A DNA stretch of 64,000 nt from positions 62,001 through 126,000 of the forward strand of contig JBDWKL010000046.1 of the NCBI GenBank assembly GCA_039973685.1, read 5' to 3'. Below are positions 1 through 64,000 of the stretch, in pieces. Below the pieces are notes generated by a model. The model ran no database searches. It was not told where the DNA came from and saw only the letters and a list, made by a program, of their open reading frames with translations. Origin of the DNA: Hyphomicrobiales bacterium (lineage in GTDB: Bacteria > Pseudomonadota > Alphaproteobacteria > Rhizobiales > JACESI01). The stretch's first letter is position 1; every line of letters begins with the position of its first letter. A program made the translations under genes and the position numbers.

Positions 1-598
1 ATTTGAACGTCAGCGCGAAGAACAACTGGCAGCCGATCAACAGCGACAAATCCAAGCGAACGCAGATATTCTGCATTCATCTGACCATCAAATCGTGATC
101 GGCAACCCTGAGGGTGATGTCACGCTGATTGAGTTCTTTGATTATAACTGCGGATTTTGCCGTCAAACATTAGCAACCGTTGAAGCCTTGATTGAGCAAG
201 ATCCGAAAATCAAAGTTATCTTGAAAGAATTTCCTGTCCTTGGCCCGGGCTCTCAAGAAGCCGCCCGCATTTCAATAGCAGCATCAAAAATTGCACCAGC
301 GAAATACAAAGATCTGCACACACAGCTTTTGAGCTCTCAAGGTCAGGTCAATGAACGTATCGCCCTTGCGCTATCCGCCAATCTTGGCATCGACACTGAC
401 GAGCTTCAAAGCTTATCGCAAACGCGACAGGTGGAAGAAGCCATCGGTGAAGTCTATCAACTTGCCTCTGAATTAGGCATCAACGGTACACCTTCGTTTA
501 TTATCGGCAATGAGTTGATACCCGGCGCGGTAGATCTTGATGTATTGCAACAAAAAGTGAGTGCCATGCGCGAATGCGGTAAAACCACCTGCTCCTAG
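1..598 (+). CDS. DsbA-family thiol:disulfide oxidoreductase, 5' end outside window
   Basis: The reading frame is open from base 2 to the TAG at 596-598, so the gene begins before the window; a GTG at 95 is an internal valine, not the start. About 198 residues are visible. A hydrophilic Gln-rich stretch leads into a thioredoxin-fold domain with the redox motif CGFC after FFDYN (about visible residues 50-53) and the cis-proline loop GINGTPSF near the C-terminus. A second cysteine pair lies in the last seven residues. DsbA-like proteins of this type act in the periplasm on cysteine pairs of exported proteins, so a signal peptide is expected upstream of the window. It precedes aroQ by 114 bp on the same strand, the usual order in rhizobial genomes. 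The family call is firm; oxidase versus isomerase role is open. Confidence 0.9.
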   Translation, partial: FERQREEQLAADQQRQIQANADILHSSDHQIVIGNPEGDVTLIEFFDYNCGFCRQTLATVEALIEQDPKIKVILKEFPVLGPGSQEAARISIAASKIAPAKYKDLHTQLLSSQGQVNERIALALSANLGIDTDELQSLSQTRQVEEAIGEVYQLASELGINGTPSFIIGNELIPGAVDLDVLQQKVSAMRECGKTTCS

Positions 599-712
599 TA
601 TTTTGATGCGGTGAACAAAGCACGCTACCGTATAGTTTCCCTTTTGATTTGGCCGCCTCTCGCCTATAAAGAGTGCCAATACGAATAAAGTAAGAATAAG
701 AAAGCTTAGATT

Positions 713-1144
713 ATGACCAATGTTTTGGTTCTAAACGGCCCTAACCTAAATTTGTTAGGAACCAGAGAACCTGAAATTTATGGTGCGACCACTTTGGAGA
801 TGCTTGAGCAGGAATGTAAAAGCGTTGGCGAAAAGCTTGGGTTTACCGTGCAATGCCAACAGTCCAACCACGAAGGTGAACTTGTTGATGCACTTCAAGA
901 ATCTGGTGCTGCAGGCACATGGGTTGTCTTCAATCCTGGCGCCTACACACACACATCCGTCGCGCTGCATGACGCTATTGCAGGCAGTAATTGCAAGGTC
1001 ATTGAAGTGCATATTTCCAATGTTCATGCGCGCGAAGCTTTCCGCCACCATTCATATGTTTCCCCAGTTTCAAAAGGAACTATTGTAGGCTTGGGCACTT
1101 ACGGATATACACTCGCAATGCAAGCAATCGCAGCTACCTCCTAA
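713..1144 (+). CDS. aroQ: 3-dehydroquinate dehydratase, type II
   Basis: A 143-residue protein of the usual length for type II dehydroquinase, the shikimate enzyme converting 3-dehydroquinate to 3-dehydroshikimate in the cytoplasm. The N-terminus carries NGPNLNLLGTREPEIYG, with the catalytic tyrosine in EIYG and the flexible-lid arginine. NPGAYTHTS and EVHISN (catalytic histidine) follow, then the REAFRHHS segment. The ATG at 713 is the only sensible start because the signature begins at residue 8. It sits between the DsbA-like gene and accB (46 bp gap), all on the plus strand, a conserved alphaproteobacterial order that probably gives one transcript with accBC. Confidence 0.97.
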   Translation: MTNVLVLNGPNLNLLGTREPEIYGATTLEMLEQECKSVGEKLGFTVQCQQSNHEGELVDALQESGAAGTWVVFNPGAYTHTSVALHDAIAGSNCKVIEVHISNVHAREAFRHHSYVSPVSKGTIVGLGTYGYTLAMQAIAATS

Positions 1145-1189
1145 AAGGGCTAGATACCTAAAGCCCGATAGAGAATTAGAAGAATTAAA

Positions 1190-1663
1190 ATGGCAAAAAA
1201 CGAACCAATCGATCACGAACTCATCCGCAAATTGGCAGAACTTCTTTCAGAAACCGATTTGAATGAAATTGAAATTGAGCATGAGACATTGCGTCTACGC
1301 TTATCGAGAAACAGCGCAGTTACTCAAGTGGTTCAAGCGGCACCCGTCGCAGCAGCGCCTGTCGCAGCAGCGCCTGCTCCTAGCACAGCACCTGCCGCAG
1401 TCGCTGCACCAGCAGACAGCGCAGCATCAGAAAATGCACTTAAATCACCAATGGTTGGTACAGCGTACCTTTCCGCAGAACCAGGCAAACCTGCGTTTGT
1501 TTCTGTAGGTGACAAGGTAAAAGTCGGCCAGACTGTTTTGATCATTGAAGCCATGAAAACCATGAACCAAATTCCTGCCGATAAAGCAGGTACGGTGAAA
1601 GCCATTTTGGTTGATGATGCACAGCCAGTAGAATTTGGCGAGCCGCTCTTCGTGATCGAATAA
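1190..1663 (+). CDS. accB: Biotin carboxyl carrier protein of acetyl-CoA carboxylase
   Basis: A 157-residue carrier subunit that holds biotin for the first step of fatty-acid synthesis. Residues 1-45 form the usual N-terminal domain, followed by an Ala/Pro-rich mobile linker (about 47-80) and a biotinyl domain. The biotin-accepting lysine is K123 in EAMKTMNQ, where many homologues have EAMKLMN. The linker contains a short in-frame repeat, [11 protein letters not shown]. The gene is 12 bp upstream of accC, so the two are almost certainly co-transcribed and produced together. Confidence 0.98.
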
Positions 1664-1675
1664 GGGAGCGTTGGT

Positions 1676-3034
1676 TTGTTCAATAAACTTCTAATTGCCA
1701 ATCGCGGCGAAATCGCGCTTCGTATTCTTCGTGCTTGTAAAGAGCTTGGCATTCAAACTGTCGCCGCTCACTCAACTGCGGATGCTGACGCAATGCATGT
1801 ACGCCTTGCAGATGAGAGCGTTTGTATTGGGCCGCCTCCGGCGCGCGATTCTTATTTAAAAATACCGGAAATTTTGGCCGCTTGTGAAATCACAGGCGCT
1901 GAAGCGGTTCACCCAGGATATGGTTTTCTTTCTGAAAACGCCCGTTTTGCTGAGATTTTGGAAGCCCATAGCCTCACATTCGTTGGCCCTTCGGCGAAAC
2001 ATATCTCCATTATGGGTGATAAAATCACGGCAAAACAAACGGCAGAAGAACTCGGCATTCCCGTGGTTCCTGGCTCCAAAGGTGCCGTGAACAGCGTTGA
2101 AGAAGCCAAGAAGGTTGCCAGCGAAATCGGTTATCCAGTTATTGTAAAAGCGGCAAGCGGTGGCGGTGGTCGCGGCATGAAGGTCGCGATGACTGAGGCT
2201 GATATTGGAGAAGCTGTATCAACAGCTAAAGCCGAAGCAAAAGCAGCTTTTGGTGATGACGCACTTTATCTTGAAAAATACCTCATCACGCCGCGCCACA
2301 TTGAAATTCAAGTGTTTGGCGATGGCAAAGGCAATGCAATCCATTTGGGAGAGCGCGACTGTTCGCTACAGCGCCGCCACCAGAAAATCTGGGAAGAAGC
2401 CCTCTCCCCAACGCTCAATGAAGATGAGCGTGCGAGCATTGGCAAAATTTGCGCCGACGCTGTTGCAAAAATGGGATATTCGGGTGCTGGTACGGTTGAG
2501 TTCCTTTATGAAAATGGCGAGTTTTATTTCATTGAAATGAACACCCGCCTTCAAGTGGAACACCCAGTAACTGAAGCAGTTACGGGCATTGATTTGGTCC
2601 ACGAGCAACTTCGCGTTGCCGCTGGCGGTGATCTTTCCGTTACGCAAGACGACGTCAAATTTAATGGCCATGCCATTGAGTGCCGCATAAATGCGGAACA
2701 TCCTGTTACCTTCGCCCCTTCACCGGGCACAATTACACAATATCACCCACCAGGTGGTTTTGGGGTGCGCGTTGATTCAGGTGTCTATCAGGGCTACAAA
2801 ATCCCGCCTTATTATGACAGCTTAATTGGTAAGCTCATCGTTCACGGACGTAACCGGACAGACTGCATGATGCGTCTTCGCCGTGCTTTGAACGAATTTG
2901 TGGTTGACGGTATTGAGACGACAATTCCTTTGTTCCATTCATTATTGAACAACAAGGATATTCAAGACGGAATATATGATATTCATTGGCTTGAAAACTT
3001 TCTCGCCAATCCAGAAAATACCGATACCGTTTAA
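1676..3034 (+). CDS. accC: Acetyl-CoA carboxylase, biotin carboxylase subunit (TTG start)
   Basis: A 452-residue ATP-grasp enzyme that carboxylates biotin on AccB with bicarbonate and ATP. The protein opens with the standard FNKLLIANRGEIALRI and has the ATP-binding glycine loop GGGGRGMK (about 162-169) and the EMNTRLQVEHPVTE active-site segment (about 287-300). The start is a TTG; a GGGAG ribosome site lies seven bases upstream and the family N-terminus begins immediately after it, so no other start fits. It follows accB after 12 bp. Length and motifs are normal. Confidence 0.98.
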   Translation: MFNKLLIANRGEIALRILRACKELGIQTVAAHSTADADAMHVRLADESVCIGPPPARDSYLKIPEILAACEITGAEAVHPGYGFLSENARFAEILEAHSLTFVGPSAKHISIMGDKITAKQTAEELGIPVVPGSKGAVNSVEEAKKVASEIGYPVIVKAASGGGGRGMKVAMTEADIGEAVSTAKAEAKAAFGDDALYLEKYLITPRHIEIQVFGDGKGNAIHLGERDCSLQRRHQKIWEEALSPTLNEDERASIGKICADAVAKMGYSGAGTVEFLYENGEFYFIEMNTRLQVEHPVTEAVTGIDLVHEQLRVAAGGDLSVTQDDVKFNGHAIECRINAEHPVTFAPSPGTITQYHPPGGFGVRVDSGVYQGYKIPPYYDSLIGKLIVHGRNRTDCMMRLRRALNEFVVDGIETTIPLFHSLLNNKDIQDGIYDIHWLENFLANPENTDTV

Positions 3035-3067
3035 ATAAGTTCGAACGCTTTCTGACTGGAATAGCTG

Positions 3068-3736
3068 TTGTCTTCGACTGCTGACTTTCAAATTACGCCG
3101 CAAGTTTTGCTGAAAGCTTATGCGTGCGGCATTTTTCCGATGGCCGAAAGCGCTGACGACGATGGTTTATTCTGGGTTGAACCTGAAGAGCGCGGTATTA
3201 TTCCGCTTACAGACTTCCATATACCGCGCCGTTTGAAGAAAACCATTCGCAAGAGCCCCTACCGCGTTGTTAGCAACAAAGACTTTGAGGCTGTGATTGA
3301 TGGATGTGCAGCAGTAACGCCTGATCGCGATGTAACGTGGATCAACGGACCTATCCGAAGGCTGTATAAAGACCTATTCGAAACAGGTCGCGCCCACACC
3401 GTGGAAGTATACGACGGGGATGATCTCGTTGGTGGCCTTTATGGTGTTCATCTTGGTGGCGCATTTTTCGGGGAAAGTATGTTTTCTCGTGCACGCGATG
3501 CGTCAAAAATCGCGCTTACCCACCTCGTCGCCCGTATGTGTGCAGGTGGTTTCCGTCTGCTTGATACGCAATTCACAACCGACCACTTGAAAACTTTCGG
3601 CGCTATAGATGTAAGTCGCCACCGTTATCACCTGCTTTTAGAAACAGCGCTCGATCGACGGGGTGATTTTCATGCCTTAGATGAATCTATAAGCGGCGCC
3701 GAAGCGCTTAAAATCATTGAAGAATTTAAAATATAA
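3068..3736 (+). CDS. aat: Leucyl/phenylalanyl-tRNA--protein transferase (TTG start)
   Basis: A 222-residue Aat protein that adds Leu or Phe from aminoacyl-tRNA to proteins beginning with Arg or Lys, marking them for ClpS/ClpAP. Diagnostic stretches are [14 protein letters not shown] near the N-terminus, [13 protein letters not shown], the catalytic core [20 protein letters not shown] and the C-terminal [16 protein letters not shown]. The start is TTG at 3068 with only a weak GGA upstream; the first ATG would remove conserved sequence. It lies 33 bp after accC. A second N-degron transferase, bpt, is at 28499-29305 in this window. Confidence 0.96.
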
Positions 3737-3743
3737 CCGACGA

Positions 3744-4373
3744 TTAGCCGCGTAGCGGATTTATGGTTGGCGTAGGCGGTGGGGCTAAAGCCGGTTCCCC
3801 TGAGGTCTCTGGGGAATCGCTGTCATCATTGCCAAACCCACGGCCGCCCAAATCATCATCTGATGTGGTGACAGGTTTGAGCGAAAACTGATCAGCAGAT
3901 TTACAATCCACAAGCCAAACATCATAAACCGCGTGATCAACGGCATGCAGACCTGGGCTCGCGGCAAACATCCAACCGCTGAAAAGGTCTTGAATCTTTC
4001 GATCCAATTTCTCTTCAGACACTTTTACAAAGCCTGTCGTTTGTGGTGTTTCCGTTGCTGGACGGGTATAACAAACCTTCGGCGTTACCTGCAAAGCACC
4101 AAACTGTACGGTTTCATTGACTTTAACGTCAAAGCGAATGATCCGGCCTGTTATTTTATCAAGCCCAGCAAACACAGCCACATCATTGACAATTTTTTGC
4201 GGTGGTGGCGGCGTTGCAATACCATTCACGAAACCAGCAGGCACTTCTTCCGTGCCCTGCTCTGTTTGGATTTGCTGGCCAATCACTCCTTCAATAGTCG
4301 TTTGAGCATTCACTGCTTGAAACGGCAAAAGGCTACTAACGGCAAGAATAAGGGCTGATCGTTTTTTAGACAT
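3744..4373 (-). CDS. Exported DUF2155-domain protein
   Basis: A 209-residue protein with a clear Sec signal peptide (KKRS, hydrophobic core, probable cleavage after AVNA near residue 23). The central domain (about 60-160) matches what I know as DUF2155: VAVFAGLDKITGRIIRFDVKVNETVQFGALQVTPKVCYTRP-type sequence, then FSGWMFAASPGLHAVDHAVYDVWLVDCK near the end. Two cysteines in the domain could form a periplasmic disulfide. The C-terminus is Pro/Gly-rich and disordered-looking. The family is widespread in alphaproteobacteria next to aat and the NDUFA12-like gene, as here; its function is not established. It converges with aat, with only seven bases between the two stop codons. Confidence 0.85.
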   Translation of the reverse strand: MSKKRSALILAVSSLLPFQAVNAQTTIEGVIGQQIQTEQGTEEVPAGFVNGIATPPPPQKIVNDVAVFAGLDKITGRIIRFDVKVNETVQFGALQVTPKVCYTRPATETPQTTGFVKVSEEKLDRKIQDLFSGWMFAASPGLHAVDHAVYDVWLVDCKSADQFSLKPVTTSDDDLGGRGFGNDDSDSPETSGEPALAPPPTPTINPLRG

Positions 4374-4487
4374 AAGCTAATTTATCGCACGAAGCGTCTA
4401 TCTTGTAGTGACATAGGCTGGTGAAGTTGAAACATTGTACCAAATGACGGCAATTTAACGACGTCAAAACCGCCGTTCCTTTTTTAC

Positions 4488-4865
4488 TTAAGGCGTCCAC
4501 GCTTCATAATCAGAAGCAGGTGCATCCCCTTCCGCTGCGCGGCGCACAGTGGCCGGACGATAGGCATTTGCCGTTCCAGTCTGATTAGCTTTGTGAGCTA
4601 ATTCCCAAGAATAAGCCTTGTAGCCATCTTCGGTTGGTGGTGTATCCGTTTTATGGTGCATCCAACCATGCCAACCCGCTTGTATTTCTGACGCTTCAAC
4701 AACATCAGAGTAGATAACCCAACGGCGCTCATCGTCGCGATCGCGATAATAAACATTGCCATTTAGGTCTTCACCAACGCGCACACCTTTGCGCCAAGTG
4801 TAAAAGCGAACACCAAGTGTTTGCCCACGCCACCATGTGAATATTTGAAGCAGAGTATCTTTCAT
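4488..4865 (-). CDS. NDUFA12-family NADH:ubiquinone oxidoreductase accessory subunit
   Basis: A 125-residue protein of the NDUFA12 (B17.2) family, the supernumerary complex I subunit shared by alphaproteobacteria and mitochondria. Visible family features are FTWWRGQTLGVRFYTWRKG at the N-terminus, DLNGNVYYRDRDDERRWVIY, and ASEIQAGWHGWMHHKTDTPP with the WHGWMHH core. It probably binds the peripheral arm of complex I on the cytoplasmic side. No signal peptide or membrane segment is seen. Located 114 bp upstream of the DUF2155 gene on the same strand. It begins the minus-strand pair that diverges from nrdJ. Confidence 0.93.
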   Translation of the reverse strand: MKDTLLQIFTWWRGQTLGVRFYTWRKGVRVGEDLNGNVYYRDRDDERRWVIYSDVVEASEIQAGWHGWMHHKTDTPPTEDGYKAYSWELAHKANQTGTANAYRPATVRRAAEGDAPASDYEAWTP

Positions 4866-5310
4866 GTGTTCCCGCCGAGAATTAGGAATCTAAAGTTGCT
4901 GAGTATATGCGCTTTTAATGCCAATTTGTCCAGCTTCATGCCTCATATCACCCCGAAAATTTCACTAATTTTATCCAAGGAATTTTATACGGTTATCCCC
5001 GTAATTTTGAATTTTACCCCCATATTTAGATATTTTTTAAGAGTCACACACTAATGCTTGACGTGGAAAACCGATTCACACTAGTTTCGAAACGTTGGCG
5101 GCGATGGCTAACAAAAAATCCTGCGAGTTTCACTCTGCGTGTATCTGATAAAGCCCAAAAAAGGCTTTATGGGACAGGGGTTTATGCGTCTTAGTCGCGG
5201 CATTTAGTCGTTCGAGTTTCAGCGTAAATTGTTGCGTATTTTTGAAATTCCTAGTGTTTCCGTAGCTTACATTTTCATGTCAAAAAACTATTGTGGACGG
5301 TTTGCCAAAA
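4866..5310. other. Gene-free upstream region of nrdJ
   Basis: I see no convincing gene here. The stretch is AT-rich near 4960-5050. A perfect 8-bp hairpin (ATAAAGCC / GGCTTTAT, loop of seven) lies at 5148-5170, with no T-run after it on the plus strand, so it is not a convincing terminator. A 46-codon open frame starting at 5054 lacks a ribosome site. The nrdJ control elements begin at 5311. Confidence 0.5.
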
Positions 5311-5326
5311 ACACAATATGTTGCAG
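5311..5326 (+). promoter_or_regulatory. NrdR box 1 upstream of nrdJ
   Basis: The 16-mer ACACAATATGTTGCAG matches the NrdR-box pattern acaCwAtATaTwGtgt, with the right arm weaker than the left. It is one of a pair whose starts are 31 bp apart, about three helical turns, which is the usual spacing for paired NrdR boxes. The repressor is encoded in this window at 20869-21345. Confidence 0.8.
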
Positions 5327-5341
5327 ACTAAAGCGGCGTTA

Positions 5342-5357
5342 ATACTATATTTAGTAG
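5342..5357 (+). promoter_or_regulatory. NrdR box 2 upstream of nrdJ
   Basis: The 16-mer ATACTATATTTAGTAG fits the NrdR-box core CTATATTTAGT and lies exactly 31 bp downstream of box 1. A possible sigma70-type promoter, TTGCAG at 5321-5326 and TACTAT at 5343-5348 with 16 bases between, would overlap both boxes, as expected for repression by NrdR binding. The promoter assignment is inference. Confidence 0.78.
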
Positions 5358-5364
5358 TTGAGCG

Positions 5365-5616
5365 AAAGCTTGGGGGGTGTCCTGAACAGATTCGGACTGG
5401 ACACTTGATGCCGGGAAATCTCGGAAAGTACAGCTAACTAAAGACTGCCATAAACCGCCATATACGGTTTTGGCAATGGGCAAACACCGACCAAATTGGC
5501 CGGATTGCTCATGAATACGATGAATGTGTCAGGCCGCGAAGGGGTTCAGTGTAAACTGAGAAAACGCACCTGATGTGAGGGTAATTTAAGGGCAAGAGGC
5601 CCGCTGGAGAAATAAC
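5365..5616 (+). promoter_or_regulatory. Hairpin-rich 5' leader of nrdJ, candidate structured RNA
   Basis: Between the NrdR boxes and the GTG start there are about 250 bases of leader with successive hairpins. They are GTGTCC/GGACAC (5377-5404); CCGGG-AAAT-CTCGG (5411-5424); a ten-pair helix with one bulge, GCCA-T-AAACCG against CGGTTTTGGC (5447-5474); CCAAATTGG (5491-5499); TTCAGT-GTAA-ACTGAG with a GNRA-type loop (5545-5560); and GGGC/GCCC (5590-5602) just before the ribosome site. I do not see the B12-box (GCCACTG) of cobalamin riboswitches. A published candidate motif upstream of nrdJ genes exists in my memory, but I cannot match this sequence to it. Function unknown. Confidence 0.5.
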
Positions 5617-8600
5617 GTGCGCATAGAAAGACGCTATACTAAAGAAGGCCAATCAGCATACGCGGAAGTTGATTTTCGCGAGGCGACAAGTGAAATTAAA
5701 AATCCTGATGGAACAATTGTATTCCGCTTAGAGAATATTCAGGTTCCAAACCAGTTCAGTCAGGTAGCAAGTGATATTCTCGCGCAAAAATATTTCCGTA
5801 AAGCAGGCGTACCAGCACGTTTGAAGAAGGTAGAGGAAAATGATGTTCCTTCTTTCTTATGGCGTTCTGTCGCTGACGAAAAAGCCTTGGCTGAGTTGCC
5901 AGAAGATGAGCGCTATGGCTCTGAAACTGATGCACGCCAAGTTTTTGACCGTCTCGCTGGCACATGGGCATACTGGGGCTGGAAAGGTGGCTATTTCGAT
6001 AGCGATGCTGACGCACAAGCATTTTATGACGAGCTTAGCTACATGCTTTGCACACAGCGTTGCGCGCCAAACAGCCCGCAGTGGTTCAACACTGGCCTTC
6101 ATTGGGCATACGGCATCGACGGCCCAAGCCAAGGACACCACTATGTTGATTTTGAAACAGGCAAACTGACGAAATCAAAGTCTTCATATGAGCACCCACA
6201 GCCGCATGCTTGTTTCATTCAGTCTGTAGCTGATGATCTCGTAAACGAAGGCGGCATCATGGACCTATGGGTTCGTGAAGCACGTTTGTTCAAATATGGC
6301 TCAGGCACAGGCTCAAACTTCTCGCACCTTCGTGGCGCGGGTGAATCTCTTGCTGGTGGTGGTAAATCATCTGGCTTGATGAGCTTCTTGAAAATTGGTG
6401 ACCGTGCTGCGGGCGCCATTAAGTCTGGCGGCACAACACGTCGTGCAGCGAAAATGGTTGTGGTCGACATTGATCACCCAGATATTGAAGAATACATCAA
6501 CTGGAAAGTGAAAGAAGAGCAGAAAGTTGCAGCTCTCGTCACAGGTTCTAAGGTTGCCTCTAAGCACCTTAAAGCGATCATGAAAGCCTGCGTGAATTGT
6601 TCAGGTTCAGGTGATGACTGCTTTGATGTTTCAAAGAACCCTGCCCTAAAACGCGAAGTACGTGCGGCTAAAAAAGCGCTTGTGCCTGAAAACTATGTTC
6701 AGCGCGTTATTCAATTCGCTAAGCAAGGCTATAAAGACATTGAATTTCCTGTGTACGACACAGACTGGGATTCAGAAGCCTACCTCACAGTTGCAGGCCA
6801 AAACTCGAACAACTCTGTTCGTGTAACTGATGATTTCCTTCGTGCCGTTCAAGAAGACAGCACATGGGATCTTACAGGCCGCATCTCTGGCAATGTTGTT
6901 AAAACACTAGAAGCGCGCGATCTTTGGGAACAAGTTGGCCATGCCGCTTGGGCATCAGCTGATCCGGGCATTCAGTACCACACAACAATCAATGACTGGC
7001 ACACATGCCCAGCATCTGGTGAAATTCGGGCATCAAACCCTTGTTCTGAATATATGTTCTTGGATGATACCGCTTGTAACCTTGCCTCATTGAACTTGCT
7101 TCAATTCAGAGCAGAAGATGGTTCTTTCCAAGTGGAAGACTTTGAACACGGTGTTCGCCTTTGGATGATTGTGCTTGAGATTTCTGTTCTCATGGCGCAG
7201 TTCCCATCGAAGGAAATTGCTCAGCTCTCTTATAAGTACCGCACAACGGGTCTAGGCTTTGCCAATATCGGTGGCTTGCTGATGACATCTGGCATCCCTT
7301 ACGATTCTGAGGAAGGCCGTGCGATTTGTGGCGCGATCTCTGCCATCATGACAGGTGTTTGCTATGCGACATCTGCTGAAATGGCGAAAGAGCAAGGCCC
7401 ATTCCCGGGTTATAAGCCTAACCGTGATCACATGTTGCGCGTTATGCGTAACCACCGTCGTGCCGCTTATGGTGAGACATCAGGTTATGAAAAGCTAAGT
7501 GTTGATCCTGTTGCCCTCATTGCAAAGGATTGCCCAGAACCAAAACTTATCGAGCGAGCCCGCGCTGCATGGGATGCGGCCGTTGAACTTGGTGAGAAGC
7601 ACGGTTACCGCAATGCGCAATCAACTGTGGTCGCTCCAACAGGCACAATCGGTCTTGTTATGGATTGTGACACAACAGGCATCGAACCAGATTTCGCGCT
7701 TGTGAAGTTTAAAAAGCTTGCAGGTGGTGGTTACTTCAAAATCATCAACCAAGCCGTACCAGAAGCCCTTCGCACACTCGGCTATAGCGAGAGTGAACTT
7801 GCGGAAATCGAAGCTTTTGCTGTTGGTCATGGTTCATTGGCACAAGCGCCAGCAGTCAACCACTCAACGTTGAAGAACAAAGGCTTTACCGATGAGAAAA
7901 TTGCAGCGGTTGAATCAGGTCTTGGTTCAGCATTCGACATTAAGTTCGTTTTCAACAAATGGACCCTTGGCGATGATTTCTGCAAAAACACACTCAACAT
8001 CACTGATGAACAGCTGAATGATTTCAACTTTAACATGTTGGCTCACCTTGGTTTTTCAAAGGCTGACATTGAAGCAGCAAACTCACATGTTTGCGGCACG
8101 ATGACCTTGGAAGGTGCGCCATTCCTTAAGGAAGAGCATTACCCAGTCTTTGATTGTGCAAATCCATGTGGTCGTACCGGCAAGCGTTTCTTGTCTGTAA
8201 ACAGCCACATCGACATGATGGCAGCATCTCAGCCGTTTATCTCTGGCGCGATTTCTAAAACCATCAACATGCCAAATGTTGCAACGGTTGAAGATTGTAA
8301 AGACGCTTACATGCGCTCATGGCAGAAAGCCTTGAAAGCAAACGCGCTTTATCGTGATGGCTCAAAACTATCTCAGCCCCTCAATGCATCCCTTCTTGAA
8401 GACGAGGATATGGATGACGAGGATGCAGTCGAAGAATTGGCAGCAATGCCACAGACTGCTCAAATTGAGAAAGTGACTGAGAAAATTGTCGAGCGCATCG
8501 TCGAACGTCAAATCCGCGAACGTGAGAAAATGCCAGATCGCCGCAAAGGCTACACGCAAAAAGCGCGTGTTGGTGGCCATAAGGTTTATGTCACGACAGG

Positions 8601-9354
8601 TGAATATGGCGATGGTCGTCTTGGTGAAATCTTCATCGACATGCACAAAGAAGGCGCTGCTTTCCGTGCGATGATGAACAACTTCGCGATCGCCGTCTCA
8701 CTTGGCCTTCAATATGGTGTGCCACTTGAAGAATATGTGGAAGCCTTCACTTTCACCCGCTTTGAACCAGCAGGCATGGTGCAAGGTAATGAGGCAATCA
8801 AGAATGCAACGTCAATTCTTGATTACATCTTCCGCGAGCTGGCCGTTTCCTACCTTGAGCGCCATGATCTTGCTCATGTAGATACATCAGACTTTGGCAA
8901 CACATCCCTTGGCAAAAATAAGCCAGATGATGGTGGTGCAGGTCATGTGGTTTCTCGTGGTCTTGTTCGTGGGCAAAACCTCAAGCTTCTTACCAATGAG
9001 CCAGTAGGTTCTGCCGGTGGAGATGGGCCTTCTGCAACAGTTACAGCCATTGGCGCAACGGCAGCCGTTGGTGTTGCAACTGCCAGCGGTGCAGCGACTG
9101 CCAGCGGTGCGGCAACTGCGTTCAAGCGGGATTATGAAGTGGAAGTAAATTCCGGCTTCGCATCCCCTGCTCAAGATGCCTATGAAGCAACTGAACCAAT
9201 GCCAAAACCATTGGATACAGCTGAACAACGCGCCCAAGCCCGCATGAAAGGCTATGAAGGCGAAGCTTGTGCTGAGTGCGCCAACTTTACGATGGTGCGC
9301 AACGGTACGTGCTTAAAGTGCGATACATGCGGATCAACCAGTGGTTGCAGCTAA
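5617..9354 (+). CDS. nrdJ: Vitamin B12-dependent (class II) ribonucleotide reductase
   Basis: A 1245-residue adenosylcobalamin-dependent ribonucleotide reductase that makes deoxyribonucleotides with or without oxygen. The start is GTG at 5617 with GGAGA seven bases upstream. Features include the substrate-site cysteine in PHACFIQS (about 199), NPCSEY (about 474-479) with an active-site cysteine and glutamate, VAPTGTIG in the second half, and a C-terminal cysteine-rich zinc/redox tail ending [11 protein letters not shown]. Residues about 320-410 ([11 protein letters not shown] onward) are an insert I associate with rhizobial NrdJ. Between the catalytic domain and the tail is an Ala/Thr/Gly linker with an 18-bp tandem repeat (9073-9108). 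Regulation is expected through the paired NrdR boxes and perhaps the structured leader. Confidence 0.97.
9073..9108 (+). repeat. Two-unit 18-bp in-frame tandem repeat inside nrdJ
   Basis: GTTGCAACTGCCAGCGGT is followed directly by GCAGCGACTGCCAGCGGT and then a partial third unit, encoding (V/A)ATASG repeats in the linker before the C-terminal cysteine tail. It lengthens a flexible linker without touching catalytic motifs. Confidence 0.75.
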
Positions 9355-9384
9355 GATTTATCGGAACGTTTAACCAGAATCGAG

Positions 9385-9412
9385 CGGCGCCCAAGTGGCG
9401 CCGTTTGTTATT
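9385..9412 (+). terminator. Rho-independent terminator of nrdJ
   Basis: The hairpin CGGCGCC-CAAGT-GGCGCCG is perfect and is followed by TTTGTTATTT, 31 bases after the nrdJ stop codon. Confidence 0.85.
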
Positions 9413-9612
9413 TCACCCTAAAGCCTTTGATTTTACTCCTATTTTTTGTTGCATAAAAACATCACATCACTCAAAATTAACACAACCTAATGATTGGTTA
9501 ATGGCGCAACCCTTTGAAATACTTAATTATTGGGCTTCGTTCACTACCCAATACACACGACCGTGAATTTAAAGCATTAGCAAAAATCTAAAACTCGCAT
9601 TACGTTGCAATC

Positions 9613-9945
9613 ATGAGATCTATGGTTCTTACATTTTTGGTGGTTTTTAGCTTGCTTGCGCAAGGATTCGCGGTTTTCGCGAGCTCTCCGCATGCAACGG
9701 ATTCTGATCATCCAATTATATCCAATGCGATAGACCATCACGACGCCATCATGACCGCAGAAGCTTGTTGTGCTGACGATCAGGCTGAAAACACAGCTGC
9801 TCCGTGTAACGGTGGCGATTGTAAGTTGTTTTTTGCTAGCGAAGCATCAGCCCAGACATCACAAACAGATGTCCATTCAACATTTTTGGTTGTTGAAGAA
9901 TTCACCTTCCAAAACGTCGTTCGCCTACGGCCACCAAACGCCTAG
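9613..9945 (+). CDS. Small secreted His/Cys-containing protein, unknown
   Basis: A 110-residue protein with a strong signal peptide (RSMVLTFLVVFSLLAQGFAVFAS, cleavage near residue 23-24). The mature part is rich in Asp, His and Cys: HATDSDHP, DHHD, EACCADD and PCNGGDC, giving four cysteines and several histidines within about 50 residues. The tail ends LRPPNA. The layout resembles small periplasmic metal-related proteins of the CopL/DUF2946 type, which have a hydrophobic leader, His/Cys motifs and a Pro-rich end, but I cannot confirm membership. It stands alone between the nrdJ terminator and two L,D-transpeptidases, 67 bp before the first. The start ATG at 9613 is preceded by no strong ribosome site. 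Confidence 0.6.
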   Translation: MRSMVLTFLVVFSLLAQGFAVFASSPHATDSDHPIISNAIDHHDAIMTAEACCADDQAENTAAPCNGGDCKLFFASEASAQTSQTDVHSTFLVVEEFTFQNVVRLRPPNA

Positions 9946-10012
9946 TCGATGTTTTTGTATTGAGTAACCGCGTGTGTTCCACGCGATAGATTAGATGTTT
10001 TGGAGAATTCAA

Positions 10013-10591
10013 ATGTTCACACGTAGAAATCTACTGATAGGTGGCTTAGCAAGTCTTGCCGTTGCGCCTGTAACAACAGCCAACGCGCACCACACACCAA
10101 AGTTTCGTAAATCATTTAAGGTCAACCGAGCTCACCTCCCGCAACAAGTCACGTTCAAACGCGGCTATAAACCGGGTACTATTGTTGTTGATCCTCGTAA
10201 TCACTTTTTGTACCTCGTACAAAGAGGCGGCAAAGCCAGACGTTATGGCGTTGGTGTTGGTAAAGCTGGCCGCGCTTTTCGTGGCGGTGCCACGATCGCT
10301 CGCAAAGCAAAATGGCCGCGCTGGACCCCTACCCAAAATATGATTCGCCGCGAACCGCATAAATATGCCCGCTTTGCAGAGGGTGTTGCCGGTGGTCCAA
10401 ACAACCCACTCGGTGCTCGTGCCCTCTACCTTTATCGTGGTGGCCGCGACACATTCTATCGCATTCACGGAACAACACAGCCCTCTTCAATCGGCCGTTC
10501 TGTTTCCAATGGCTGCATCCGCATGATCAATGATCATGTTATCGACCTTTACAATCGTGTGCCTGTTGGCGCCCGCGTTGTCGTCCTTTAA
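10013..10591 (+). CDS. L,D-transpeptidase (YkuD family), first of a tandem pair
   Basis: A 192-residue exported enzyme that makes 3-3 peptidoglycan cross-links or attaches proteins to peptidoglycan. I chose the ATG at 10013 over the in-frame ATG at 9995 because GGAGA sits six bases before it and the signal sequence then begins FTRRNLLIGG. This looks like a twin-arginine leader with cleavage near TANAHH. The catalytic domain has FYRIHGTTQ (conserved His) and SVSNGCIRM, the YkuD S-x-G-C-x-R motif with the nucleophile cysteine. It is 31 bp upstream of a paralogue with the same architecture, presumably in one operon. Confidence 0.92.
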   Translation: MFTRRNLLIGGLASLAVAPVTTANAHHTPKFRKSFKVNRAHLPQQVTFKRGYKPGTIVVDPRNHFLYLVQRGGKARRYGVGVGKAGRAFRGGATIARKAKWPRWTPTQNMIRREPHKYARFAEGVAGGPNNPLGARALYLYRGGRDTFYRIHGTTQPSSIGRSVSNGCIRMINDHVIDLYNRVPVGARVVVL

Positions 10592-10622
10592 CTACCCGAA
10601 CTCAGAAAAGAGACACGTCAAA

Positions 10623-11306
10623 ATGTCCAAGACTCTACTTACTAGACGGAATTTTGTTACTGGTTCAGTCAGCCTTCTCGGCCTAACCGCCGCTGGTTGC
10701 CAAACTTTGGAACAACAGACAGCTAAAAAAGCGCTGGAAGCTAAAGAAACCAGCTCGTTTGCGTTGAACTACTCAGCGCGCCCAGATGAGCAGTTTCCTC
10801 TTCCGGCCATCAATGCTGAGAAACTACCATCAAAATTCCGCCGTCGTCTTGTAAACTACAAGACGAAGGAAAAGGTGGGTACTTTGATCGTTGATTCAAA
10901 GAACTTCTACCTTTACCACGTACGCCCTAATGGAAAAGCTATGCGCTACGGCGTTGGTCTTGGTCGTGCTGGGTTTGAATGGTCAGGCCGTGCACGCGTT
11001 GCATGGAGCCGCGAATGGCCAACTTGGACACCACCCGCAGAAATGATTGCGCGTGAACCTGAACTTGAAAAATACAGCTATCAAAATGGTGGTATGCCCC
11101 CAGGCCTTAAGAACCCGCTTGGTGCGCGTGCGCTCTACATTTTTGAAGGCAAGGTAGACACACTTTACCGTTTGCACGGCACACCAAACCCACACACAAT
11201 CGGCAAAGCCGTTTCCAGTGGCTGTGTGCGCCTTGTCAATCAAGACGTGATCCACCTTTATGAAAATGTAAAACGCAATTCACCGATTGTGGTTTTGCCT
11301 GCATAA
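10623..11306 (+). CDS. L,D-transpeptidase (YkuD family), second of a tandem pair
   Basis: A 227-residue exported L,D-transpeptidase. The frame is open further upstream to 10530 but that would overlap the previous gene by 62 bases; the ATG at 10623 gives a proper leader, LLTRRNFVTGSVSLLGLTAAGC, with both a twin-arginine pair and a possible lipobox ending in cysteine. The catalytic motifs are LYRLHGTPNP and AVSSGCVRL. Sequence and order of motifs parallel the preceding gene (RYGVGLGRAGF against RYGVGVGKAGR; WPTWTPPAEMI against WPRWTPTQNMI), indicating tandem duplication. A strong terminator follows 22 bases after the stop. Confidence 0.92.
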   Translation: MSKTLLTRRNFVTGSVSLLGLTAAGCQTLEQQTAKKALEAKETSSFALNYSARPDEQFPLPAINAEKLPSKFRRRLVNYKTKEKVGTLIVDSKNFYLYHVRPNGKAMRYGVGLGRAGFEWSGRARVAWSREWPTWTPPAEMIAREPELEKYSYQNGGMPPGLKNPLGARALYIFEGKVDTLYRLHGTPNPHTIGKAVSSGCVRLVNQDVIHLYENVKRNSPIVVLPA

Positions 11307-11328
11307 ATCTGACTTATGTTAGATAATG

Positions 11329-11358
11329 AACCCGGCTTGAAAAAGCCGGGTTTTTTTT
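11329..11358 (+). terminator. Rho-independent terminator after the L,D-transpeptidase pair
   Basis: AACCCGGCTT, a GAAA tetraloop and AAGCCGGGTT form a perfect stem running into eight Ts. Confidence 0.95.
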
Positions 11359-11439
11359 GTGCCAATACCAATCAACGTGTTGAAATTCGCACTCACATCG
11401 CCCAGCTTAAATTGAACAGCTAAACTGAGATTGCCCGCC

Positions 11440-12057
11440 ATGACTGACCAACCACTCATTTCTGACATCGCCTTTACGCCTGAGGTAAAAGCTGCACAGG
11501 AAGAAAACCAATCCCGCGCGTTCTATCAAGCGGCCATGGAGGAGCGTGATTGGTTGGATTATGTTACGCAAGATTTGCAGGTGCGCCTGGCAGGGACAGA
11601 CAGTTTCTACCTCGCAACTGTTGGGAGCGATGGGCACCCTTATATTCAACACCGTGGTGGGCCTCGCGGTTTCCTCGTGCCACTCGATGAAAAGCGTCTT
11701 GCCTTTGCAGACTTCTCAGGCAATCAGCAATATGTGTCCCTTGGCAACTTAGCCAAAAACACCAAAGCACACATTTTCATTATGGATTATGCCAATAAGC
11801 AGCGGGTGAAATTGTGGGGTAATATTGAAGTGAGTGAGGCAACGCCAGAGCTTGTCGAGAAGCTCACGCATCCAGAATATCTGGCAAAAGTTGAGCGCGT
11901 GTTCATCTTCACTTTGAGTGCGTGGGATCTCAATTGCCCGCAGCACATCCCCCAAAAATTTGATGCTAGGGATGTGAAGCAGACCGTCACACAACTCACC
12001 ATGCGTGTTAAGGAGCTTGAGGAAGAGAACGCAGAGTTGCGCTCCTTCGTCAAATAG
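11440..12057 (+). CDS. Pyridoxamine 5'-phosphate oxidase-fold flavoprotein
   Basis: A 205-residue protein (from the ATG at 11440; a TTG lies three codons upstream) of the PPOX split-barrel superfamily, which binds FMN or related flavins. Family-like segments are SFYLATVGSDGHPYIQHRGGPRGF, the LAFADFSGNQQYVSLGNL strand-helix and the RVKLWGN strand. The C-terminal 25 residues form a charged helix, VKELEEENAELRSF, with coiled-coil character. The relatives are often annotated only as general flavin oxidoreductases, so the substrate is unknown. Monocistronic by position: a terminator lies before it and a convergent thiolase follows after four bases. Confidence 0.85.
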   Translation: MTDQPLISDIAFTPEVKAAQEENQSRAFYQAAMEERDWLDYVTQDLQVRLAGTDSFYLATVGSDGHPYIQHRGGPRGFLVPLDEKRLAFADFSGNQQYVSLGNLAKNTKAHIFIMDYANKQRVKLWGNIEVSEATPELVEKLTHPEYLAKVERVFIFTLSAWDLNCPQHIPQKFDARDVKQTVTQLTMRVKELEEENAELRSFVK

Positions 12058-12061
12058 CGCC

Positions 12062-13225
12062 TTAGCGCAGCCGTTCCAGAATGCTCACATAGTTTGCAAC
12101 CGATGAGCCGCCCATATTAAAGATGCCAGCAAGCTTGGCATTATCAATTTGCATATCGCCCGCCTCACCCATGAGCTGCATACATGATATCGCATGCATG
12201 GAAACACCCGTCGCGCCGATTGGGTGGCCTTTTGATTTTAGGCCACCAGATGCATTGATTGGAAGTTTGCCATCTTTGGCGACAATTCCCTCATCAATCG
12301 CGCGGTGACCCTGCCCCTTTTCAACAAGGCCCATGGCTTCATATTCCATCAACTCCGCAATGGTGAAGCAATCATGGGTTTCAACAAGCGACAAATCATC
12401 CAGCGTCAAACCGGAATCGCCCAGAGCCTTGTTCCAAGCATTGGACGCGCCTGCAAGTTCTGTTTTATCGCGGCGTGATAGTGGCAGGTAATCATTCACC
12501 TGTGTCGCGGCACGAAAACCAATCGCGCGCGGTGCAGACCATGCGCGGTCCATGTTGCTCAAGACCATAGCGGCGGCGCCATCTGTGATGAGAGAGCAAT
12601 CTGTGCGGCGCAATGGACCAGCCACAATCGGATTTTTCTCTGAAACCGTATTGCAGAACTCAAACCCGAAATCGCGTTGCATTTGCGCGTAAGGATTATG
12701 CATACCGTTTGCGTGGTTCTTGGCTGCGATCTTTGCGAGCGCTTCTGACTGGTCGCCATATTTTTGGAAATATGATTGCGCTAATTGTCCAAACACACCA
12801 GCAAAGCCGCCATCGATGCCTGCTTCTTCTTGGTGATACGAACAACGAAGCAAAAGGTCGCCCGCTTCTCGCGTGCTAACTTCCGTCATCTTCTCAACAC
12901 CGACCACCAAAACCGTTCCAGCCTTGTTTGCGTCAATCGCGTTGATGGCTTGGTGAATGGCTGCGGAACCCGTGGCACAAGCGTTCTCAACCCGTGTGGA
13001 AGGTGTATAGCGCAGGGCATCATCTGCAAGCGAGACTAACGATGCTGCGAAATCTTGTTCGTTGAAGCCACCATTAAAGTTGCCGACATAGATCGCATCA
13101 ATGTCTTTAGCTTCGACCTCAGCATGCTTCATGGCGTCAATCGCCACTTCCGCGATCAAGTCTTGAACGGTTCGTTCCTGAAGCTTACCAAATTTTGTGT
13201 GGGCCCAACCTGTAATAACAGCCAT
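12062..13225 (-). CDS. Thiolase / acetyl-CoA acetyltransferase family protein
   Basis: A 387-residue thiolase-superfamily enzyme expected to make or cleave beta-ketoacyl-CoA. The nucleophile cysteine is in ENACATGSAA (about 80-90), the HDCFT motif carries the conserved His, and the C-terminal NASGGLKSKGHPIGATG holds the second catalytic His. The overall style (short, starting AVITGWAHTKFGKL) is closer to the SCP-x-type thiolases than to PhaA. The start is well supported by AGAGGA eight bases upstream. It has no obvious partner gene beside it; the H+-pyrophosphatase upstream is closed by a terminator. Confidence 0.9.
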   Translation of the reverse strand: MAVITGWAHTKFGKLQERTVQDLIAEVAIDAMKHAEVEAKDIDAIYVGNFNGGFNEQDFAASLVSLADDALRYTPSTRVENACATGSAAIHQAINAIDANKAGTVLVVGVEKMTEVSTREAGDLLLRCSYHQEEAGIDGGFAGVFGQLAQSYFQKYGDQSEALAKIAAKNHANGMHNPYAQMQRDFGFEFCNTVSEKNPIVAGPLRRTDCSLITDGAAAMVLSNMDRAWSAPRAIGFRAATQVNDYLPLSRRDKTELAGASNAWNKALGDSGLTLDDLSLVETHDCFTIAELMEYEAMGLVEKGQGHRAIDEGIVAKDGKLPINASGGLKSKGHPIGATGVSMHAISCMQLMGEAGDMQIDNAKLAGIFNMGGSSVANYVSILERLR

Positions 13226-13343
13226 TTCGGTGTTCCTCTTGCGTCAAATGATTGATGACAATATGCCCTGCCAACCGACCACACACAATGCAGGCTGGCG
13301 CAAATTCATTTTGCGAATTGAGAAATAAGCCGTTGCCCTTCCC

Positions 13344-13378
13344 AAACAAAAAAGGCCCCACGCTAAGCGCAGGGCCTT
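13344..13378 (-). terminator. Rho-independent terminator of hppA
   Basis: Read on the minus strand, AAGGCCC and GGGCCTT enclose an inner CGC/GCG stem with a three-base loop and run into a T-rich tract; it lies 23-57 bases after the hppA stop. Confidence 0.88.
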
Positions 13379-13400
13379 AATCACTAGATGTTTCTAATTC

Positions 13401-15542
13401 TTAGTGTGCAAGGACAGCAAGAAGAAGAAGAGCCACAATGTTTGTGATCTTGATCATTGGGTTAACCGCAGGACCAGCCGTATCTTTGTACGGATCGCCA
13501 ACAGTGTCACCAGTGACAGATGCTTTGTGTGCTTCGCCACCTTTTTCGTGCTTCACGCCATCTTTGTCGACGAAACCGTCTTCGAAAGATTTCTTAGCGT
13601 TATCCCATGCACCACCACCGGCAGTCATAGAAACAGCCACGTAGAAGCCAGTTACGATCACACCGAGAAGCATTGCACCAAGAGCGGCAAACGCATCAGC
13701 AGGACCAGAGATCGCCTTCACGATGAAGAACACAACGAGTGGTGAAAGCACTGGAAGAAGGCTTGGAATGATCATTTCTTTGATCGCAGCCTTCGTCAGC
13801 ATATCAACAGCACGGGCATAATCAGGCTTAGAAGTACCCTTCATGATGCCTGGGTCTGCTTTAAACTGACGACGAACTTCTTCAACAACCGCACCACCAG
13901 CACGACCAACAGCTGTCATCGACATACCACCGAAGAGGTATGGCAATAGGCCACCGAAGAGAAGACCAGCAACCACATATGGGTTAGACAGGTTGAACAG
14001 TGTGTCAGCATTGATGCCGTAGAACACAGAGCCTTCTTCTGCACTTTGTGAGAAGAACTTCAAGTCTTCTGTATAAGCTGCAAAAAGAACAAGAGCACCA
14101 AGACCGGCAGAACCGATTGCGTAACCCTTTGTCACCGCTTTGGTTGTGTTACCAACCGCATCAAGTGCATCTGTTGTTGAACGAACTTCACTTGGAAGCT
14201 CAGCCATCTCAGCAATACCACCAGCGTTATCTGTCACAGGACCAAACGCATCAAGTGCTACCACGAAGCCAGCCAAAGCCAACATTGCAGTTACAGTGAT
14301 CGCGATACCGAACAAACCAGCAAGTGAGTAAGTTACCAAGATACCAATGATAATGATGATCGCAGGCAATGCACAAGCTTCAAGAGAAACTGCAAGACCT
14401 TGGATCACGTTTGTACCGTGGCCAGTAACTGACGCTTGTGAGATAGAGCGTACAGGGCGGTATTCAACGCCAGTGTAGTACTCAGTCACCCAGATGATGA
14501 GACCTGTGATGACGAGACCTGCAAGCATACACAAGAACAGATCAGAACCCGTAAAGGTCGTGCCTGTTGATGTTGTAAACTCAGTGTCTCCACCGATCCA
14601 ACCATACATGATGCCAGCAAGCGCAATGGCTGACAAAACCGCACAAGCGATAAAGCCTTTATACAAAGCACCCATGATTGAGTTGTTTGAACCAAGCTTC
14701 ACGAAGAATGTGCCGATGATTGAAGTAATCACACACACACCGCCGATGACGAGTGGTAGAGCCATAAGAAGCGTTGCGTTGTCACCAGCAAAGAAGATTG
14801 ACGCGAGAACCATTGTTGCAACAACAGTCACAGCATATGTTTCAAACAAGTCAGCCGCCATACCAGCACAGTCACCAACGTTGTCACCAACGTTATCCGC
14901 GATTGTTGCAGGGTTGCGTGGATCATCCTCCGGGATACCAGCTTCAACCTTACCAACCAAGTCTCCCCCAACGTCAGCACCTTTTGTAAAGATACCTCCT
15001 CCAAGACGGGCGAAGATGGAAATGAGTGATGCACCAAAGCCTAGAGCCACAAGACCGTCGATAACAACGCGGCTTGTGTTTTCATTGCCCATGATGTCGG
15101 TCAAAACCCAGTAGTAAACTGTAACACCGAGTAGAGCGAGGCCAGCAACGAGCATGCCTGTCACCGCACCAGATTTAAATGCGATTTCCAACCCAGCGCC
15201 GAGGCTTTGTGAGGCAGCTTGTGCTGTACGTACGTTTGCACGAACAGAAACCAACATGCCGATAAAACCAGCAACACCTGACAAAACTGCACCAATAGCG
15301 AAACCAATCGCAGCAATTGGACCAAGCAAAGCCCATGCGATAACGAGAACAACAACCCCAACGATACCGATTGTCATATATTGGCGTGAAAGATAAGCAG
15401 TAGCACCCTCCTGAATAGCTCCTGCAATTTCTTGCATCCGTTCGTTACCCGCACTCGCGGCCATTACGGATTTTGTTGCCCAGATCCCGTAGACCAGAGA
15501 CAACAATCCGCCAACCATGACGAGATATAAAGTCATTTCCAT
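13401..15542 (-). CDS. hppA: Membrane-bound proton-pumping pyrophosphatase, K+-independent type
   Basis: A 713-residue polytopic inner-membrane enzyme that couples hydrolysis of pyrophosphate to proton export. I place the start at the ATG at 15542, since GGAGG lies eleven bases upstream; the TTG at 15560 overlaps that ribosome site. Visible motifs are [43 protein letters not shown]-type substrate-binding sequence, and the second conserved Asp region DNAGGIAEM. The [10 protein letters not shown] motif has lysine where K+-dependent enzymes have alanine, pointing to the K+-independent class. The C-terminal [23 protein letters not shown] motif is intact. Many hydrophobic segments fit the usual sixteen membrane helices. 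Confidence 0.97.
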
Positions 15543-15780
15543 TTTAATTATTTCCTCCAATTATTCCCTTTAAGCCAGACAAACTGCCCTTCCCCCTAAA
15601 GAGTAAGAATTCATAAAAACACATATGTGAATTCATGCTTTGATAGTAACGAAGTGTTAACGAAGCCGTGACCTGAATCAAGTCCACAATTGCCAGAACG
15701 AGCCGTTCTTACAGGAAAAACGCGTAATCATAACCTATTGATCGCCGCCCCTAATACTTTTGGCTTATGCCAAACCGCAT

Positions 15781-17028
15781 TCAAGCTTCCAAGGCGGCAA
15801 TTGATTGGCGTTGGGCAAACAAAACAAGGGCACAAATTCCAACTAACGGGAATACGACCCCAACCACAGCTTGCCATCCAACCCAATTCAAAAGCACGCC
15901 AGACAGCAATGACATCGCAGCAGCCGAGCCAAAGACGATGCTGTCAAATAACCCCTGCACCTTGCCTCGCTCTTGCGGTTCGTAGGTTTTGGTTACCAAA
16001 CTAGAGCCCCCCACATAGCCAAAGTTCCAAGCAATCCCGAGCGCTATTAGTGCAACGGTGAAGTTTGATATTTCGATCCCGCTTAGGGCAGCTATTGCAC
16101 AGAACAAAAACACCACGACTGCAGCCGCGATGATTTTCGCATGGCCAAACCTATGAATAAGGCTGCCCGTGAAGAAGCTGGGCGCAAACATCGCTATAAC
16201 GTGCAACTGGATTACGTTGGTTGAATCCCCAGGCGTATGACCGCAGATGATCATAGCCAACGGTGCCGCCGTCATCACCAAGGACATCGCCATATAACTC
16301 GTCGACGCGCAGACCACCGACGTAATAAACATTGGCTGACGCGCAATCTGTGACAACGATCTTGATGGCTTAACCGATTTATCTTTTGCAAGATGGGCGT
16401 TTGTTCCATCCTTCAAAAACAAGAGCGCGACAAACCCGATGCCCGCGAGCAACATGCCGCCGACATAGGAGCCTGCAAATAAGATCACAGGGAAATAATC
16501 CATGAAATAGAGTGAGGCTTGCGGACCAACTATGGCAGCAACCAATCCCCCCGCCATCACCCAAGACAGGCCGCGCGTTCGCATTTTATCAGAGCCGAAA
16601 TCGGCGGCTGCAAAACGGTATTGTTGCGCAAATGCTATCGAGACGCCGATCAATATATGGGAAAAACAAAACGCCCAAAAATTGTTTTGTAAAATCGAAA
16701 AGCTGGCCAGCCCGCAAGCTAAAATTCCGATGGCAGAGCCAAGCAGAAAACCAGCGCGACGTCCGAACCTGCGCATAAATAAAGCCGCAGGCATGGCACC
16801 AAACAAGGGACCTAGAATGAAAAAAGTAATCGGAAGTGTTGCAAGCGTTTTATCATCACCCAGCAAATAACTGCCAGACAATCCACCTACCGCCATAGAA
16901 AGCGGCGCAATGGCATAGGCAAACATTTGGGCGCATGTAAGCACGATAACATTGTGAAAGGCTCGCTTATCCAAAGCCTGTTTTGCGCTAGTTTCGTCTT
17001 CTAGGTTTTGTTCAAAAGAAGATGCCAT
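15781..17028 (-). CDS. MFS transporter
   Basis: A 415-residue major facilitator protein with about twelve hydrophobic segments in two halves and a short hydrophilic N-terminus (about 25 residues). The GAMPAALFMRRFGRRAGF stretch after the second helix is the typical loop 2-3 motif (G-x(3)-D/A-R-x-GRR). The two halves are joined by a charged loop, LKDGTNAHLAKDKSVKPSRSL, around residue 215. The substrate cannot be told from the sequence. It lies 41 bp downstream of thiL on the same strand and may be read from the rib-nusB-thiL transcript. Confidence 0.88.
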   Translation of the reverse strand: MASSFEQNLEDETSAKQALDKRAFHNVIVLTCAQMFAYAIAPLSMAVGGLSGSYLLGDDKTLATLPITFFILGPLFGAMPAALFMRRFGRRAGFLLGSAIGILACGLASFSILQNNFWAFCFSHILIGVSIAFAQQYRFAAADFGSDKMRTRGLSWVMAGGLVAAIVGPQASLYFMDYFPVILFAGSYVGGMLLAGIGFVALLFLKDGTNAHLAKDKSVKPSRSLSQIARQPMFITSVVCASTSYMAMSLVMTAAPLAMIICGHTPGDSTNVIQLHVIAMFAPSFFTGSLIHRFGHAKIIAAAVVVFLFCAIAALSGIEISNFTVALIALGIAWNFGYVGGSSLVTKTYEPQERGKVQGLFDSIVFGSAAAMSLLSGVLLNWVGWQAVVGVVFPLVGICALVLFAQRQSIAALEA

Positions 17029-17069
17029 TATTGACCTAACCGTTTGCCATAACCGATGATCAACTAGAA

Positions 17070-18059
17070 CTAGAAATGAGTAAAACCGTCCAACTCACTA
17101 TCCAAATGATCACTGCCGTTTGTTATCCGAAACAATGGCTCAGTTGCGCTGGCAAAGACACCTATTTTTCTGACTTTAAGTCCTTTAACCGAACACAGGT
17201 TGTTAAATGCTTTTTCCTGCTCGATGGAAACGGCCATCAGACATTGATAATCATCACCGCCTTTGAGTACCGTTTTAGTCAGGTTTGGTTCGTGACCAAT
17301 CGCGTTTTGTGTGGCAAGGCTGAGCGGTATAGCTTGTTGATCAATCTCAGCGGATACACCACTTGCGCGGCACATATGGGCGAGATCAGAAAACAACCCG
17401 TCGGAAATATCCATTGAAGCCGAAGCGCAATCAGCAATCGCCTCTTCCAAACCGATTGGCGGCTGAGGTAATAAATAGGCATCATCCAGATAAGTTTGGT
17501 CATCTGCATTTAGTTGGGCGAAGAACTCAGGCTTTTGACGCTGACAAAGCCCCAGAGCGCTATCGCCAAGTGTGCCACTGACGTAGAGCTGATCCCCAAC
17601 CTTAGCGCCCGAACGAGGCACCATTCGCCCTTCATCGCAAAGACCATAGGCTGTAATCGAGATCATAAAATCTGACGGGCTTTTTGTCGTGTCGCCGCCG
17701 ATTAATGACCAACCATAGTGGGCTTGATCTTCTCGCAAACCTTCCGCAAATGCTTCCATAAAGCAATGAGACGGCGGTTTTGAAAATGCGAGGCCGAGGC
17801 TGTAACGATAAGGCTTCGCGCCCTTGGCTATTAAATCCGAAACATTGCTACGGACTGCTTTTTGAGCAATCAATTTTGGTGCATCATCAGGAAAGAAATG
17901 GCTGCCAGCGATCAGCAAATCTTTGCTTACCACCAGTTGTTTGCCGTCAGGGACATGCAAGATTGCAGCATCATCTTTTAGCGAAAAAGCGGATGGGTCC
18001 GTCGTAAGTGGGCGCAGATAACGCTCAATCAGTTCAAATTCGCTGGGCTTATCTTGCAT
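17070..18059 (-). CDS. thiL: Thiamine-monophosphate kinase
   Basis: A 329-residue ThiL that phosphorylates thiamine monophosphate to the active cofactor thiamine pyrophosphate. Features in order: FSLKDDAAIL (metal-binding Asp pair), SDLIAKGAKPYRYSLGLAF, GGDTTKSPSDFMISITAYG, the SMDISDGLFSDL motif and GGDDYQCLMAV near the C-terminus, where many homologues have GGEDY. It lies eight bases after nusB, matching the common nusB-thiL order, and probably belongs to the glyA-nrdR-rib transcript. Confidence 0.95.
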   Translation of the reverse strand: MQDKPSEFELIERYLRPLTTDPSAFSLKDDAAILHVPDGKQLVVSKDLLIAGSHFFPDDAPKLIAQKAVRSNVSDLIAKGAKPYRYSLGLAFSKPPSHCFMEAFAEGLREDQAHYGWSLIGGDTTKSPSDFMISITAYGLCDEGRMVPRSGAKVGDQLYVSGTLGDSALGLCQRQKPEFFAQLNADDQTYLDDAYLLPQPPIGLEEAIADCASASMDISDGLFSDLAHMCRASGVSAEIDQQAIPLSLATQNAIGHEPNLTKTVLKGGDDYQCLMAVSIEQEKAFNNLCSVKGLKVRKIGVFASATEPLFRITNGSDHLDSELDGFTHF

Positions 18060-18067
18060 TTAGACCC

Positions 18068-18559
18068 TTACTTACGATCAACCTCGTCTTCGCGGTACTT
18101 GCGCGCCAAACGATCAAGCACACCGTTGACCATACGTGGTTCATCAATCTCAAAAAAGGCCTTTGCCACATTGACGTATTCATTGATGATCACACGGGCG
18201 GGTACGTCTTTGCGTTTTTGCAGTTCAAACGTACCACAGCGAAGCACAGAGCGAAGCGTGATGTCGATCCGGCTCAAAGGCCAGTCAGGTGTCAGTGCAT
18301 CATTGATTTCTGGATCGATGATTTTTTGATCTCCAACAACACCCGCGATTAGACCACGAAAATAGGCGCTGTCTGCTTCCAAATATTGGTCGCCGTCAAT
18401 ATCGCCACCCAGTCTGGTCTCTTCGTATTCTGCAACGATTTCCGGCAAGGTCGCGCCGCTGAGTTCCATTTGGTAAAGCGCTTGAACAGCAGCAAGTCTT
18501 GCCGCCCCGCGTTTATTGGCAGGTTTATCAGCTGATTTATCTTTTGTATGGCCAGCCAT
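18068..18559 (-). CDS. nusB: Transcription antitermination factor NusB
   Basis: A 163-residue all-helical RNA-binding protein that joins NusE on boxA RNA in rRNA antitermination. After a short basic N-terminus comes [18 protein letters not shown], the arginine-rich first helix, then [19 protein letters not shown] and the ending segment [30 protein letters not shown], all standard NusB. The start codon overlaps the ribH stop by one base (TAATG), so translation of the two is probably coupled. Confidence 0.96.
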
Positions 18560-19020
18560 TATGCGGATTGTCCTAGCATCTTGTCTGAAAGCTCAATCAT
18601 CGCGAGAGCCGCCTTCGCAGCCCCGCCGCCTTTGTCCTTATCAGACATCTTCGCACGCGCCCATGCTTGGTCTTCATTCTCGACTGTTTGGATGCCGTTG
18701 CCAATGCCAATCGGTGATGACACGCTGAGGTCCATAATGGCTCGCGCAGATTCATTGGCGACAATATCATAATGAGTGGTTTCGCCACGGATGACACATC
18801 CAAGCAGCACAAAACCATCATAATCAGCGCGGCCTGTTTCAATCGCCTCAAGTGTGATGGCAACAGCCGCTGGAATTTCCAAAACACCTGGAACAGCGAT
18901 TACATCAAAACTCGCGCCCGCAGCTTTAAGAGCGGCCTCTGCGCCTTCGCGAAGAGCTGCAGAAATATCTTCATAATAAGGCGCTTCAATAATGAGAAGC
19001 TTGGGAGCACTTGCTGCCAT
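18559..19020 (-). CDS. ribH: 6,7-dimethyl-8-ribityllumazine synthase
   Basis: A 153-residue lumazine synthase, the penultimate enzyme of riboflavin synthesis, which condenses 5-amino-6-ribitylaminouracil with dihydroxybutanone phosphate. Core motifs are [11 protein letters not shown] and [19 protein letters not shown], the latter with the catalytic histidine, and [10 protein letters not shown]-like sequence [19 protein letters not shown]. Length is normal. It overlaps nusB by one base and lies 78 bp downstream of ribE. Confidence 0.97.
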
Positions 19021-19098
19021 TTTGCAATACCTACTTAATACGACTTGGTTGAACGTGCTTGCACCACAGCTAGGGGCGCTTGTCCAGCATAATGTGCT

Positions 19099-19710
19099 CT
19101 AAAGCGACTGTTGCCGTTCCATAAGGCTAACAACATAACGCGCGATCTGGTCAACTTCGAGATTTACCCCGTCGCCTTTGGCCAATTTGCCCCATGTGGT
19201 CACTTCCAGTGTGTGGCGGATTATCAAGACGTCAAATGTAGCGCCCTCCACTCCATTCACCGTTAAAGACGTTCCATCCAGTGTCACCGACCCTTTAGGC
19301 ACGATGAATTTAGCGAGATTATCAGGTGCTTTGAGCGTGAAGCGCGTTGCCTCGCCCTCTTTTTCAACGTTGACGATCTGAGCTAGTCCATCCACATGGC
19401 CGCTCACCATATGACCACCATACTCATCACCATGCTTAAGCGAGCGCTCTAGGTTGATGACTGTACCAGTTTGCCAATTAGCCGCGTTGGTAAGCTCTAA
19501 AGCTTCGACCCATGCTTCAACTGCGAACCAACTCGCCTCACCTTTGGCGGACAGTTCGGTAACCGTTAGACAGCAACCATTGCAGGAAATAGAGGCGCCA
19601 ATATCAATGCCTTGCGCGTCATAGGCAGTAGCGACCTTGAAATAGCGACCACTTGGACGATCTTCCGCGGCAATTATCTCGCCTTGGTCTGTGACGATGC
19701 CTGTAAACAT
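19099..19710 (-). CDS. ribE: Riboflavin synthase, alpha subunit
   Basis: A 203-residue enzyme with two lumazine-binding repeats that dismutates two molecules of dimethyl-ribityllumazine to riboflavin. The N-terminus MFTGIVTDQGEI, the SISCNGCCLTVTEL motif of the first repeat and the matching VTLDGTSLTVNGV of the second repeat are all present, as is HMVSGHVDGLAQI. It begins immediately after the ribD stop codon (TAAATG), so the two are probably coupled. The gene is called ribC in some organisms. Confidence 0.97.
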   Translation of the reverse strand: MFTGIVTDQGEIIAAEDRPSGRYFKVATAYDAQGIDIGASISCNGCCLTVTELSAKGEASWFAVEAWVEALELTNAANWQTGTVINLERSLKHGDEYGGHMVSGHVDGLAQIVNVEKEGEATRFTLKAPDNLAKFIVPKGSVTLDGTSLTVNGVEGATFDVLIIRHTLEVTTWGKLAKGDGVNLEVDQIARYVVSLMERQQSL

Positions 19711-20865
19711 TTAGGATCGCTCCCATGTTTCCAGAAGGTCGCCGTCGTAGTTGGCTGTTTCGACAATTTCAAAACCTGCTGCGGGCAAAACTTGCAAAAT
19801 ATCGCGATTTTCAGTCAGGGGGTGAATACTTTCGGTGTCGCCAATGTTTTCTTGCCCATGGAACAGATGGACACGATCCACAAAACCAGCATCCAAAAAC
19901 GCACTGGCTACCTGCTGGCCACCTTCAACAAAGAGGTTCGTCATCCCCTCTTCCGCAAGACGCATCAATAGGCTTTCAAGAACGAGCTCTTTGCCAATGT
20001 TTTCCATGCGAATAAGACCAGCACCGCGCTCTTCAAGGGCGATAACTTTACTCTCATCGGCTTCGGCGCCGACAACAATATGGACAGGCACATCGTCGAT
20101 TTTATCAAACAGCTTCGCATCAAGCGGCGTTTGCGCTTTGGTATCGAGGATCAGACGTGGCTTTGACCAACTTTCCAATCCTGGCAAACGGCATGTTAAA
20201 TCTGGATTATCAGCAAGGACCGTCCCAATACCAACCAACACCGTATCAGAGCGCGCGCGCATGGCATGAACGGCTCTTCGGGATAAGTCATTGGTTATAC
20301 GTATAAAACCTTCGCCCTTGCGACCAATCTTACCGTCTTTTGAAACAGCAAGCTTCAAGGTAACTGCAGGACGCCCTAGCTGCACACGTTTAATGTGTCC
20401 AAGGTTCGCTCTAAGCGCTTTGAGGCTTTCAACATTTTCGAAAACAGCAATCTCGTTCTCGCGCAAAAAAGCAGTACCTCGGCCTTTAACGCGCGGGTCA
20501 GGATCTTCCATTGCGATCACAACGCGAGCAACGCCTGCATGCAAAAGCGCTTCAACACAAGGCGGTGTCTTTCCGTGGTGAGCACATGGTTCCAAGCTCA
20601 CATAACACGTTGCACCTTGTGCAAGTTCTCCAGCTTCATTTAGGGCTGCAACTTCACCATGAGGTCGTCCGCCGTCCCCTGTTACACCGCGTCCTACAAC
20701 TTTGGGGCCGTCACTATCATAACGCACAATGATGGCACCCACAGATGGGTTAGGAGCCGTTCGTCCAATGTAATTGTAGCCCAGCTCAATCGCGGCGTTT
20801 AAAAAACGTCGATCCAGATCACTGGCAGTATTGTCAGATTGAACATTGTGCTGGTCGGCAGACAT
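19711..20865 (-). CDS. ribD: Bifunctional riboflavin deaminase/reductase RibD
   Basis: A 384-residue two-domain enzyme for the deamination and side-chain reduction steps of riboflavin synthesis. The N-terminal deaminase domain has the zinc motif HGEVAAL followed by LEPCAHHGKTPPC. The C-terminal NADPH-dependent reductase domain begins around residue 160 (RPAVTLKLAVSKDGKIG) and includes DTVLVGIGTVLADNPDLTCR and LFVEGGQQVASAFL. It starts three bases after the nrdR stop, the conserved nrdR-ribD order. Confidence 0.97.
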   Translation of the reverse strand: MSADQHNVQSDNTASDLDRRFLNAAIELGYNYIGRTAPNPSVGAIIVRYDSDGPKVVGRGVTGDGGRPHGEVAALNEAGELAQGATCYVSLEPCAHHGKTPPCVEALLHAGVARVVIAMEDPDPRVKGRGTAFLRENEIAVFENVESLKALRANLGHIKRVQLGRPAVTLKLAVSKDGKIGRKGEGFIRITNDLSRRAVHAMRARSDTVLVGIGTVLADNPDLTCRLPGLESWSKPRLILDTKAQTPLDAKLFDKIDDVPVHIVVGAEADESKVIALEERGAGLIRMENIGKELVLESLLMRLAEEGMTNLFVEGGQQVASAFLDAGFVDRVHLFHGQENIGDTESIHPLTENRDILQVLPAAGFEIVETANYDGDLLETWERS

Positions 20866-20868
20866 CGG

Positions 20869-21345
20869 TTACTCATCTTCCGGCAAATTGTCATCTTCAG
20901 GAGACAATTCACCCAAAACAGCCACGAAATCCTTCGCCTCGCGGAAATTGCGGTAGACTGAAGCAAAACGGACATAAGCCACATCATCAAGCTCTTTAAG
21001 CCGCTGCATAATGAGCTGCCCGACCTGATCTGATTCGATTTCCGCCTCACCAGAACTTTCAAGCTGGCGAACGATACCACTTACAAGCCGGTCAATACGG
21101 TCAGGATCAACATTGCGCTTTCTCAGCGCCACTTGAACAGAGCGGGTAAGTTTATCGCGGTCAAAAGGAACTTTGCGGCCAGACTTCTTGGCAACCGTCA
21201 ATTCGCGCAATTGAACGCGCTCAAAAGTCGTAAAGCGCCCGCCACAATCAGCACAAATGCGTCTGCGGCGGATCGCTGTATTGTCTTCACTCGGACGTGA
21301 ATCCTTTACCTGCGTGTTATCGCTTAGACAAAAAGGACATCGCAT
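20869..21345 (-). CDS. nrdR: Transcriptional repressor NrdR
   Basis: A 158-residue repressor of ribonucleotide reductase genes. The N-terminal zinc ribbon has CPFC and CADC pairs ([15 protein letters not shown] and [16 protein letters not shown]) and is followed by an ATP-cone domain that senses ATP/dATP ([16 protein letters not shown] onward). It is located between glyA and ribD. Its expected target in this window is nrdJ, which has two well-spaced NrdR boxes at 5311-5357. No NrdR box is apparent at the start of its own cluster. Confidence 0.97.
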
Positions 21346-21366
21346 GGGTCAGAATTCACTTTATCG

Positions 21367-22680
21367 CTAGAGTTCGCCGTAAATCGGGAAACGTGAAGTT
21401 AAAGCTATCACTTTTTCGCGGACAGCCGTTTCAACACTAGCATTACCCTCTTCGCCGTTCGCTTTCAATCCATCAAGCACTTCAGTGATCAAATCACCCA
21501 CTTGTTGGAATTCAGCAACACCAAAACCACGCGTGGTTGCAGCGGGCGTACCAAGACGGATACCAGAGGTTACCATTGGTTTTTCAGGATCAAACGGAAC
21601 ACCGTTTTTGTTACAGGTAATGAAAGCACGACCAAGTGCTTTTTCTGTAACGTTACCAGTTAATCCCTTCGGACGCAGATCAACCAGCATCAAATGCGTG
21701 TCGGTTCCGCCTGAAACGATGTCAAAACCGTTCTTGATCAAATTATTTGCTAATGCTTTTGCATTTTCAACGACTTGCGCAATGTAAGTCTTATATTCTG
21801 GCGTAAGCGCCTCACCAAATGCAACAGCCTTACCAGCAATAACATGCATCAATGGGCCACCTTGAAGACCTGGGAACACGGCTGAATTGATCTTCTTGGC
21901 AATCGCCTCATCATTGGTAACAACCATACCGCCACGTGGACCGCGAAGGGTTTTGTGGGTGGTGGTTGTCGCCACATGCGCATGTGGGAACGGGCTTGGA
22001 TGAGCACCACCAGCAACGAGGCCAGCAAAGTGTGCCATATCAACATGCAAATATGCTTCAACTTCATCAGCAATTTCGCGAAATTTAGCAAAATCGATGA
22101 TTGGGCTATAAGCAGAACCACCCGCAATAATCATTTTTGGCTTATGCTCATGGGCTAAAGCGCGCACTTGATCGTAATCAATCTGGCCGTCGCTTTCCTT
22201 CACGCCATATTGCACTGGGTTGAACCATTTACCTGACAGGTTTGGTTTTGCACCGTGGGTCAAGTGTCCGCCAGCATCTAGGCTCATGCCTAAAATGGTG
22301 TCACCCGGTTTTAGAAGAGCAAGAGCAACCGCTTGGTTTGCTTGACTGCCTGAGTTTGGTTGGACATTAGCAAAACCACAGTTGAACAGCTCTTTCGCGC
22401 GATCAATCGCTGCGTCTTCAACCAAATCAACGTAGTGACAACCACCATAATAGCGGCGACCAGAATAGCCTTCCGCATATTTGTTCGTCATAACGGAGCC
22501 TTGTGCATCCAAAACCGCGCGTGAAGCGATGTTTTCTGAAGCAATTAGCTCAATTTCTTGGGACTGGCGCCCATGTTCTTTTGCAATAGCTGCAGCGACA
22601 ACTGGGTCAGTGTCAGCAACTCTTTTTGAAAAGAAATCAGCGGCATAAGGTGTGCTGTAGTCATTTTTATCAGCGGACAA
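21367..22680 (-). CDS. glyA: Serine hydroxymethyltransferase (TTG start)
   Basis: A 437-residue PLP enzyme that interconverts serine and glycine and charges tetrahydrofolate with a one-carbon unit. Motifs: [45 protein letters not shown] and the PLP-lysine segment [14 protein letters not shown]. The first codon is TTG, read from the minus strand at 22680, with AAGGAG six bases upstream, so the unusual start is well supported and may lower expression. It leads the minus-strand run glyA-nrdR-ribD-ribE-ribH-nusB-thiL. Confidence 0.97.
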
Positions 22681-22882
22681 TTTATTCTCCTTAAAGCAAT
22701 CGAATGCTTCTGGGTTGGTTTACTCCCCCACGTCCAAACTAGGGTTGTTTGGAATTCAAAGTGATGCTGGACCATAGATACAAATTAAAAAGGAATTGTC
22801 GCAAACACGACTATTCAACGCCCTAACATCAAGGACGCTTTATGTAACGGAGTCTGTGGAAAACTCAAGGGCGTATTGGCGT

Positions 22883-23125
22883 TTATACCAAAATGCCTCG
22901 CCCAGTATCACGATTGGGTCGCTTGGCGGCTTTTCCAGCTTCCTGCTCAGCTTCTTTGGCAATGCGGCGTTTGAGTTTTTCAACCGCCACATTGGTCATT
23001 TCTGCTTGAGAAGCTGATTCTGGCGCGATGATTGAAACTTCAATGCCAGTTTCGGGGTCAATGGCCATAACTTTGACCTGTCCACCAATGGAAAGGAACT
23101 CGAGATAGAATGTTGCTTCACTCAT
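22883..23125 (-). CDS. Small conserved hypothetical protein (possibly DUF6898)
   Basis: An 80-residue cytoplasmic protein starting at the ATG at 23125 (a GTG immediately before it is also in frame; AGGGG lies upstream). The first half reads EATFYLEFLSIGGQVKVMAIDPETGIEVSIIAP, a beta-rich segment, and the second half is a charged helix rich in Lys, Arg and Ala (VAVEKLKRRIAKEAEQ) followed by a basic tail. From memory this resembles a small rhizobial family, DUF6898, often found near glyA, but I cannot confirm that. Function unknown. Confidence 0.65.
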   Translation of the reverse strand: MSEATFYLEFLSIGGQVKVMAIDPETGIEVSIIAPESASQAEMTNVAVEKLKRRIAKEAEQEAGKAAKRPNRDTGRGILV

Positions 23126-23179
23126 CACGCACCCCTCAATTTAATTCCCCTACACGCTTAAAGCGTTGTGTGGATAGCC

Positions 23180-24436
23180 TTAGCGCAGGGCGATTGGGCC
23201 TAGCCCATCACGGTTATAAACATCATCACGGAAATGAACCACACCATCTGGTGAGCCCCAAGCCGTGACATAAGTTAGATAAAGCGGCACTGCCTTCTTC
23301 ATGTTGGCATCAATTCGCTCACCACCTTTGATCGTCTGATCGATGTTTGAACGTGCCCAACCATTGGTATCTTTAAGGAGCCATTGAACAAACTCACGCA
23401 CATTTTGAACGCGAACACAGCCTGAAGAATGGAAACGCACCTCTTTACCAAACAGGTTTTTATTCGGTGTATCATGGAGATAAACAGCATGTGGATTGCT
23501 AAAATTAATCCGCATTTGACCCAATGAATTCTTTTCACCTGGATCCTGGCGGAAACGATAATTGACCGCCTCTTCCGTTTTCCAGTTAACTTGCGCTGGT
23601 GGAATTTCAGAACCGTTTGGCGCAAAAATACGAATTGAGTGCTTTGTTAGGTAATCAGGCTCTTTCTGCATTACCGGTATCAAATCCTTGCGGATGATAC
23701 TTTCTGGCACTGTCCAATATGGATTGAAATTTACCTGATGAATTTTGCTGTTCAAAATTGGAGTTTGTCTGTCGATCTTGCCAACAACAGCTGTGTGGCG
23801 TGAATGGATACGGCCATCACTTACTGTCTCAATGACAGCTGCTGGTACATTGACCATCACATAGCGATTGCCAAGATAGCCGGAAAGCGAACGCAGGCGC
23901 ACAAGGTTTGTTTCAAGCTGACGGAAACGCACCTCAGCAGGCACATTAAGCGCTGCCAATGTAATTTGACCAATCACCCCATCAACAGCCATGCCGTGAC
24001 GAGCCTGAAAGTTTTTAACCGCCGCTTCGACGTATGAATCAAACACGGTGGAATTAACGAGACCACCATCAAGGTCTTTTGAAATTGCTAAACGGCGGCG
24101 AAGCGCACGAATGCTTTCATCACGCGCACCAAGTCTAAGCTTCTTTGCTGCAGGAACTGTATTCCATCCACCGTTGTTCACGATAGCTGAATATTCACGA
24201 AGCGAAGTCTCGATATCAACAACTGAGGTTGGCGACAATGTTGGCTGAAAATTTCTAACCTTTTTCGCAGGCGATAAAGCATCAAACCCGTCACTCCATT
24301 CTGCTAAGTTTTCACTCTGCAAGAAAGTCGAAATCGGATCTGTTTCAGCTGCTACGCCATTTACGCCAGCTGCCATTGAAGAAACAGCTGCTGCACTACC
24401 GGCAAGAAAGCCTCTACGTGAAAGTTTGTCGCTCAA
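23180..24436 (-). CDS. L,D-transpeptidase with peptidoglycan-binding domain (LdtP-like)
   Basis: A 418-residue exported enzyme. The leader SRRGFLAGSAAAVSSMAAG is a good twin-arginine signal. A peptidoglycan-binding module follows around residues 130-175 (SYVEAAVKNFQARHGMAVDGVIGQITLAALN). The YkuD domain spans about 195-370 and includes VNFNPYWTVPESIIRKDLIP and the catalytic FHSSGCVRVQNVREFVQWLL. This YcbB-like arrangement matches the LdtP partner of the MarR regulator LdtR known from Liberibacter. The likely ldtR gene is 1 kb away at 25460-25972, with one plus-strand gene between. A perfect inverted repeat (24495-24525) sits in its upstream region. Confidence 0.9.
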   Translation of the reverse strand: MSDKLSRRGFLAGSAAAVSSMAAGVNGVAAETDPISTFLQSENLAEWSDGFDALSPAKKVRNFQPTLSPTSVVDIETSLREYSAIVNNGGWNTVPAAKKLRLGARDESIRALRRRLAISKDLDGGLVNSTVFDSYVEAAVKNFQARHGMAVDGVIGQITLAALNVPAEVRFRQLETNLVRLRSLSGYLGNRYVMVNVPAAVIETVSDGRIHSRHTAVVGKIDRQTPILNSKIHQVNFNPYWTVPESIIRKDLIPVMQKEPDYLTKHSIRIFAPNGSEIPPAQVNWKTEEAVNYRFRQDPGEKNSLGQMRINFSNPHAVYLHDTPNKNLFGKEVRFHSSGCVRVQNVREFVQWLLKDTNGWARSNIDQTIKGGERIDANMKKAVPLYLTYVTAWGSPDGVVHFRDDVYNRDGLGPIALR

Positions 24437-24494
24437 AGGAACGCTCCTAGAATAAGTTCAACCCACATTTATCAGCACCACAAAAAAGACCATT

Positions 24495-24525
24495 TTGTGA
24501 TAGGCTTGCCAATATCATATCACAA
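24495..24525. promoter_or_regulatory. Inverted repeat between divergent L,D-transpeptidase and DUF1295 genes
   Basis: TTGTGATA (24495-24502) and TATCACAA (24518-24525) are perfect reverse complements separated by 15 bases. The site lies 59-89 bases upstream of the L,D-transpeptidase start and about 95 bases before the DUF1295 gene. It could be a dimeric regulator's operator; LdtR is the obvious candidate but I do not recall its binding motif well enough to assign it. Confidence 0.5.
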
Positions 24526-24620
24526 TGATTGAAACAATTACTTAACCATCAAAACAGCCCTGTAATATTTAAAAATATGGCCCTGTTTTTCAATCACTTA
24601 CATCTGAGTAAGCACCTGCG

Positions 24621-25406
24621 ATGACAACACCAATGCTAACATTCCTAATTACTGGCTTCGCATTTTTTTGCTTTTGGCTGATTCAGGTCAAAACGAAAGA
24701 TGCCGGAGTGGTGGATATCTATTGGGGTCCGGGGTTTGCTGTTATTGCCTTTTTATATGTTGCCCTCCACCCAAACATGACAGCATGGAATTGGATTATC
24801 GCAATCATAACAACAGTCTGGGCGTTTCGTCTTGGCCTTCACATGGGCTTGCGACATCACAAATCTGAAGCTGAAGATCGGCGTTATGCATTGATGCGAA
24901 GTAACAATGGAACTTCGTTTTTGTGGTCGAGCCTCTACAAAGTATTCCTGCTGCAAGCTGTGCTGATGTGGATTATCGCCAGCCCACAACACGCGGCCTT
25001 TTTAATCACAGAAAATTCAAGCCAACCAATCATTTTATCGCTGTTTTTGTTCGGTTTAGGTCTGTTTGTTACCGGTTTCACGCTGGAAACCGTCGCAGAT
25101 TACCAACTTTCCAAATTTAAATCTGATTCGCTAAACGCTCGAAAAACCATGAACCAAGGCCTTTGGGCATGGTCACGGCATCCAAATTATTTTGGTGAAA
25201 TGGTTTTATGGTGGGGTTTTGGGTTTTGCGGATTTGCAGTCAGCAGCGCTTGGTGGGCTTTTGTTGGGCCCGCGATTCTAACATTTTTATTGTTGCGCGT
25301 TTCTGGCGTTACTCTTTTGGAAAAGCATTTATTGCCCGAGAAAGAAGGTTATGAGGCCTATGTAAAAAGCACCAGCGCCCTTATTCCCTTACCTCCTAAA
25401 CGATAG
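24621..25406 (+). CDS. DUF1295-domain membrane protein (steroid-reductase-like)
   Basis: A 261-residue inner-membrane protein with roughly seven hydrophobic segments. The C-terminal part carries NQGLWAWSRHPNYFGEMVLWWGFG, the signature of DUF1295, a family related to steroid 5-alpha-reductases and isoprenylcysteine methyltransferases. FLLLRVSGVTLLEKHL and EGYEAYVKSTSALIPLPPK complete the family tail. The substrate is unknown; related proteins act on membrane lipids. It is transcribed divergently from the L,D-transpeptidase and ends at a terminator shared with the convergent ldtR. Confidence 0.88.
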   Translation: MTTPMLTFLITGFAFFCFWLIQVKTKDAGVVDIYWGPGFAVIAFLYVALHPNMTAWNWIIAIITTVWAFRLGLHMGLRHHKSEAEDRRYALMRSNNGTSFLWSSLYKVFLLQAVLMWIIASPQHAAFLITENSSQPIILSLFLFGLGLFVTGFTLETVADYQLSKFKSDSLNARKTMNQGLWAWSRHPNYFGEMVLWWGFGFCGFAVSSAWWAFVGPAILTFLLLRVSGVTLLEKHLLPEKEGYEAYVKSTSALIPLPPKR

Positions 25407-25410
25407 ACAC

Positions 25411-25440
25411 AAAAAAACCCCGCAAATTGCGGGGTTTCTT
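25411..25440. terminator. Bidirectional terminator between DUF1295 gene and ldtR
   Basis: AAACCCCGC-AAATT-GCGGGGTTT is a perfect hairpin with A-rich and T-rich flanks on both sides, lying between two convergent genes, so it can serve both strands. Confidence 0.9.
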
Positions 25441-25459
25441 AATTGGAATATTGTGTCGC

Positions 25460-25972
25460 TTAGAGGCGATACAAAATCTGGTCTGTCCAAAAACGCTCAA
25501 GACGCAAAAGCGACTTATTGAGGTTTTCAAATTCATCAGCGCCAATACCACCAACTTTTTCAATCGATGTTGTGTGACGCTCATAAAGGTCAGTCACGAT
25601 GTTTGCGACTTCTGTGCCTTTTTCAGTCAAACTAACGCGAACCGAACGACGGTCCATCGCAGAACGCTGATGAGAAATGTAACCCGCTTCAACAAGCTTC
25701 TTAAGGTTATAAGAAACGTTTGAACCTAGATAATAACCACGAGTACGCAATTCGCCTGCTGTAAGCTCAGCATCGCCAATGTTAAACAGCAACAAAGCTT
25801 GTACACTGTTTACATCAGAGCGACCGTTACGCTCGAATTCGTCTTTAATAACATCCAACAAACGACGGTGTAGACGCTCTACTAGGCGAAGTGCCTCCAA
25901 ATAATAAGGACGGATGGCCTCTGAGTCGTCTTGTCTTTCTTGGACTTCTGCTGCACCAATCATGCTGCTCAT
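25460..25972 (-). CDS. ldtR: MarR-family transcriptional regulator LdtR
   Basis: A 170-residue winged-helix regulator. The DNA-binding region reads LTAGELRTRGYYLGSNVSYNLKKLVEAGYISHQRSAMDRRSVRVSLTEKG (about 75-125), with the MarR wing motif DRRS. The N-terminal YYLEALRLVERLHRRLLDVIKDEFERNG and C-terminal helices form the dimerisation part. The GYYLGSNVSYNLKKL recognition helix is the one I associate with LdtR, the rhizobial/Liberibacter activator of L,D-transpeptidase and osmotic-stress genes. Its proximity to an LdtP-like gene supports this. Start chosen at 25972; an alternative ATG is three codons in. Confidence 0.85.
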   Translation of the reverse strand: MSSMIGAAEVQERQDDSEAIRPYYLEALRLVERLHRRLLDVIKDEFERNGRSDVNSVQALLLFNIGDAELTAGELRTRGYYLGSNVSYNLKKLVEAGYISHQRSAMDRRSVRVSLTEKGTEVANIVTDLYERHTTSIEKVGGIGADEFENLNKSLLRLERFWTDQILYRL

Positions 25973-26118
25973 TGTTTTACGCCTTTTTCCTGTTCGGTGT
26001 TCTTTTTTTTGTCACCTTCTGAAGAGGAATGTACGCGATAGCGAATAAAATCAGCTTAATTCAAATAGTTAATATAACTTAAACGCGATGAAAGCATTTT
26101 TATATTAAACAAAATATA

Positions 26119-26157
26119 AACGCCTCTTACCTGAGGTAAGTAGTATTTTGGGGCGTT
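26119..26157. promoter_or_regulatory. Nested inverted repeat between a membrane-protein gene and ldtR
   Basis: CTTACCT-G-AGGTAAG (26126-26140) is a perfect palindrome with one central base. It is nested within AACGCC (26119-26124) and GGCGTT (26152-26157), and on the minus strand it is followed by a T/A-rich stretch. It may be the terminator of the gene ending at 26199 or an operator about 150 bases upstream of ldtR; the sequence alone does not decide. Confidence 0.5.
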
Positions 26158-26198
26158 GCTTTAAAGTAGTTTGAGCTTAAAGATAGTAAGCCGCTGGT

Positions 26199-26642
26199 TT
26201 AGTAGCGCTGCTCTCTTCTTTTAACGAGGTATCTAATCAAGAGTGCTACGCAATAAAATACGGCCAAGACAAACAATGCGCTTGCAAAAGAGTAATTCAA
26301 AACATTGAGCGGTATATAAAAGAAATGGCTGAGGAGAAGCCCGCAGCCTAACATTCCCCATAATATCACGCCCCAACTCATTCCAAGCCAAAGCCCGACT
26401 GAAACCGTGGGTGTTAGCACTGAGAGCAACACCAATATATAGGCCTCATAGTTATTGCGATCGAACAGTTTAGAAATATCTTCACCGTGAACGCCCAACA
26501 CCAACGACCAAAAATAGACTGCAATCCCCAACATAAGCAGGCCTATAGCGCGCAAGAAGACTCCAAAAATTACTTTATCAATAGAGCCTTTGCTGCGTGT
26601 TTCTTGCTCCGTCAATGCTGCTCGGTCGGTGCCACCCACCAT
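26199..26642 (-). CDS. Small four-helix membrane protein (possibly DUF6163)
   Basis: A 147-residue protein with four hydrophobic segments at about residues 26-46, 66-84, 90-107 and 115-137, a charged N-terminus (GGTDRAALTEQETRSKGSIDK) and a basic cytoplasmic tail (RYLVKRREQRY). I recall a rhizobial family, DUF6163, next to hemB and ldtR, which this position and topology fit, but I cannot verify the assignment. Function unknown. It diverges from hemB, the two starts being 176 bp apart. Confidence 0.7.
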   Translation of the reverse strand: MVGGTDRAALTEQETRSKGSIDKVIFGVFLRAIGLLMLGIAVYFWSLVLGVHGEDISKLFDRNNYEAYILVLLSVLTPTVSVGLWLGMSWGVILWGMLGCGLLLSHFFYIPLNVLNYSFASALFVLAVFYCVALLIRYLVKRREQRY

Positions 26643-26818
26643 TGGTCTAAATTCCCTGCTCTATGCTCGCGGCATATTTTTCGTTTAAGTAAGTCTACCA
26701 GTATGGTTATAAGGGTATTGGTTTACACAACAAACAAGTCAAGCCAAAACACCGTACCAAACCATTACACCGAGAAGAGTTTTGAACACTTTTCAACTTA
26801 ATAGATGAAAATATCAAT

Positions 26819-27847
26819 ATGACTGAGCAACCAAACCGCCAAAAAACTGATGTAAACGCCATCACGAACCACCATCGCATGCGACGAAACCGCAAATCTG
26901 ATTGGTCGCGTCGTATGGTTAGTGAAAACCAGCTCAGCGCCAATGATTTCATCTGGCCGTTGTTTATAACCGATGGAACGGGCGAGAGCACCCCTATTCC
27001 CTCTATGCCTGATATCTATCGGCATACCGTTGACCACGTGGTGAAAGAAGCCGAACGCGCGGCCAATCTTGGTATTCCAGTCATTGCGCTATTCCCAAAC
27101 ACTGATCCCGCCATTCGCGATAGTGAGGGTAGTGAAGCTCTAAACGAGAATAATCTGGTCAACCGCGCCTGTCGTGCAATTAAAGCAGAAGGCATTCCCG
27201 TTGGTCTCATGACAGATGCAGCGCTCGACCCTTATACAAGCCACGGCCATGACGGGGTGATGAGCGGCGAAAAAATCTTGAATGACGAGACGGTTTACAT
27301 CCTATGCCAGCAAGCAATCATGCAGGCTGCCGCTGGTGCCGACATCATTTCACCGTCCGATATGATGGATGGTCGCGTTGGCGCAATCCGTCTTGCTTTG
27401 GATGAGCATGGTTATGAGGATGTGCAGATTATGTCTTATGCGGCAAAATATGCATCGGCCTTTTATGGCCCGTTCCGCGATGCGATCGGCACCAAAGCCA
27501 CCTTAATCGGCGACAAACGCACCTATCAAATGGATCCAGCAAACAGCGACGAAGCTTTGCGCGAGGTTCAACACGATATTGAAGAAGGTGCGGATATGTT
27601 CATGGTGAAACCTGGAATGCCTTACCTCGACATCATTCGCCGCGTGAAAGACACGTTCGAAGTGCCAACCTACGGCTATCAAGTGTCCGGTGAATATTCG
27701 ATGATTATGGCGGCCGTACAAAATGGCTGGCTTGATTATGAGCGCACTATGCTTGAAAGCCTGATTGCCTTTAAACGGGCGGGTGCAAACGGCATGTTGA
27801 CCTATTTCGCACCAAAAGCTGCGGAAATCCTCAACAAAGACGGCTAA
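26819..27847 (+). CDS. hemB: Delta-aminolevulinic acid dehydratase, zinc-independent type
   Basis: A 342-residue porphobilinogen synthase, joining two 5-aminolevulinate molecules in haem and cobalamin synthesis. The Schiff-base lysines are in YAAKYASAFYGPFRD (about 200) and MVKPGMPYLD (about 262). The metal-site segment reads LMTDAALDPYTSHGHDGV, with aspartate and alanine where zinc enzymes have the cysteine triad, so it should be Mg2+-dependent. A basic N-terminus (HHRMRRNRKSDWSRRMV) is typical of alphaproteobacterial HemB. It stands alone. Confidence 0.97.
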   Translation: MTEQPNRQKTDVNAITNHHRMRRNRKSDWSRRMVSENQLSANDFIWPLFITDGTGESTPIPSMPDIYRHTVDHVVKEAERAANLGIPVIALFPNTDPAIRDSEGSEALNENNLVNRACRAIKAEGIPVGLMTDAALDPYTSHGHDGVMSGEKILNDETVYILCQQAIMQAAAGADIISPSDMMDGRVGAIRLALDEHGYEDVQIMSYAAKYASAFYGPFRDAIGTKATLIGDKRTYQMDPANSDEALREVQHDIEEGADMFMVKPGMPYLDIIRRVKDTFEVPTYGYQVSGEYSMIMAAVQNGWLDYERTMLESLIAFKRAGANGMLTYFAPKAAEILNKDG

Positions 27848-27929
27848 ATCGAGTGGAATTCTTGCAGTTTAGTCAATCAACTCCCACATTGGTTATGTCG
27901 CATACCGCGAAAACAACAGGGAGCATTAC

Positions 27930-28433
27930 GTGAGCACGCAGGAAATATTGCCAAAGGAAGATGCATTCGATTACCCCAACAACGGCGCTTTGTTTGAGGG
28001 GGTCTTGTCCCGTCGCCTCATGGCCTTTGTGATTGATTTCATCATTCTGTCAGTGATCATCGGTCTCACCACTTTTGCTTTGTTCGTTGTTGGCATTCCA
28101 ACGTTCGGTCTTTTATGGCTGGCAATTCCCGCAATTATCGGCCCGCTCTCCATCGCCATTGTTATTGGTTATGTTGCTTTCACCACTGGCGGCGACAAAG
28201 CTGCAACACCTGGCATGAGTGCCCTTGGTTTAGAAGTTCGCATGATGGACGGACGCAAGCTCTATGCGCTTATGGCCATTTTCCATGGGTTGGCGTTTTA
28301 TTTCTTCGCAACAATTCTCACCCCCTTTATTGTTCTCGTCGGCCTTTTCACGTCCCGACGTCGCCTACTTCATGATTTCGTATCTGGCGCTGTGGTCGTA
28401 AACAAAGACGCTATTCCAGAGCATTTGAAGTAA
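27930..28433 (+). CDS. RDD-family membrane protein (GTG start)
   Basis: A 167-residue membrane protein with hydrophobic segments at about 33-53, 57-82 and 112-136. The RDD motif region is RRLMAFVIDFIILSVIIGLTTF (Arg and Asp at the start of the first helix, about 28-40). The C-terminus RRLLHDFVSGAVVVNKD contains the matching HDxxSGxxVV family ending. The start is GTG with GGGAG nine bases upstream. Roles in ion homeostasis have been proposed for the family, but the substrate here is unknown. Confidence 0.88.
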   Translation: MSTQEILPKEDAFDYPNNGALFEGVLSRRLMAFVIDFIILSVIIGLTTFALFVVGIPTFGLLWLAIPAIIGPLSIAIVIGYVAFTTGGDKAATPGMSALGLEVRMMDGRKLYALMAIFHGLAFYFFATILTPFIVLVGLFTSRRRLLHDFVSGAVVVNKDAIPEHLK

Positions 28434-28498
28434 GTTTCAATAATTCGTGACGATATTTAACCGCCTGCATTGAATTTGAAAAAAAGCGTGATACCCTT

Positions 28499-29305
28499 AT
28501 GGACAAGAGCGATAATGCTCTCGAAAGGCAGTGTCACGCTGTGTCTCATCACCCTAAAGACGTTCCGCAGTTTTATCTGACCGCTCCATCGCCCTGCCCT
28601 TACTTGAAGGACAAGATGGAACGAAAGGTGTTTACCCACCTCATTGGAGATAATGCCGCCGAGGTAAACAACATGCTTACCCAAGGGGGTTTCCGCCGTT
28701 CGCAGAATATTGCTTATCGCCCTGCGTGTGAGACATGTCGTTCTTGTATGTCTATTCGGGTGCTTGCAGGCGGATTTAACGAAACCAAGTCAATGCGGCG
28801 TGTCGCCCGCAAAAACGCTGACCTTATTGGCCTTGAAGTCCCAGCGGCCCCAACCTCAGAACAATATTCGCTGTTTCGCTCCTATCTTGATGACCGACAT
28901 CAAGAAGGCGGTATGGCCGATATGTCGGTCCTCGACTATTCCATGATGGTTGAAGATAGCCACGTAGACACGATGCTCATCGAATATCGCAGACGCTCCC
29001 CAGACAGTGCCTTTACAGGCCGCGGAGAAGGTGAATTGATTGCGGTCGCCCTTACAGACATTTTAGAAGATGGGCTTTCGATGGTTTATTCTTTCTTTGA
29101 TACCAACCAAGACCATCGCAGCCTTGGCACTTTTATGATCCTCGATCACATTAAGCGTGCCCGCCGCCATGGACTGCCCTATCTCTATTTAGGCTATTGG
29201 GTCGAAGGCTCTCGGAAAATGGACTACAAAGTCCGCTTTGATCCACATGAAGTCCTAACAAGCCGAGGCTGGGAAAGACACCAGCTCGATCGCAGCACGA
29301 GCTAA
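28499..29305 (+). CDS. bpt: Aspartate/glutamate leucyltransferase
   Basis: A 268-residue homologue of the eukaryotic arginyltransferase Ate1 that in bacteria transfers leucine from Leu-tRNA to proteins with N-terminal Asp or Glu. Motifs: [14 protein letters not shown] with the conserved cysteine pair context, [17 protein letters not shown] (CxxC), FKPNRSMRRV-like [17 protein letters not shown], and the C-terminal [24 protein letters not shown]. The N-terminus is about 18 residues longer than I expect; a GTG at codon 15 could be the true start. With aat at 3068 the cell has both transfer routes to the Clp adaptor pathway. Confidence 0.95.
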
Positions 29306-29310
29306 CGGGA

Positions 29311-30213
29311 ATGTCTAAGGGGGCTGTGCTTACAGATCATCGCAAAGGGCTTGCGATAGCAGGAATTGGTGGCGTGCTGCTTGCCATCGACATTCCTTTA
29401 ATTCGGCTTGCTGAAACCGACCCCTGGACAACCCTCACCATTCGCGGGCCAATTATGTTTTTGACCCTCTTCACTGTTTATATGGTGTTGAAGCGGATGA
29501 ACCTGACTGTCGCCAAGTTTTATGAGGGCAATGACACGCTGATCCTCGGCATCATGCACGCGATAGCGACGGTTGGCTTCGTGGTCGCAATCTACCACAC
29601 GACAACCGCCAATTTGGTGTTTATCACTGCATTCAGCTCCTTAATCGCGATTGTGTTTTCAACCATTGTCTTGGGAGAGCGGCACCCACTGCTAACTTGG
29701 ATAACAATTCTGGTTGCGCTTTCAGGCATCGCTATAATCACCATAGATGATTTCATCACCACCCAAGGGACAAATACCTTTGGCAATATGATGGCCCTTA
29801 TGTGCGCGACGATGCTGGCAAGTGAGGTGATATTCATTAGGCGCAGCGGAAAGAACCTCGTCTTTGCCCCCGCTCTCGCAGGTCTCTTTGCGGCAGCATT
29901 CTCTCTGCCGCTAGCCATAGGCTACGGCATGACGCTTGATCGGCCTGAATACCTGATCATCAACTCAATACTTGTCTCGCCCATCGCAATGGCCTTCATG
30001 TCACTCGCGCCGCGCTTCATTCCGGCACCGGAAGTCGCCATGTTCTATTTATTAGAAACGGTGCTGGCGCCCATCTTAGTCTGGGTCATCTTCCTTGAAC
30101 GCCCCACAACAAACACACTGATTGGCGGACTGATTATCATCAGCGCAATGGGGTTCCACAGCTATATGCGGGTCCGGAAGGGGCGCATTAGAAATAAGAT
30201 TGTGCGGGTATAA
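29311..30213 (+). CDS. DMT-family (EamA) transporter
   Basis: A 300-residue inner-membrane protein with ten hydrophobic segments arranged as two EamA repeats of five. The first repeat starts near GLAIAGIGGVLLAIDIPLIRLAETDPWT and includes FITAFSSLIAIVFSTIVLGERHPL, the usual helix 4-5 ending; the second ends with PEVAMFYLLETVLAPILVWVIFLERPT. Members export amino acids or metabolites; no substrate can be assigned. It begins five bases after bpt and is probably co-transcribed. Confidence 0.9.
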   Translation: MSKGAVLTDHRKGLAIAGIGGVLLAIDIPLIRLAETDPWTTLTIRGPIMFLTLFTVYMVLKRMNLTVAKFYEGNDTLILGIMHAIATVGFVVAIYHTTTANLVFITAFSSLIAIVFSTIVLGERHPLLTWITILVALSGIAIITIDDFITTQGTNTFGNMMALMCATMLASEVIFIRRSGKNLVFAPALAGLFAAAFSLPLAIGYGMTLDRPEYLIINSILVSPIAMAFMSLAPRFIPAPEVAMFYLLETVLAPILVWVIFLERPTTNTLIGGLIIISAMGFHSYMRVRKGRIRNKIVRV

Positions 30214-30251
30214 GCGACAATAACTCCATTAGTTACGGCCGTCACATCCAC

Positions 30252-32537
30252 TTATGCGTCCGAAATATCGCCCTTAAACAGCCCTGTGCCAAACTTGTTG
30301 GTTTTTGGGAAGCCGATTGGTGGCATTCTGCCTGCTTGGGCGCGTTCGCCGATCCATTCGGTCAGCTCAACCATTGATCGATCATAACGACGGCCCGCGC
30401 TGTCTACCCATGATAGAGCGCCATCAGCTGGGAAGGTGCGAATGTCGGCGATGCCGCCATCTTTGTATTTTTGGATACGCACACCCTGCCCACGGCCCAT
30501 TTCAGGCATTTGGTCGAGTGGGAAGATCAAGAGTTTACGGTTCTTACCGATAACGGCTACATGATCACCAAAGACTGGCACGCAGAGATAAGCTTCATCC
30601 GTGCCTTTAACATTGAGCACCTGTTTGCCTTTACGCGTATTAGCAATCACGTCTTTTTCCGGCACCACAAAGCCACGGCCAACATTGGAGGTCACCAAGA
30701 GTTTGCGCTCTGGGTTATGGATAAAGACGCTGACGATGTCTTGGTCGTTCTCCATATCCACCATAATGCGCAACGGCTCGCCGTGTCCGCGTCCGCCCGG
30801 TAGTTTGTCTGCGCCGAGCGTGTAGAATTTACCCGATGTCGCAAATACCAGCACTTTGTCGGTCGTCTCTGCATGAATGGCAGAGCGCAGCTTATCGCCG
30901 TCTTTAAACTGGAGCTTATCCGTTGAGGCCATATGCCCTTTGATAGCGCGGATCCAGCCTTTTTCAGACACAACAATGGTAACAGGCTCTTTCTCGATCA
31001 TGGCATTTTGGATTTCTGCCAGATCAATCTCGGCGGCCTCACCAAATGTCGTGCGGCGGCGACCAAGTTCTGTGTCTTGTCCGAAAGTCTTTCTCACTTC
31101 GCGGATTTCTTCAGAAATCTTCTTCCATTGCAGCTCATCAGAAGCAAGCAGCGCTGTTATGCCTTCTTTCTCGGCACTTAGTTCGTCATGCTCTTTGCGA
31201 ATGACCATCTCTTCAAGCTTGGCGAGAGAACGGAGCCGCATATTGAGGATGGCTTCGGCTTGCACTTCAGTGAGACTGAAGGTCGAAATCAGCGACACCT
31301 TTGGTTCATCCTCGTAACGAACGATGCGGATCACTTCATCAATATTGAGAAACGCGATCAAATAGCCATCGAGCACTTCAAGGCGGTGGTTGATTTTATC
31401 CAAGCGATGGTTGGAACGGCGCACAAGCACTTCTTTGCGGTGTTCTAGCCATTCACGCAGTACATCTTTGATGCCCAACACATTAGGCACAGTGCCGCGA
31501 GACAGTACGTTCATGTTGAGTGAAACACGGTTTTCAAGATCAGTGAGCTTGAAGAGCGATTCCATCAACAAGTCTGGATCAACCGTTCTACTCTTTGGCT
31601 CCAACACAAGGCGGATGTCTTCAGCCGACTCGTCCCGCACATCACCAAGCAATGGCAAGCGGCGCGCAATGAGCAATTCGGCAATTTTCTCAACAAGGCG
31701 AGATTTTTGGACCTGATACGGAATTTCGGTGACAACGATGACATAGCCACCCCGCCCCGTATCTTCCTTCTCCCAACGCGCCCGCACGCGGAAACCGCCA
31801 CGGCCTGTGGAATAAGCTTCAACAATCGACGCGCGGTCTTCAACGCAGATGCCGCCAGTTGGGAAATCTGGACCCGGTACAAAATCAACCAGCTTCTCAA
31901 TGCCCGCGTTCGGGAATTTGATCAGGTGCAGCGATGCATCACAGAGCTCAGCCACATTATGCGGAGGAATGTTGGTTGCCATACCAACGGCGATGCCGCT
32001 GGAGCCATTGGCCAATAGGTTGGGGAAATTAGCAGGAAGAACGATTGGCTCTTCGTCTTCACCGTCATAGGTCTCACGAAAATCAACAGCGTCTTCGGAA
32101 ATTCCTTCCATCAACAGCCGTGCGACTTCAGTCATGCGGGCTTCCGTGTAACGCATGGCGGCTGCATTATCGCCGTCGACGTTACCGAAATTGCCTTGTC
32201 CGTCGATCAACGGATAGCGCACCGCAAAATCTTGCGCCAAACGCACCAGCGCATCATAGACCGATTGGTCCCCGTGCGGGTGGAATTTACCGATCACATC
32301 ACCGACCACACGAGCAGACTTTTTAAAGCCCTGCCCTGGATCAAGCTTCAACACGCGCATGGCATGGAGAATGCGCCTGTGCACTGGTTTCAGGCCATCA
32401 CGCACATCTGGCAAAGCCCGATGCATAATGGTCGAAAGCGCATAAGCGAGGTAGCGCTCTTCAAGCGCAGATTTCAGATTGATCGGCTCAATGCCGTTTT
32501 CATCACCGGAACCCGGCGGTATAACTGTGTTTCCCAT
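30252..32537 (-). CDS. parC: DNA topoisomerase IV subunit A
   Basis: A 761-residue type II topoisomerase subunit that separates linked daughter chromosomes. The N-terminus has [31 protein letters not shown], the quinolone region [22 protein letters not shown], and the active-site tyrosine in [10 protein letters not shown]. At the position of E. coli Ser80 there is Gln, and Asp at the Glu84 position. The C-terminal beta-pinwheel includes repeated GKxL/Y blades ([20 protein letters not shown]). Length favours ParC over GyrA. It lies alone on the minus strand. Confidence 0.95.
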
Positions 32538-32591
32538 CTGTTCTGGTTAAAACAAACAGTTGATTCGCTCAAGCAATAGCCGCACGCTTTC

Positions 32592-33350
32592 CTATAAAAT
32601 CGACGGTTTTGTTGTGCCTTGTGTGCGCTTAATCGTTTTTATGATCTCACGCTCAAAAACTTCACGAGAAATCGGCGGTTCAATCCCGCGAGGCTCATAA
32701 ATATGGCGGGAGAGAAAGAATTGAGTTAGCTCAAAAGCTGGTGTCACTTCTTCAACGCTAATTGACGGCGCCATGCTGGACAAAAACGCAGGCAAGACCA
32801 GCATTTTATCATGATAAGGAAGCCCTGCCCGTCGGCTCACAGCCCGTCCACTTTTGGGCGAGACGTAGACCAGCTCTTGCGTCGCACCTGTTGCAGCACA
32901 CACGCTAAGATCAAGGCCAAAACCCAGCTCTTCAAGAACCGCCATTTCAAAACGCACGAGAAGTGCCGCACTTAGTTCGGCACTATCGAGGTTTTCAATC
33001 AAAATTTCGGCAGCTTCTGCAAGGCCTGCGTGTGGGTCGCGCTCAGGCAAGAGCCGCAACAGCGAGGCGATTGTTTGCACCCCTTGCAACCCCATCGCGC
33101 TTTCCATCAATTGTGCGGCGCGAAGCTTCAACGGATCCACTGTGAACACGCCCAAATGATCTTCCAACCGAGCACGCCATGTTACCGTGACTTTATTGCC
33201 CGCTTGCAAGGTCGGCTGCATGGTGCGCGAGCGCCCGCCACGGACCAGCCCAAGGTGGCGGCCATGTTCTGCCGTCATCACCTCAAGGATCACGCTGGTC
33301 TCGCCATGTTTGCGGCTACCTAGAATTAGAGCGTCTTCTTTCCATTCCAT
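32592..33350 (-). CDS. recO: DNA repair protein RecO
   Basis: A 252-residue recombination mediator that helps RecR load RecA on gaps coated with SSB. The N-terminal OB-fold is recognisable as EWKEDALILGSRKHGETSVILEVMTAEHGRHLGLVRGGRS, followed by the RecO alpha-helical domain with LLVRFEMAVLEELGFGLDL and CAATG. Only some of the zinc cysteines seen in other RecO proteins are present, as is usual in alphaproteobacteria. It is 54 bp upstream of parC on the same strand. The gene order era-recO-parC is conserved in rhizobia, but here a 1.8 kb insert of other genes separates era from recO. Confidence 0.93.
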   Translation of the reverse strand: MEWKEDALILGSRKHGETSVILEVMTAEHGRHLGLVRGGRSRTMQPTLQAGNKVTVTWRARLEDHLGVFTVDPLKLRAAQLMESAMGLQGVQTIASLLRLLPERDPHAGLAEAAEILIENLDSAELSAALLVRFEMAVLEELGFGLDLSVCAATGATQELVYVSPKSGRAVSRRAGLPYHDKMLVLPAFLSSMAPSISVEEVTPAFELTQFFLSRHIYEPRGIEPPISREVFEREIIKTIKRTQGTTKPSIL

Positions 33351-33464
33351 TCAATATTCATAGGTTGCCAAGGGCAAATAAGAAAGAGACACTAAGACTG
33401 ATCACCAGAAAGGATCACGAATAAAGGTCACTGAAAAAGACATCGGCAACAGAGGAGATTTCTA

Positions 33465-34349
33465 ATGGCAATTCCTACTGGACGACATGCAGGCACCCTA
33501 TTCACCGCTGTTACAGTGGCTTGCTCACTGTTTCTAAGCACAAACACAGCTTTCAGCCAGACAGAGCGCCTTACCCCGCGCAGTACGTGTCAGGCGGTGG
33601 CTCATAACCAATCGGGCGGCATTAGGCGGGCGAGCAGCTCTATTGATCTAACAGCCCAAAGCAAGCTTGGGATCGGTGAAGTCAGCATTAGTTATGTGGC
33701 GCATTCAACTTTCAGAATTGAAGATGCAACAGGCCTCACCATTGCGACAGATTATTCTGGCACTGCTGGCCCCAATGTCATTCCAGATGTGGTGACGATG
33801 AACCATGCCCACATCACCCATTTCACTCCCTTTCCCGACAAACGCATTACCCATGTTTTGCCCGGTTGGCAGCAAAACGGAAAACCAGCGCAGTACAATA
33901 TCCAAATTGATGAAACCATCATCCGCAATGTCACAACAGACATCAGTTCTTTTTCTGGCCATCATGAAAAGAACGGCAATTCGATTTTTATTTTCGAGAT
34001 GGGTGGCCTGTGCATTGGGCACCTTGGCCACCTGCACCACCTTTTAACCGATGAGCATTACGCCGAGATTGGTCGCCTCGATGTTTTGATGGTGCCCGTT
34101 GATGGTGGCGTGACAATGAATTTTGAAGATATGGCAAAAGTCGTAAAGCGGTTGAATGCCAGCGTTGTCTTACCGATGCACGCTTTTAGTTCGTTTTCAT
34201 TGAATGATTTCCTGCAACAAATGGGTAAAGGCTTCCCCATTGAGCACCGCGCGGGCAGCGAGCTTATTGTGTCACTCAATACATTGCCGACGGCGCCCAC
34301 CCTCATTTCGTTACAGCCAGAAGGATTTGTTCGGTATTATGACGAATAA
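33465..34349 (+). CDS. Exported metallo-beta-lactamase-fold protein with altered metal motif
   Basis: A 294-residue protein with a Sec signal peptide (TLFTAVTVACSLFLSTNTAFS, cleavage near residue 31). The body has the fold of UlaG-like metallo-beta-lactamase proteins: ISYVAHSTFRIEDATGLTIATDYSGTAGP, then VTMNHAHITHFTPFPDKRITHVLPGW, GLCIGHLGHLHHLLTDEHYAEIGRLDVLMVPVDGG and VVLPMHAF. In the HxHxDH position it reads H-A-H-I-T-H, so the conserved aspartate is replaced by threonine; the remaining histidines are present. The chemistry is therefore uncertain. It sits between divergent recO and two minus-strand small secreted genes, with which it converges. Confidence 0.82.
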   Translation: MAIPTGRHAGTLFTAVTVACSLFLSTNTAFSQTERLTPRSTCQAVAHNQSGGIRRASSSIDLTAQSKLGIGEVSISYVAHSTFRIEDATGLTIATDYSGTAGPNVIPDVVTMNHAHITHFTPFPDKRITHVLPGWQQNGKPAQYNIQIDETIIRNVTTDISSFSGHHEKNGNSIFIFEMGGLCIGHLGHLHHLLTDEHYAEIGRLDVLMVPVDGGVTMNFEDMAKVVKRLNASVVLPMHAFSSFSLNDFLQQMGKGFPIEHRAGSELIVSLNTLPTAPTLISLQPEGFVRYYDE

Positions 34350-34380
34350 AAAAGCCAGCAAACTCAAAGAGTATGCTGGC
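34346..34380 (-). terminator. Rho-independent terminator for the small secreted genes
   Basis: GCCAGCA/TGCTGGC with a 13-base loop, running on the minus strand into TTTTTTATT. It overlaps the last bases of the convergent plus-strand gene. Confidence 0.85.
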
Positions 34381-34419
34381 AGGTTATATCGGATACAGGA
34401 CGTCCCAATATACAGGTTA

Positions 34420-34632
34420 TTACTTCTTACGCTTACCACGCTTAGAACGCTTACCGTCATTCGTTGACGAAGCGCCCTTCGCTTTCTTTCTTGATTTAGA
34501 ACTGGAAGTGCCATTGCTCTCAAACAGATCTGTTGACTGGCCAAGGAAGCTGCCACCTCTTGCGTTAGCTCTTTCAGTCGTAACGCTACCAATTGCTGCC
34601 AATAAAGCCGCCATCATCAGAAATTTTGTCAT
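34420..34632 (-). CDS. Tiny secreted Lys-rich protein, unknown
   Basis: Starting at the ATG at 34632 (an in-frame ATG six codons upstream is less likely because GGGG precedes the inner one), this is a 70-residue protein with a signal peptide, TKFLMMAALLAAIGSVTTERANA. The mature part is polar and Ser-rich and ends in a run of Lys/Arg clusters (SRKKAKGASS, KRSKRGKRKK). The strongly basic tail could bind nucleic acid, lipopolysaccharide or peptidoglycan; this is speculation. It follows another small secreted gene on the same strand and ends at a shared terminator. No family recognised. Confidence 0.6.
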   Translation of the reverse strand: MTKFLMMAALLAAIGSVTTERANARGGSFLGQSTDLFESNGTSSSKSRKKAKGASSTNDGKRSKRGKRKK

Positions 34633-34705
34633 TGCTACCCCGTCTTTCATTTAAGTTGCTCATCACCCCACGGCTATTCACTTAGCCAATGAGCCTTGAA
34701 GTGTT

Positions 34706-34918
34706 TTATTTATCGTCAGCTGACACATCTTCATCAATGTTGATGCCATCAAATGTAGAAGCAGCTTCAACGTATGTGGTCTGATAATCATTCTCGAAAG
34801 TGATTTTGTCTTGAGCGATGAAACGCACACCAAATCCGCGATCTCTCGCTTCACTATGACCTGCCAAAAACGGCACAGTGGATGCAACGACGAGTATTCC
34901 TAATAATGCTTTTGTCAT
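34706..34918 (-). CDS. Tiny secreted acidic protein, unknown
   Basis: A 70-residue protein with a signal peptide (TKALLGILVVASTVPFLAGHSEA) and an acidic mature part: RDRGFGVRFIAQDKITFENDYQTTYVEAA followed by DGINIDEDVSADDK. GAGGG lies four bases before the ATG. The neighbouring gene 74 bp downstream encodes a protein of the same size with a similar start (MTKx-hydrophobic) but an opposite, basic charge, suggesting a pair. No family recognised. The 231 bp upstream to era contain no gene that I can support. Confidence 0.6.
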   Translation of the reverse strand: MTKALLGILVVASTVPFLAGHSEARDRGFGVRFIAQDKITFENDYQTTYVEAASTFDGINIDEDVSADDK

Positions 34919-35149
34919 AATACCCTCTTTCAGTTTGCCGGTCGTCTTGATGACCTCTGGTTAATTATTGTTCTTGTCTATTTTAGCCGATCATCAAAAC
35001 CAGAAGCGATGTGGTGCTTGGTTTTGTTGGTTAGCGGTTTGTTACTGAATCTGAAATAGGTACTCGCCTGATCAATAGCCATAGGGCCATCGGTCACCTT
35101 GAATCACAAAAACGAGTATTGGACGTGAATGCTTGGGCGGGGCGAAGCG

Positions 35150-36055
35150 TTAGTCTGTGAAGTCTAGGCCCATTTCCCGATACCGTTCGGGATCATCAAG
35201 CCATTTTTCACGTACTTTGACGAACAAGAATAAGTGGATTTTCTGTTCCAGCATTTCTTGTAGCTCTTTGCGAGCGGATTGAGACACAGCTTTCACGGTC
35301 TGGCCGCCCTTGCCGAGCAAAATCTTTTTATGGCTGTCACGTTGAACGAATACGGTCTGTTCAACCCGAACATCACCGCCCTTAAGCTCTTTCCAGCTTT
35401 CCGTCTCCACCGTCAAAGAATAAGGCAGTTCTTGATGGAGGCGCTCAAAGAGCTTTTCTCGGGTAATTTCAGCTGCAAGCTGGCGCATCGGCAAATCAGA
35501 CATTTGATCTTCAGGATAAAGCCAAGGACCAACAGCCATCTCTTTTGCCAAATAATCAAGCAAGTCTTCACAGCCATCCCCTTTGGCGGCTGAAATCATA
35601 AAGGTTTGCTGAAACTCAACTTCTGCTGAGATTTTCTCAACAAGGGCAAGCAAGCTCTCGCGCTTTACCATATCAATTTTATTGAGGAGCAAGATCACTT
35701 TTTGCTTGCGATCCTTGAGGTTTGCCAAAATGCGTTCTTCATCTTCACGCACACCCTTTTGGGCGTCGATCAAGAGCGCAACGACATCACTATCACCAGC
35801 CCCATCCCACGCTTTGTTGACCATGGCACGGTCTAGACGGCGTTTGGGTTGAAACAGGCCCGGCGTATCAACAAAGATAATCTGCGTTTTCTCATGCGCC
35901 ATAATGCCCCGCACAAGCGCACGGGTTGTTTGGACCTTATGAGAAACGATCGACACTTTGCCGCCGACTAAACGGTTTAAAAGGGTAGACTTACCGGCAT
36001 TGGGCGCGCCAATTAGCGCCACAAAACCACATTTGGTATCAAGCTCATTCGTCAT
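35150..36055 (-). CDS. era: GTPase Era
   Basis: A 301-residue GTPase that binds 16S rRNA and helps 30S assembly. The start is the ATG at 36055 directly before TNELDTKCGFVALIGAPNAGKSTLLNRL; the frame stays open upstream to 36166 but that part lies in rnc. G1 is GAPNAGKST, G3 DTPGL, G4 NKID, G5 SAAKGDG. The C-terminal KH domain has VEQTVFVQRDSHKKILLGKGGQTVKAV. The start overlaps the rnc stop by eleven bases, so translation is probably coupled. Confidence 0.97.
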   Translation of the reverse strand: MTNELDTKCGFVALIGAPNAGKSTLLNRLVGGKVSIVSHKVQTTRALVRGIMAHEKTQIIFVDTPGLFQPKRRLDRAMVNKAWDGAGDSDVVALLIDAQKGVREDEERILANLKDRKQKVILLLNKIDMVKRESLLALVEKISAEVEFQQTFMISAAKGDGCEDLLDYLAKEMAVGPWLYPEDQMSDLPMRQLAAEITREKLFERLHQELPYSLTVETESWKELKGGDVRVEQTVFVQRDSHKKILLGKGGQTVKAVSQSARKELQEMLEQKIHLFLFVKVREKWLDDPERYREMGLDFTD

Positions 36056-36773
36056 GAAAATCGTCTTCCCATATTCCTTCGCGCAAAAGGAAGTTTGATG
36101 CGGCTTTTTGTTGGGCTTCGCGCTTTGATGCCCCTTTGCCTCGTGCATTCTTTTTGCCCTTAACATCTACTTCAATGACAAATGTTAAGGCATGATCTGG
36201 CCCTGAACGGGAAATTTCTATGTAACTTGGCGTCTCAAGTTTTCTGCCATGCGCCCATTCTTGGAGTGACGTTTTAGGGTCACGCAGTGGCTTTGACCAA
36301 CTCATCATTCGAGCGTGCCAGTTATCTGTTATGAGCTTACGTGCAGCATCTATCCCACCATCATAATAGACGGCAGCGAGCACTGATTCACACACATCGC
36401 CCAAAATGGCATCGCGTTCATGGCCGCCACCACGGCGTTCAGCCTCACTAACTAAGATATAATCAGAAGCGTTCCAGTCCCGCGCTACGTCTGCACATGT
36501 TTCTTTGCGTACCAACCCTGTCAATCGACGGGCCAACTCGCCCTCTTCCGCTTCAGGAAAGGATTCATAGAGAAGATCGGCAATGACTAAAGCAAGAACG
36601 CGATCGCCCATAAACTCTAACCGTTGATAAGACAGTGATGCATCATCCCCGCCACCGGGCAACGAAGAACGGTGAGTTAAAGCGCGGATGAGAAATTCAA
36701 CGTCGTTGAAACGGTAATCCAGCGTATTTTGCAGCGCTGTCAGATCAGGTTTTTCCGCATCACTGGCTGTCAT
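36045..36773 (-). CDS. rnc: Ribonuclease III
   Basis: A 242-residue double-strand-specific endonuclease for rRNA and mRNA processing. The nuclease signature is YQRLEFMGDRVLALVIADLLY, with catalytic Glu and Asp, and the second conserved acidic site is GDVCESVLAAVYYDGG. The C-terminal double-stranded-RNA-binding domain runs from DPKTSLQEWAHGRKL to GKGASKREAQQKAASNFL. Its ATG immediately follows the lepB stop (TAAATG), and it overlaps era, forming the lepB-rnc-era operon. Confidence 0.97.
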   Translation of the reverse strand: MTASDAEKPDLTALQNTLDYRFNDVEFLIRALTHRSSLPGGGDDASLSYQRLEFMGDRVLALVIADLLYESFPEAEEGELARRLTGLVRKETCADVARDWNASDYILVSEAERRGGGHERDAILGDVCESVLAAVYYDGGIDAARKLITDNWHARMMSWSKPLRDPKTSLQEWAHGRKLETPSYIEISRSGPDHALTFVIEVDVKGKKNARGKGASKREAQQKAASNFLLREGIWEDDFHDE

Positions 36774-37523
36774 TTATCGATTAGCTTTCAAGCCATTAAA
36801 CAACCGATCAAACCGCACACTTGTCGGCCATTTCCAAATTTCCCAAGCATGGGTTCCCTGATCAATAGAGAAGAAAAGGAATTCTGCTCGACCAACGAAA
36901 TTTTCAATTGGCACAAAACCAACATTGCTAAAACGGCTATCTTGCGAATTATCGCGGTTATCGCCCATCATGAAGTACTTGCCTTCAGGGACTTTAAATT
37001 CTTGCGTGTTGTCTGCATGACCGTTTGGAACAAGATCAAGCGTCAAGAACGTCTTCCCGTTCGGCAATGTTTCGCGATATTGATCAGCAAACTGGGCGCT
37101 GCCCTCTTCGTTGAAATCAGCGACCTTCTCACGTTTAACAGCAGTGCCATTAATGTGCAGCACGCCGTCTTTCATTTGAATTGTATCGCCAGGAAGACCA
37201 ATCACGCGTTTTATGTAATCAGTCGATGTATCAGTCGGCAGACGGAAAACAGCAATATCACCACGTTCTGGCTTACCTTCAAAAATTCGGCCCGAAAACG
37301 GGATAAGGTCAAGCGGAACGGAATATTTTGAATAACCGTAGGAATATTTCGAGACAAACAAATAGTCCCCAACCAATAGTGTCCCCTTCATCGAACCCGA
37401 TGGGATGCTAAAAGGCTGTACAATGAGCGTGCGCAGCACCAATGCCAACAACAAGGCTTGAACGATAACCTTGATAGTTTCGCCGATACCGCCTTCTTCT
37501 TTGATATTATCAGAATTTTCCAT
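36774..37523 (-). CDS. lepB: Signal peptidase I
   Basis: A 249-residue inner-membrane protease that removes signal peptides from Sec and Tat substrates. An N-terminal membrane segment (about 16-32) leads to the catalytic serine in PFSIPSGSMKGTLLVGD and the general-base lysine in TSTDYIKRVIGLPGDTIQ. Boxes D and E are GDNRDNSQDSR and FVPIENFVGRAEFLFFS. Length is typical of the single-spanning Rhizobiales type. First gene of lepB-rnc-era, 63 bp after acpS on the same strand. Confidence 0.97.
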   Translation of the reverse strand: MENSDNIKEEGGIGETIKVIVQALLLALVLRTLIVQPFSIPSGSMKGTLLVGDYLFVSKYSYGYSKYSVPLDLIPFSGRIFEGKPERGDIAVFRLPTDTSTDYIKRVIGLPGDTIQMKDGVLHINGTAVKREKVADFNEEGSAQFADQYRETLPNGKTFLTLDLVPNGHADNTQEFKVPEGKYFMMGDNRDNSQDSRFSNVGFVPIENFVGRAEFLFFSIDQGTHAWEIWKWPTSVRFDRLFNGLKANR

Positions 37524-37586
37524 GATCGCTTCGTCGGTTAGATGCCCTCTTTGTGATTAAACACAAATAAGCACGGGAGACTCTAT

Positions 37587-38012
37587 TTACATGGTGCTTT
37601 TAACGATGTTCGCCTGATCAGGCAACGCCTCAATAATAACGAAAGCCTGCGCCCACGGATGATCATCCGTTATGGTGAGATGTATTGAAGGAGTGTGGCC
37701 TTCTGGCATCATTGATTGAAGCCATTTTTGGGCCCCACCAGTCAGCAACATGGTTGGTTTACCAGAAGGTGCATTCACCACCCCCATATCGCGCCAGTAA
37801 ACGCCATTACTCAAACCAGTGCCAAGCGCCTTAGAACAAGCTTCCTTGGCTGCAAAACGCTTTGCATATGAAGCTGCGCGTTCCGCTCGTTTGTCTGACT
37901 TTTTGCGTTCAACGTCTGTGAATACACGGTTGGTAAAGCGATCACCAAATCTGGCAAGGGTATCTTCTATCCGTGTGATACGGATCAAATCCGAACCCAG
38001 CCCGATGATCAT
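37587..38012 (-). CDS. acpS: Holo-[acyl-carrier-protein] synthase
   Basis: A 141-residue phosphopantetheinyl transferase that activates acyl carrier protein. The N-terminal [15 protein letters not shown] contains the metal-binding Asp, and [28 protein letters not shown] contains the second metal-binding Glu. The start overlaps the stop of the DUF2062 gene by four bases (ATGA). It continues into lepB, so this small enzyme is tied to envelope and RNA-processing genes as in other rhizobia (where pdxJ often precedes it; no pdxJ here). Confidence 0.95.
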
Positions 38013-38695
38013 GAGGATACCTCGTTATCTTTGACTGTACTTTTCACGCTCTTAACACCCGCACTCTTTAGCGCTTCGGAACGAGCCAATTCAGCCTCAT
38101 ATTCAGCGAGTAATTGGCTATCCAACCGTTTCGCCCAATTTGTCTTCGCTTTATCGGCCAACATTTTCAAACGCGACGTTTGATATATGCGAGCCATTTG
38201 GCGAACGATGAGATAAATCACGAACGCTACTGGAATACCAACAGGCAGTGATCCAACCGCCATCGCTTTGATGACAGGCCAAACCACGTCAAACGAATTC
38301 CAGATCATGTCGGCGCTTAGTTCTGGCACCTTAATTTCCGGCGCACCTTCGCGCGATGGGCCGTATAAAATCCAACGCCCTGCGGTCAAAACAGATCCCC
38401 AAATAAATGGGAACGTGATCGGGTTACCGAAGAATGTTCCAGTGGCAGCAGCAACATAGCTACCGCGCATAACGAAACAGATCGCAAAGGCGATGACGAA
38501 GTGAAAACCCAAAAACGGTGTAAACGATGCAAATGAACCTGCCGCAACACCCATCGCGATCACATGCGGCGAAGCTGTTAAGCGAAGAACCCGCAACATC
38601 AGGTACTTAATACTACGCCAAAGCGAACGCCGCGGCCAAAGGGCGACGCGCATTTTCTGACCAAAGGTCTCTTTATTTCGGCGTTTAAAAATCAT
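38009..38695 (-). CDS. DUF2062 membrane protein
   Basis: A 228-residue protein with a basic N-terminus ([29 protein letters not shown]) followed by two membrane hairpins: [55 protein letters not shown], which is the DUF2062 core, and a later segment near residues 150-170. The C-terminal 60 residues are charged and helical. The family is common in alphaproteobacteria beside acpS; a role in envelope or lipid handling is only guessed. It overlaps acpS by four bases. Confidence 0.87.
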
Positions 38696-38809
38696 GAATT
38701 CAAATATGTCGCAAAGTTCGTAATATTTACCTAAGGAGCCGCTTAAATTTACATTTCAGATCTAATTAATCTGTTTAACCTAGATAATTACCTTCACGCC
38801 CGTTTCAAC

Positions 38810-39394
38810 CTATTGCAAGCCTCGGCTTCCAGGTTTTGTTGCAGGGATAGCAGCAAGTTCTGGAGGCAGTTTGTCAGCTTCGTAGGCTGGAACTTTATAT
38901 TGCGTTAGTGAGATCAGCGGTTTACCGACATCCGCCTCACCAGCTGAGCGATCGATCAAACAGGCAACAGCAACGGTTTCAATGCCAACATCGGCAAGCG
39001 CCTTTATGCATTCACGAACAGATAGACCTGTTGTTACAATGTCTTCCACCACAACAACCTTCGCCCCTTTATCAAGCTCAAAGCCGCGACGCAGTGTAAA
39101 GATGCCGTCTTGGCGCTCAACATACATTGCTGGCACTTTCATGTGGCGTGAGGTCTCATAACCGGGAATAATACCGCCAACCGCAGGGCCGATCACCGCA
39201 TCAACTTTTCCAAAGCCTGCATCAATGATCTTTTCAGCAAGCGCCTTACACAGGATTTCTGTCTGATCAGGGTATTGGAAAACTTTGGCTTTTTGCAAGA
39301 ACACAGGACTTCTCAAACCAGAAGACAAAATGAAATGTCCCTCAAGGATAGCGCCAGCCTTGCGGAAAACTGCTAAAACTTCATCTTGTGTCAT
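38810..39394 (-). CDS. pyrE: Orotate phosphoribosyltransferase
   Basis: A 194-residue enzyme that joins orotate to PRPP in pyrimidine synthesis. The PRPP-binding motif is [18 protein letters not shown], and the N-terminal [18 protein letters not shown] and the [18 protein letters not shown] loop are typical of the alphaproteobacterial pyrE group. It starts 18 bp after the rel stop codon on the same strand, a frequent rhizobial order. Confidence 0.95.
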
Positions 39395-39412
39395 TATTGG
39401 TTCCTCTAAACT

Positions 39413-41650
39413 CTACTTATTTATTCTCGTCACTGTACTCACTACAGCACACCGTCGAATATCAGCCATCACGCCATTGAGCGCCTTTAGGTCTTGAACA
39501 AGTAAGTCGACCTCAATGTCTGTGAAATCAGCGGCCCCTTGCAACAACTCTAAGCGTTCAATGTTACAGCCGTGGTTTGCAATGATTTGGGCAATCTGTG
39601 CAAGCGCTCCAGGCTCATTGAGTACGCTGGCAACAATTCTTGCGGGGAAAAGTTGATCTGCCACACCTTCAGCATCCCATCTAACATCGAGCCAAAGGTC
39701 TGGAAGGTCATCAAACTGGCTGAGGGAAGCTGCATGAATGGGGTAGATCGTAACGCCGACGCCAGACTCTAATATCCCAACAATCCGGTCTCCAGGGACG
39801 GCTCCCCCATCAGGGGCATATTTAATCGACATATCAGACGCAAAACCGCGAACATTAATTTTGCCGTCTTTCGAGCGTTCTTGTTGCGAAATCCCAGGGA
39901 CGCGGAATTTCAAGGCATTTGATCCAATGCCAAACCATCCCTCACCCGCGACGACACCGGTTACAGGCTGCTCGTCGGTATGCTTTGCTAGTTCGGGAAA
40001 TAAGACATTGACCACTTCATTGTGAGACATCTCACTTCGCCCTATGCGCGACAAGAGCTCGTCAACCTCTCCAATGCCCAGCTTTTCTGCTGCCTCTAGT
40101 ATCAAATCATCAGAATAGTCTTTTTCCAAAAGCTCCATTTGGCGCATCATCAACTGCTTACCTAGACTTGCATATTGACGGCGCACCTCTGCGCGCGTGG
40201 CACGTCTAATTGCTGCCCGCGCCTTACCTGTCACCACAAGGCTTTCCCATACCGCCAATGGTTTTTGGGCTGGAGAACGCAGAATTTCCACTTCATCGCC
40301 ATTACTCAGCACAGTGACAAGCGGCATAATTCTGCCATTTATCTTTGTCCCGACACAGGTGTCGCCAATATCAGTATGGAGCGCATAAGCGAAATCAATT
40401 GAATTCGCTCCACGAGGCAAAGAAATCAAGCGACCTTTTGGCGTAAAACAAAAAACCTGATCTTGAAAAAGCTCAAGCTTGGTGTTTTCAAGGAAGTCTA
40501 TCGACGTCTCTTCACTGCCTGAACTCGATCTTGCCAACAAATTTACGGTGTCTTGTAGCCATTGATAAGCGTAGCTATCATGTTGAAGCACCATTGATGG
40601 TGACGCGTTCTCATTTGAGCGGTCTTTATAAATCGAGTGGGCTGCCACACCATATTCTGCGATCTCATGCATTTCTTGCGTTCTAATTTGCAATTCCACC
40701 CGTTGGTGGCCTGGACCAACAAGCGTTGTATGGATGGAGCGGTAGTCATTTTGTTTTGGTGTTGAGATGAAATCCTTAAAGCGCCCTGGAACCGTCGACC
40801 ATTTGGTATGTAAAATGCCGAGACATTGATAACAGGCGGCTATGTCGTCCACTAAAATCCGGAAACCATAAATATCAGACAGCTGCTCAAAGCCGACATC
40901 TTTGCGTTCCATTTTTTTGAAGATTGAATAGGGTTTCTTCTCGCGCCCACTTACAACAGCATCAATCCCCGCATCGGATAGAAGCTCGGATATTTCTTCA
41001 ACGATGATTTCGATGTTTTGTATATTTGTGGAGTGGGATTCTTCTAGTCGTTTGCTGATCGCTTCAAAGGCGTCTTCGTTGATCACTTTAAAGGCGAGGT
41101 CTTCGAGTTCCTCACGCATTTCCCGCATACCCATGCGCCCTGCTAGAGGCGCGTAGATGTCTCGGGTTTCTTCAGCCACCCGTTTGCGCTTTTCTATCGG
41201 CACGTAATGAAGCGTGCGCATATTATGGAGCCGGTCAGCAAGCTTAACGATAAGCACGCGCACATCATCCGATATGGCAAGCAATAGCTTTCTAAGGTTT
41301 TCAGCCTGTGCTGCTTCTTTCGATACTAAATCGAGACGCTGAATTTTTGTCAGCCCTTCAACCAAGCCACCAATCTCATGCCCAAACAGTTCGTCGATCT
41401 CTGCGCGGGTAGCATCGGTATCTTCAATTGTGTCATGCAACAAAGCAACCGCTATGGTCGCGTCATCAAGCTTCATATCAGTCAGAATAGCGGCAACTTC
41501 TAGGGGATGGGAAAAATACGGGTCACCTGAGGCACGCTGTTGGTGCCCGTGCTTGGTCATACCATAGACGTAAGCCTTGTTTAGCAACGCTTCATTGGTA
41601 TCCGGATTATACCGCGATACACGTTCTACAAGTTCGAACTGTCTTATCAT
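39413..41650 (-). CDS. rel: Bifunctional (p)ppGpp synthetase/hydrolase (Rel/Rsh)
   Basis: A 745-residue stringent-response enzyme. The N-terminal hydrolase has the HD motif (FSHPLEVAAI and ALLHDTIEDT); the synthetase domain includes KxMxRK-like FKKMERKDVGF and the YRSIHTTLVGP loop. A TGS domain (CFTPKGRLISLPRGANSIDFAYALHTDIGDTC) and a C-terminal ACT domain (LNEPGALAQIAQIIANHGCNIE) follow. Alphaproteobacteria usually have this single long Rsh. It makes and degrades the alarmone in response to starvation. rpoZ lies 143 bp upstream, the conserved rpoZ-rsh order, but a terminator separates them. Confidence 0.96.
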   Translation of the reverse strand: MIRQFELVERVSRYNPDTNEALLNKAYVYGMTKHGHQQRASGDPYFSHPLEVAAILTDMKLDDATIAVALLHDTIEDTDATRAEIDELFGHEIGGLVEGLTKIQRLDLVSKEAAQAENLRKLLLAISDDVRVLIVKLADRLHNMRTLHYVPIEKRKRVAEETRDIYAPLAGRMGMREMREELEDLAFKVINEDAFEAISKRLEESHSTNIQNIEIIVEEISELLSDAGIDAVVSGREKKPYSIFKKMERKDVGFEQLSDIYGFRILVDDIAACYQCLGILHTKWSTVPGRFKDFISTPKQNDYRSIHTTLVGPGHQRVELQIRTQEMHEIAEYGVAAHSIYKDRSNENASPSMVLQHDSYAYQWLQDTVNLLARSSSGSEETSIDFLENTKLELFQDQVFCFTPKGRLISLPRGANSIDFAYALHTDIGDTCVGTKINGRIMPLVTVLSNGDEVEILRSPAQKPLAVWESLVVTGKARAAIRRATRAEVRRQYASLGKQLMMRQMELLEKDYSDDLILEAAEKLGIGEVDELLSRIGRSEMSHNEVVNVLFPELAKHTDEQPVTGVVAGEGWFGIGSNALKFRVPGISQQERSKDGKINVRGFASDMSIKYAPDGGAVPGDRIVGILESGVGVTIYPIHAASLSQFDDLPDLWLDVRWDAEGVADQLFPARIVASVLNEPGALAQIAQIIANHGCNIERLELLQGAADFTDIEVDLLVQDLKALNGVMADIRRCAVVSTVTRINK

Positions 41651-41710
41651 TCCTCAAAAACTCTGTTTGCCGCACGCTGGGGGAATATTGCTTCACACGG
41701 GAGTACAAAA

Positions 41711-41743
41711 CAAAAAACGCCGATTGAGACCAATCGACGTTTT
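41711..41743 (-). terminator. Rho-independent terminator of rpoZ
   Basis: On the minus strand, AACG-CGATTG pairs with CAATCG-CGTT around one mismatch, followed by TTTTTTGTTTT. It lies about 50 bases after the rpoZ stop and before rel, so rel probably also has its own promoter. Confidence 0.8.
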
Positions 41744-41793
41744 CAATGTAGACCACCTTTACAGATGATCAAATAAAGATTTTGGACCAAACC

Positions 41794-42201
41794 TTAGTAA
41801 TCGTCAGAACGATCTGGTGGAACGAGACCTTCGAGGCCACGTAGCAGCTCTTCTTCTGAAATTGCATCATAACTCACCTCTGGCTGATCGCTGTCATGCG
41901 CCATTGGCATCACATCAACCATAGGTTGCGGAGCTTCAACAACCGGCACAATATTCGCTTCAGGCTCATCAACCTCAACATGTTTTTGTAGAGAATGAAT
42001 CAAGTCTTCTTTGAGATCTTCCGGCGAAATTGTTTCATCAGCAATCTCACGCAACGCAACAACAGGGTTTTTGTCGTTATCACGGTCAATTGTGATTTCA
42101 GCGCCAGTTGAAATATTGCGGGCGCGGTGTCCTGCGAGCAAAACAAGCTCAAAGCGATTAGGTACTTTATCGACACAGTCTTCTACGGTAACGCGAGCCA
42201 T
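41794..42201 (-). CDS. rpoZ: RNA polymerase omega subunit
   Basis: A 135-residue omega subunit, which stabilises the beta-prime subunit of RNA polymerase. The first 65 residues hold the conserved fold: [34 protein letters not shown] and [14 protein letters not shown]. The C-terminal half is an acidic Pro-containing tail, as in other rhizobia. The 290 bases upstream to the divergent NYN gene contain no gene; they hold an imperfectly placed palindrome (ACTATT-TT-AATAGT, 42350-42363). Confidence 0.94.
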
Positions 42202-42492
42202 GACAAATCTCCAGAATTATACGGGGAACATATTTAAACGGACTTATACGCTGAAATATGAAAAAATCAAGGATTACAAAAGAAGAGTTTACTGCCTACT
42301 TAACAGCCATTCGATACACGCATCAGTTGCAAACGCATCACAAAATGTAACTATTTTAATAGTAAAAAAGTATCATATTTAGGCTTTTCACAGATCAATT
42401 GCGGATTTTTGTTGCTTTCTCAGAACTTCTCCCTTAACCGACCCAAATAAAGAAAAGAATGGCAAAAACGCCATCCCAAGCGGAGACACATT

Positions 42493-43095
42493 ATGTTCGA
42501 CCCACGTGAAAAAGTAGCGCTATTTATTGATGGTGCGAATCTTTACGCAACAGCACGTTCATTAGATTTCGAGATCGATTACCGTCGGCTATTGAGAGAT
42601 TTCAAACAAAAAAGCTACTTGCTTCGTGCCTATTACTACACGGCTCTCGCAGACGACCAAGAATACTCATCCATCCGCCCATTAATTGATTGGCTTGATT
42701 ACAACGGTTACCGCGTTGTTACAAAACCAACCAAAGAATTCACGGACTCACAAGGCCGTAGAAAAGTTAAAGGCAATATGGATATCGAGCTTGCTGTCGA
42801 TATGTTTGAAGCTGCTGAACATGTAGATCACTTGGTTCTATTTTCAGGCGATGGTGATTTCCGCTCCCTCGTGCAAGCAATCCAACGCAAAGGCCGCAAG
42901 GTAAGTGTTGTTTCAACGCTGAGCGTGCAGCCTCCGATGATTTCTGACGACCTTCGTCGTCAAGCTGACAATTTCATTGACCTCAACACATTGCGCAACT
43001 CAATTGGACGCGATCCATCAGAACGCCCAGAACGCGAAATCGGCGGTGATCAAGAAGATGATTACCAAGATGATGTCGTTGCGGCTGAGTACTAG
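42493..43095 (+). CDS. NYN-domain (LabA/DUF88-like) putative ribonuclease
   Basis: A 200-residue cytoplasmic protein with a PIN-like NYN fold. The acidic residues of the nuclease site are visible in VALFIDGANLYATA (about 8-21), GNMDIELAVDMFEAAE (about 95-110) and LFSGDGDFRSLVQA (about 117-130). The C-terminal 35 residues are acidic and disordered. Proteins of this family are thought to cleave RNA, but substrate and role are unknown. GGAG lies eight bases before the ATG. A glycosylase gene follows after 15 bp. Confidence 0.9.
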   Translation: MFDPREKVALFIDGANLYATARSLDFEIDYRRLLRDFKQKSYLLRAYYYTALADDQEYSSIRPLIDWLDYNGYRVVTKPTKEFTDSQGRRKVKGNMDIELAVDMFEAAEHVDHLVLFSGDGDFRSLVQAIQRKGRKVSVVSTLSVQPPMISDDLRRQADNFIDLNTLRNSIGRDPSERPEREIGGDQEDDYQDDVVAAEY

Positions 43096-43110
43096 GTAGA
43101 AGTTGAGCCT

Positions 43111-43791
43111 ATGACTAAGAATTCTAAAGCGGGATCCAGTTCATCTGATCCCGCTTTTTTAATTGATCCACCCTATACCTGCGACTTGTGCCCTCGCCTG
43201 CATGACTTCATCGGTGGCTACAAAAAAACTGAACCGATATGGTTCAACGGGCCAGTTCCAACATTTGGCGACCAAGACCCCAAAATATTGATTGTTGGCT
43301 TGGCGCCCGGTTTGCGCGGGGCGAATAAAACAGGTCGTCCCTTTACCGGTGATTATGCTGGTGACCTTCTTTATGAAACGCTTGCGAAATTTGGCTTCTC
43401 ATCTGGCACTTACGATAAGCACCCTGATGACGGGGTGACCCTGCATGACATTGCCATCACTAATGCAGTGCGTTGCGTTCCACCGCAAAACAAACCGACG
43501 ACTGAGGAAATAAAGACCTGTCGACCGTTTCTGCAAAACACAATTGCCTCATACAAGAACCTTAAGGGTTTCTTGGTTCTCGGGCGCATCGCTCACGATA
43601 CCTTATTGCGCACCTTCTCTATTCCGCTCAAAACGCACCCCTTCGCCCACGGCGCAGTGCATGAGACGGAAGCAGGCTTGATGATATTTGATAGCTATCA
43701 TTGCTCGCGCTACAACACGAACACGAACCGACTGACACCTGAGATGTTTGAAGATGTGTTCAAAACCATGCGCGAGCGTATCGACGCATAA
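43111..43791 (+). CDS. Uracil-DNA glycosylase, family 5 (UDGb-type)
   Basis: A 226-residue base-excision enzyme. The N-terminal CDLCPRL gives a Cys pair that can ligate an iron-sulfur cluster, with other cysteines at CVPPQ and CRPF. The first active-site motif is ILIVGLAPGLRGANKTGRPFTGDYAGDLLY, with GLAPG rather than the GQDPY of family 1, and no catalytic Asp, which fits family 5. The second motif region is SYHCSRYNTNTNRLT. It is 15 bp downstream of the NYN-domain gene and converges with smpB. Confidence 0.87.
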   Translation: MTKNSKAGSSSSDPAFLIDPPYTCDLCPRLHDFIGGYKKTEPIWFNGPVPTFGDQDPKILIVGLAPGLRGANKTGRPFTGDYAGDLLYETLAKFGFSSGTYDKHPDDGVTLHDIAITNAVRCVPPQNKPTTEEIKTCRPFLQNTIASYKNLKGFLVLGRIAHDTLLRTFSIPLKTHPFAHGAVHETEAGLMIFDSYHCSRYNTNTNRLTPEMFEDVFKTMRERIDA

Positions 43792-43808
43792 AGCACACTT
43801 GGCGGCAC

Positions 43809-44288
43809 TTATCCGCGATCACGCATGAGCCGTGATTTCTCACGGTTCCAATCGCGACGCTTTTCCGTCTCGCGCTTGTCGTGCAACTTCTTACCTTTGC
43901 CAAGACCAAGTTCGATCTTCGCCCGCCCACGATCATTGAAATAAACCTTCAGCGGTATCAGCGTCATGCCGTCTCGTTGAATGGAGGCAGACATTTTGTC
44001 AATTTGTTTTCTGTGCAACAAAAGCTTGCGACGGCGGCGCGGCTGGTGATTAAATCGGTTCCCTTCCAAATATTCAGGAATATAGGAATTAATCAGCCAA
44101 ATCTCATTGCCTTCGTCACTGGCATAACTCTCAGCAATCGTCGCCTTGCCTCCACGCAACGACTTCACTTCGGTGCCTGTTAGTAGCAAGCCCGCCTCAA
44201 TCGTTTCCACGATTTCATAGTTATAGCGCGCCTTGCGATTATCGGCGGCGACTTTAATAGACGGTTTTTTTGCTTTCTTATTGGCCAT
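43809..44288 (-). CDS. smpB: SsrA-binding protein SmpB
   Basis: A 159-residue partner of tmRNA in ribosome rescue. The ATG at 44288 is preceded in frame by a TTG, which I do not use. Motifs: [51 protein letters not shown] and the basic C-terminal tail with [27 protein letters not shown], all standard. No tmRNA gene was found in the window. It lies 11 bp downstream of dapA on the same strand. Confidence 0.96.
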
Positions 44289-44298
44289 CAACCTGCAT

Positions 44299-45177
44299 TC
44301 AATTTAACAGACCAGCATGAATGAGGGCTGCATCAATTTCGCGCTCAACAGCTTCAGAAATGGTCGTAAGAGGAAGGCGAACTTCGTTGTTCAAAACACC
44401 AAGTTTCGACAAAGCATATTTGGCACCAGCAACGCCTGGCTCCAAGAAAATTGCACGATGAAGCGGTGCCAAACGATCCAAAATTTCTAGCGCACCAGCA
44501 AAATCACCCGCGAGCGTTTTTGTTTGAAACTCAGAACATAGACGCGGCGCGACATTGGCTGTAACCGAAATACAGCCGCGGCCACCATGTGTATTGAAAG
44601 CAAGTGCAGTCATGTCTTCACCAGAAAGCTGGATGAAGTCTGTGCCCATTGCCATGCGCTGCAAAGCAACACGGGCCAAATCGCCAGTCGCATCTTTAAC
44701 GCCGACAATGTTTTCACAGTCGTTAAACAAGGCTGCCATCGTTTCAACCGACATATCAACCACGCTACGAGGCGGGATATTATAGATGATGATCGGGATC
44801 GAGATTGCGTCATTAATCGCTTTAAAATGCGCATAAAGACCCGCTTGCGTTGGTTTGTTGTAATAAGGCGTTACAACCAAAACGCCATCAGCGCCGACGC
44901 TTTCAGCGTGTTTTGCAAGATCAATCGCTTCAGCGGTGTTGTTTGAACCAGCACCCGCAACAACAGGAACGCGCTTTGCAACCGTTTTAACGCAAAGCTC
45001 GACCACACGTTTATGCTCATCGTGGGTCAATGTTGGTGATTCACCTGTGGTCCCCACTGGCGCAAAACCATGAGACCCTTGTTCGATTTGCCATTCAACG
45101 AATTTCACAAACGCTTCTTCATCCAAAGCACCGTTTGAAAATGGCGTTACCAAAGCTGGCATTGATCCTTGAAACAT
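44299..45177 (-). CDS. dapA: 4-hydroxy-tetrahydrodipicolinate synthase
   Basis: A 292-residue Schiff-base aldolase for lysine and diaminopimelate synthesis. I start it at the ATG at 45177 ([13 protein letters not shown]) rather than at the TTG six codons upstream. Conserved parts: [32 protein letters not shown], the [12 protein letters not shown] strand with the key Tyr, and GVKDATGD with the catalytic lysine. Diaminopimelate is the cross-linking residue of peptidoglycan, which fits the envelope enzymes around it. It diverges from the lytic transglycosylase. Confidence 0.96.
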
Positions 45178-45433
45178 AACCCTGTGGTCCTTCAACTAAC
45201 CGTTTGGGGCGTTCACCCCGACAATTCCAATTGATTGCTTAAATATAGCCTCGAAACCATAAGTTCCGCATCACACGATAACAAGGCCTTGAGCTCATAT
45301 TCAGCCGATTGGTAATACACGAATTTTCGATAGGGTAAATGGCATAATGAATGTTTCTTTAATCAGTTTAGGGCAAATTCGTCACTTATGGGTTGGGGTG
45401 TTGCCGACAGGCACCTTTTGTATGAGTTGAGTA

Positions 45434-47635
45434 ATGAAGCCTTTTGCGAACCATTTCTGCCGTTTTACAGTTATTGCGGGCGCAAGCCTTCTTGGAAGTT
45501 TGAGCGTTTATGGCTCATTTTCTAAAGCCCAAGAACTGATCCCGTTCCCGTCTCCGCGCCCTGCCCATCAGGTGGATCAAGCCGCAACGACGTTGGCAAT
45601 CGCGCCAGCGGCGGCCGCTACCCCTTCAGCCGTTGGTCAACTTATTCCATTCCCTGTCGTTCGCCCGAGCTATATAGGCACGCCGCAAACCACAGTGGCG
45701 CGAACATCCCAGAAGGCTTTGGCAGGCGGCCCATCGACTAAGGGTCATTCTATTGCCCCCTTGCGCAGCTTCTTTGCATCGTTCGATAAAAAAGATGGCG
45801 CGGGTGCACTTCGAGCAAAAGCTGCCCTTCGTCATCCGCTCGATAAAAAGATCGCCGCATGGATGATCTCAACCACATCCACACGAGGTTTTTCTCATTC
45901 GACCTTGCTTAAGAATAGCCAAGAGGTGAATAATTGGCCTGGTGGTGCGGCTATGCGGTTGGCACGAGAAAACACGCTGGTTAAGCGCGCAAAGCCTGCG
46001 GCATGGGTCGCGCGTTCTCTGCCACAAGAACCTTCCACCGATGATGGGAAGATGCTCCAAATCAAATCACTGCTTGCAAGTGGTGATAGAAGCCGAGCAA
46101 CAAGCAACCTACGTAAGTATTGGGTCAATCAGAATTTCAGCCGCTCGCTTGAGGCGCGCATCTTAAAATCATACGGCAATCTATTGTCTCGTCGCGACCA
46201 TGAAGCCCGTGCAAGCCGTTTGCTTTATGATGAGCGTGCGAATGCTGCCCTTCGTCTTGCACCAAAAGTTTCACGCAGCAACCGCGCGTTGATGAATGCG
46301 CGAATCGCAGTGATCAGACGACAAAAAAATGCAGGCAGCCTACTTGCGAACCTTCCTGCTTCTGCCAAATCTGATCCAGCCTACTTCTTCGCTCGCGTCC
46401 AACATTTGCGTCGTGCAGATAATTGGGTGTCAGCGGGTAAAGTCATGGTCCAAGCACCACGCGATCCATCTCGCCTCGTAGATTTACGTGAATGGTGGAT
46501 TGAACGCCGCATTGTGTCGCGCAAAGTGTTAGAAGCAGGTCACCCTCGCCTTGCTTATCAAATCGTCTCGCAATTTTCGACAGATCGCGCGGTTGATCGT
46601 ATCGACGCGCAATTCCATGCCGGATGGTACGCGCTTCGCTTTGCAAAAGACCCGAAAACCGCTCTTCGTCATTTCATTAAAATTCGCGAAATTTCAGACA
46701 AGCCCCTTTCCCTTTCCCGTGCTCATTACTGGACTGGCCGTGCCCACCAAGCACTGGGTTCAAACGGTCAGTCGAAACAGTCCTATCAGCAAGCGGCGCG
46801 CTATCCACACACCTATTATGGACAGCTCGCCCTTCGTCAGCTTGGTCATAGCTCGATTGCATTAGCACAGCTGCCCAAAACGGCTGCTGCAAAGGCTGGT
46901 TTTGAACGGCACTTGTTTGTGCAAGTCATTCGCCGCCTCGATGAAGCAGGTCAAAAAGGCCGCACAGGCATCTTCTATCGTCATTTAGCGCAAACCCTCA
47001 CCAATCCGGCTGATGTTACTCTATTGGCCGTATTAGCTGATCAAAACCGTCTCTTCCCGATTTCACTGCAAGTCGGCAAGCTGGCGTTATCAAAAGGCGT
47101 CAATGTCCCTCGCCTTGCCTTCCCCCTCGGCGCTATCCCGCGCAAAGCTGGCATCTCGAACCAAGATAAAGCAATGGCCTATGCAATCGCCCGCCAAGAA
47201 AGCGCCTTTAATGTGGGGGCCGTTAGCCATGCAGATGCACGCGGCCTCATGCAGCTTCTTCCGTCAACGGCGAAACTCACAGCGAGAAGGATTGGGGTTG
47301 CTTACCGCCCATCCAAATTGACCCGTGACGGCGCTTACAATGCGAAACTTGGCAGTGCCTTTTTAAATCAACTGATCAAACGTTTTGGCGGGTCTTATAT
47401 TTTGGGTTTTGCTGGATACAACGCAGGTCCGCGCCGGTCTGATGAATGGATCAAACGCTTCGGTGATCCACGTCGCAACGCCGTTGACGCGATTGATTGG
47501 GTCGAGATGATCCCTTTTGCCGAGACGCGTAATTACGTTCAGCGGGTTATGGAAAACTTTCAGGTCTATCGCCACAGATTAGAAAACGCCCCTCTTTCAA
47601 TCAAGAAAGACCTGAACAAAGGCCGCCCAACCTAG
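45434..47635 (+). CDS. Soluble-type lytic transglycosylase
   Basis: A 733-residue periplasmic peptidoglycan lyase. The signal peptide ends near SKA at residue 32. The mature N-terminus has two copies of a short Pro-rich motif, LIPFPSPRP (35-43) and LIPFPVVRP (70-78). A long alpha-helical superhelix (about 130-520) resembles the Slt U-domain. The catalytic SLT domain near the C-terminus has ARQESAFNVGAVSHADARGLMQLLPSTA, with the catalytic Glu, and ILGFAGYNAGPRRSDEWIKRFGDPR. The smpB-dapA-slt arrangement is conserved in rhizobia. It works on glycan strands, complementing the transpeptidases elsewhere in the window. Confidence 0.93.
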   Translation: MKPFANHFCRFTVIAGASLLGSLSVYGSFSKAQELIPFPSPRPAHQVDQAATTLAIAPAAAATPSAVGQLIPFPVVRPSYIGTPQTTVARTSQKALAGGPSTKGHSIAPLRSFFASFDKKDGAGALRAKAALRHPLDKKIAAWMISTTSTRGFSHSTLLKNSQEVNNWPGGAAMRLARENTLVKRAKPAAWVARSLPQEPSTDDGKMLQIKSLLASGDRSRATSNLRKYWVNQNFSRSLEARILKSYGNLLSRRDHEARASRLLYDERANAALRLAPKVSRSNRALMNARIAVIRRQKNAGSLLANLPASAKSDPAYFFARVQHLRRADNWVSAGKVMVQAPRDPSRLVDLREWWIERRIVSRKVLEAGHPRLAYQIVSQFSTDRAVDRIDAQFHAGWYALRFAKDPKTALRHFIKIREISDKPLSLSRAHYWTGRAHQALGSNGQSKQSYQQAARYPHTYYGQLALRQLGHSSIALAQLPKTAAAKAGFERHLFVQVIRRLDEAGQKGRTGIFYRHLAQTLTNPADVTLLAVLADQNRLFPISLQVGKLALSKGVNVPRLAFPLGAIPRKAGISNQDKAMAYAIARQESAFNVGAVSHADARGLMQLLPSTAKLTARRIGVAYRPSKLTRDGAYNAKLGSAFLNQLIKRFGGSYILGFAGYNAGPRRSDEWIKRFGDPRRNAVDAIDWVEMIPFAETRNYVQRVMENFQVYRHRLENAPLSIKKDLNKGRPT

Positions 47636-47729
47636 TTTGAACGTTAAGGTTGGTTGTGGATGCGCTCTTGTCATTGCGGGGCACCTGCCATAAACCAAGG
47701 GTCAAACAATCAATCATCTGGGTGGCGAC

Positions 47730-48632
47730 ATGTCAGCAAATAGGAATGCAGATATTTGGACAGAGTTTTCATGCTCTACATTTGATGGTCTAACCATACG
47801 TGGGCGCGATTATGGGGACCGTTTATCAACAAACACTCCCCTCGTCTGTTTGCCAGGACTAACACGCAGCACACGTGACTTTGATGCGATTGCCCGATTG
47901 ATCAGCCAAGACCCTGAGCAACCACGTCGGGTTTTATCACTCGATTATCGTGGCCGTGGTCAGTCTGACTATGACCCGAATTGGAAAAATTATACGCCAG
48001 CGATCGAAGCAGGCGACGTCTTAAACGCGATCGCTGCAGCGGGTATGCAAGATGTGGTGATCTTTGGAACCTCTCGCGGTGGCATCATCGCCATGCTGCT
48101 CGGCTCTATGCGCCCAGGCATTATGAGTGGGGTTGTCCTCCACGACATCGGACCAACCATCGATATTACTGGCTTGTTGAAGATCAAATCTTATTTGACG
48201 CAAATGCCAACACCGAAAAATTGGCCTGATGCGGCACAAGTATTAAAGACCGTGCATAAAGGTAGTTTTCCAGATTATGGCGAAGATGATTGGCACCAAG
48301 CAGCTCACCTCACCTTTGCGAATAAAGATGGCGAGCCTGTCGTTGATTTTGATCCGGCACTAATAAAGACATTGGCACCAATATCGAGAGATTCTGAATC
48401 GCCAAACCTGTGGCCGCAATTCTTGTCGCTACGTTCTAAACCGTTGCTCGTCATTCGTGGCGGCAATTCTGATCTCTTTAGCGCTGAGACATTAGAAACA
48501 ATGGACCGCGCCCACCCCACCATGAAAAGCGTCACAGTGCCAAACCAAGGCCATGTACCAAGCATAATGGGTGACGAAACCGTCAACGCCATCAAAGAAC
48601 TACTGAAGGAAGCTGACGCTAACGCGCATTAA
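47730..48632 (+). CDS. Alpha/beta-hydrolase
   Basis: A 300-residue hydrolase of the alpha/beta fold. The nucleophile elbow is FGTSRGGIIAMLLG (GxSxG), the oxyanion region is VCLPGLTRSTRDFDAIARLI with RVLSLDYRGRGQSDYDP, and the catalytic His is in NQGHVPSIMGDE; the likely acid is in the GGNSDLFSAETL segment. No signal peptide. The substrate is unknown. GGTGG upstream of the ATG at 47730 supports the start. It lies 94 bp after the lytic transglycosylase and may be read with it. Confidence 0.9.
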   Translation: MSANRNADIWTEFSCSTFDGLTIRGRDYGDRLSTNTPLVCLPGLTRSTRDFDAIARLISQDPEQPRRVLSLDYRGRGQSDYDPNWKNYTPAIEAGDVLNAIAAAGMQDVVIFGTSRGGIIAMLLGSMRPGIMSGVVLHDIGPTIDITGLLKIKSYLTQMPTPKNWPDAAQVLKTVHKGSFPDYGEDDWHQAAHLTFANKDGEPVVDFDPALIKTLAPISRDSESPNLWPQFLSLRSKPLLVIRGGNSDLFSAETLETMDRAHPTMKSVTVPNQGHVPSIMGDETVNAIKELLKEADANAH

Positions 48633-48682
48633 GCGCGGACAATTGGACGCAGGCTGATCAATCAAACGTAAACAAGAGACAT

Positions 48683-48712
48683 AAAAAAACCGGCGTTTTT
48701 CCAAACGCCGGT
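48683..48712 (-). terminator. Rho-independent terminator of the OmpA-cluster genes
   Basis: ACCGGCGTTT/AAACGCCGGT with a four-base loop, running into seven Ts on the minus strand, 26 bases after the last minus-strand stop codon. Confidence 0.93.
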
Positions 48713-48737
48713 CATTATTCGTGTTTTCTTCAATGCG

Positions 48738-49478
48738 TTATTTTTTGCCCTTGGACGAACCAACTTGGCCTTTATCCACGCGCTTTGAAAACTCTGTATC
48801 TTTACCAGCAGCCAAAAGCTTAGCTTGGGAAATCCAGTCTTCACGGTCAATACGACCAGGGAATGCTAGGAATGTACCAACCCAATCAGCTTCTTTTTGT
48901 TTCCAAGCACTGATTTGCGAGAAGTGATAGATGCCGAGACCGTTGAGATTTTTCTCGTTAACCGGACCGATGCCTTTTACACGCTTCAAGTTGTCTTTGC
49001 CGCTACCAAGTGGTGCGCCAAGGACAAGTGGTCTTTTACCCGCAGCATCAGCTTCAGCAGCTTTTGCAGCTTGCGCTTTAGGGATTTTCATCTCTACCGC
49101 AGAAGCTTTGATGTTCGCTTGTGTAGCGCCACCAGTAGGTTTCGCAGCAGCAGGTTTCTTTGCTGCTGGTTTTTTAGCTGCAGGCTTAGGCTTTGCAACT
49201 ACTTTTGGTGCTGGAGCCGCTTTAGCAACAGGCGCCGGTTTTGGCGCTGGCGCTGGCTTTGGTTTTGCGGCAGTCGCTGCAACAGCAGCAACACCAGCCG
49301 CAGCCGCTGCGCCACCAGCAACAGCTGCTGGTCGACCGAAACGGTTATCTTCAGCACGAGCGACATAACGCGGCTCTTCTTTGGCACTGAAGAAACGGCG
49401 GGCAAGACACCCAAGAATGCAACCGATGACATAAGCGAGTGCAATAAGCAGTAGTGAATATAGTACGAGCATTGTCAT
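48738..49478 (-). CDS. Membrane-anchored helix-hairpin-helix protein
   Basis: A 246-residue protein with one N-terminal membrane helix (about 4-27, LVLYSLLLIALAYVIGCILGCLA), a long Ala/Pro/Lys linker (about 55-120), and a C-terminal helix-hairpin-helix domain: NLKRVKGIGPVNEKNLNGLGIYHFSQISAWKQKEADW then GRIDREDWISQAKLLA. The same C-terminal module occurs as an extension of rhizobial NuoE and ribosomal L21 and is otherwise linked to DNA or protein binding. Here it is tethered to the membrane, so its target is unclear. It starts three bases after a 35-residue membrane protein, which itself follows the giant OmpA gene, so the three form one operon. Several KP and AP repeats show mild slippage-prone sequence. 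Confidence 0.85.
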   Translation of the reverse strand: MTMLVLYSLLLIALAYVIGCILGCLARRFFSAKEEPRYVARAEDNRFGRPAAVAGGAAAAAGVAAVAATAAKPKPAPAPKPAPVAKAAPAPKVVAKPKPAAKKPAAKKPAAAKPTGGATQANIKASAVEMKIPKAQAAKAAEADAAGKRPLVLGAPLGSGKDNLKRVKGIGPVNEKNLNGLGIYHFSQISAWKQKEADWVGTFLAFPGRIDREDWISQAKLLAAGKDTEFSKRVDKGQVGSSKGKK

Positions 49479-49481
49479 GGT

Positions 49482-49589
49482 TTATTTCCCCTGGCTTTCT
49501 TTTGGCTTGCATGTAAACCAGCCGACGATCAGTCCAATGACCAATGCGATCAGCAGAAATACCCATAATTGTTGAACTAGATAATCCAT
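49482..49589 (-). CDS. 35-residue single-span membrane protein
   Basis: A small gene on the minus strand: ATG at 49587-49589, TAA at 49482-49484. The protein starts MDYLVQQLWVFLLIALVIGL, continues with a hydrophobic GxxxG-like stretch (IVGW) and ends with a short basic tail, FTCKPKESQGK. The ribosome site GGGGGGA is very strong and overlaps the stop codon of the upstream OmpA gene, and the stop is three bases before the start of the helix-hairpin-helix gene. This spacing in a polycistronic run supports a real gene. Function unknown; a bridging or stabilising role between the two large neighbours is a guess. Confidence 0.75.
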   Translation of the reverse strand: MDYLVQQLWVFLLIALVIGLIVGWFTCKPKESQGK

Positions 49590-49604
49590 TAATCTGTTTC
49601 CCCC

Positions 49605-52600
49605 CTAGTTAGCTTTTATCAGCGAAAATTCAATGCGACGGTTTTTCGCTTTGTTTTCTCTACTGTTGTTTACAACAACTGGGTTCGTTTCTCCATACCC
49701 AACTGCATTTAAGCGATCTGCCGATACACCTGCATTCACAAGATAGTCTACAACAGACTTGGCACGCGCCTCACTCAGACGTTGATTGAAGCTTTCGCTA
49801 CCATCTGAGTCTGTGTGTCCACCAACCTCAAAGCGTGCCTCAGGGCAGCTTATGATCTGAGCAGCAACACCGTCAAGAAGGCCGAAGCTATCAGACAAGA
49901 TGCCTGCTTTCGCTGATTGGAAGAAAATCTTGTTCTTGGCGATTGTCTCCAAAATACCGGCGCTACATGCTACTGGCTCTGGCGTTACAGGTGCTGGTGG
50001 CGGTGTAACTTGCGATAGGATAGCCGTTCCAGTGAAACCTTCAGGCAAACCTTTCTCAAAGCCGTCTTTGATGTCATTCAACGAACCACTAACTGGCACA
50101 ACACCATATAGAGTTGCCGTTGTATCACTGATGGCAAGTGAACCAGTGTTAAGCTGGGCTAGACCTTCAAAGCCTTTCACGGCAGCACCTGAGAAACCAG
50201 CCGGTGCGCCTGCTTCAATAGCCAAGTCAATACTGTTCAAGTCTGAACCAAATTGACGATTAGCACCAGCTGTCATCACAATGCTCGCCTCACGGCTTGG
50301 TGACAACCCAGACACTTTCACGCCATCCTTTTTCGACGCATTCAATGTGAATGGTGAAACAGGGGCTGGCTCTGGCTCAACTGGCGCTGGCGGAGGTGTA
50401 AGTTGCGATAGGATAGCCGTTCCAGTGAAACCTTCAGGCAAACCTTTTTCAAAGCCGTCTTTGATATCATTCAACGATCCACTAACTGGCACAACACCAT
50501 ATAGAGTTGCCGTTGTATCACTGATGGCAAGCGAACCAGTGTTAAGCTGGGCTAGACCTTCAAAGCCTTTGACGGCAGCACCAGAGAAACCAGCCGGTGC
50601 GCCTGCTTCAATAGCCAAGTCAATACTGTTCAAGTCTGAACCAAATTGACGATTAGCACCAGCAGTCATCACAATGCTTGCCTCACGGCTTGGTGAAAAC
50701 CCAGACACGTTCACACCATCCTTTTTCGACGCATTCAATGTGAATGGTGAAACAGGTGTACGATCGATCTCAGCGCTTACAACAGTAAAGCCTTCTGGTG
50801 GGTTTTTAGCATCTGCAGTTGCAATATTATACCCTTCAGATGTGGCCGCCGTTCCATCGATGAAAATGTCTGTATCTTCGATACGTACAGAACCATCTGT
50901 GAAATGAGCAAGCATGTCGTTGCCATATTGAGTAGCACCGACAAAGCCAGCTGGAGCGCCATTTGCAAGTGTTGATGCATCAGTAACGTTCCAGCCTTTT
51001 GAGCCGCCAGCACCTGAGAGGCCGATTTTCACAGCATCCGAAGGCACAGAACCGTTAAACGATACTTCACCACCATTTTTCACCGCTGAGAAGCGATAAG
51101 GTGAGGCAGTTGGTAACGCGATGTTTTTCTCAACAAGCTTATAGCCAGCAGCAATTCTGTCAGCAGACGCGTGAGCGGCTGTATAAGAAGCGGCATCTTT
51201 AGCTACACCATTGATGCTGATATTCTGATCAGAGATTTGAACAGAACCCTCAGAGAAGTTCGATACCATCTTATTTGCAAAGCTTGCAGCATTTACAAAA
51301 CTAGATGGTGCACCAGCATTGATTTCTGTCTGATCGACAACTGTTTCAAAACCAGCACCTTTTGCACTTGAAACAAGTGCGCCTTTAGATGTGTCAGAAG
51401 AAACGTTACCTGTCAGCGTAATCTGCGATGCGTCATCGCCAACTGTGGCACCATAAGTGAATGGCGATACAGGTGTTACTCCAATATTAGTAGAACCAAT
51501 ATTCAAACCAGTCGGCGCAGCATCAAGTGAGCCTACAACAGAGCGTTGGGCCGCTGGTGAAGTGGCTGACCCTTTGAGCGACAATGTATCGCCGAAAGTG
51601 GACAACTCAGCTGTATCAAGGCGATTAAACTGAGCCAAACCAAATGATGTCATAAGGTCGAAGTTTGCCGGTGCATCATCTGCCACTGTCAAATTATCAG
51701 TTACAGAACCATCGGTTAAACTACCCGCTTGAGCAACAACATTAGTACGAGCATCTTCTGATGGAACATTGCCCTCAAGAACAATACCTTCAGCGGATTT
51801 TTGCGCGCCAAAGATATATGGCGAGAATGCTGGGATTGGTGCAGGTGCAGGCGCAGGTTCTGGTACTGCAACGACTTCCGCCGCAGGTGCAGGCTCTGGA
51901 GAAGATAATGCGAGATTACCAACAGCTAGACCAGCAACAACACCAGTTGCAATTTTCGCACGGAATGCGTTTTCGGCATCTCTGTTTGCAAAGTTACCTT
52001 TGAAACGGAAATCATTGCCAGAAATTGAAGCACTACCATTCTCTACTGTGCGTAGTTTTTCGATCGCAAAATTTGCGCCTTCTTGATAGTTGCTAGCAGC
52101 GCCAGAAGCGAAAACCATATTATCCGTTACAGAACCACCATTTGCGATTTCGCCAGCTTTCGCATTGAGAGCTTCGCGCACTTCGCCATTCGGCACTGAT
52201 CCAGACAATACGATGCCACCAACTGATTTTGACGCATAAAATACATAAGGCGAAGCAGCTGGTCGTTTGATATCAGCGCTACCTAAGCTCAAACCAGCAG
52301 GAAGACTGCCAGACAAAGCTGCATTTACGGCATCGTAAGTTGGGTTATTTTTAGCAACACCAGAAATGTCCAAGCTGCTGTCTGTGATTTTAAATTCACC
52401 TGAAGCAAGCTCTTTGACCTGACCAACGGCGAAACCAATTTGCTCGCCTAGTCCATCAACACTACCACCTGCCGCTTGCAGTTCATTCACAACTGTCGCG
52501 TCAGGCATTGCAGCAACAACGTCTTTTTCAACAACGCCTGTTGCAGTTTCTGAACCGACATAACCAGAGAGCGTAATTGTTGATCCGTCAAATTTGCCAG

Positions 52601-52937
52601 ATGTTACGAAAGGAGACTGGACTGCCAGCTCATCAATTCCGCTACCGTCCACAACCCGAACACCCCAAGTGCCAGCATCACGGTCACGGAACACGCCGTC
52701 AGCGATTTTCAAGGCATCTTGTTTTGCTTCTAAGGAAGGAGCAACACCACTTATGGAAAGATCACGGCCATCAAGTTCTACACTTGCCCAAGGGTGATCT
52801 GAAGAAAGCTTCCCAAGCGCACGCTTGGTCAAGTCAGTTTCAATTGAACCCGCTTTCAAGAACATTGAGATCAAAAGAAGCAAGCCTACGGCTAAAATTC
52901 CTGGCCAAATCCAGGCTGATGGGCGGCATTTCCACAT
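49605..52937 (-). CDS. Very large OmpA-family protein with BON-like repeats
   Basis: A 1110-residue envelope protein. An N-terminal membrane segment (WIWPGILAVGLLLLISMFL, about 9-27) is followed by a BON-like start and seven repeats, each opening with SPF or SPY near residues 107, 228, 372, 488, 612, 729 and 860. Each repeat pairs a GxVxLxGxVPxxxxR half with a GS(V/L)xIxDxxxxxxGxA half. The last two repeats are nearly identical at DNA level with a 393-bp period. The C-terminal OmpA domain (about 1000-1110) has FEVGGHTDSDGSESFNQRLSEARA, which binds peptidoglycan diaminopimelate. Ala/Pro/Glu linkers separate parts. It heads the minus-strand operon with the 35-residue and helix-hairpin-helix genes. 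Confidence 0.9.
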   Translation of the reverse strand: MWKCRPSAWIWPGILAVGLLLLISMFLKAGSIETDLTKRALGKLSSDHPWASVELDGRDLSISGVAPSLEAKQDALKIADGVFRDRDAGTWGVRVVDGSGIDELAVQSPFVTSGKFDGSTITLSGYVGSETATGVVEKDVVAAMPDATVVNELQAAGGSVDGLGEQIGFAVGQVKELASGEFKITDSSLDISGVAKNNPTYDAVNAALSGSLPAGLSLGSADIKRPAASPYVFYASKSVGGIVLSGSVPNGEVREALNAKAGEIANGGSVTDNMVFASGAASNYQEGANFAIEKLRTVENGSASISGNDFRFKGNFANRDAENAFRAKIATGVVAGLAVGNLALSSPEPAPAAEVVAVPEPAPAPAPIPAFSPYIFGAQKSAEGIVLEGNVPSEDARTNVVAQAGSLTDGSVTDNLTVADDAPANFDLMTSFGLAQFNRLDTAELSTFGDTLSLKGSATSPAAQRSVVGSLDAAPTGLNIGSTNIGVTPVSPFTYGATVGDDASQITLTGNVSSDTSKGALVSSAKGAGFETVVDQTEINAGAPSSFVNAASFANKMVSNFSEGSVQISDQNISINGVAKDAASYTAAHASADRIAAGYKLVEKNIALPTASPYRFSAVKNGGEVSFNGSVPSDAVKIGLSGAGGSKGWNVTDASTLANGAPAGFVGATQYGNDMLAHFTDGSVRIEDTDIFIDGTAATSEGYNIATADAKNPPEGFTVVSAEIDRTPVSPFTLNASKKDGVNVSGFSPSREASIVMTAGANRQFGSDLNSIDLAIEAGAPAGFSGAAVKGFEGLAQLNTGSLAISDTTATLYGVVPVSGSLNDIKDGFEKGLPEGFTGTAILSQLTPPPAPVEPEPAPVSPFTLNASKKDGVKVSGLSPSREASIVMTAGANRQFGSDLNSIDLAIEAGAPAGFSGAAVKGFEGLAQLNTGSLAISDTTATLYGVVPVSGSLNDIKDGFEKGLPEGFTGTAILSQVTPPPAPVTPEPVACSAGILETIAKNKIFFQSAKAGILSDSFGLLDGVAAQIISCPEARFEVGGHTDSDGSESFNQRLSEARAKSVVDYLVNAGVSADRLNAVGYGETNPVVVNNSRENKAKNRRIEFSLIKAN
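49984..50769 (-). repeat. 393-bp near-identical tandem duplication in the OmpA gene
   Basis: Positions about 49984-50376 and 50377-50769 align with only scattered substitutions; for example GCCAAGTCAATACTGTTCAA starts at 50221 and again at 50614, a shift of 393 bases or 131 codons. The frame is kept, so both encoded copies are intact. High identity means recent duplication or ongoing gene conversion. Confidence 0.88.
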
Positions 52938-53072
52938 AATATTCCCCTATTGTAGTAGTACCCTGTCGCCAAGCGAAAGGTTAACAAACCCTAAATTCCG
53001 AGCGTTTGATAACGCGGCACCAGACTGGATGCAACCCAGAATTGATGTTTGTCGCTGTTTTTAATAAAAATA

Positions 53073-54314
53073 CTAAAATTTTCGGCGAATTGATAAATAA
53101 CCGCCGACCTCACCATTATTGTCATTTGCGAAGAAAAATTCATTTCCTGCGCCAAAATTATCGACAGAGTCATAACCAATTTCCGCAAGTATTTCAGTAT
53201 CTTTCCATGCAGACCAAACAATATTGACAGCGCCGTCAATGCCATTTTCATTACGAAACCCTGATTGCGTTGCCGTAACGTAAGAGAAATCAGCGTTCAA
53301 TCTGAGGTTGTGATGAAGACTGTAAGTAACTCCGCCAAATACACTAAAAGCGTCTAATCCGTCGCTAAACGCAAACACGATATCATTGGAGGAACGCAGC
53401 GCGTAGGTCACACCTAAATGAGCGGCCAATAGTGGGTGAACATAGGCTAGTTGGGCGGCGAAACCATAGCCTAATTCAGCATTGTCTTGAAAGGTGAATT
53501 GGCTGCCGTTTCGGACCGCGACGGGCAGCGGGGCACTGGAAATGAAATCATCAACACTCACAGCAGCCAAACCAAATGATGCGCTGAATGCTCCGAACTT
53601 CTTCCTCACACCCAGTCCAAAATTTGGCAAATCAGCCCTAGATCCAGAAACAGTATTGCTTCCATCACTAATCGAACCCACAATATCTATGCCGCCAATG
53701 CGGGTTTGATAACTCAGCCCAAGGGCTGAACGAGCATCCAAGCTTTCAGCTCCTCGCCGCGTAAAGCCATCGGCAATGAACACTGAGCCGGCATTTTCAA
53801 TCTTACCAAGTTTAAATTGCCCTCGGCTATTATCCAGTTTCAATTGGAAAGCATCCAGACCAACGGCAAAATCTCGTTCAACAGCACCAAGGATCAAATC
53901 TTCCGATACACCAGGGTCATACTGCGATTGCAAACGGATAAATGAGGATAACGTGCCAATTTGAGTGCGTTTGAACCACTTAATATCAATGTCACTTCGA
54001 CCCGTATACTGGACAGAAGGAAGTCCGTCGATGACATCTGTTGGATCATTAAAAGCAACCCCACTCTCAATGGCGAAGCTCCATTCGAGACATCCCGCAT
54101 TGAAAGGCACTGCTTTATAACGGCTCCCAGAGAAGTCGCATTCTGATTTGCGGGTGATTGTTGTGTTTGAGGTGGCAGCATTTGCCGTTGTTGAATTTAC
54201 CGTTTCTTGAGAGGCTGCAGAAGCCACACCAAAAGAACTAAATCCTACAAAAAGAAACAAAAAGCTTGTTTTTATAAAATTCCAAAATCTGTAAATAGAC
54301 AACAAAGAACGCAC
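53073..54314 (-). CDS. Porin-like outer-membrane beta-barrel protein
   Basis: A 413-residue secreted protein with signal-like N-terminus (FIKTSFLFLFVGFSSFGVASA) and a mature part built of alternating strands, ending in the phenylalanine of YLSIRRKF, a barrel-assembly signal. The N-terminal KSECDFSGSRYKAVPFNAGCLEWSFAIESGVAF resembles, in a diverged form, the Cys-flanked start of the alphaproteobacterial Porin_2 proteins. The first codon is a GTG and no good ribosome site is seen, so the start is uncertain. It lies 136 bp upstream of the OmpA gene on the same strand. Confidence 0.7.
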   Translation of the reverse strand: MRSLLSIYRFWNFIKTSFLFLFVGFSSFGVASAASQETVNSTTANAATSNTTITRKSECDFSGSRYKAVPFNAGCLEWSFAIESGVAFNDPTDVIDGLPSVQYTGRSDIDIKWFKRTQIGTLSSFIRLQSQYDPGVSEDLILGAVERDFAVGLDAFQLKLDNSRGQFKLGKIENAGSVFIADGFTRRGAESLDARSALGLSYQTRIGGIDIVGSISDGSNTVSGSRADLPNFGLGVRKKFGAFSASFGLAAVSVDDFISSAPLPVAVRNGSQFTFQDNAELGYGFAAQLAYVHPLLAAHLGVTYALRSSNDIVFAFSDGLDAFSVFGGVTYSLHHNLRLNADFSYVTATQSGFRNENGIDGAVNIVWSAWKDTEILAEIGYDSVDNFGAGNEFFFANDNNGEVGGYLSIRRKF

Positions 54315-54504
54315 GAAACAAACTTACTGCAACTAAATCTAACCTTAAATTCCGTTAATACTCTACAAATGCAAATCAATTTTGTACATACAAATTTTCA
54401 AGTGTGAATAAGTATTTCAAAATATTAAACCCACCACGCCTTGCCCCATTCTCGGCAAAATGCACGCTCACATTGTTATTCATCAAACAAGAGGAGAACG
54501 CGTA

Positions 54505-54693
54505 ATGGTGAGAACAGATGATGTCGTGTTGCATGGCTCCCCTTTCAAGCCAGAAATCAATCAAACCTTGATACGTGCCAAACGCCGTGAGCTGACTGTA
54601 CTCTTATTGATGCAACCAAGCACGAACATGAAGGATTACCTTTTCCGCGGGCACTCAAATAGCACTACAATTCGCGAAGGCCAGCAGCAATAA
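54505..54693 (+). CDS. Small hypothetical protein with strong ribosome site
   Basis: A 62-residue open frame from the ATG at 54505, eight bases after GAGGAG (54491-54496). It reads MVRTDDVVLHGSPFKPEINQ and continues TLIRAKRRELTVLLLMQPS to a polar tail ending GQQQ. No signal peptide and no family that I recognise. The frame stays open to 54460 but the internal ATG is far better placed. The surrounding region 54315-54867 contains nothing else except the padR operator. The gene could be an orphan or a remnant; the good ribosome site is the main reason to keep it. Confidence 0.45.
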   Translation: MVRTDDVVLHGSPFKPEINQTLIRAKRRELTVLLLMQPSTNMKDYLFRGHSNSTTIREGQQQ

Positions 54694-54783
54694 CGTGTGA
54701 CAGACGACTTGGCTAAAAGGCCGTCATCGTAATACCCAATTAAAAGTTGGATGCCTTGCAATAAACACTTGCCTATATCGATT

Positions 54784-54810
54784 TGATACATATATGATTG
54801 ATATGTATCA
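54784..54810 (+). promoter_or_regulatory. Perfect inverted repeat upstream of padR (candidate PadR operator)
   Basis: TGATACATAT (54784-54793) and ATATGTATCA (54801-54810) are perfect reverse complements with a seven-base spacer, ending 57 bases before the padR start. PadR boxes are AT-rich inverted repeats containing ATGT/ACAT, and PadR regulators usually control their own operon, so this is a strong candidate. Confidence 0.75.
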
Positions 54811-54867
54811 GACGAGAGTATAGCGCTTATACGTGCGCACTCCGTCATCGTTTCGCAATGTCGGTAT

Positions 54868-55428
54868 ATGCCCATGAATGTTAGAACCCTTTGCCTTGCA
54901 ATTTTGAATTTTCAAGATGCGACAGGCTACGAGATCCGTAAGTTGTCTATGGATGGCAAATATAGCCACTTCGTTGATGCAAGCTTTGGTTCAATCTATC
55001 CCGCTCTCAACAAGCTTGAAAATGATGGCTTTGTCACATTCAAAGATGCTGTTGAAGCAGGCAAACCAAACCGAAAAGTCTATTCCATTACGGATGCGGG
55101 ACGCCTTCACTTCTTACAGTCCTTAGAAACACCTCCTGCTAAAGACGTTTTTCGCTCTGAGTTTTTGATGATCGCTGTTTGTGCAGAATCATTGCCAGCC
55201 GAGGTTGTTCAAAACGCAATCAACACGCGCCGCGAACAACTCGTGTCCGAGATCGAACTCCTTAAAAGCATCGCAGAAAATTCAGAAGCCTCCGAAGGCG
55301 TTCGATGGGCCGCGGATTACGGCATGGACTGCATGGCGAATTCTTTGAGGTATCTGGAAGAAAACAAACCAACACTGAATAAAATTTCCGGCATTTATCA
55401 GCCGATCAACGAAGAGGCTGCTGAGTAG
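54868..55428 (+). CDS. PadR-family transcriptional regulator
   Basis: A 186-residue repressor. The winged helix is at about 5-80: RTLCLAILNFQDATGYEIRKLSMDGKYSHFVDASFGSIYPALNKLENDGFVTF, with YPALNKLENDGF as the PadR signature, and KVYSITDAG forming the wing. The C-terminal half is helical with a dimer helix (EQLVSEIELLKSIAEN). It is 28 bp upstream of the RND adaptor gene, so it probably regulates this efflux operon in response to a toxic compound, as related PadR proteins do for phenolics or antibiotics. An alternative ATG is two codons in. Confidence 0.92.
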   Translation: MPMNVRTLCLAILNFQDATGYEIRKLSMDGKYSHFVDASFGSIYPALNKLENDGFVTFKDAVEAGKPNRKVYSITDAGRLHFLQSLETPPAKDVFRSEFLMIAVCAESLPAEVVQNAINTRREQLVSEIELLKSIAENSEASEGVRWAADYGMDCMANSLRYLEENKPTLNKISGIYQPINEEAAE

Positions 55429-55456
55429 TCCCTCCCCGACTCTAAGCAGAAAAAGC

Positions 55457-56551
55457 ATGACGATCCCAACACCATACCTTTTAGCCGCCGGCCTTACTGC
55501 TGTCGTTGCTGGTTGGATGCTATCAGGCGACATTGTAACTGGTGGGCGCGAAGACGCGACACCTGAAACGGTGAGTGAGAGAAACCAAAAAGCTGAGCAA
55601 ACACTATTCAAGGTTCAAACCAACGTATTTGAAGCCAAACCTCGAATAGCTTTGATTGAGGCACGCGGCAGCACGGAAGCAAGCGGCAAAGTATCGGTTC
55701 GGGCCGAAACGACAGGCTTACTCTTAAAGCGCCATGTAGGAAAAGGTGACGCAGTAAAGGTCGGAGATCTCATTTGCTCACTCAAAACGGGCGACCGCGA
55801 GGCACGTGTTGCCCAAAGTGCGGCTGAGCTCAAGCGCGCACAAGTTGAACTTGATGCAGCGCGTAAACTGGTGACCAACGGCTATGCGACACAATACCGT
55901 GTCGTTGAAAACAGCGCGACCCTAGATGCTGCGATTGCACAAATGAAAGCCGCTGAAATTGAGCTAGGGCGCATCGAAATTCGCTCCCCTGTTGCGGGCC
56001 TCATTCAAGACCCCTTTGCCAAGGTTGGCGATATGCTTCAGCTTGGCGATATTTGCGCCAATGTGATGGACCCACAAAGCATTATCATGACTGCGCAAGT
56101 ATCAGAACGTTACATTGGCCGCATGACGATTGGCAGCAAAGCAAAGGTCCGCGTTATTACAGGTGAACAGGTTGAAGGCGCAATTCAATTCATCGCCCCA
56201 TCAGCAGACACAGAAACACGTACTTTCCGCATCGAGATCGCGCTTCCCAATGATGATGAAAAAATTAGGGATGGTGTAACCGCTGTTGCGAGCATCGTTT
56301 TGCCCGGTGACACATCCCATCTATTACCTGCTTCAGTGCTAACGCTGAATGATGCTGGTGAAATCGGCGTAAAAATGGTCAAAAATCCAAATATTGTTGC
56401 CTTCACACCTGTCGAAATCCTCGAGGACACACGTGACGGTGTCTGGGTGTCAGGGCTGCCAGCCAGCGCTAATTTAATTATCCGTGGCCATGAATATGTG
56501 ACCAATGGGCAAAAAGTTGATCCTGTAACGAAGACGGCGGAGATCAATTAA
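55457..56551 (+). CDS. RND efflux periplasmic adaptor subunit
   Basis: A 364-residue membrane-fusion protein. An N-terminal hydrophobic anchor (PYLLAAGLTAVVAGWMLSG, about 5-24) leads to a lipoyl/hairpin region: GKVSVRAETTGLLLKRHVGKGDAVKVGDLICSL with an alpha-hairpin (QSAAELKRAQVELDAARKLV) and the beta-barrel IEIRSPVAGLIQD. The gene overlaps the start of the pump gene by one base (TAATG). It bridges the inner-membrane pump and an outer-membrane channel, and no such channel gene is present in the window. Confidence 0.94.
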   Translation: MTIPTPYLLAAGLTAVVAGWMLSGDIVTGGREDATPETVSERNQKAEQTLFKVQTNVFEAKPRIALIEARGSTEASGKVSVRAETTGLLLKRHVGKGDAVKVGDLICSLKTGDREARVAQSAAELKRAQVELDAARKLVTNGYATQYRVVENSATLDAAIAQMKAAEIELGRIEIRSPVAGLIQDPFAKVGDMLQLGDICANVMDPQSIIMTAQVSERYIGRMTIGSKAKVRVITGEQVEGAIQFIAPSADTETRTFRIEIALPNDDEKIRDGVTAVASIVLPGDTSHLLPASVLTLNDAGEIGVKMVKNPNIVAFTPVEILEDTRDGVWVSGLPASANLIIRGHEYVTNGQKVDPVTKTAEIN

Positions 56552-59500
56552 TGACTGAAGCCTTAGAAGTCATACTAAGACGCCCGAAAACCGTTCTCAC
56601 TATGATGCTGTTTATGCTGGCGGCTGGCATTTTGACTTATGTCAACATTCCCAAGGAAGCAAACCCCGACATTGACGTGCCCGTCTTCGCTGTTTCGGTC
56701 ACCCAACAGGGCATCTCACCACAGGATGCGGAGCGCCTGCTTGTGCGCCCGTTGGAAACACAGCTTCGCGGTCTTGATGGGCTTAAAGAAATCACCGCCG
56801 TCGCCTTTGAGGGCGCTGCAACGGCAACGCTGGAATTTGATGTTGATTTCGACAAAGACAAGGCGCTTGCCGATATTCGAGACAAGGTAGATCAAGCTCA
56901 AGCCGAGTTTCCGCCAAATGCTGATGAAGCGGTGATCACCGAGACCAACTTCTCACTGCAACCAACAATCTTTGTCACCCTTTCAGGTGATGTGCCTGAA
57001 CGTGCATTGCACCGCCACGCCAAACGCCTGCAAGACGAAATTGAATCAATCAGCACCGTTCGCGAAGCCAATCTTCTGGGCACGCGTGATGAGCTGATGG
57101 AAGTGATCATCGACCTTGAAAAGCTCGAATCCTACAATATCAGCCAGACCGAATTGGTAACGGCAGTAACCGCGAACAACCAACTTGTTGAAGGTGGGTT
57201 TTTGGATACAGACGGGGGCCGCTTCGCTCTTAAAGTACCCGGCCTTGTGGAAGACGCGGAAGATGTAACTCAAATTCCTATTCGCCAAATTGGAGATGCG
57301 GTTATCACACTTGGTGATGTTGCAGAACTTCGTCGCACATTCAAAGATGCCTCAAGCACCACCCGCGTAAACGGCAAGCCAGCGATTGCAATTGCTGTCG
57401 TCAAACGCATTGGCCAAAACATTATCGACAACAATGCGGAAGTGCGAACTGTTGTTGAAGAATTTAGTAAAGACTGGCCCAAAGCGATCAAAATCGATTT
57501 TGTTCTCGATCAATCGAACTTCATTTTTGAAGTACTCGGATCGCTGGAAGCCTCCATCCTAACGGCGATCTTCCTCGTGATGATCGTGGTGGTTGCGACC
57601 CTCGGCGTAAAATCGTCGCTGCTGGTTGGCTTCTCAATCCCCCTCTCCTTTATGGTTGGCTTCTTGATCCTCAGCCTCTCCGGCTACACCGTCAATATTA
57701 TGGTTATGTTCGGTCTCGTTCTAACCGTCGGGCTGCTGGTTGATGGCGCTATCGTGATGACCGAATATGCAGATCGGAAGATGTCGGAAGGCATGAGCCA
57801 CAATGAGGCTTATATCCGCGCAGCCAAGCTGATGTTCTGGCCGATTGTTTCATCAACTGCGACAACTCTGGCCGCCTTCTTGCCGTTACTTTTGTGGCCT
57901 GGCGTTCCCGGTGAATTCATGAGTTACTTGCCGATCATGGTGATTATCGTGCTTTCTGCATCCTTGCTCACGGCCATGGTATTCCTGCCTGCTTCTGGTG
58001 CATTGTTGGGGCAAATGTTTGCTTTTGCAGGCCGTCACTCTGCCATCTTGTTAAGCCTGCTTATGGCAGCTCTAGCGGGCACCGCGACTTACCTTCTTTC
58101 CTCACCTATATTAAGCGGTGCACTTGGCATTGATCCCGCCATTCAAATGCAGGCAACCATTGTCGCAACAGCATTAGTGGCTCTGATCGTCGCAATGGCA
58201 ATTTATCCCCTTGCCAGCTGGTCACATCGCCGCAACGCGAGCAAACCAAAGATTGATGAAACGGCTGAACTTTTAGCGGGCACAGAGACACTCCAACTGC
58301 ACAAGCTTAAAGGTGCAACGGGGTTTTATGCTCGCACAATCAACCTACTTGCCAACAATTTATTGGGCAATATCGCCGTGCTGGTGGTGACAATCGCTAT
58401 TTGTGCTATCACCTTCGTCCAACTTGGCGAACGCTTTAAGGGCGTTGAGTTTTTCGTAGATGAAGAACCAGATCAAGCCATCGTCTTCGTATCTGCTCGC
58501 GGCAATCTCTCTGCTAAAGAAGCAAGCGATATCGTTGGTGAAGTTGAAGAGGTTATCCTCAACATACCGGGTATTCGGGCTGCTGTCATGACGGCAAGCT
58601 CTCCAACAGGCGCAGGTTCTGGCGGCGGCGGTGTTGGCGGTGGCACTGGTGAAATACAGGACAAACCGAGAGACGCAATCGGCGAAATATCGCTGGAGCT
58701 TGGTGATTATAAATACCGCCCAAGCTGGAAACTCATCCAGCAACAAATTCGCGTTCAAACAGCCCAAATTCCGGGTATCAAGGTTGAGCCTAAAAAGATC
58801 GAAGGCGGCCCCCCAACAGGCAAAGATGTTCGTCTTGAAATCAAATCAACAGACTACGACAAGCTTGTCCTAGCTGTCGGAAGAGTTCGTGGTTTCCTCG
58901 ATCAGCAGGTTGACTTGCTGGATACGGAAGATGGTCGCCCTCTCCCCGGTGCGACTTGGGAGCTAACGATTGATCGCGAACAAGCAGCCCGCCACAACGC
59001 AACAGTTGCCGCTATCGGTGCCATGGTTCAATTGGTATCAAACGGCGTTCTCATCGGCACTTATCGCCCAAGCAACAGCGATGAAGAAGTGGATATACGT
59101 GTCCGCCTGCCGAAGGAACAGCGCACTCTATCAACGCTGGATGATCTGAGACTGCGCACAGAAAGCGGGCTTGTCCCCTTGTCAAATTTCATTACGCGTG
59201 AAGCCAAACCAAAGGTATCCTCAATCACACGCCGTGACGGCCTTTATGCAATGGATGTGAAGGCGAACTTGAAGCCTGGCACACAAATTACCGTTAAAAC
59301 TGGATCTGGCGAAGAGGTGACCCGCGCCATCACTGCTGATGACAAAGTAGGCCAAGTTCAAAAGTGGTTGGATGATCAAACATGGGATCCATCCATTCAG
59401 TTCCGTTTCCGTGGTGCCGATGAAGAACAAAAAGAATCCGGTGAGTTCCTGACCAAAGCCATGATCGGCTCACTGTTCTTAATGTTCATTATCCTTTTAA

Positions 59501-60132
59501 CCCAGTTCAACAGTTTCTATCAGTCCATCTTAACGCTCGCGACTGTCATCTTAGCTGTCTTTGGTGCCCTGATTGGTATGATGGTCACAGGGCAGAAGTT
59601 CTCAATTATCATGACGGGTACAGGCATCATCGCGCTTGCTGGTATCGTTGTGAACAATGCGATTGTGCTGCTGGATACTTATAACCGCATGCGCTCGGAG
59701 GGCATTAACATCCCTGATGCTGTGGTAAAGACTGCAGCACAGCGCCTGCGACCAATATTGCTTACGACTGTGACCACCATTGCAGGCCTCGTGCCAATGG
59801 CGACACAGATCAACTTGAACTTCTTTGAGCGCGTAATATCCGTGGGTAGCATTACCTCAATTTGGTGGGTTCAGCTTTCCACAGCCATTATTGCGGGCCT
59901 CGCCTTTTCAACGCTGCTCACGCTCATACTCATACCTTGCATGCTGGCTCTGCCACATAATGTCGTCATGTTTATCCAAGGCGCTGGTAATTTGGGTGCT
60001 TCCGCGAAAGAATTCATGCGTGGAAGGAAGCGGATTTCGGCAACAGCAGCACATGAACCAGAGCCAGAAGTAAGAACGGTGCGAGAGATTAAACCGCAGA
60101 TGGCTGCAACCATAAGCGAAGCAGCAGAGTAA
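56551..60132 (+). CDS. RND efflux pump permease
   Basis: A 1193-residue inner-membrane pump of the AcrB type. The N-terminal helix, the first periplasmic domain and helices 2-6 (for example FGLVLTVGLLVDGAIVMTEYADRKM, with one of the two usual Asp residues replaced by Gly) are normal. After helix 6 an extra segment of about 60-70 residues (491-556) carries two additional hydrophobic stretches, SAILLSLLMAALAGTATYLL and ATIVATALVALIVAMAIY. A Gly-rich loop (GSGGGGVGGGTG) lies around residue 690-700 in the second periplasmic domain. The C-terminal half has the expected second set of helices. Substrate unknown. Confidence 0.93.
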   Translation: MTEALEVILRRPKTVLTMMLFMLAAGILTYVNIPKEANPDIDVPVFAVSVTQQGISPQDAERLLVRPLETQLRGLDGLKEITAVAFEGAATATLEFDVDFDKDKALADIRDKVDQAQAEFPPNADEAVITETNFSLQPTIFVTLSGDVPERALHRHAKRLQDEIESISTVREANLLGTRDELMEVIIDLEKLESYNISQTELVTAVTANNQLVEGGFLDTDGGRFALKVPGLVEDAEDVTQIPIRQIGDAVITLGDVAELRRTFKDASSTTRVNGKPAIAIAVVKRIGQNIIDNNAEVRTVVEEFSKDWPKAIKIDFVLDQSNFIFEVLGSLEASILTAIFLVMIVVVATLGVKSSLLVGFSIPLSFMVGFLILSLSGYTVNIMVMFGLVLTVGLLVDGAIVMTEYADRKMSEGMSHNEAYIRAAKLMFWPIVSSTATTLAAFLPLLLWPGVPGEFMSYLPIMVIIVLSASLLTAMVFLPASGALLGQMFAFAGRHSAILLSLLMAALAGTATYLLSSPILSGALGIDPAIQMQATIVATALVALIVAMAIYPLASWSHRRNASKPKIDETAELLAGTETLQLHKLKGATGFYARTINLLANNLLGNIAVLVVTIAICAITFVQLGERFKGVEFFVDEEPDQAIVFVSARGNLSAKEASDIVGEVEEVILNIPGIRAAVMTASSPTGAGSGGGGVGGGTGEIQDKPRDAIGEISLELGDYKYRPSWKLIQQQIRVQTAQIPGIKVEPKKIEGGPPTGKDVRLEIKSTDYDKLVLAVGRVRGFLDQQVDLLDTEDGRPLPGATWELTIDREQAARHNATVAAIGAMVQLVSNGVLIGTYRPSNSDEEVDIRVRLPKEQRTLSTLDDLRLRTESGLVPLSNFITREAKPKVSSITRRDGLYAMDVKANLKPGTQITVKTGSGEEVTRAITADDKVGQVQKWLDDQTWDPSIQFRFRGADEEQKESGEFLTKAMIGSLFLMFIILLTQFNSFYQSILTLATVILAVFGALIGMMVTGQKFSIIMTGTGIIALAGIVVNNAIVLLDTYNRMRSEGINIPDAVVKTAAQRLRPILLTTVTTIAGLVPMATQINLNFFERVISVGSITSIWWVQLSTAIIAGLAFSTLLTLILIPCMLALPHNVVMFIQGAGNLGASAKEFMRGRKRISATAAHEPEPEVRTVREIKPQMAATISEAAE

Positions 60133-60242
60133 TGATCTGAGCGACGGCGCCGAATAGCACCGTAACAATTAATTGGTTCATTTACGTTTTAGATAGTAAA
60201 AACCATTATCATCAATCATAGCGCTCTTAGGAGCAAACGGCC

Positions 60243-60347
60243 ATGGGACACATTAGCATCATGAAAACTTTTTCACGCGTAAGCTTTTTCGTATTCACAG
60301 CAGTGATTTTATCAGCTTGCGGCGTTCCGTTTGTCCCACTTATCTAA
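60243..60347 (+). CDS. Tiny lipoprotein ending CGVPFVPLI
   Basis: A 34-residue product from the ATG at 60243, with TAGGAG ending nine bases upstream; an ATG at 60261 would give 28 residues. The sequence MKTFSRVSFFVFTAVILSAC is a signal with lipobox LSAC, followed by only GVPFVPLI. I recognise this ending from small rhizobial lipoproteins of unknown role. It falls in the gap between the RND operon and convergent pssA, ending four bases before the pssA stop. It is too short for ordinary gene calls. Confidence 0.7.
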   Translation: MGHISIMKTFSRVSFFVFTAVILSACGVPFVPLI

Positions 60348-60351
60348 TTAT

Positions 60352-61191
60352 TTAAGCGTCGTCTGCTTCACCTTTTGATACGGTTGCCAGTGCGTCTTGC
60401 TTAAGTTTCTTTTGATAAGAAAACCAACCAATCGGAATACAAACCATATAAATGACGACTGACGCGGTCATGAACCACCACGTATAGGTCAGCAAAAGTG
60501 CGACCAAAGCAACAAATACAATGATTGCAGGGACAACCCATTCAGCTGGTATACCTTTGCCAATCGTCTTGCCTGAAAATGTTGGCAAACTGCTCACCAT
60601 CAAAAACGCAATTGCCAAAACATAAGCGATGACGATGCCTTGCGTGACTTCTGTGACAGGAAAATCAAGAAACGAGAGATAAAGCGGGAAAAGCGCAGCG
60701 ATCGCCCCTGCCGGAGCAGGTGTTCCTGTAAAGAAAGTCGATTGCCACGCTGGTTTGTTCGCGCTTTCAAGTGCTGCATTAAAGCGAGCAAGACGGAGTG
60801 CTGCGCAAATTGAAAAGATCAAACAGGCAATCCAACCGATAGAACGGTAATCCTGCAAACCCCACATGAAGAGTAAAATCGCTGGAGCAACACCGAAATT
60901 GACAAAGTCGGTGAGTGAATCCAATTCTGCGCCAAATTTGGTTGAGCCTTTTAGGAACCGTGCGAGACGACCATCCAACGCATCAAGAGCACCTGCCACA
61001 ATGATCAAGATCACTGCCAGCTCCATGCGCCCTTCAATGGCCATGCGGATCGCGGTTAAACCTGCTGAAAGCCCAAGTAAGGTTACAAGATTGGGCGCGA
61101 TGACACGATAAGGAATTTGTCGCTTTTGGCGCACCGGTTTTTCCGGTTCTTTTCCCTCAGATGGGTCGAGCGGTTGGAAACCTGTATCCAT
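60352..61191 (-). CDS. pssA: CDP-diacylglycerol--serine O-phosphatidyltransferase
   Basis: A 279-residue membrane enzyme that makes phosphatidylserine. The CDP-alcohol phosphatidyltransferase motif is GALDALDGRLARFLKGSTKFGAELDSLTD (about 85-113), matching DGx2ARx8Gx3Dx3D. Eight or so hydrophobic segments follow, with a charged N-terminus (DPSEGKEPEKPVRQKRQIPYR) and tail. It lies one base after psd on the same strand, the two forming the standard phosphatidylethanolamine pathway. Confidence 0.95.
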   Translation of the reverse strand: MDTGFQPLDPSEGKEPEKPVRQKRQIPYRVIAPNLVTLLGLSAGLTAIRMAIEGRMELAVILIIVAGALDALDGRLARFLKGSTKFGAELDSLTDFVNFGVAPAILLFMWGLQDYRSIGWIACLIFSICAALRLARFNAALESANKPAWQSTFFTGTPAPAGAIAALFPLYLSFLDFPVTEVTQGIVIAYVLAIAFLMVSSLPTFSGKTIGKGIPAEWVVPAIIVFVALVALLLTYTWWFMTASVVIYMVCIPIGWFSYQKKLKQDALATVSKGEADDA

Positions 61192-61192
61192 T

Positions 61193-61891
61193 TTAGTCGA
61201 TCCTTACCGGACGTTCTTGGCTTTCAATATCAAAACGCGCAAGGATGCTCTCGCCCGCTGTCATGATCTGGCCGATATGCACCTGCGGTTGGGCATTGTT
61301 TGGCAGATAGACATCAAGGCGCGAACCAAATCGAATAAGTCCAAAGCGCTCACCCGCGGCAATTTGATCCTCTTCTTGCGACCAACATACAATACGCCGC
61401 GCAACAAGACCTGCGATTTGCACAACACCGATTGTCCCTTTTTCGCCAGCAATAACGAGGCTGTTCCGCTCATTGTCTTCGCTCGCCTTATCAAGATCTG
61501 CATTGAGAAAAAGACCCGGCTTATAAGCGATTTTATTGATATTGCCAGCAATAGGTGCGCGGTTCACATGGCAGTTGAACACATTCATAAACACACAAAC
61601 GCGCATCATTGGCTCATCGCCAAGCTCTAATTCAGCAGGAGGCACAGCGGGGCCAATAAGGCTGACACGCCCATCTGCCGGACTGATAACCATTGACGGA
61701 TCAATTGGCGTTACCCGTTGTGGATCACGGAAGAAGTAAGCTACCCACGCCGTGATGATCAAACCAATCCAAAATAGCGGTTCCCAGAAAAAGCCAAGCA
61801 CGAGGCTTGCAACACCTGCAATGGCGATAAACTTGTGCCCTTCTTTATGAATGGGAACGATGGCGGCACGCACAGAGTCTAATACAGACAT
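61193..61891 (-). CDS. psd: Phosphatidylserine decarboxylase
   Basis: A 232-residue membrane-associated pro-enzyme that decarboxylates phosphatidylserine to phosphatidylethanolamine. Membrane segments lie at about 22-55. The self-cleavage site for the pyruvoyl cofactor is Gly-Ser in [11 protein letters not shown] near residue 190; [19 protein letters not shown] and [11 protein letters not shown] are further family motifs. It is the short Psd type of rhizobia. It forms an operon with pssA. Confidence 0.95.
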
Positions 61892-62014
61892 GAAGGCTCT
61901 CTCTTTGAAGAACGAAAATACAGTGATGTGGTTCTGCCATCAAAAGGACACGATTAAAAGAGGTGAATGCCAATTCTGTTAAACTGTTAAGAAGCAACTC
62001 CCTAGGATCAGCCC

Positions 62015-63970
62015 CTAGATTTCATCTTCGGCCCGTTTTCCACGGGTAACCAACTCACCGCCCTCTTCGTGAACAGCGCGAAGCCTTTCTTCTGCTTCAC
62101 TTGCTTCACGTTGCCGCGCCCACATGGAGGCGTAAAGGCCATCAAGCTCAAGAAGTTCATCGTGTTTGCCACGTTCACGGATTGCGCCGCGCTCCAAAAC
62201 AATGATCTCATCAGCGCCAATAACAGTTGACAGACGGTGGGCAATTACAAGCGTTGTGCGATCTTGAGAGACCTCATCAAGAGCTGCTTGAATTTCGCGC
62301 TCTGTATGTGTGTCGAGTGCAGAGGTTGCCTCATCAAGCAGTAGAATTGGTGGGGCTTTCAAAATGGTTCGTGCAATGGCGACCCGTTGTTTTTCGCCGC
62401 CTGAGAGTTTCAACCCACGTTCGCCAACTTCGGTATTGAACCCTTGTGGGAGCGTCTCAATGAAATCAGAAATCTGTGCCATGCGTGCGGCTTCACGCAC
62501 TTCTTCTTCGCTCGCATCAGGGCGACCATAACGGATGTTATAGGCCACTGTATCATTAAACAGCACCGTATCTTGCGGCACCATGCCAATAGCAGAACGC
62601 AGAGAATTTTGCGTAACATCGCGGATATCTTGCCCGTCAATCAAAACACGCCCACTGCTTACTTCATAAAAGCGGAATAACAGCCGCGAAATGGTCGATT
62701 TACCCGCACCTGACGGCCCAACGATAGCGACCGTTTTACCAGCTGGCACTTCGAAATCGACGCCCTTTAAGATCGGGCGTTCAGGGTCATAGGAAAACCG
62801 AACATCTTCAAACCGCACAGCACCCTGTCCTGCTTTCAAAGGCTTTGCGTCCTCTGCATCCTTGATCTCCGCAGGCACATCAAGCAGAGCAAACATTTCT
62901 TCAGTATCGGTCAGTCCCTGTTTGATCTCGCGGTAAACAAAACCGATGAAATTGAGCGGGATGGCAAGCTGGATCAACAAGGCATTGATCATGACAAAAT
63001 CGCCAATCGTTTGCGTTCCATCAATCACAGCAAGGGCTGACAAAATCATACAAAGCGCAACGCCGATTGAAAGAATGACCGTCTGGCCAATGTTCAACCA
63101 AGCAAGCGAAGTCCAAACTTTAACGGCGGATTCTTCATACCGCGCCATTGAGTTATCAAACCGCCCTGCTTCCATCTTTTCATTGCCGAAATATTTGACG
63201 GTTTCAAAGTTCAACAGGGAATCGATCGCCTTGGAATTCGCCTCAGTGTCCGCATTATTCATGTCGCGGCGAATGGCAATGCGCCAATTGCTGGCACGAA
63301 TGGTGAACCAAGAATATCCATGGACCGTGATGGCAAGAATGATGACATATGACAGCCCGAACTGGACATAAAACACCACCGCCATCAGCACAAATTCAAG
63401 AAGCGTTGGAACACCAGACAGGATGGAAAATCGAACGATCCCCTCAATCCCCTTCACACCGCGTTCTATCACACGGGACAGTCCGCCAGTGCGCCGCTCC
63501 AAATGGAAACGCAACGACAGATCATGCATATGAACGAATGTTTTTTGCGCCAACTTGCGCACAGCATGTTGACCGACACGGGCAAAATAGGCGTCTCTGA
63601 CCTGGTTGAATACCATGGCGAGTATGCGGGTTAGGCCATAGGCGATGATCAACATAACTGGCGTGATCATCCATAAGGGCCAGCCATCTAGACCACCCTC
63701 GCCTGTTAGCGCATCCGTTGCCCACTTAAAGGTGTAGGGCGTCAGCACCGTTACTATCTTCCCGCACACCAAAAAAACCATAGCAATCGCAACACGCATT
63801 TGCAGATCTTTGCGGTCTTGCGGCCAGATGTAAGGCCATAGGCTTTTCATGGTTTGCCAGTCACCACCATCCGCGCGAACGGTCGGTTTTGGGGGCGCGT
63901 CTTTAGCCGCAGAATTTTGAGGCTCTTGCGGTTTTTGCGCACTCTTATTTTGCGACGTATTGGTAGCCAT
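62015..63970 (-). CDS. Atm1-family ABC exporter, fused permease and ATPase
   Basis: A 651-residue half-transporter. Six membrane helices (about 50-340) include the Atm1-like stretches QKTFVHMHDLSLRFHLERRTGGLSRVIERG and DSLLNFETVKYFGNEKMEAGRFD. The ATPase domain has Walker A GPSGAGKST, signature LSGGEKQR, Walker B ILLLDEATS and the H-loop VIAHRLSTV. Related bacterial Atm1 proteins export glutathione conjugates and heavy metals. It works as a homodimer in the inner membrane. The terminal 30 residues of the window hold no further gene. It may be regulated separately from the psd-pssA operon, 123 bp away. Confidence 0.93.
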   Translation of the reverse strand: MATNTSQNKSAQKPQEPQNSAAKDAPPKPTVRADGGDWQTMKSLWPYIWPQDRKDLQMRVAIAMVFLVCGKIVTVLTPYTFKWATDALTGEGGLDGWPLWMITPVMLIIAYGLTRILAMVFNQVRDAYFARVGQHAVRKLAQKTFVHMHDLSLRFHLERRTGGLSRVIERGVKGIEGIVRFSILSGVPTLLEFVLMAVVFYVQFGLSYVIILAITVHGYSWFTIRASNWRIAIRRDMNNADTEANSKAIDSLLNFETVKYFGNEKMEAGRFDNSMARYEESAVKVWTSLAWLNIGQTVILSIGVALCMILSALAVIDGTQTIGDFVMINALLIQLAIPLNFIGFVYREIKQGLTDTEEMFALLDVPAEIKDAEDAKPLKAGQGAVRFEDVRFSYDPERPILKGVDFEVPAGKTVAIVGPSGAGKSTISRLLFRFYEVSSGRVLIDGQDIRDVTQNSLRSAIGMVPQDTVLFNDTVAYNIRYGRPDASEEEVREAARMAQISDFIETLPQGFNTEVGERGLKLSGGEKQRVAIARTILKAPPILLLDEATSALDTHTEREIQAALDEVSQDRTTLVIAHRLSTVIGADEIIVLERGAIRERGKHDELLELDGLYASMWARQREASEAEERLRAVHEEGGELVTRGKRAEDEI

Positions 63971-64000
63971 AAAATCCCCTGATTGCAGCCGCGGTTGGCT

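Follow-up and report, generated by a model that had tools for sequence, protein, structure and literature searches.

A conserved ArfA-family operon of Hyphomicrobiales encoding a microprotein and a membrane-tethered helix-hairpin-helix protein

The closest described relative of the locus characterized here is the ArfA (OmpATb, Rv0899) system of Mycobacterium tuberculosis. ArfA of that species combines an N-terminal membrane anchor, a B-type BON fold and an OmpA C-terminal domain. Its gene heads an operon that also encodes small membrane proteins, and Rv0900, a 50-aa membrane protein, is reported to regulate OmpATb expression post-transcriptionally in M. bovis BCG (PMC3618439). In M. tuberculosis, the ompATb operon is reported to accelerate the secretion of ammonia at low pH (PMC3816664, PMC3728290), while the porin function of Rv0899 itself is described as disputed (PMC3816664).

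Unlike Rv0899, the operon described here is hosted by a Gram-negative alphaproteobacterium. Within the window, i.e., the whole 64,000-nucleotide stretch of DNA that was analyzed, three ORFs occur on the minus strand at 52937-49605 (1110 aa), 49589-49482 (35 aa) and 49478-48738 (246 aa), encoding an ArfA-family protein, a microprotein and a protein with a C-terminal helix-hairpin-helix (HHH) module, respectively. The first and second genes are separated by 15 bases and the second and third by 3 bases, and a strong intrinsic terminator of 11 pairs followed by a run of T lies 3′ of the third gene (48688..48713, minus strand). An earlier note on this DNA had taken three co-directional genes with tight spacing and a single terminator as a real unit, and the ORF coordinates and the terminator agree with it. 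In our reading, which we favor with some reserve, the operon probably encodes an ArfABC-type inner-membrane complex that grips peptidoglycan, with the microprotein and the HHH protein acting as a pair that assembles or stabilizes ArfA.

By its sequence, the product of the first gene (49605..52937, minus strand) belongs to the known ArfA/OmpATb (Rv0899) family. It scores 136.2 bits against the NCBIfam model NF051434 (ArfA_OmpATb_N), for which the curated cut-off is 81, with seven stretches matched; Pfam finds both OmpA and BON; and the best PDB sequence match is Rv0899 (2L26, E 1.6e-22). The operon had been put forward as a candidate for an undescribed system, a description that is not supported because the first gene passes the curated family cut-off and because Rv0899-like proteins had previously been reported from nitrogen-fixing bacteria (PMC3816664, citing Marassi 2011). 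The 1110-aa protein is predicted to carry a membrane anchor at its N-terminus, seven BON units of the Rv0899 type and, at its C-terminus, an OmpA domain. The putative anchor, at about residues 12-30 (52848..52904, minus strand), was called on hydropathy only and has a like layout in 31 relatives; the Lys+Arg counts flanking it are not decisive for its orientation. The OmpA domain, at residues 1005-1100 (49638..49925, minus strand; Pfam OmpA, E 2.8e-19), is of the peptidoglycan-binding type, and the Rv0899 chains are its nearest neighbors among solved structures. When aligned with the C domain of Rv0899, it retains the Asp of GHTD and the Arg of LSEAR, which we take to be peptidoglycan-site residues. 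With seven units and an OmpA domain of this kind, the protein fits its earlier description as repeat-rich and peptidoglycan-binding. The label of a giant OmpA is relative, OmpA-bearing members of the ArfA family ranging from about 470 to 1400 aa across Hyphomicrobiales. Family searches found no outer-membrane barrel family in ArfA, and no lipobox was seen by eye. The interpretation of ArfA as an outer-membrane porin was dropped. The bridge to the outer membrane that had been proposed for the trio is not supported, and the hydrophobic anchor, the BON units and the peptidoglycan-type OmpA domain point instead to a link between the inner membrane and the wall.

The A-B-C gene order is kept over many families. 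Counted as loci rather than as independent genomes, some of which entered twice via two collections (e.g., L097/L108 and L057/L133), 43 loci with an OmpA domain and units were obtained from ArfA family matches in genomes; a microprotein lies directly after arfA, which is the ArfB position, in 38 of the 43, and 34 of these 38 also have the HHH protein. Starting from the microprotein, an OmpA gene is found directly upstream in 12 of 17 further loci, namely those not supplied by ArfA family matches, and an HHH gene is present in all 12. The gap between ArfA and the microprotein has a median of 14 nt over all 88 loci with a microprotein. The earlier note had staked its proposal on the microprotein and the gene order being conserved in Hyphomicrobiales, and both are, the microprotein being present in 56 of 121 genomes and 43 of 84 genera of the order (E 1e-3 or better). 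Moreover, 31 of 84 complete loci encode the microprotein and the HHH protein as a single fused protein, and the named genomes with such fusions include Bosea, Methylocapsa and Mesorhizobium. These natural fusions indicate that the second and third genes act jointly.

Whereas Rv0899 has one central domain (PMC6151718), the ArfA of the window carries seven B-type units. Each opens with SP[FY], and their lengths, as measured by script, are ~118-143 aa (~120). As delimited with a unit HMM, units 1 through 7 occupy 52263..52616, 51900..52253, 51471..51824, 51114..51467, 50754..51104, 50400..50750 and 50004..50357, all on the minus strand. At the DNA level, units 6 and 7 share 94% identity; this points to a recent duplication and to a unit number that is still changing. 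An AlphaFold2 model of unit 5, built with 56 related units, has a mean pLDDT of 97.1 and contains six strands and three helices, the same count as described for the Rv0899 B domain (PMC6151718). In a Foldseek search with this model, 2kgs and 2ksm, both of Rv0899, ranked first. Structural re-alignment gave a Z of 10.8 for 2kgs (114 of 117 residues aligned, rmsd 2.8, 20% identity), 9.9 for 2l26 and 8.5 for 2ksm, with all others at 6.3 or below. The seven repeats are predicted to share the Rv0899 B-domain fold, unit 5 being the one modeled.

DolP, BonA and OsmY, periplasmic proteins with the same BON building block, appear lower in the structural list and match the unit much more weakly than Rv0899 does. 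The BON-type fold in each unit could nevertheless be taken to mean that ArfA serves as a periplasmic spacer that protects against stress, or as a membrane-binding protein tying the wall to either the inner or the outer membrane. The two small proteins would then be only co-transcribed and serve a separate purpose. Phospholipid binding by BON domains is exemplified by DolP, and strong induction of BON proteins by aluminium has been reported for a Rhizobium (PMC8909678). We consider this explanation unlikely, however, because the unit matches the Rv0899 B domain clearly better than it does BonA (Z 5.9), OsmY (5.1) or DolP (4.6), and because the gene order is maintained over so many families, with genes 2 and 3 fusing repeatedly right behind ArfA.

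The second and third genes resemble those of ArfB (Rv0900) and ArfC (Rv0901) in position and size class, the second product being a small protein with a single span. ArfB_Rv0900 was the most-matched family over 27 microproteins, yet the matches were weak (5 of 27, best E 2.8e-4), and the microprotein of the window scored 14.4 bits against the ArfB model NF051435, below its cut-off of 40. ArfC_N (NF051455) was absent from the matches of the window's HHH protein at E up to 10, and it was not among the 25 families listed for 17 relatives of that protein. Unlike ArfC, the third protein has an HHH module at its C-terminus, and many lineages have it fused to the microprotein. With the ArfB score below the cut-off and ArfC_N not found, we therefore did not file the two genes as ArfB and ArfC members; they appear to be positional counterparts of ArfB and ArfC, to which their sequences link them weakly.

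This bears on whether the trio could be a channel or an ammonia-release device like ArfABC of M. tuberculosis, active in acid adaptation. Membership of the ArfA family and the NCBIfam name would suit such a function, as would the faster ammonia secretion reported for the ompATb operon. Against it stand the dispute over the porin function of Rv0899, the fact that the accessory proteins are not established orthologues of ArfB and ArfC, and the finding that nothing tested in the window's genome points to ammonia; we regard it as distinctly improbable. A role of the trio in acid or envelope stress could be proposed by analogy only.

The protein in the ArfC position (246 aa; 48738..49478, minus strand) consists, according to alignment and AlphaFold2, of an N-terminal span, a disordered Ala/Pro/Lys linker and the C-terminal HHH module. 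In the AlphaFold2 model, a helix (residues 2-31) and a helical domain (about 160-240), both predicted with confidence, lie on either side of the disordered linker, in keeping with its earlier designation as a membrane-tethered helix-hairpin-helix protein. IMS_HHH was matched in 14 of 17 HHH-protein members, all below gathering scores, and the GxG helix-hairpin-helix motif was found. Foldseek returned no match for the whole 246-aa model at E ≤ 0.001, as expected given the disordered linker. The module itself (residues 158-240; 48759..49007, minus strand) is shared with extensions of NuoE, L21, S2 and phasin, where it sits on soluble or complex-bound proteins without an N-terminal span of the HHH-protein type, and three further copies of it exist in the window's own genome. 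It also matches protein-O of the Dinoroseobacter shibae RC-LH1 complex (PDB 8yy9) with an E of 1.1e-44. Like the HHH protein, protein-O combines a membrane N-terminus with a flexible linker and with this module at its C-terminus (PMC12079452), but it has two N-terminal helices instead of one, resides in a photosynthetic complex and involves no ArfA gene.

As to membrane orientation, Lys+Arg counts are higher on the C side than on the N side in 15 of 17 HHH proteins and in 23 of 27 microproteins, the other 4 being ties, so that by the positive-inside rule the C side would face the cytoplasm. In addition, seven fusion-type proteins inspected in full (3 with the HHH end and 4 without) contain, as judged by eye, an extra span between the two parts. 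A single extra span in the fusion would keep the HHH end on the same side as in the separate protein, which argues for an N-out/C-in arrangement of both separate proteins. From the extra span in the inspected fusions and the Lys+Arg counts, the HHH module is most likely in the cytoplasm, which narrows the earlier choice between a cytoplasmic and a periplasmic module.

Under the ArfABC-type complex that we favor, the N-terminal span of ArfA would sit in the inner membrane, its seven BON units would cross the periplasm as a string (rod), and its C-terminal OmpA domain would hold peptidoglycan. The microprotein and the ArfC-position protein would be single-span partners, N-terminus out and C-terminus in, which most likely serve as a pair to assemble or stabilize ArfA in the membrane; we propose the stabilizing role because of the analogy with the regulation of OmpATb expression by Rv0900. 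The HHH module, on its flexible linker in the cytoplasm, may dock the complex to a cytoplasmic partner. A more far-reaching proposal is that ArfA reads or holds peptidoglycan and that the microprotein/HHH pair relays its state through the inner membrane to the docking module, thereby coupling wall attachment and cytoplasmic machines via one shared tag. Although we give this wall-to-cytoplasm linkage little credence, it would, if true, involve a docking module that alphaproteobacteria also place on complex I, the reaction center and ribosomal proteins.

The ArfB-like microprotein (35 aa; 49482..49589, minus strand) has one membrane span, predicted N-out/C-in. The alignment of its 27 members reads MxYLxxxLWPxLxLAxxxGxxxGW, with one glycine invariant, and dN is well below dS in 12 of 12 pairs of relatives. 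The conservation and the low dN argue that the microprotein is translated, and support the view that it is a genuine gene. Its ribosome site had been called exceptional, and deservedly so: the anti-SD duplex of -9.8 kcal/mol, compared with -6.4 and -6.5 kcal/mol for the outer two genes, is stronger than that of all 38 first-ATG ORFs of at least 200 aa in the window, the best of which reaches -9.3, and -7.6 or better is attained by 1% of random positions. That the neighborhood arose by chance, the microprotein ORF being noise and the HHH protein unrelated to ArfA, could be imagined given that short hydrophobic ORFs are common and that HHH modules sit on unrelated proteins, but this is contradicted by the strong conservation in 56 of 121 genomes, dN below dS, the repeated adjacency and the fusions, and can practically be dismissed.

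What may be new is the accessory pair of the alphaproteobacteria, together with the HHH tail and the microprotein-HHH fusions; a literature search, outside of which most subscription papers lay, found no description of the alphaproteobacterial microprotein, its HHH partner or the fusions. Known so far chiefly in mycobacteria, the ArfA operon would be extended to Gram-negative bacteria with a conserved and apparently translated microprotein. The natural fusions predict protein contacts and membrane side, and the role of ArfB and ArfC becomes testable in tractable alphaproteobacteria. Furthermore, the trio offers a clean gene context for a widespread HHH module whose function the protein-O paper calls unknown (PMC12079452).

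Two plus-strand genes are frequent neighbors of the trio and are not claimed as members: a convergent gene for an alpha/beta-hydrolase (47730..48632), which adjoins 47 of 84 complete loci, and one for a lytic-transglycosylase-like protein (45434..47635), which adjoins 43 of 84. Both are absent from the fetched stretch in 32 of the 84, so the trio stays together in their absence and is more than a passenger of a conserved region. A genome of the same genus (G001) has neither ArfA nor the microprotein, from which it appears that the system is dispensable. When the Rv0899 C domain was compared with plasmids by tblastn, no actinobacterium was among the matches listed. A class-wide search recovered the microprotein in 8 of 289 genomes, the window's own included, and the matches outside the order adjoin OmpA genes.

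Within arfA, the sequences encoding BON units 6 and 7 (50004-50750, minus strand) are 94% identical at the DNA level, and this pair of Rv0899-type repeats is probably the product of a recent tandem duplication inside the gene. Many ArfA proteins, in the window and among its relatives, also carry a cysteine among their first few residues, ahead of the membrane span, as in the N-termini MWKCRP, MCNWR, and MRCKPS. At locus L043 of a genome from the same genus (G003, minus strand), two overlapping ORFs encoding proteins of 389 aa with two units and 540 aa with three units stand in place of a single ArfA gene, a split that looks like the outcome of a frameshift or an assembly fault.

Upstream of the trio lies a minus-strand gene for a 413-aa protein (53073-54314) with a weak match to Porin_2 (E 0.019), and among the loci compared a counterpart was found only in L043. 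On the other side, two plus-strand genes (45434-48632), one for a lytic-transglycosylase-like protein and the next for an alpha/beta-hydrolase, converge toward the trio, and the comparison of loci showed that genes of these two types often adjoin it in relatives. It is possible that peptidoglycan functionally ties the trio to these neighbors.

In other genomes, loci L044, L045, and L060 (G107 and G072) encode very long proteins of 1438-1831 aa carrying 4-11 ArfA-type BON units, for which no OmpA domain, microprotein, or HHH partner was detected. At four further loci, three from Gammaproteobacteria (L136, L158, and L168) and one from a MAG labelled Campylobacterota (L157), the gene for a short OmpA-domain protein (~350 aa) precedes one for an HHH protein of ~160-170 aa with a single membrane span; these pairs perhaps represent a simpler form of the trio system.
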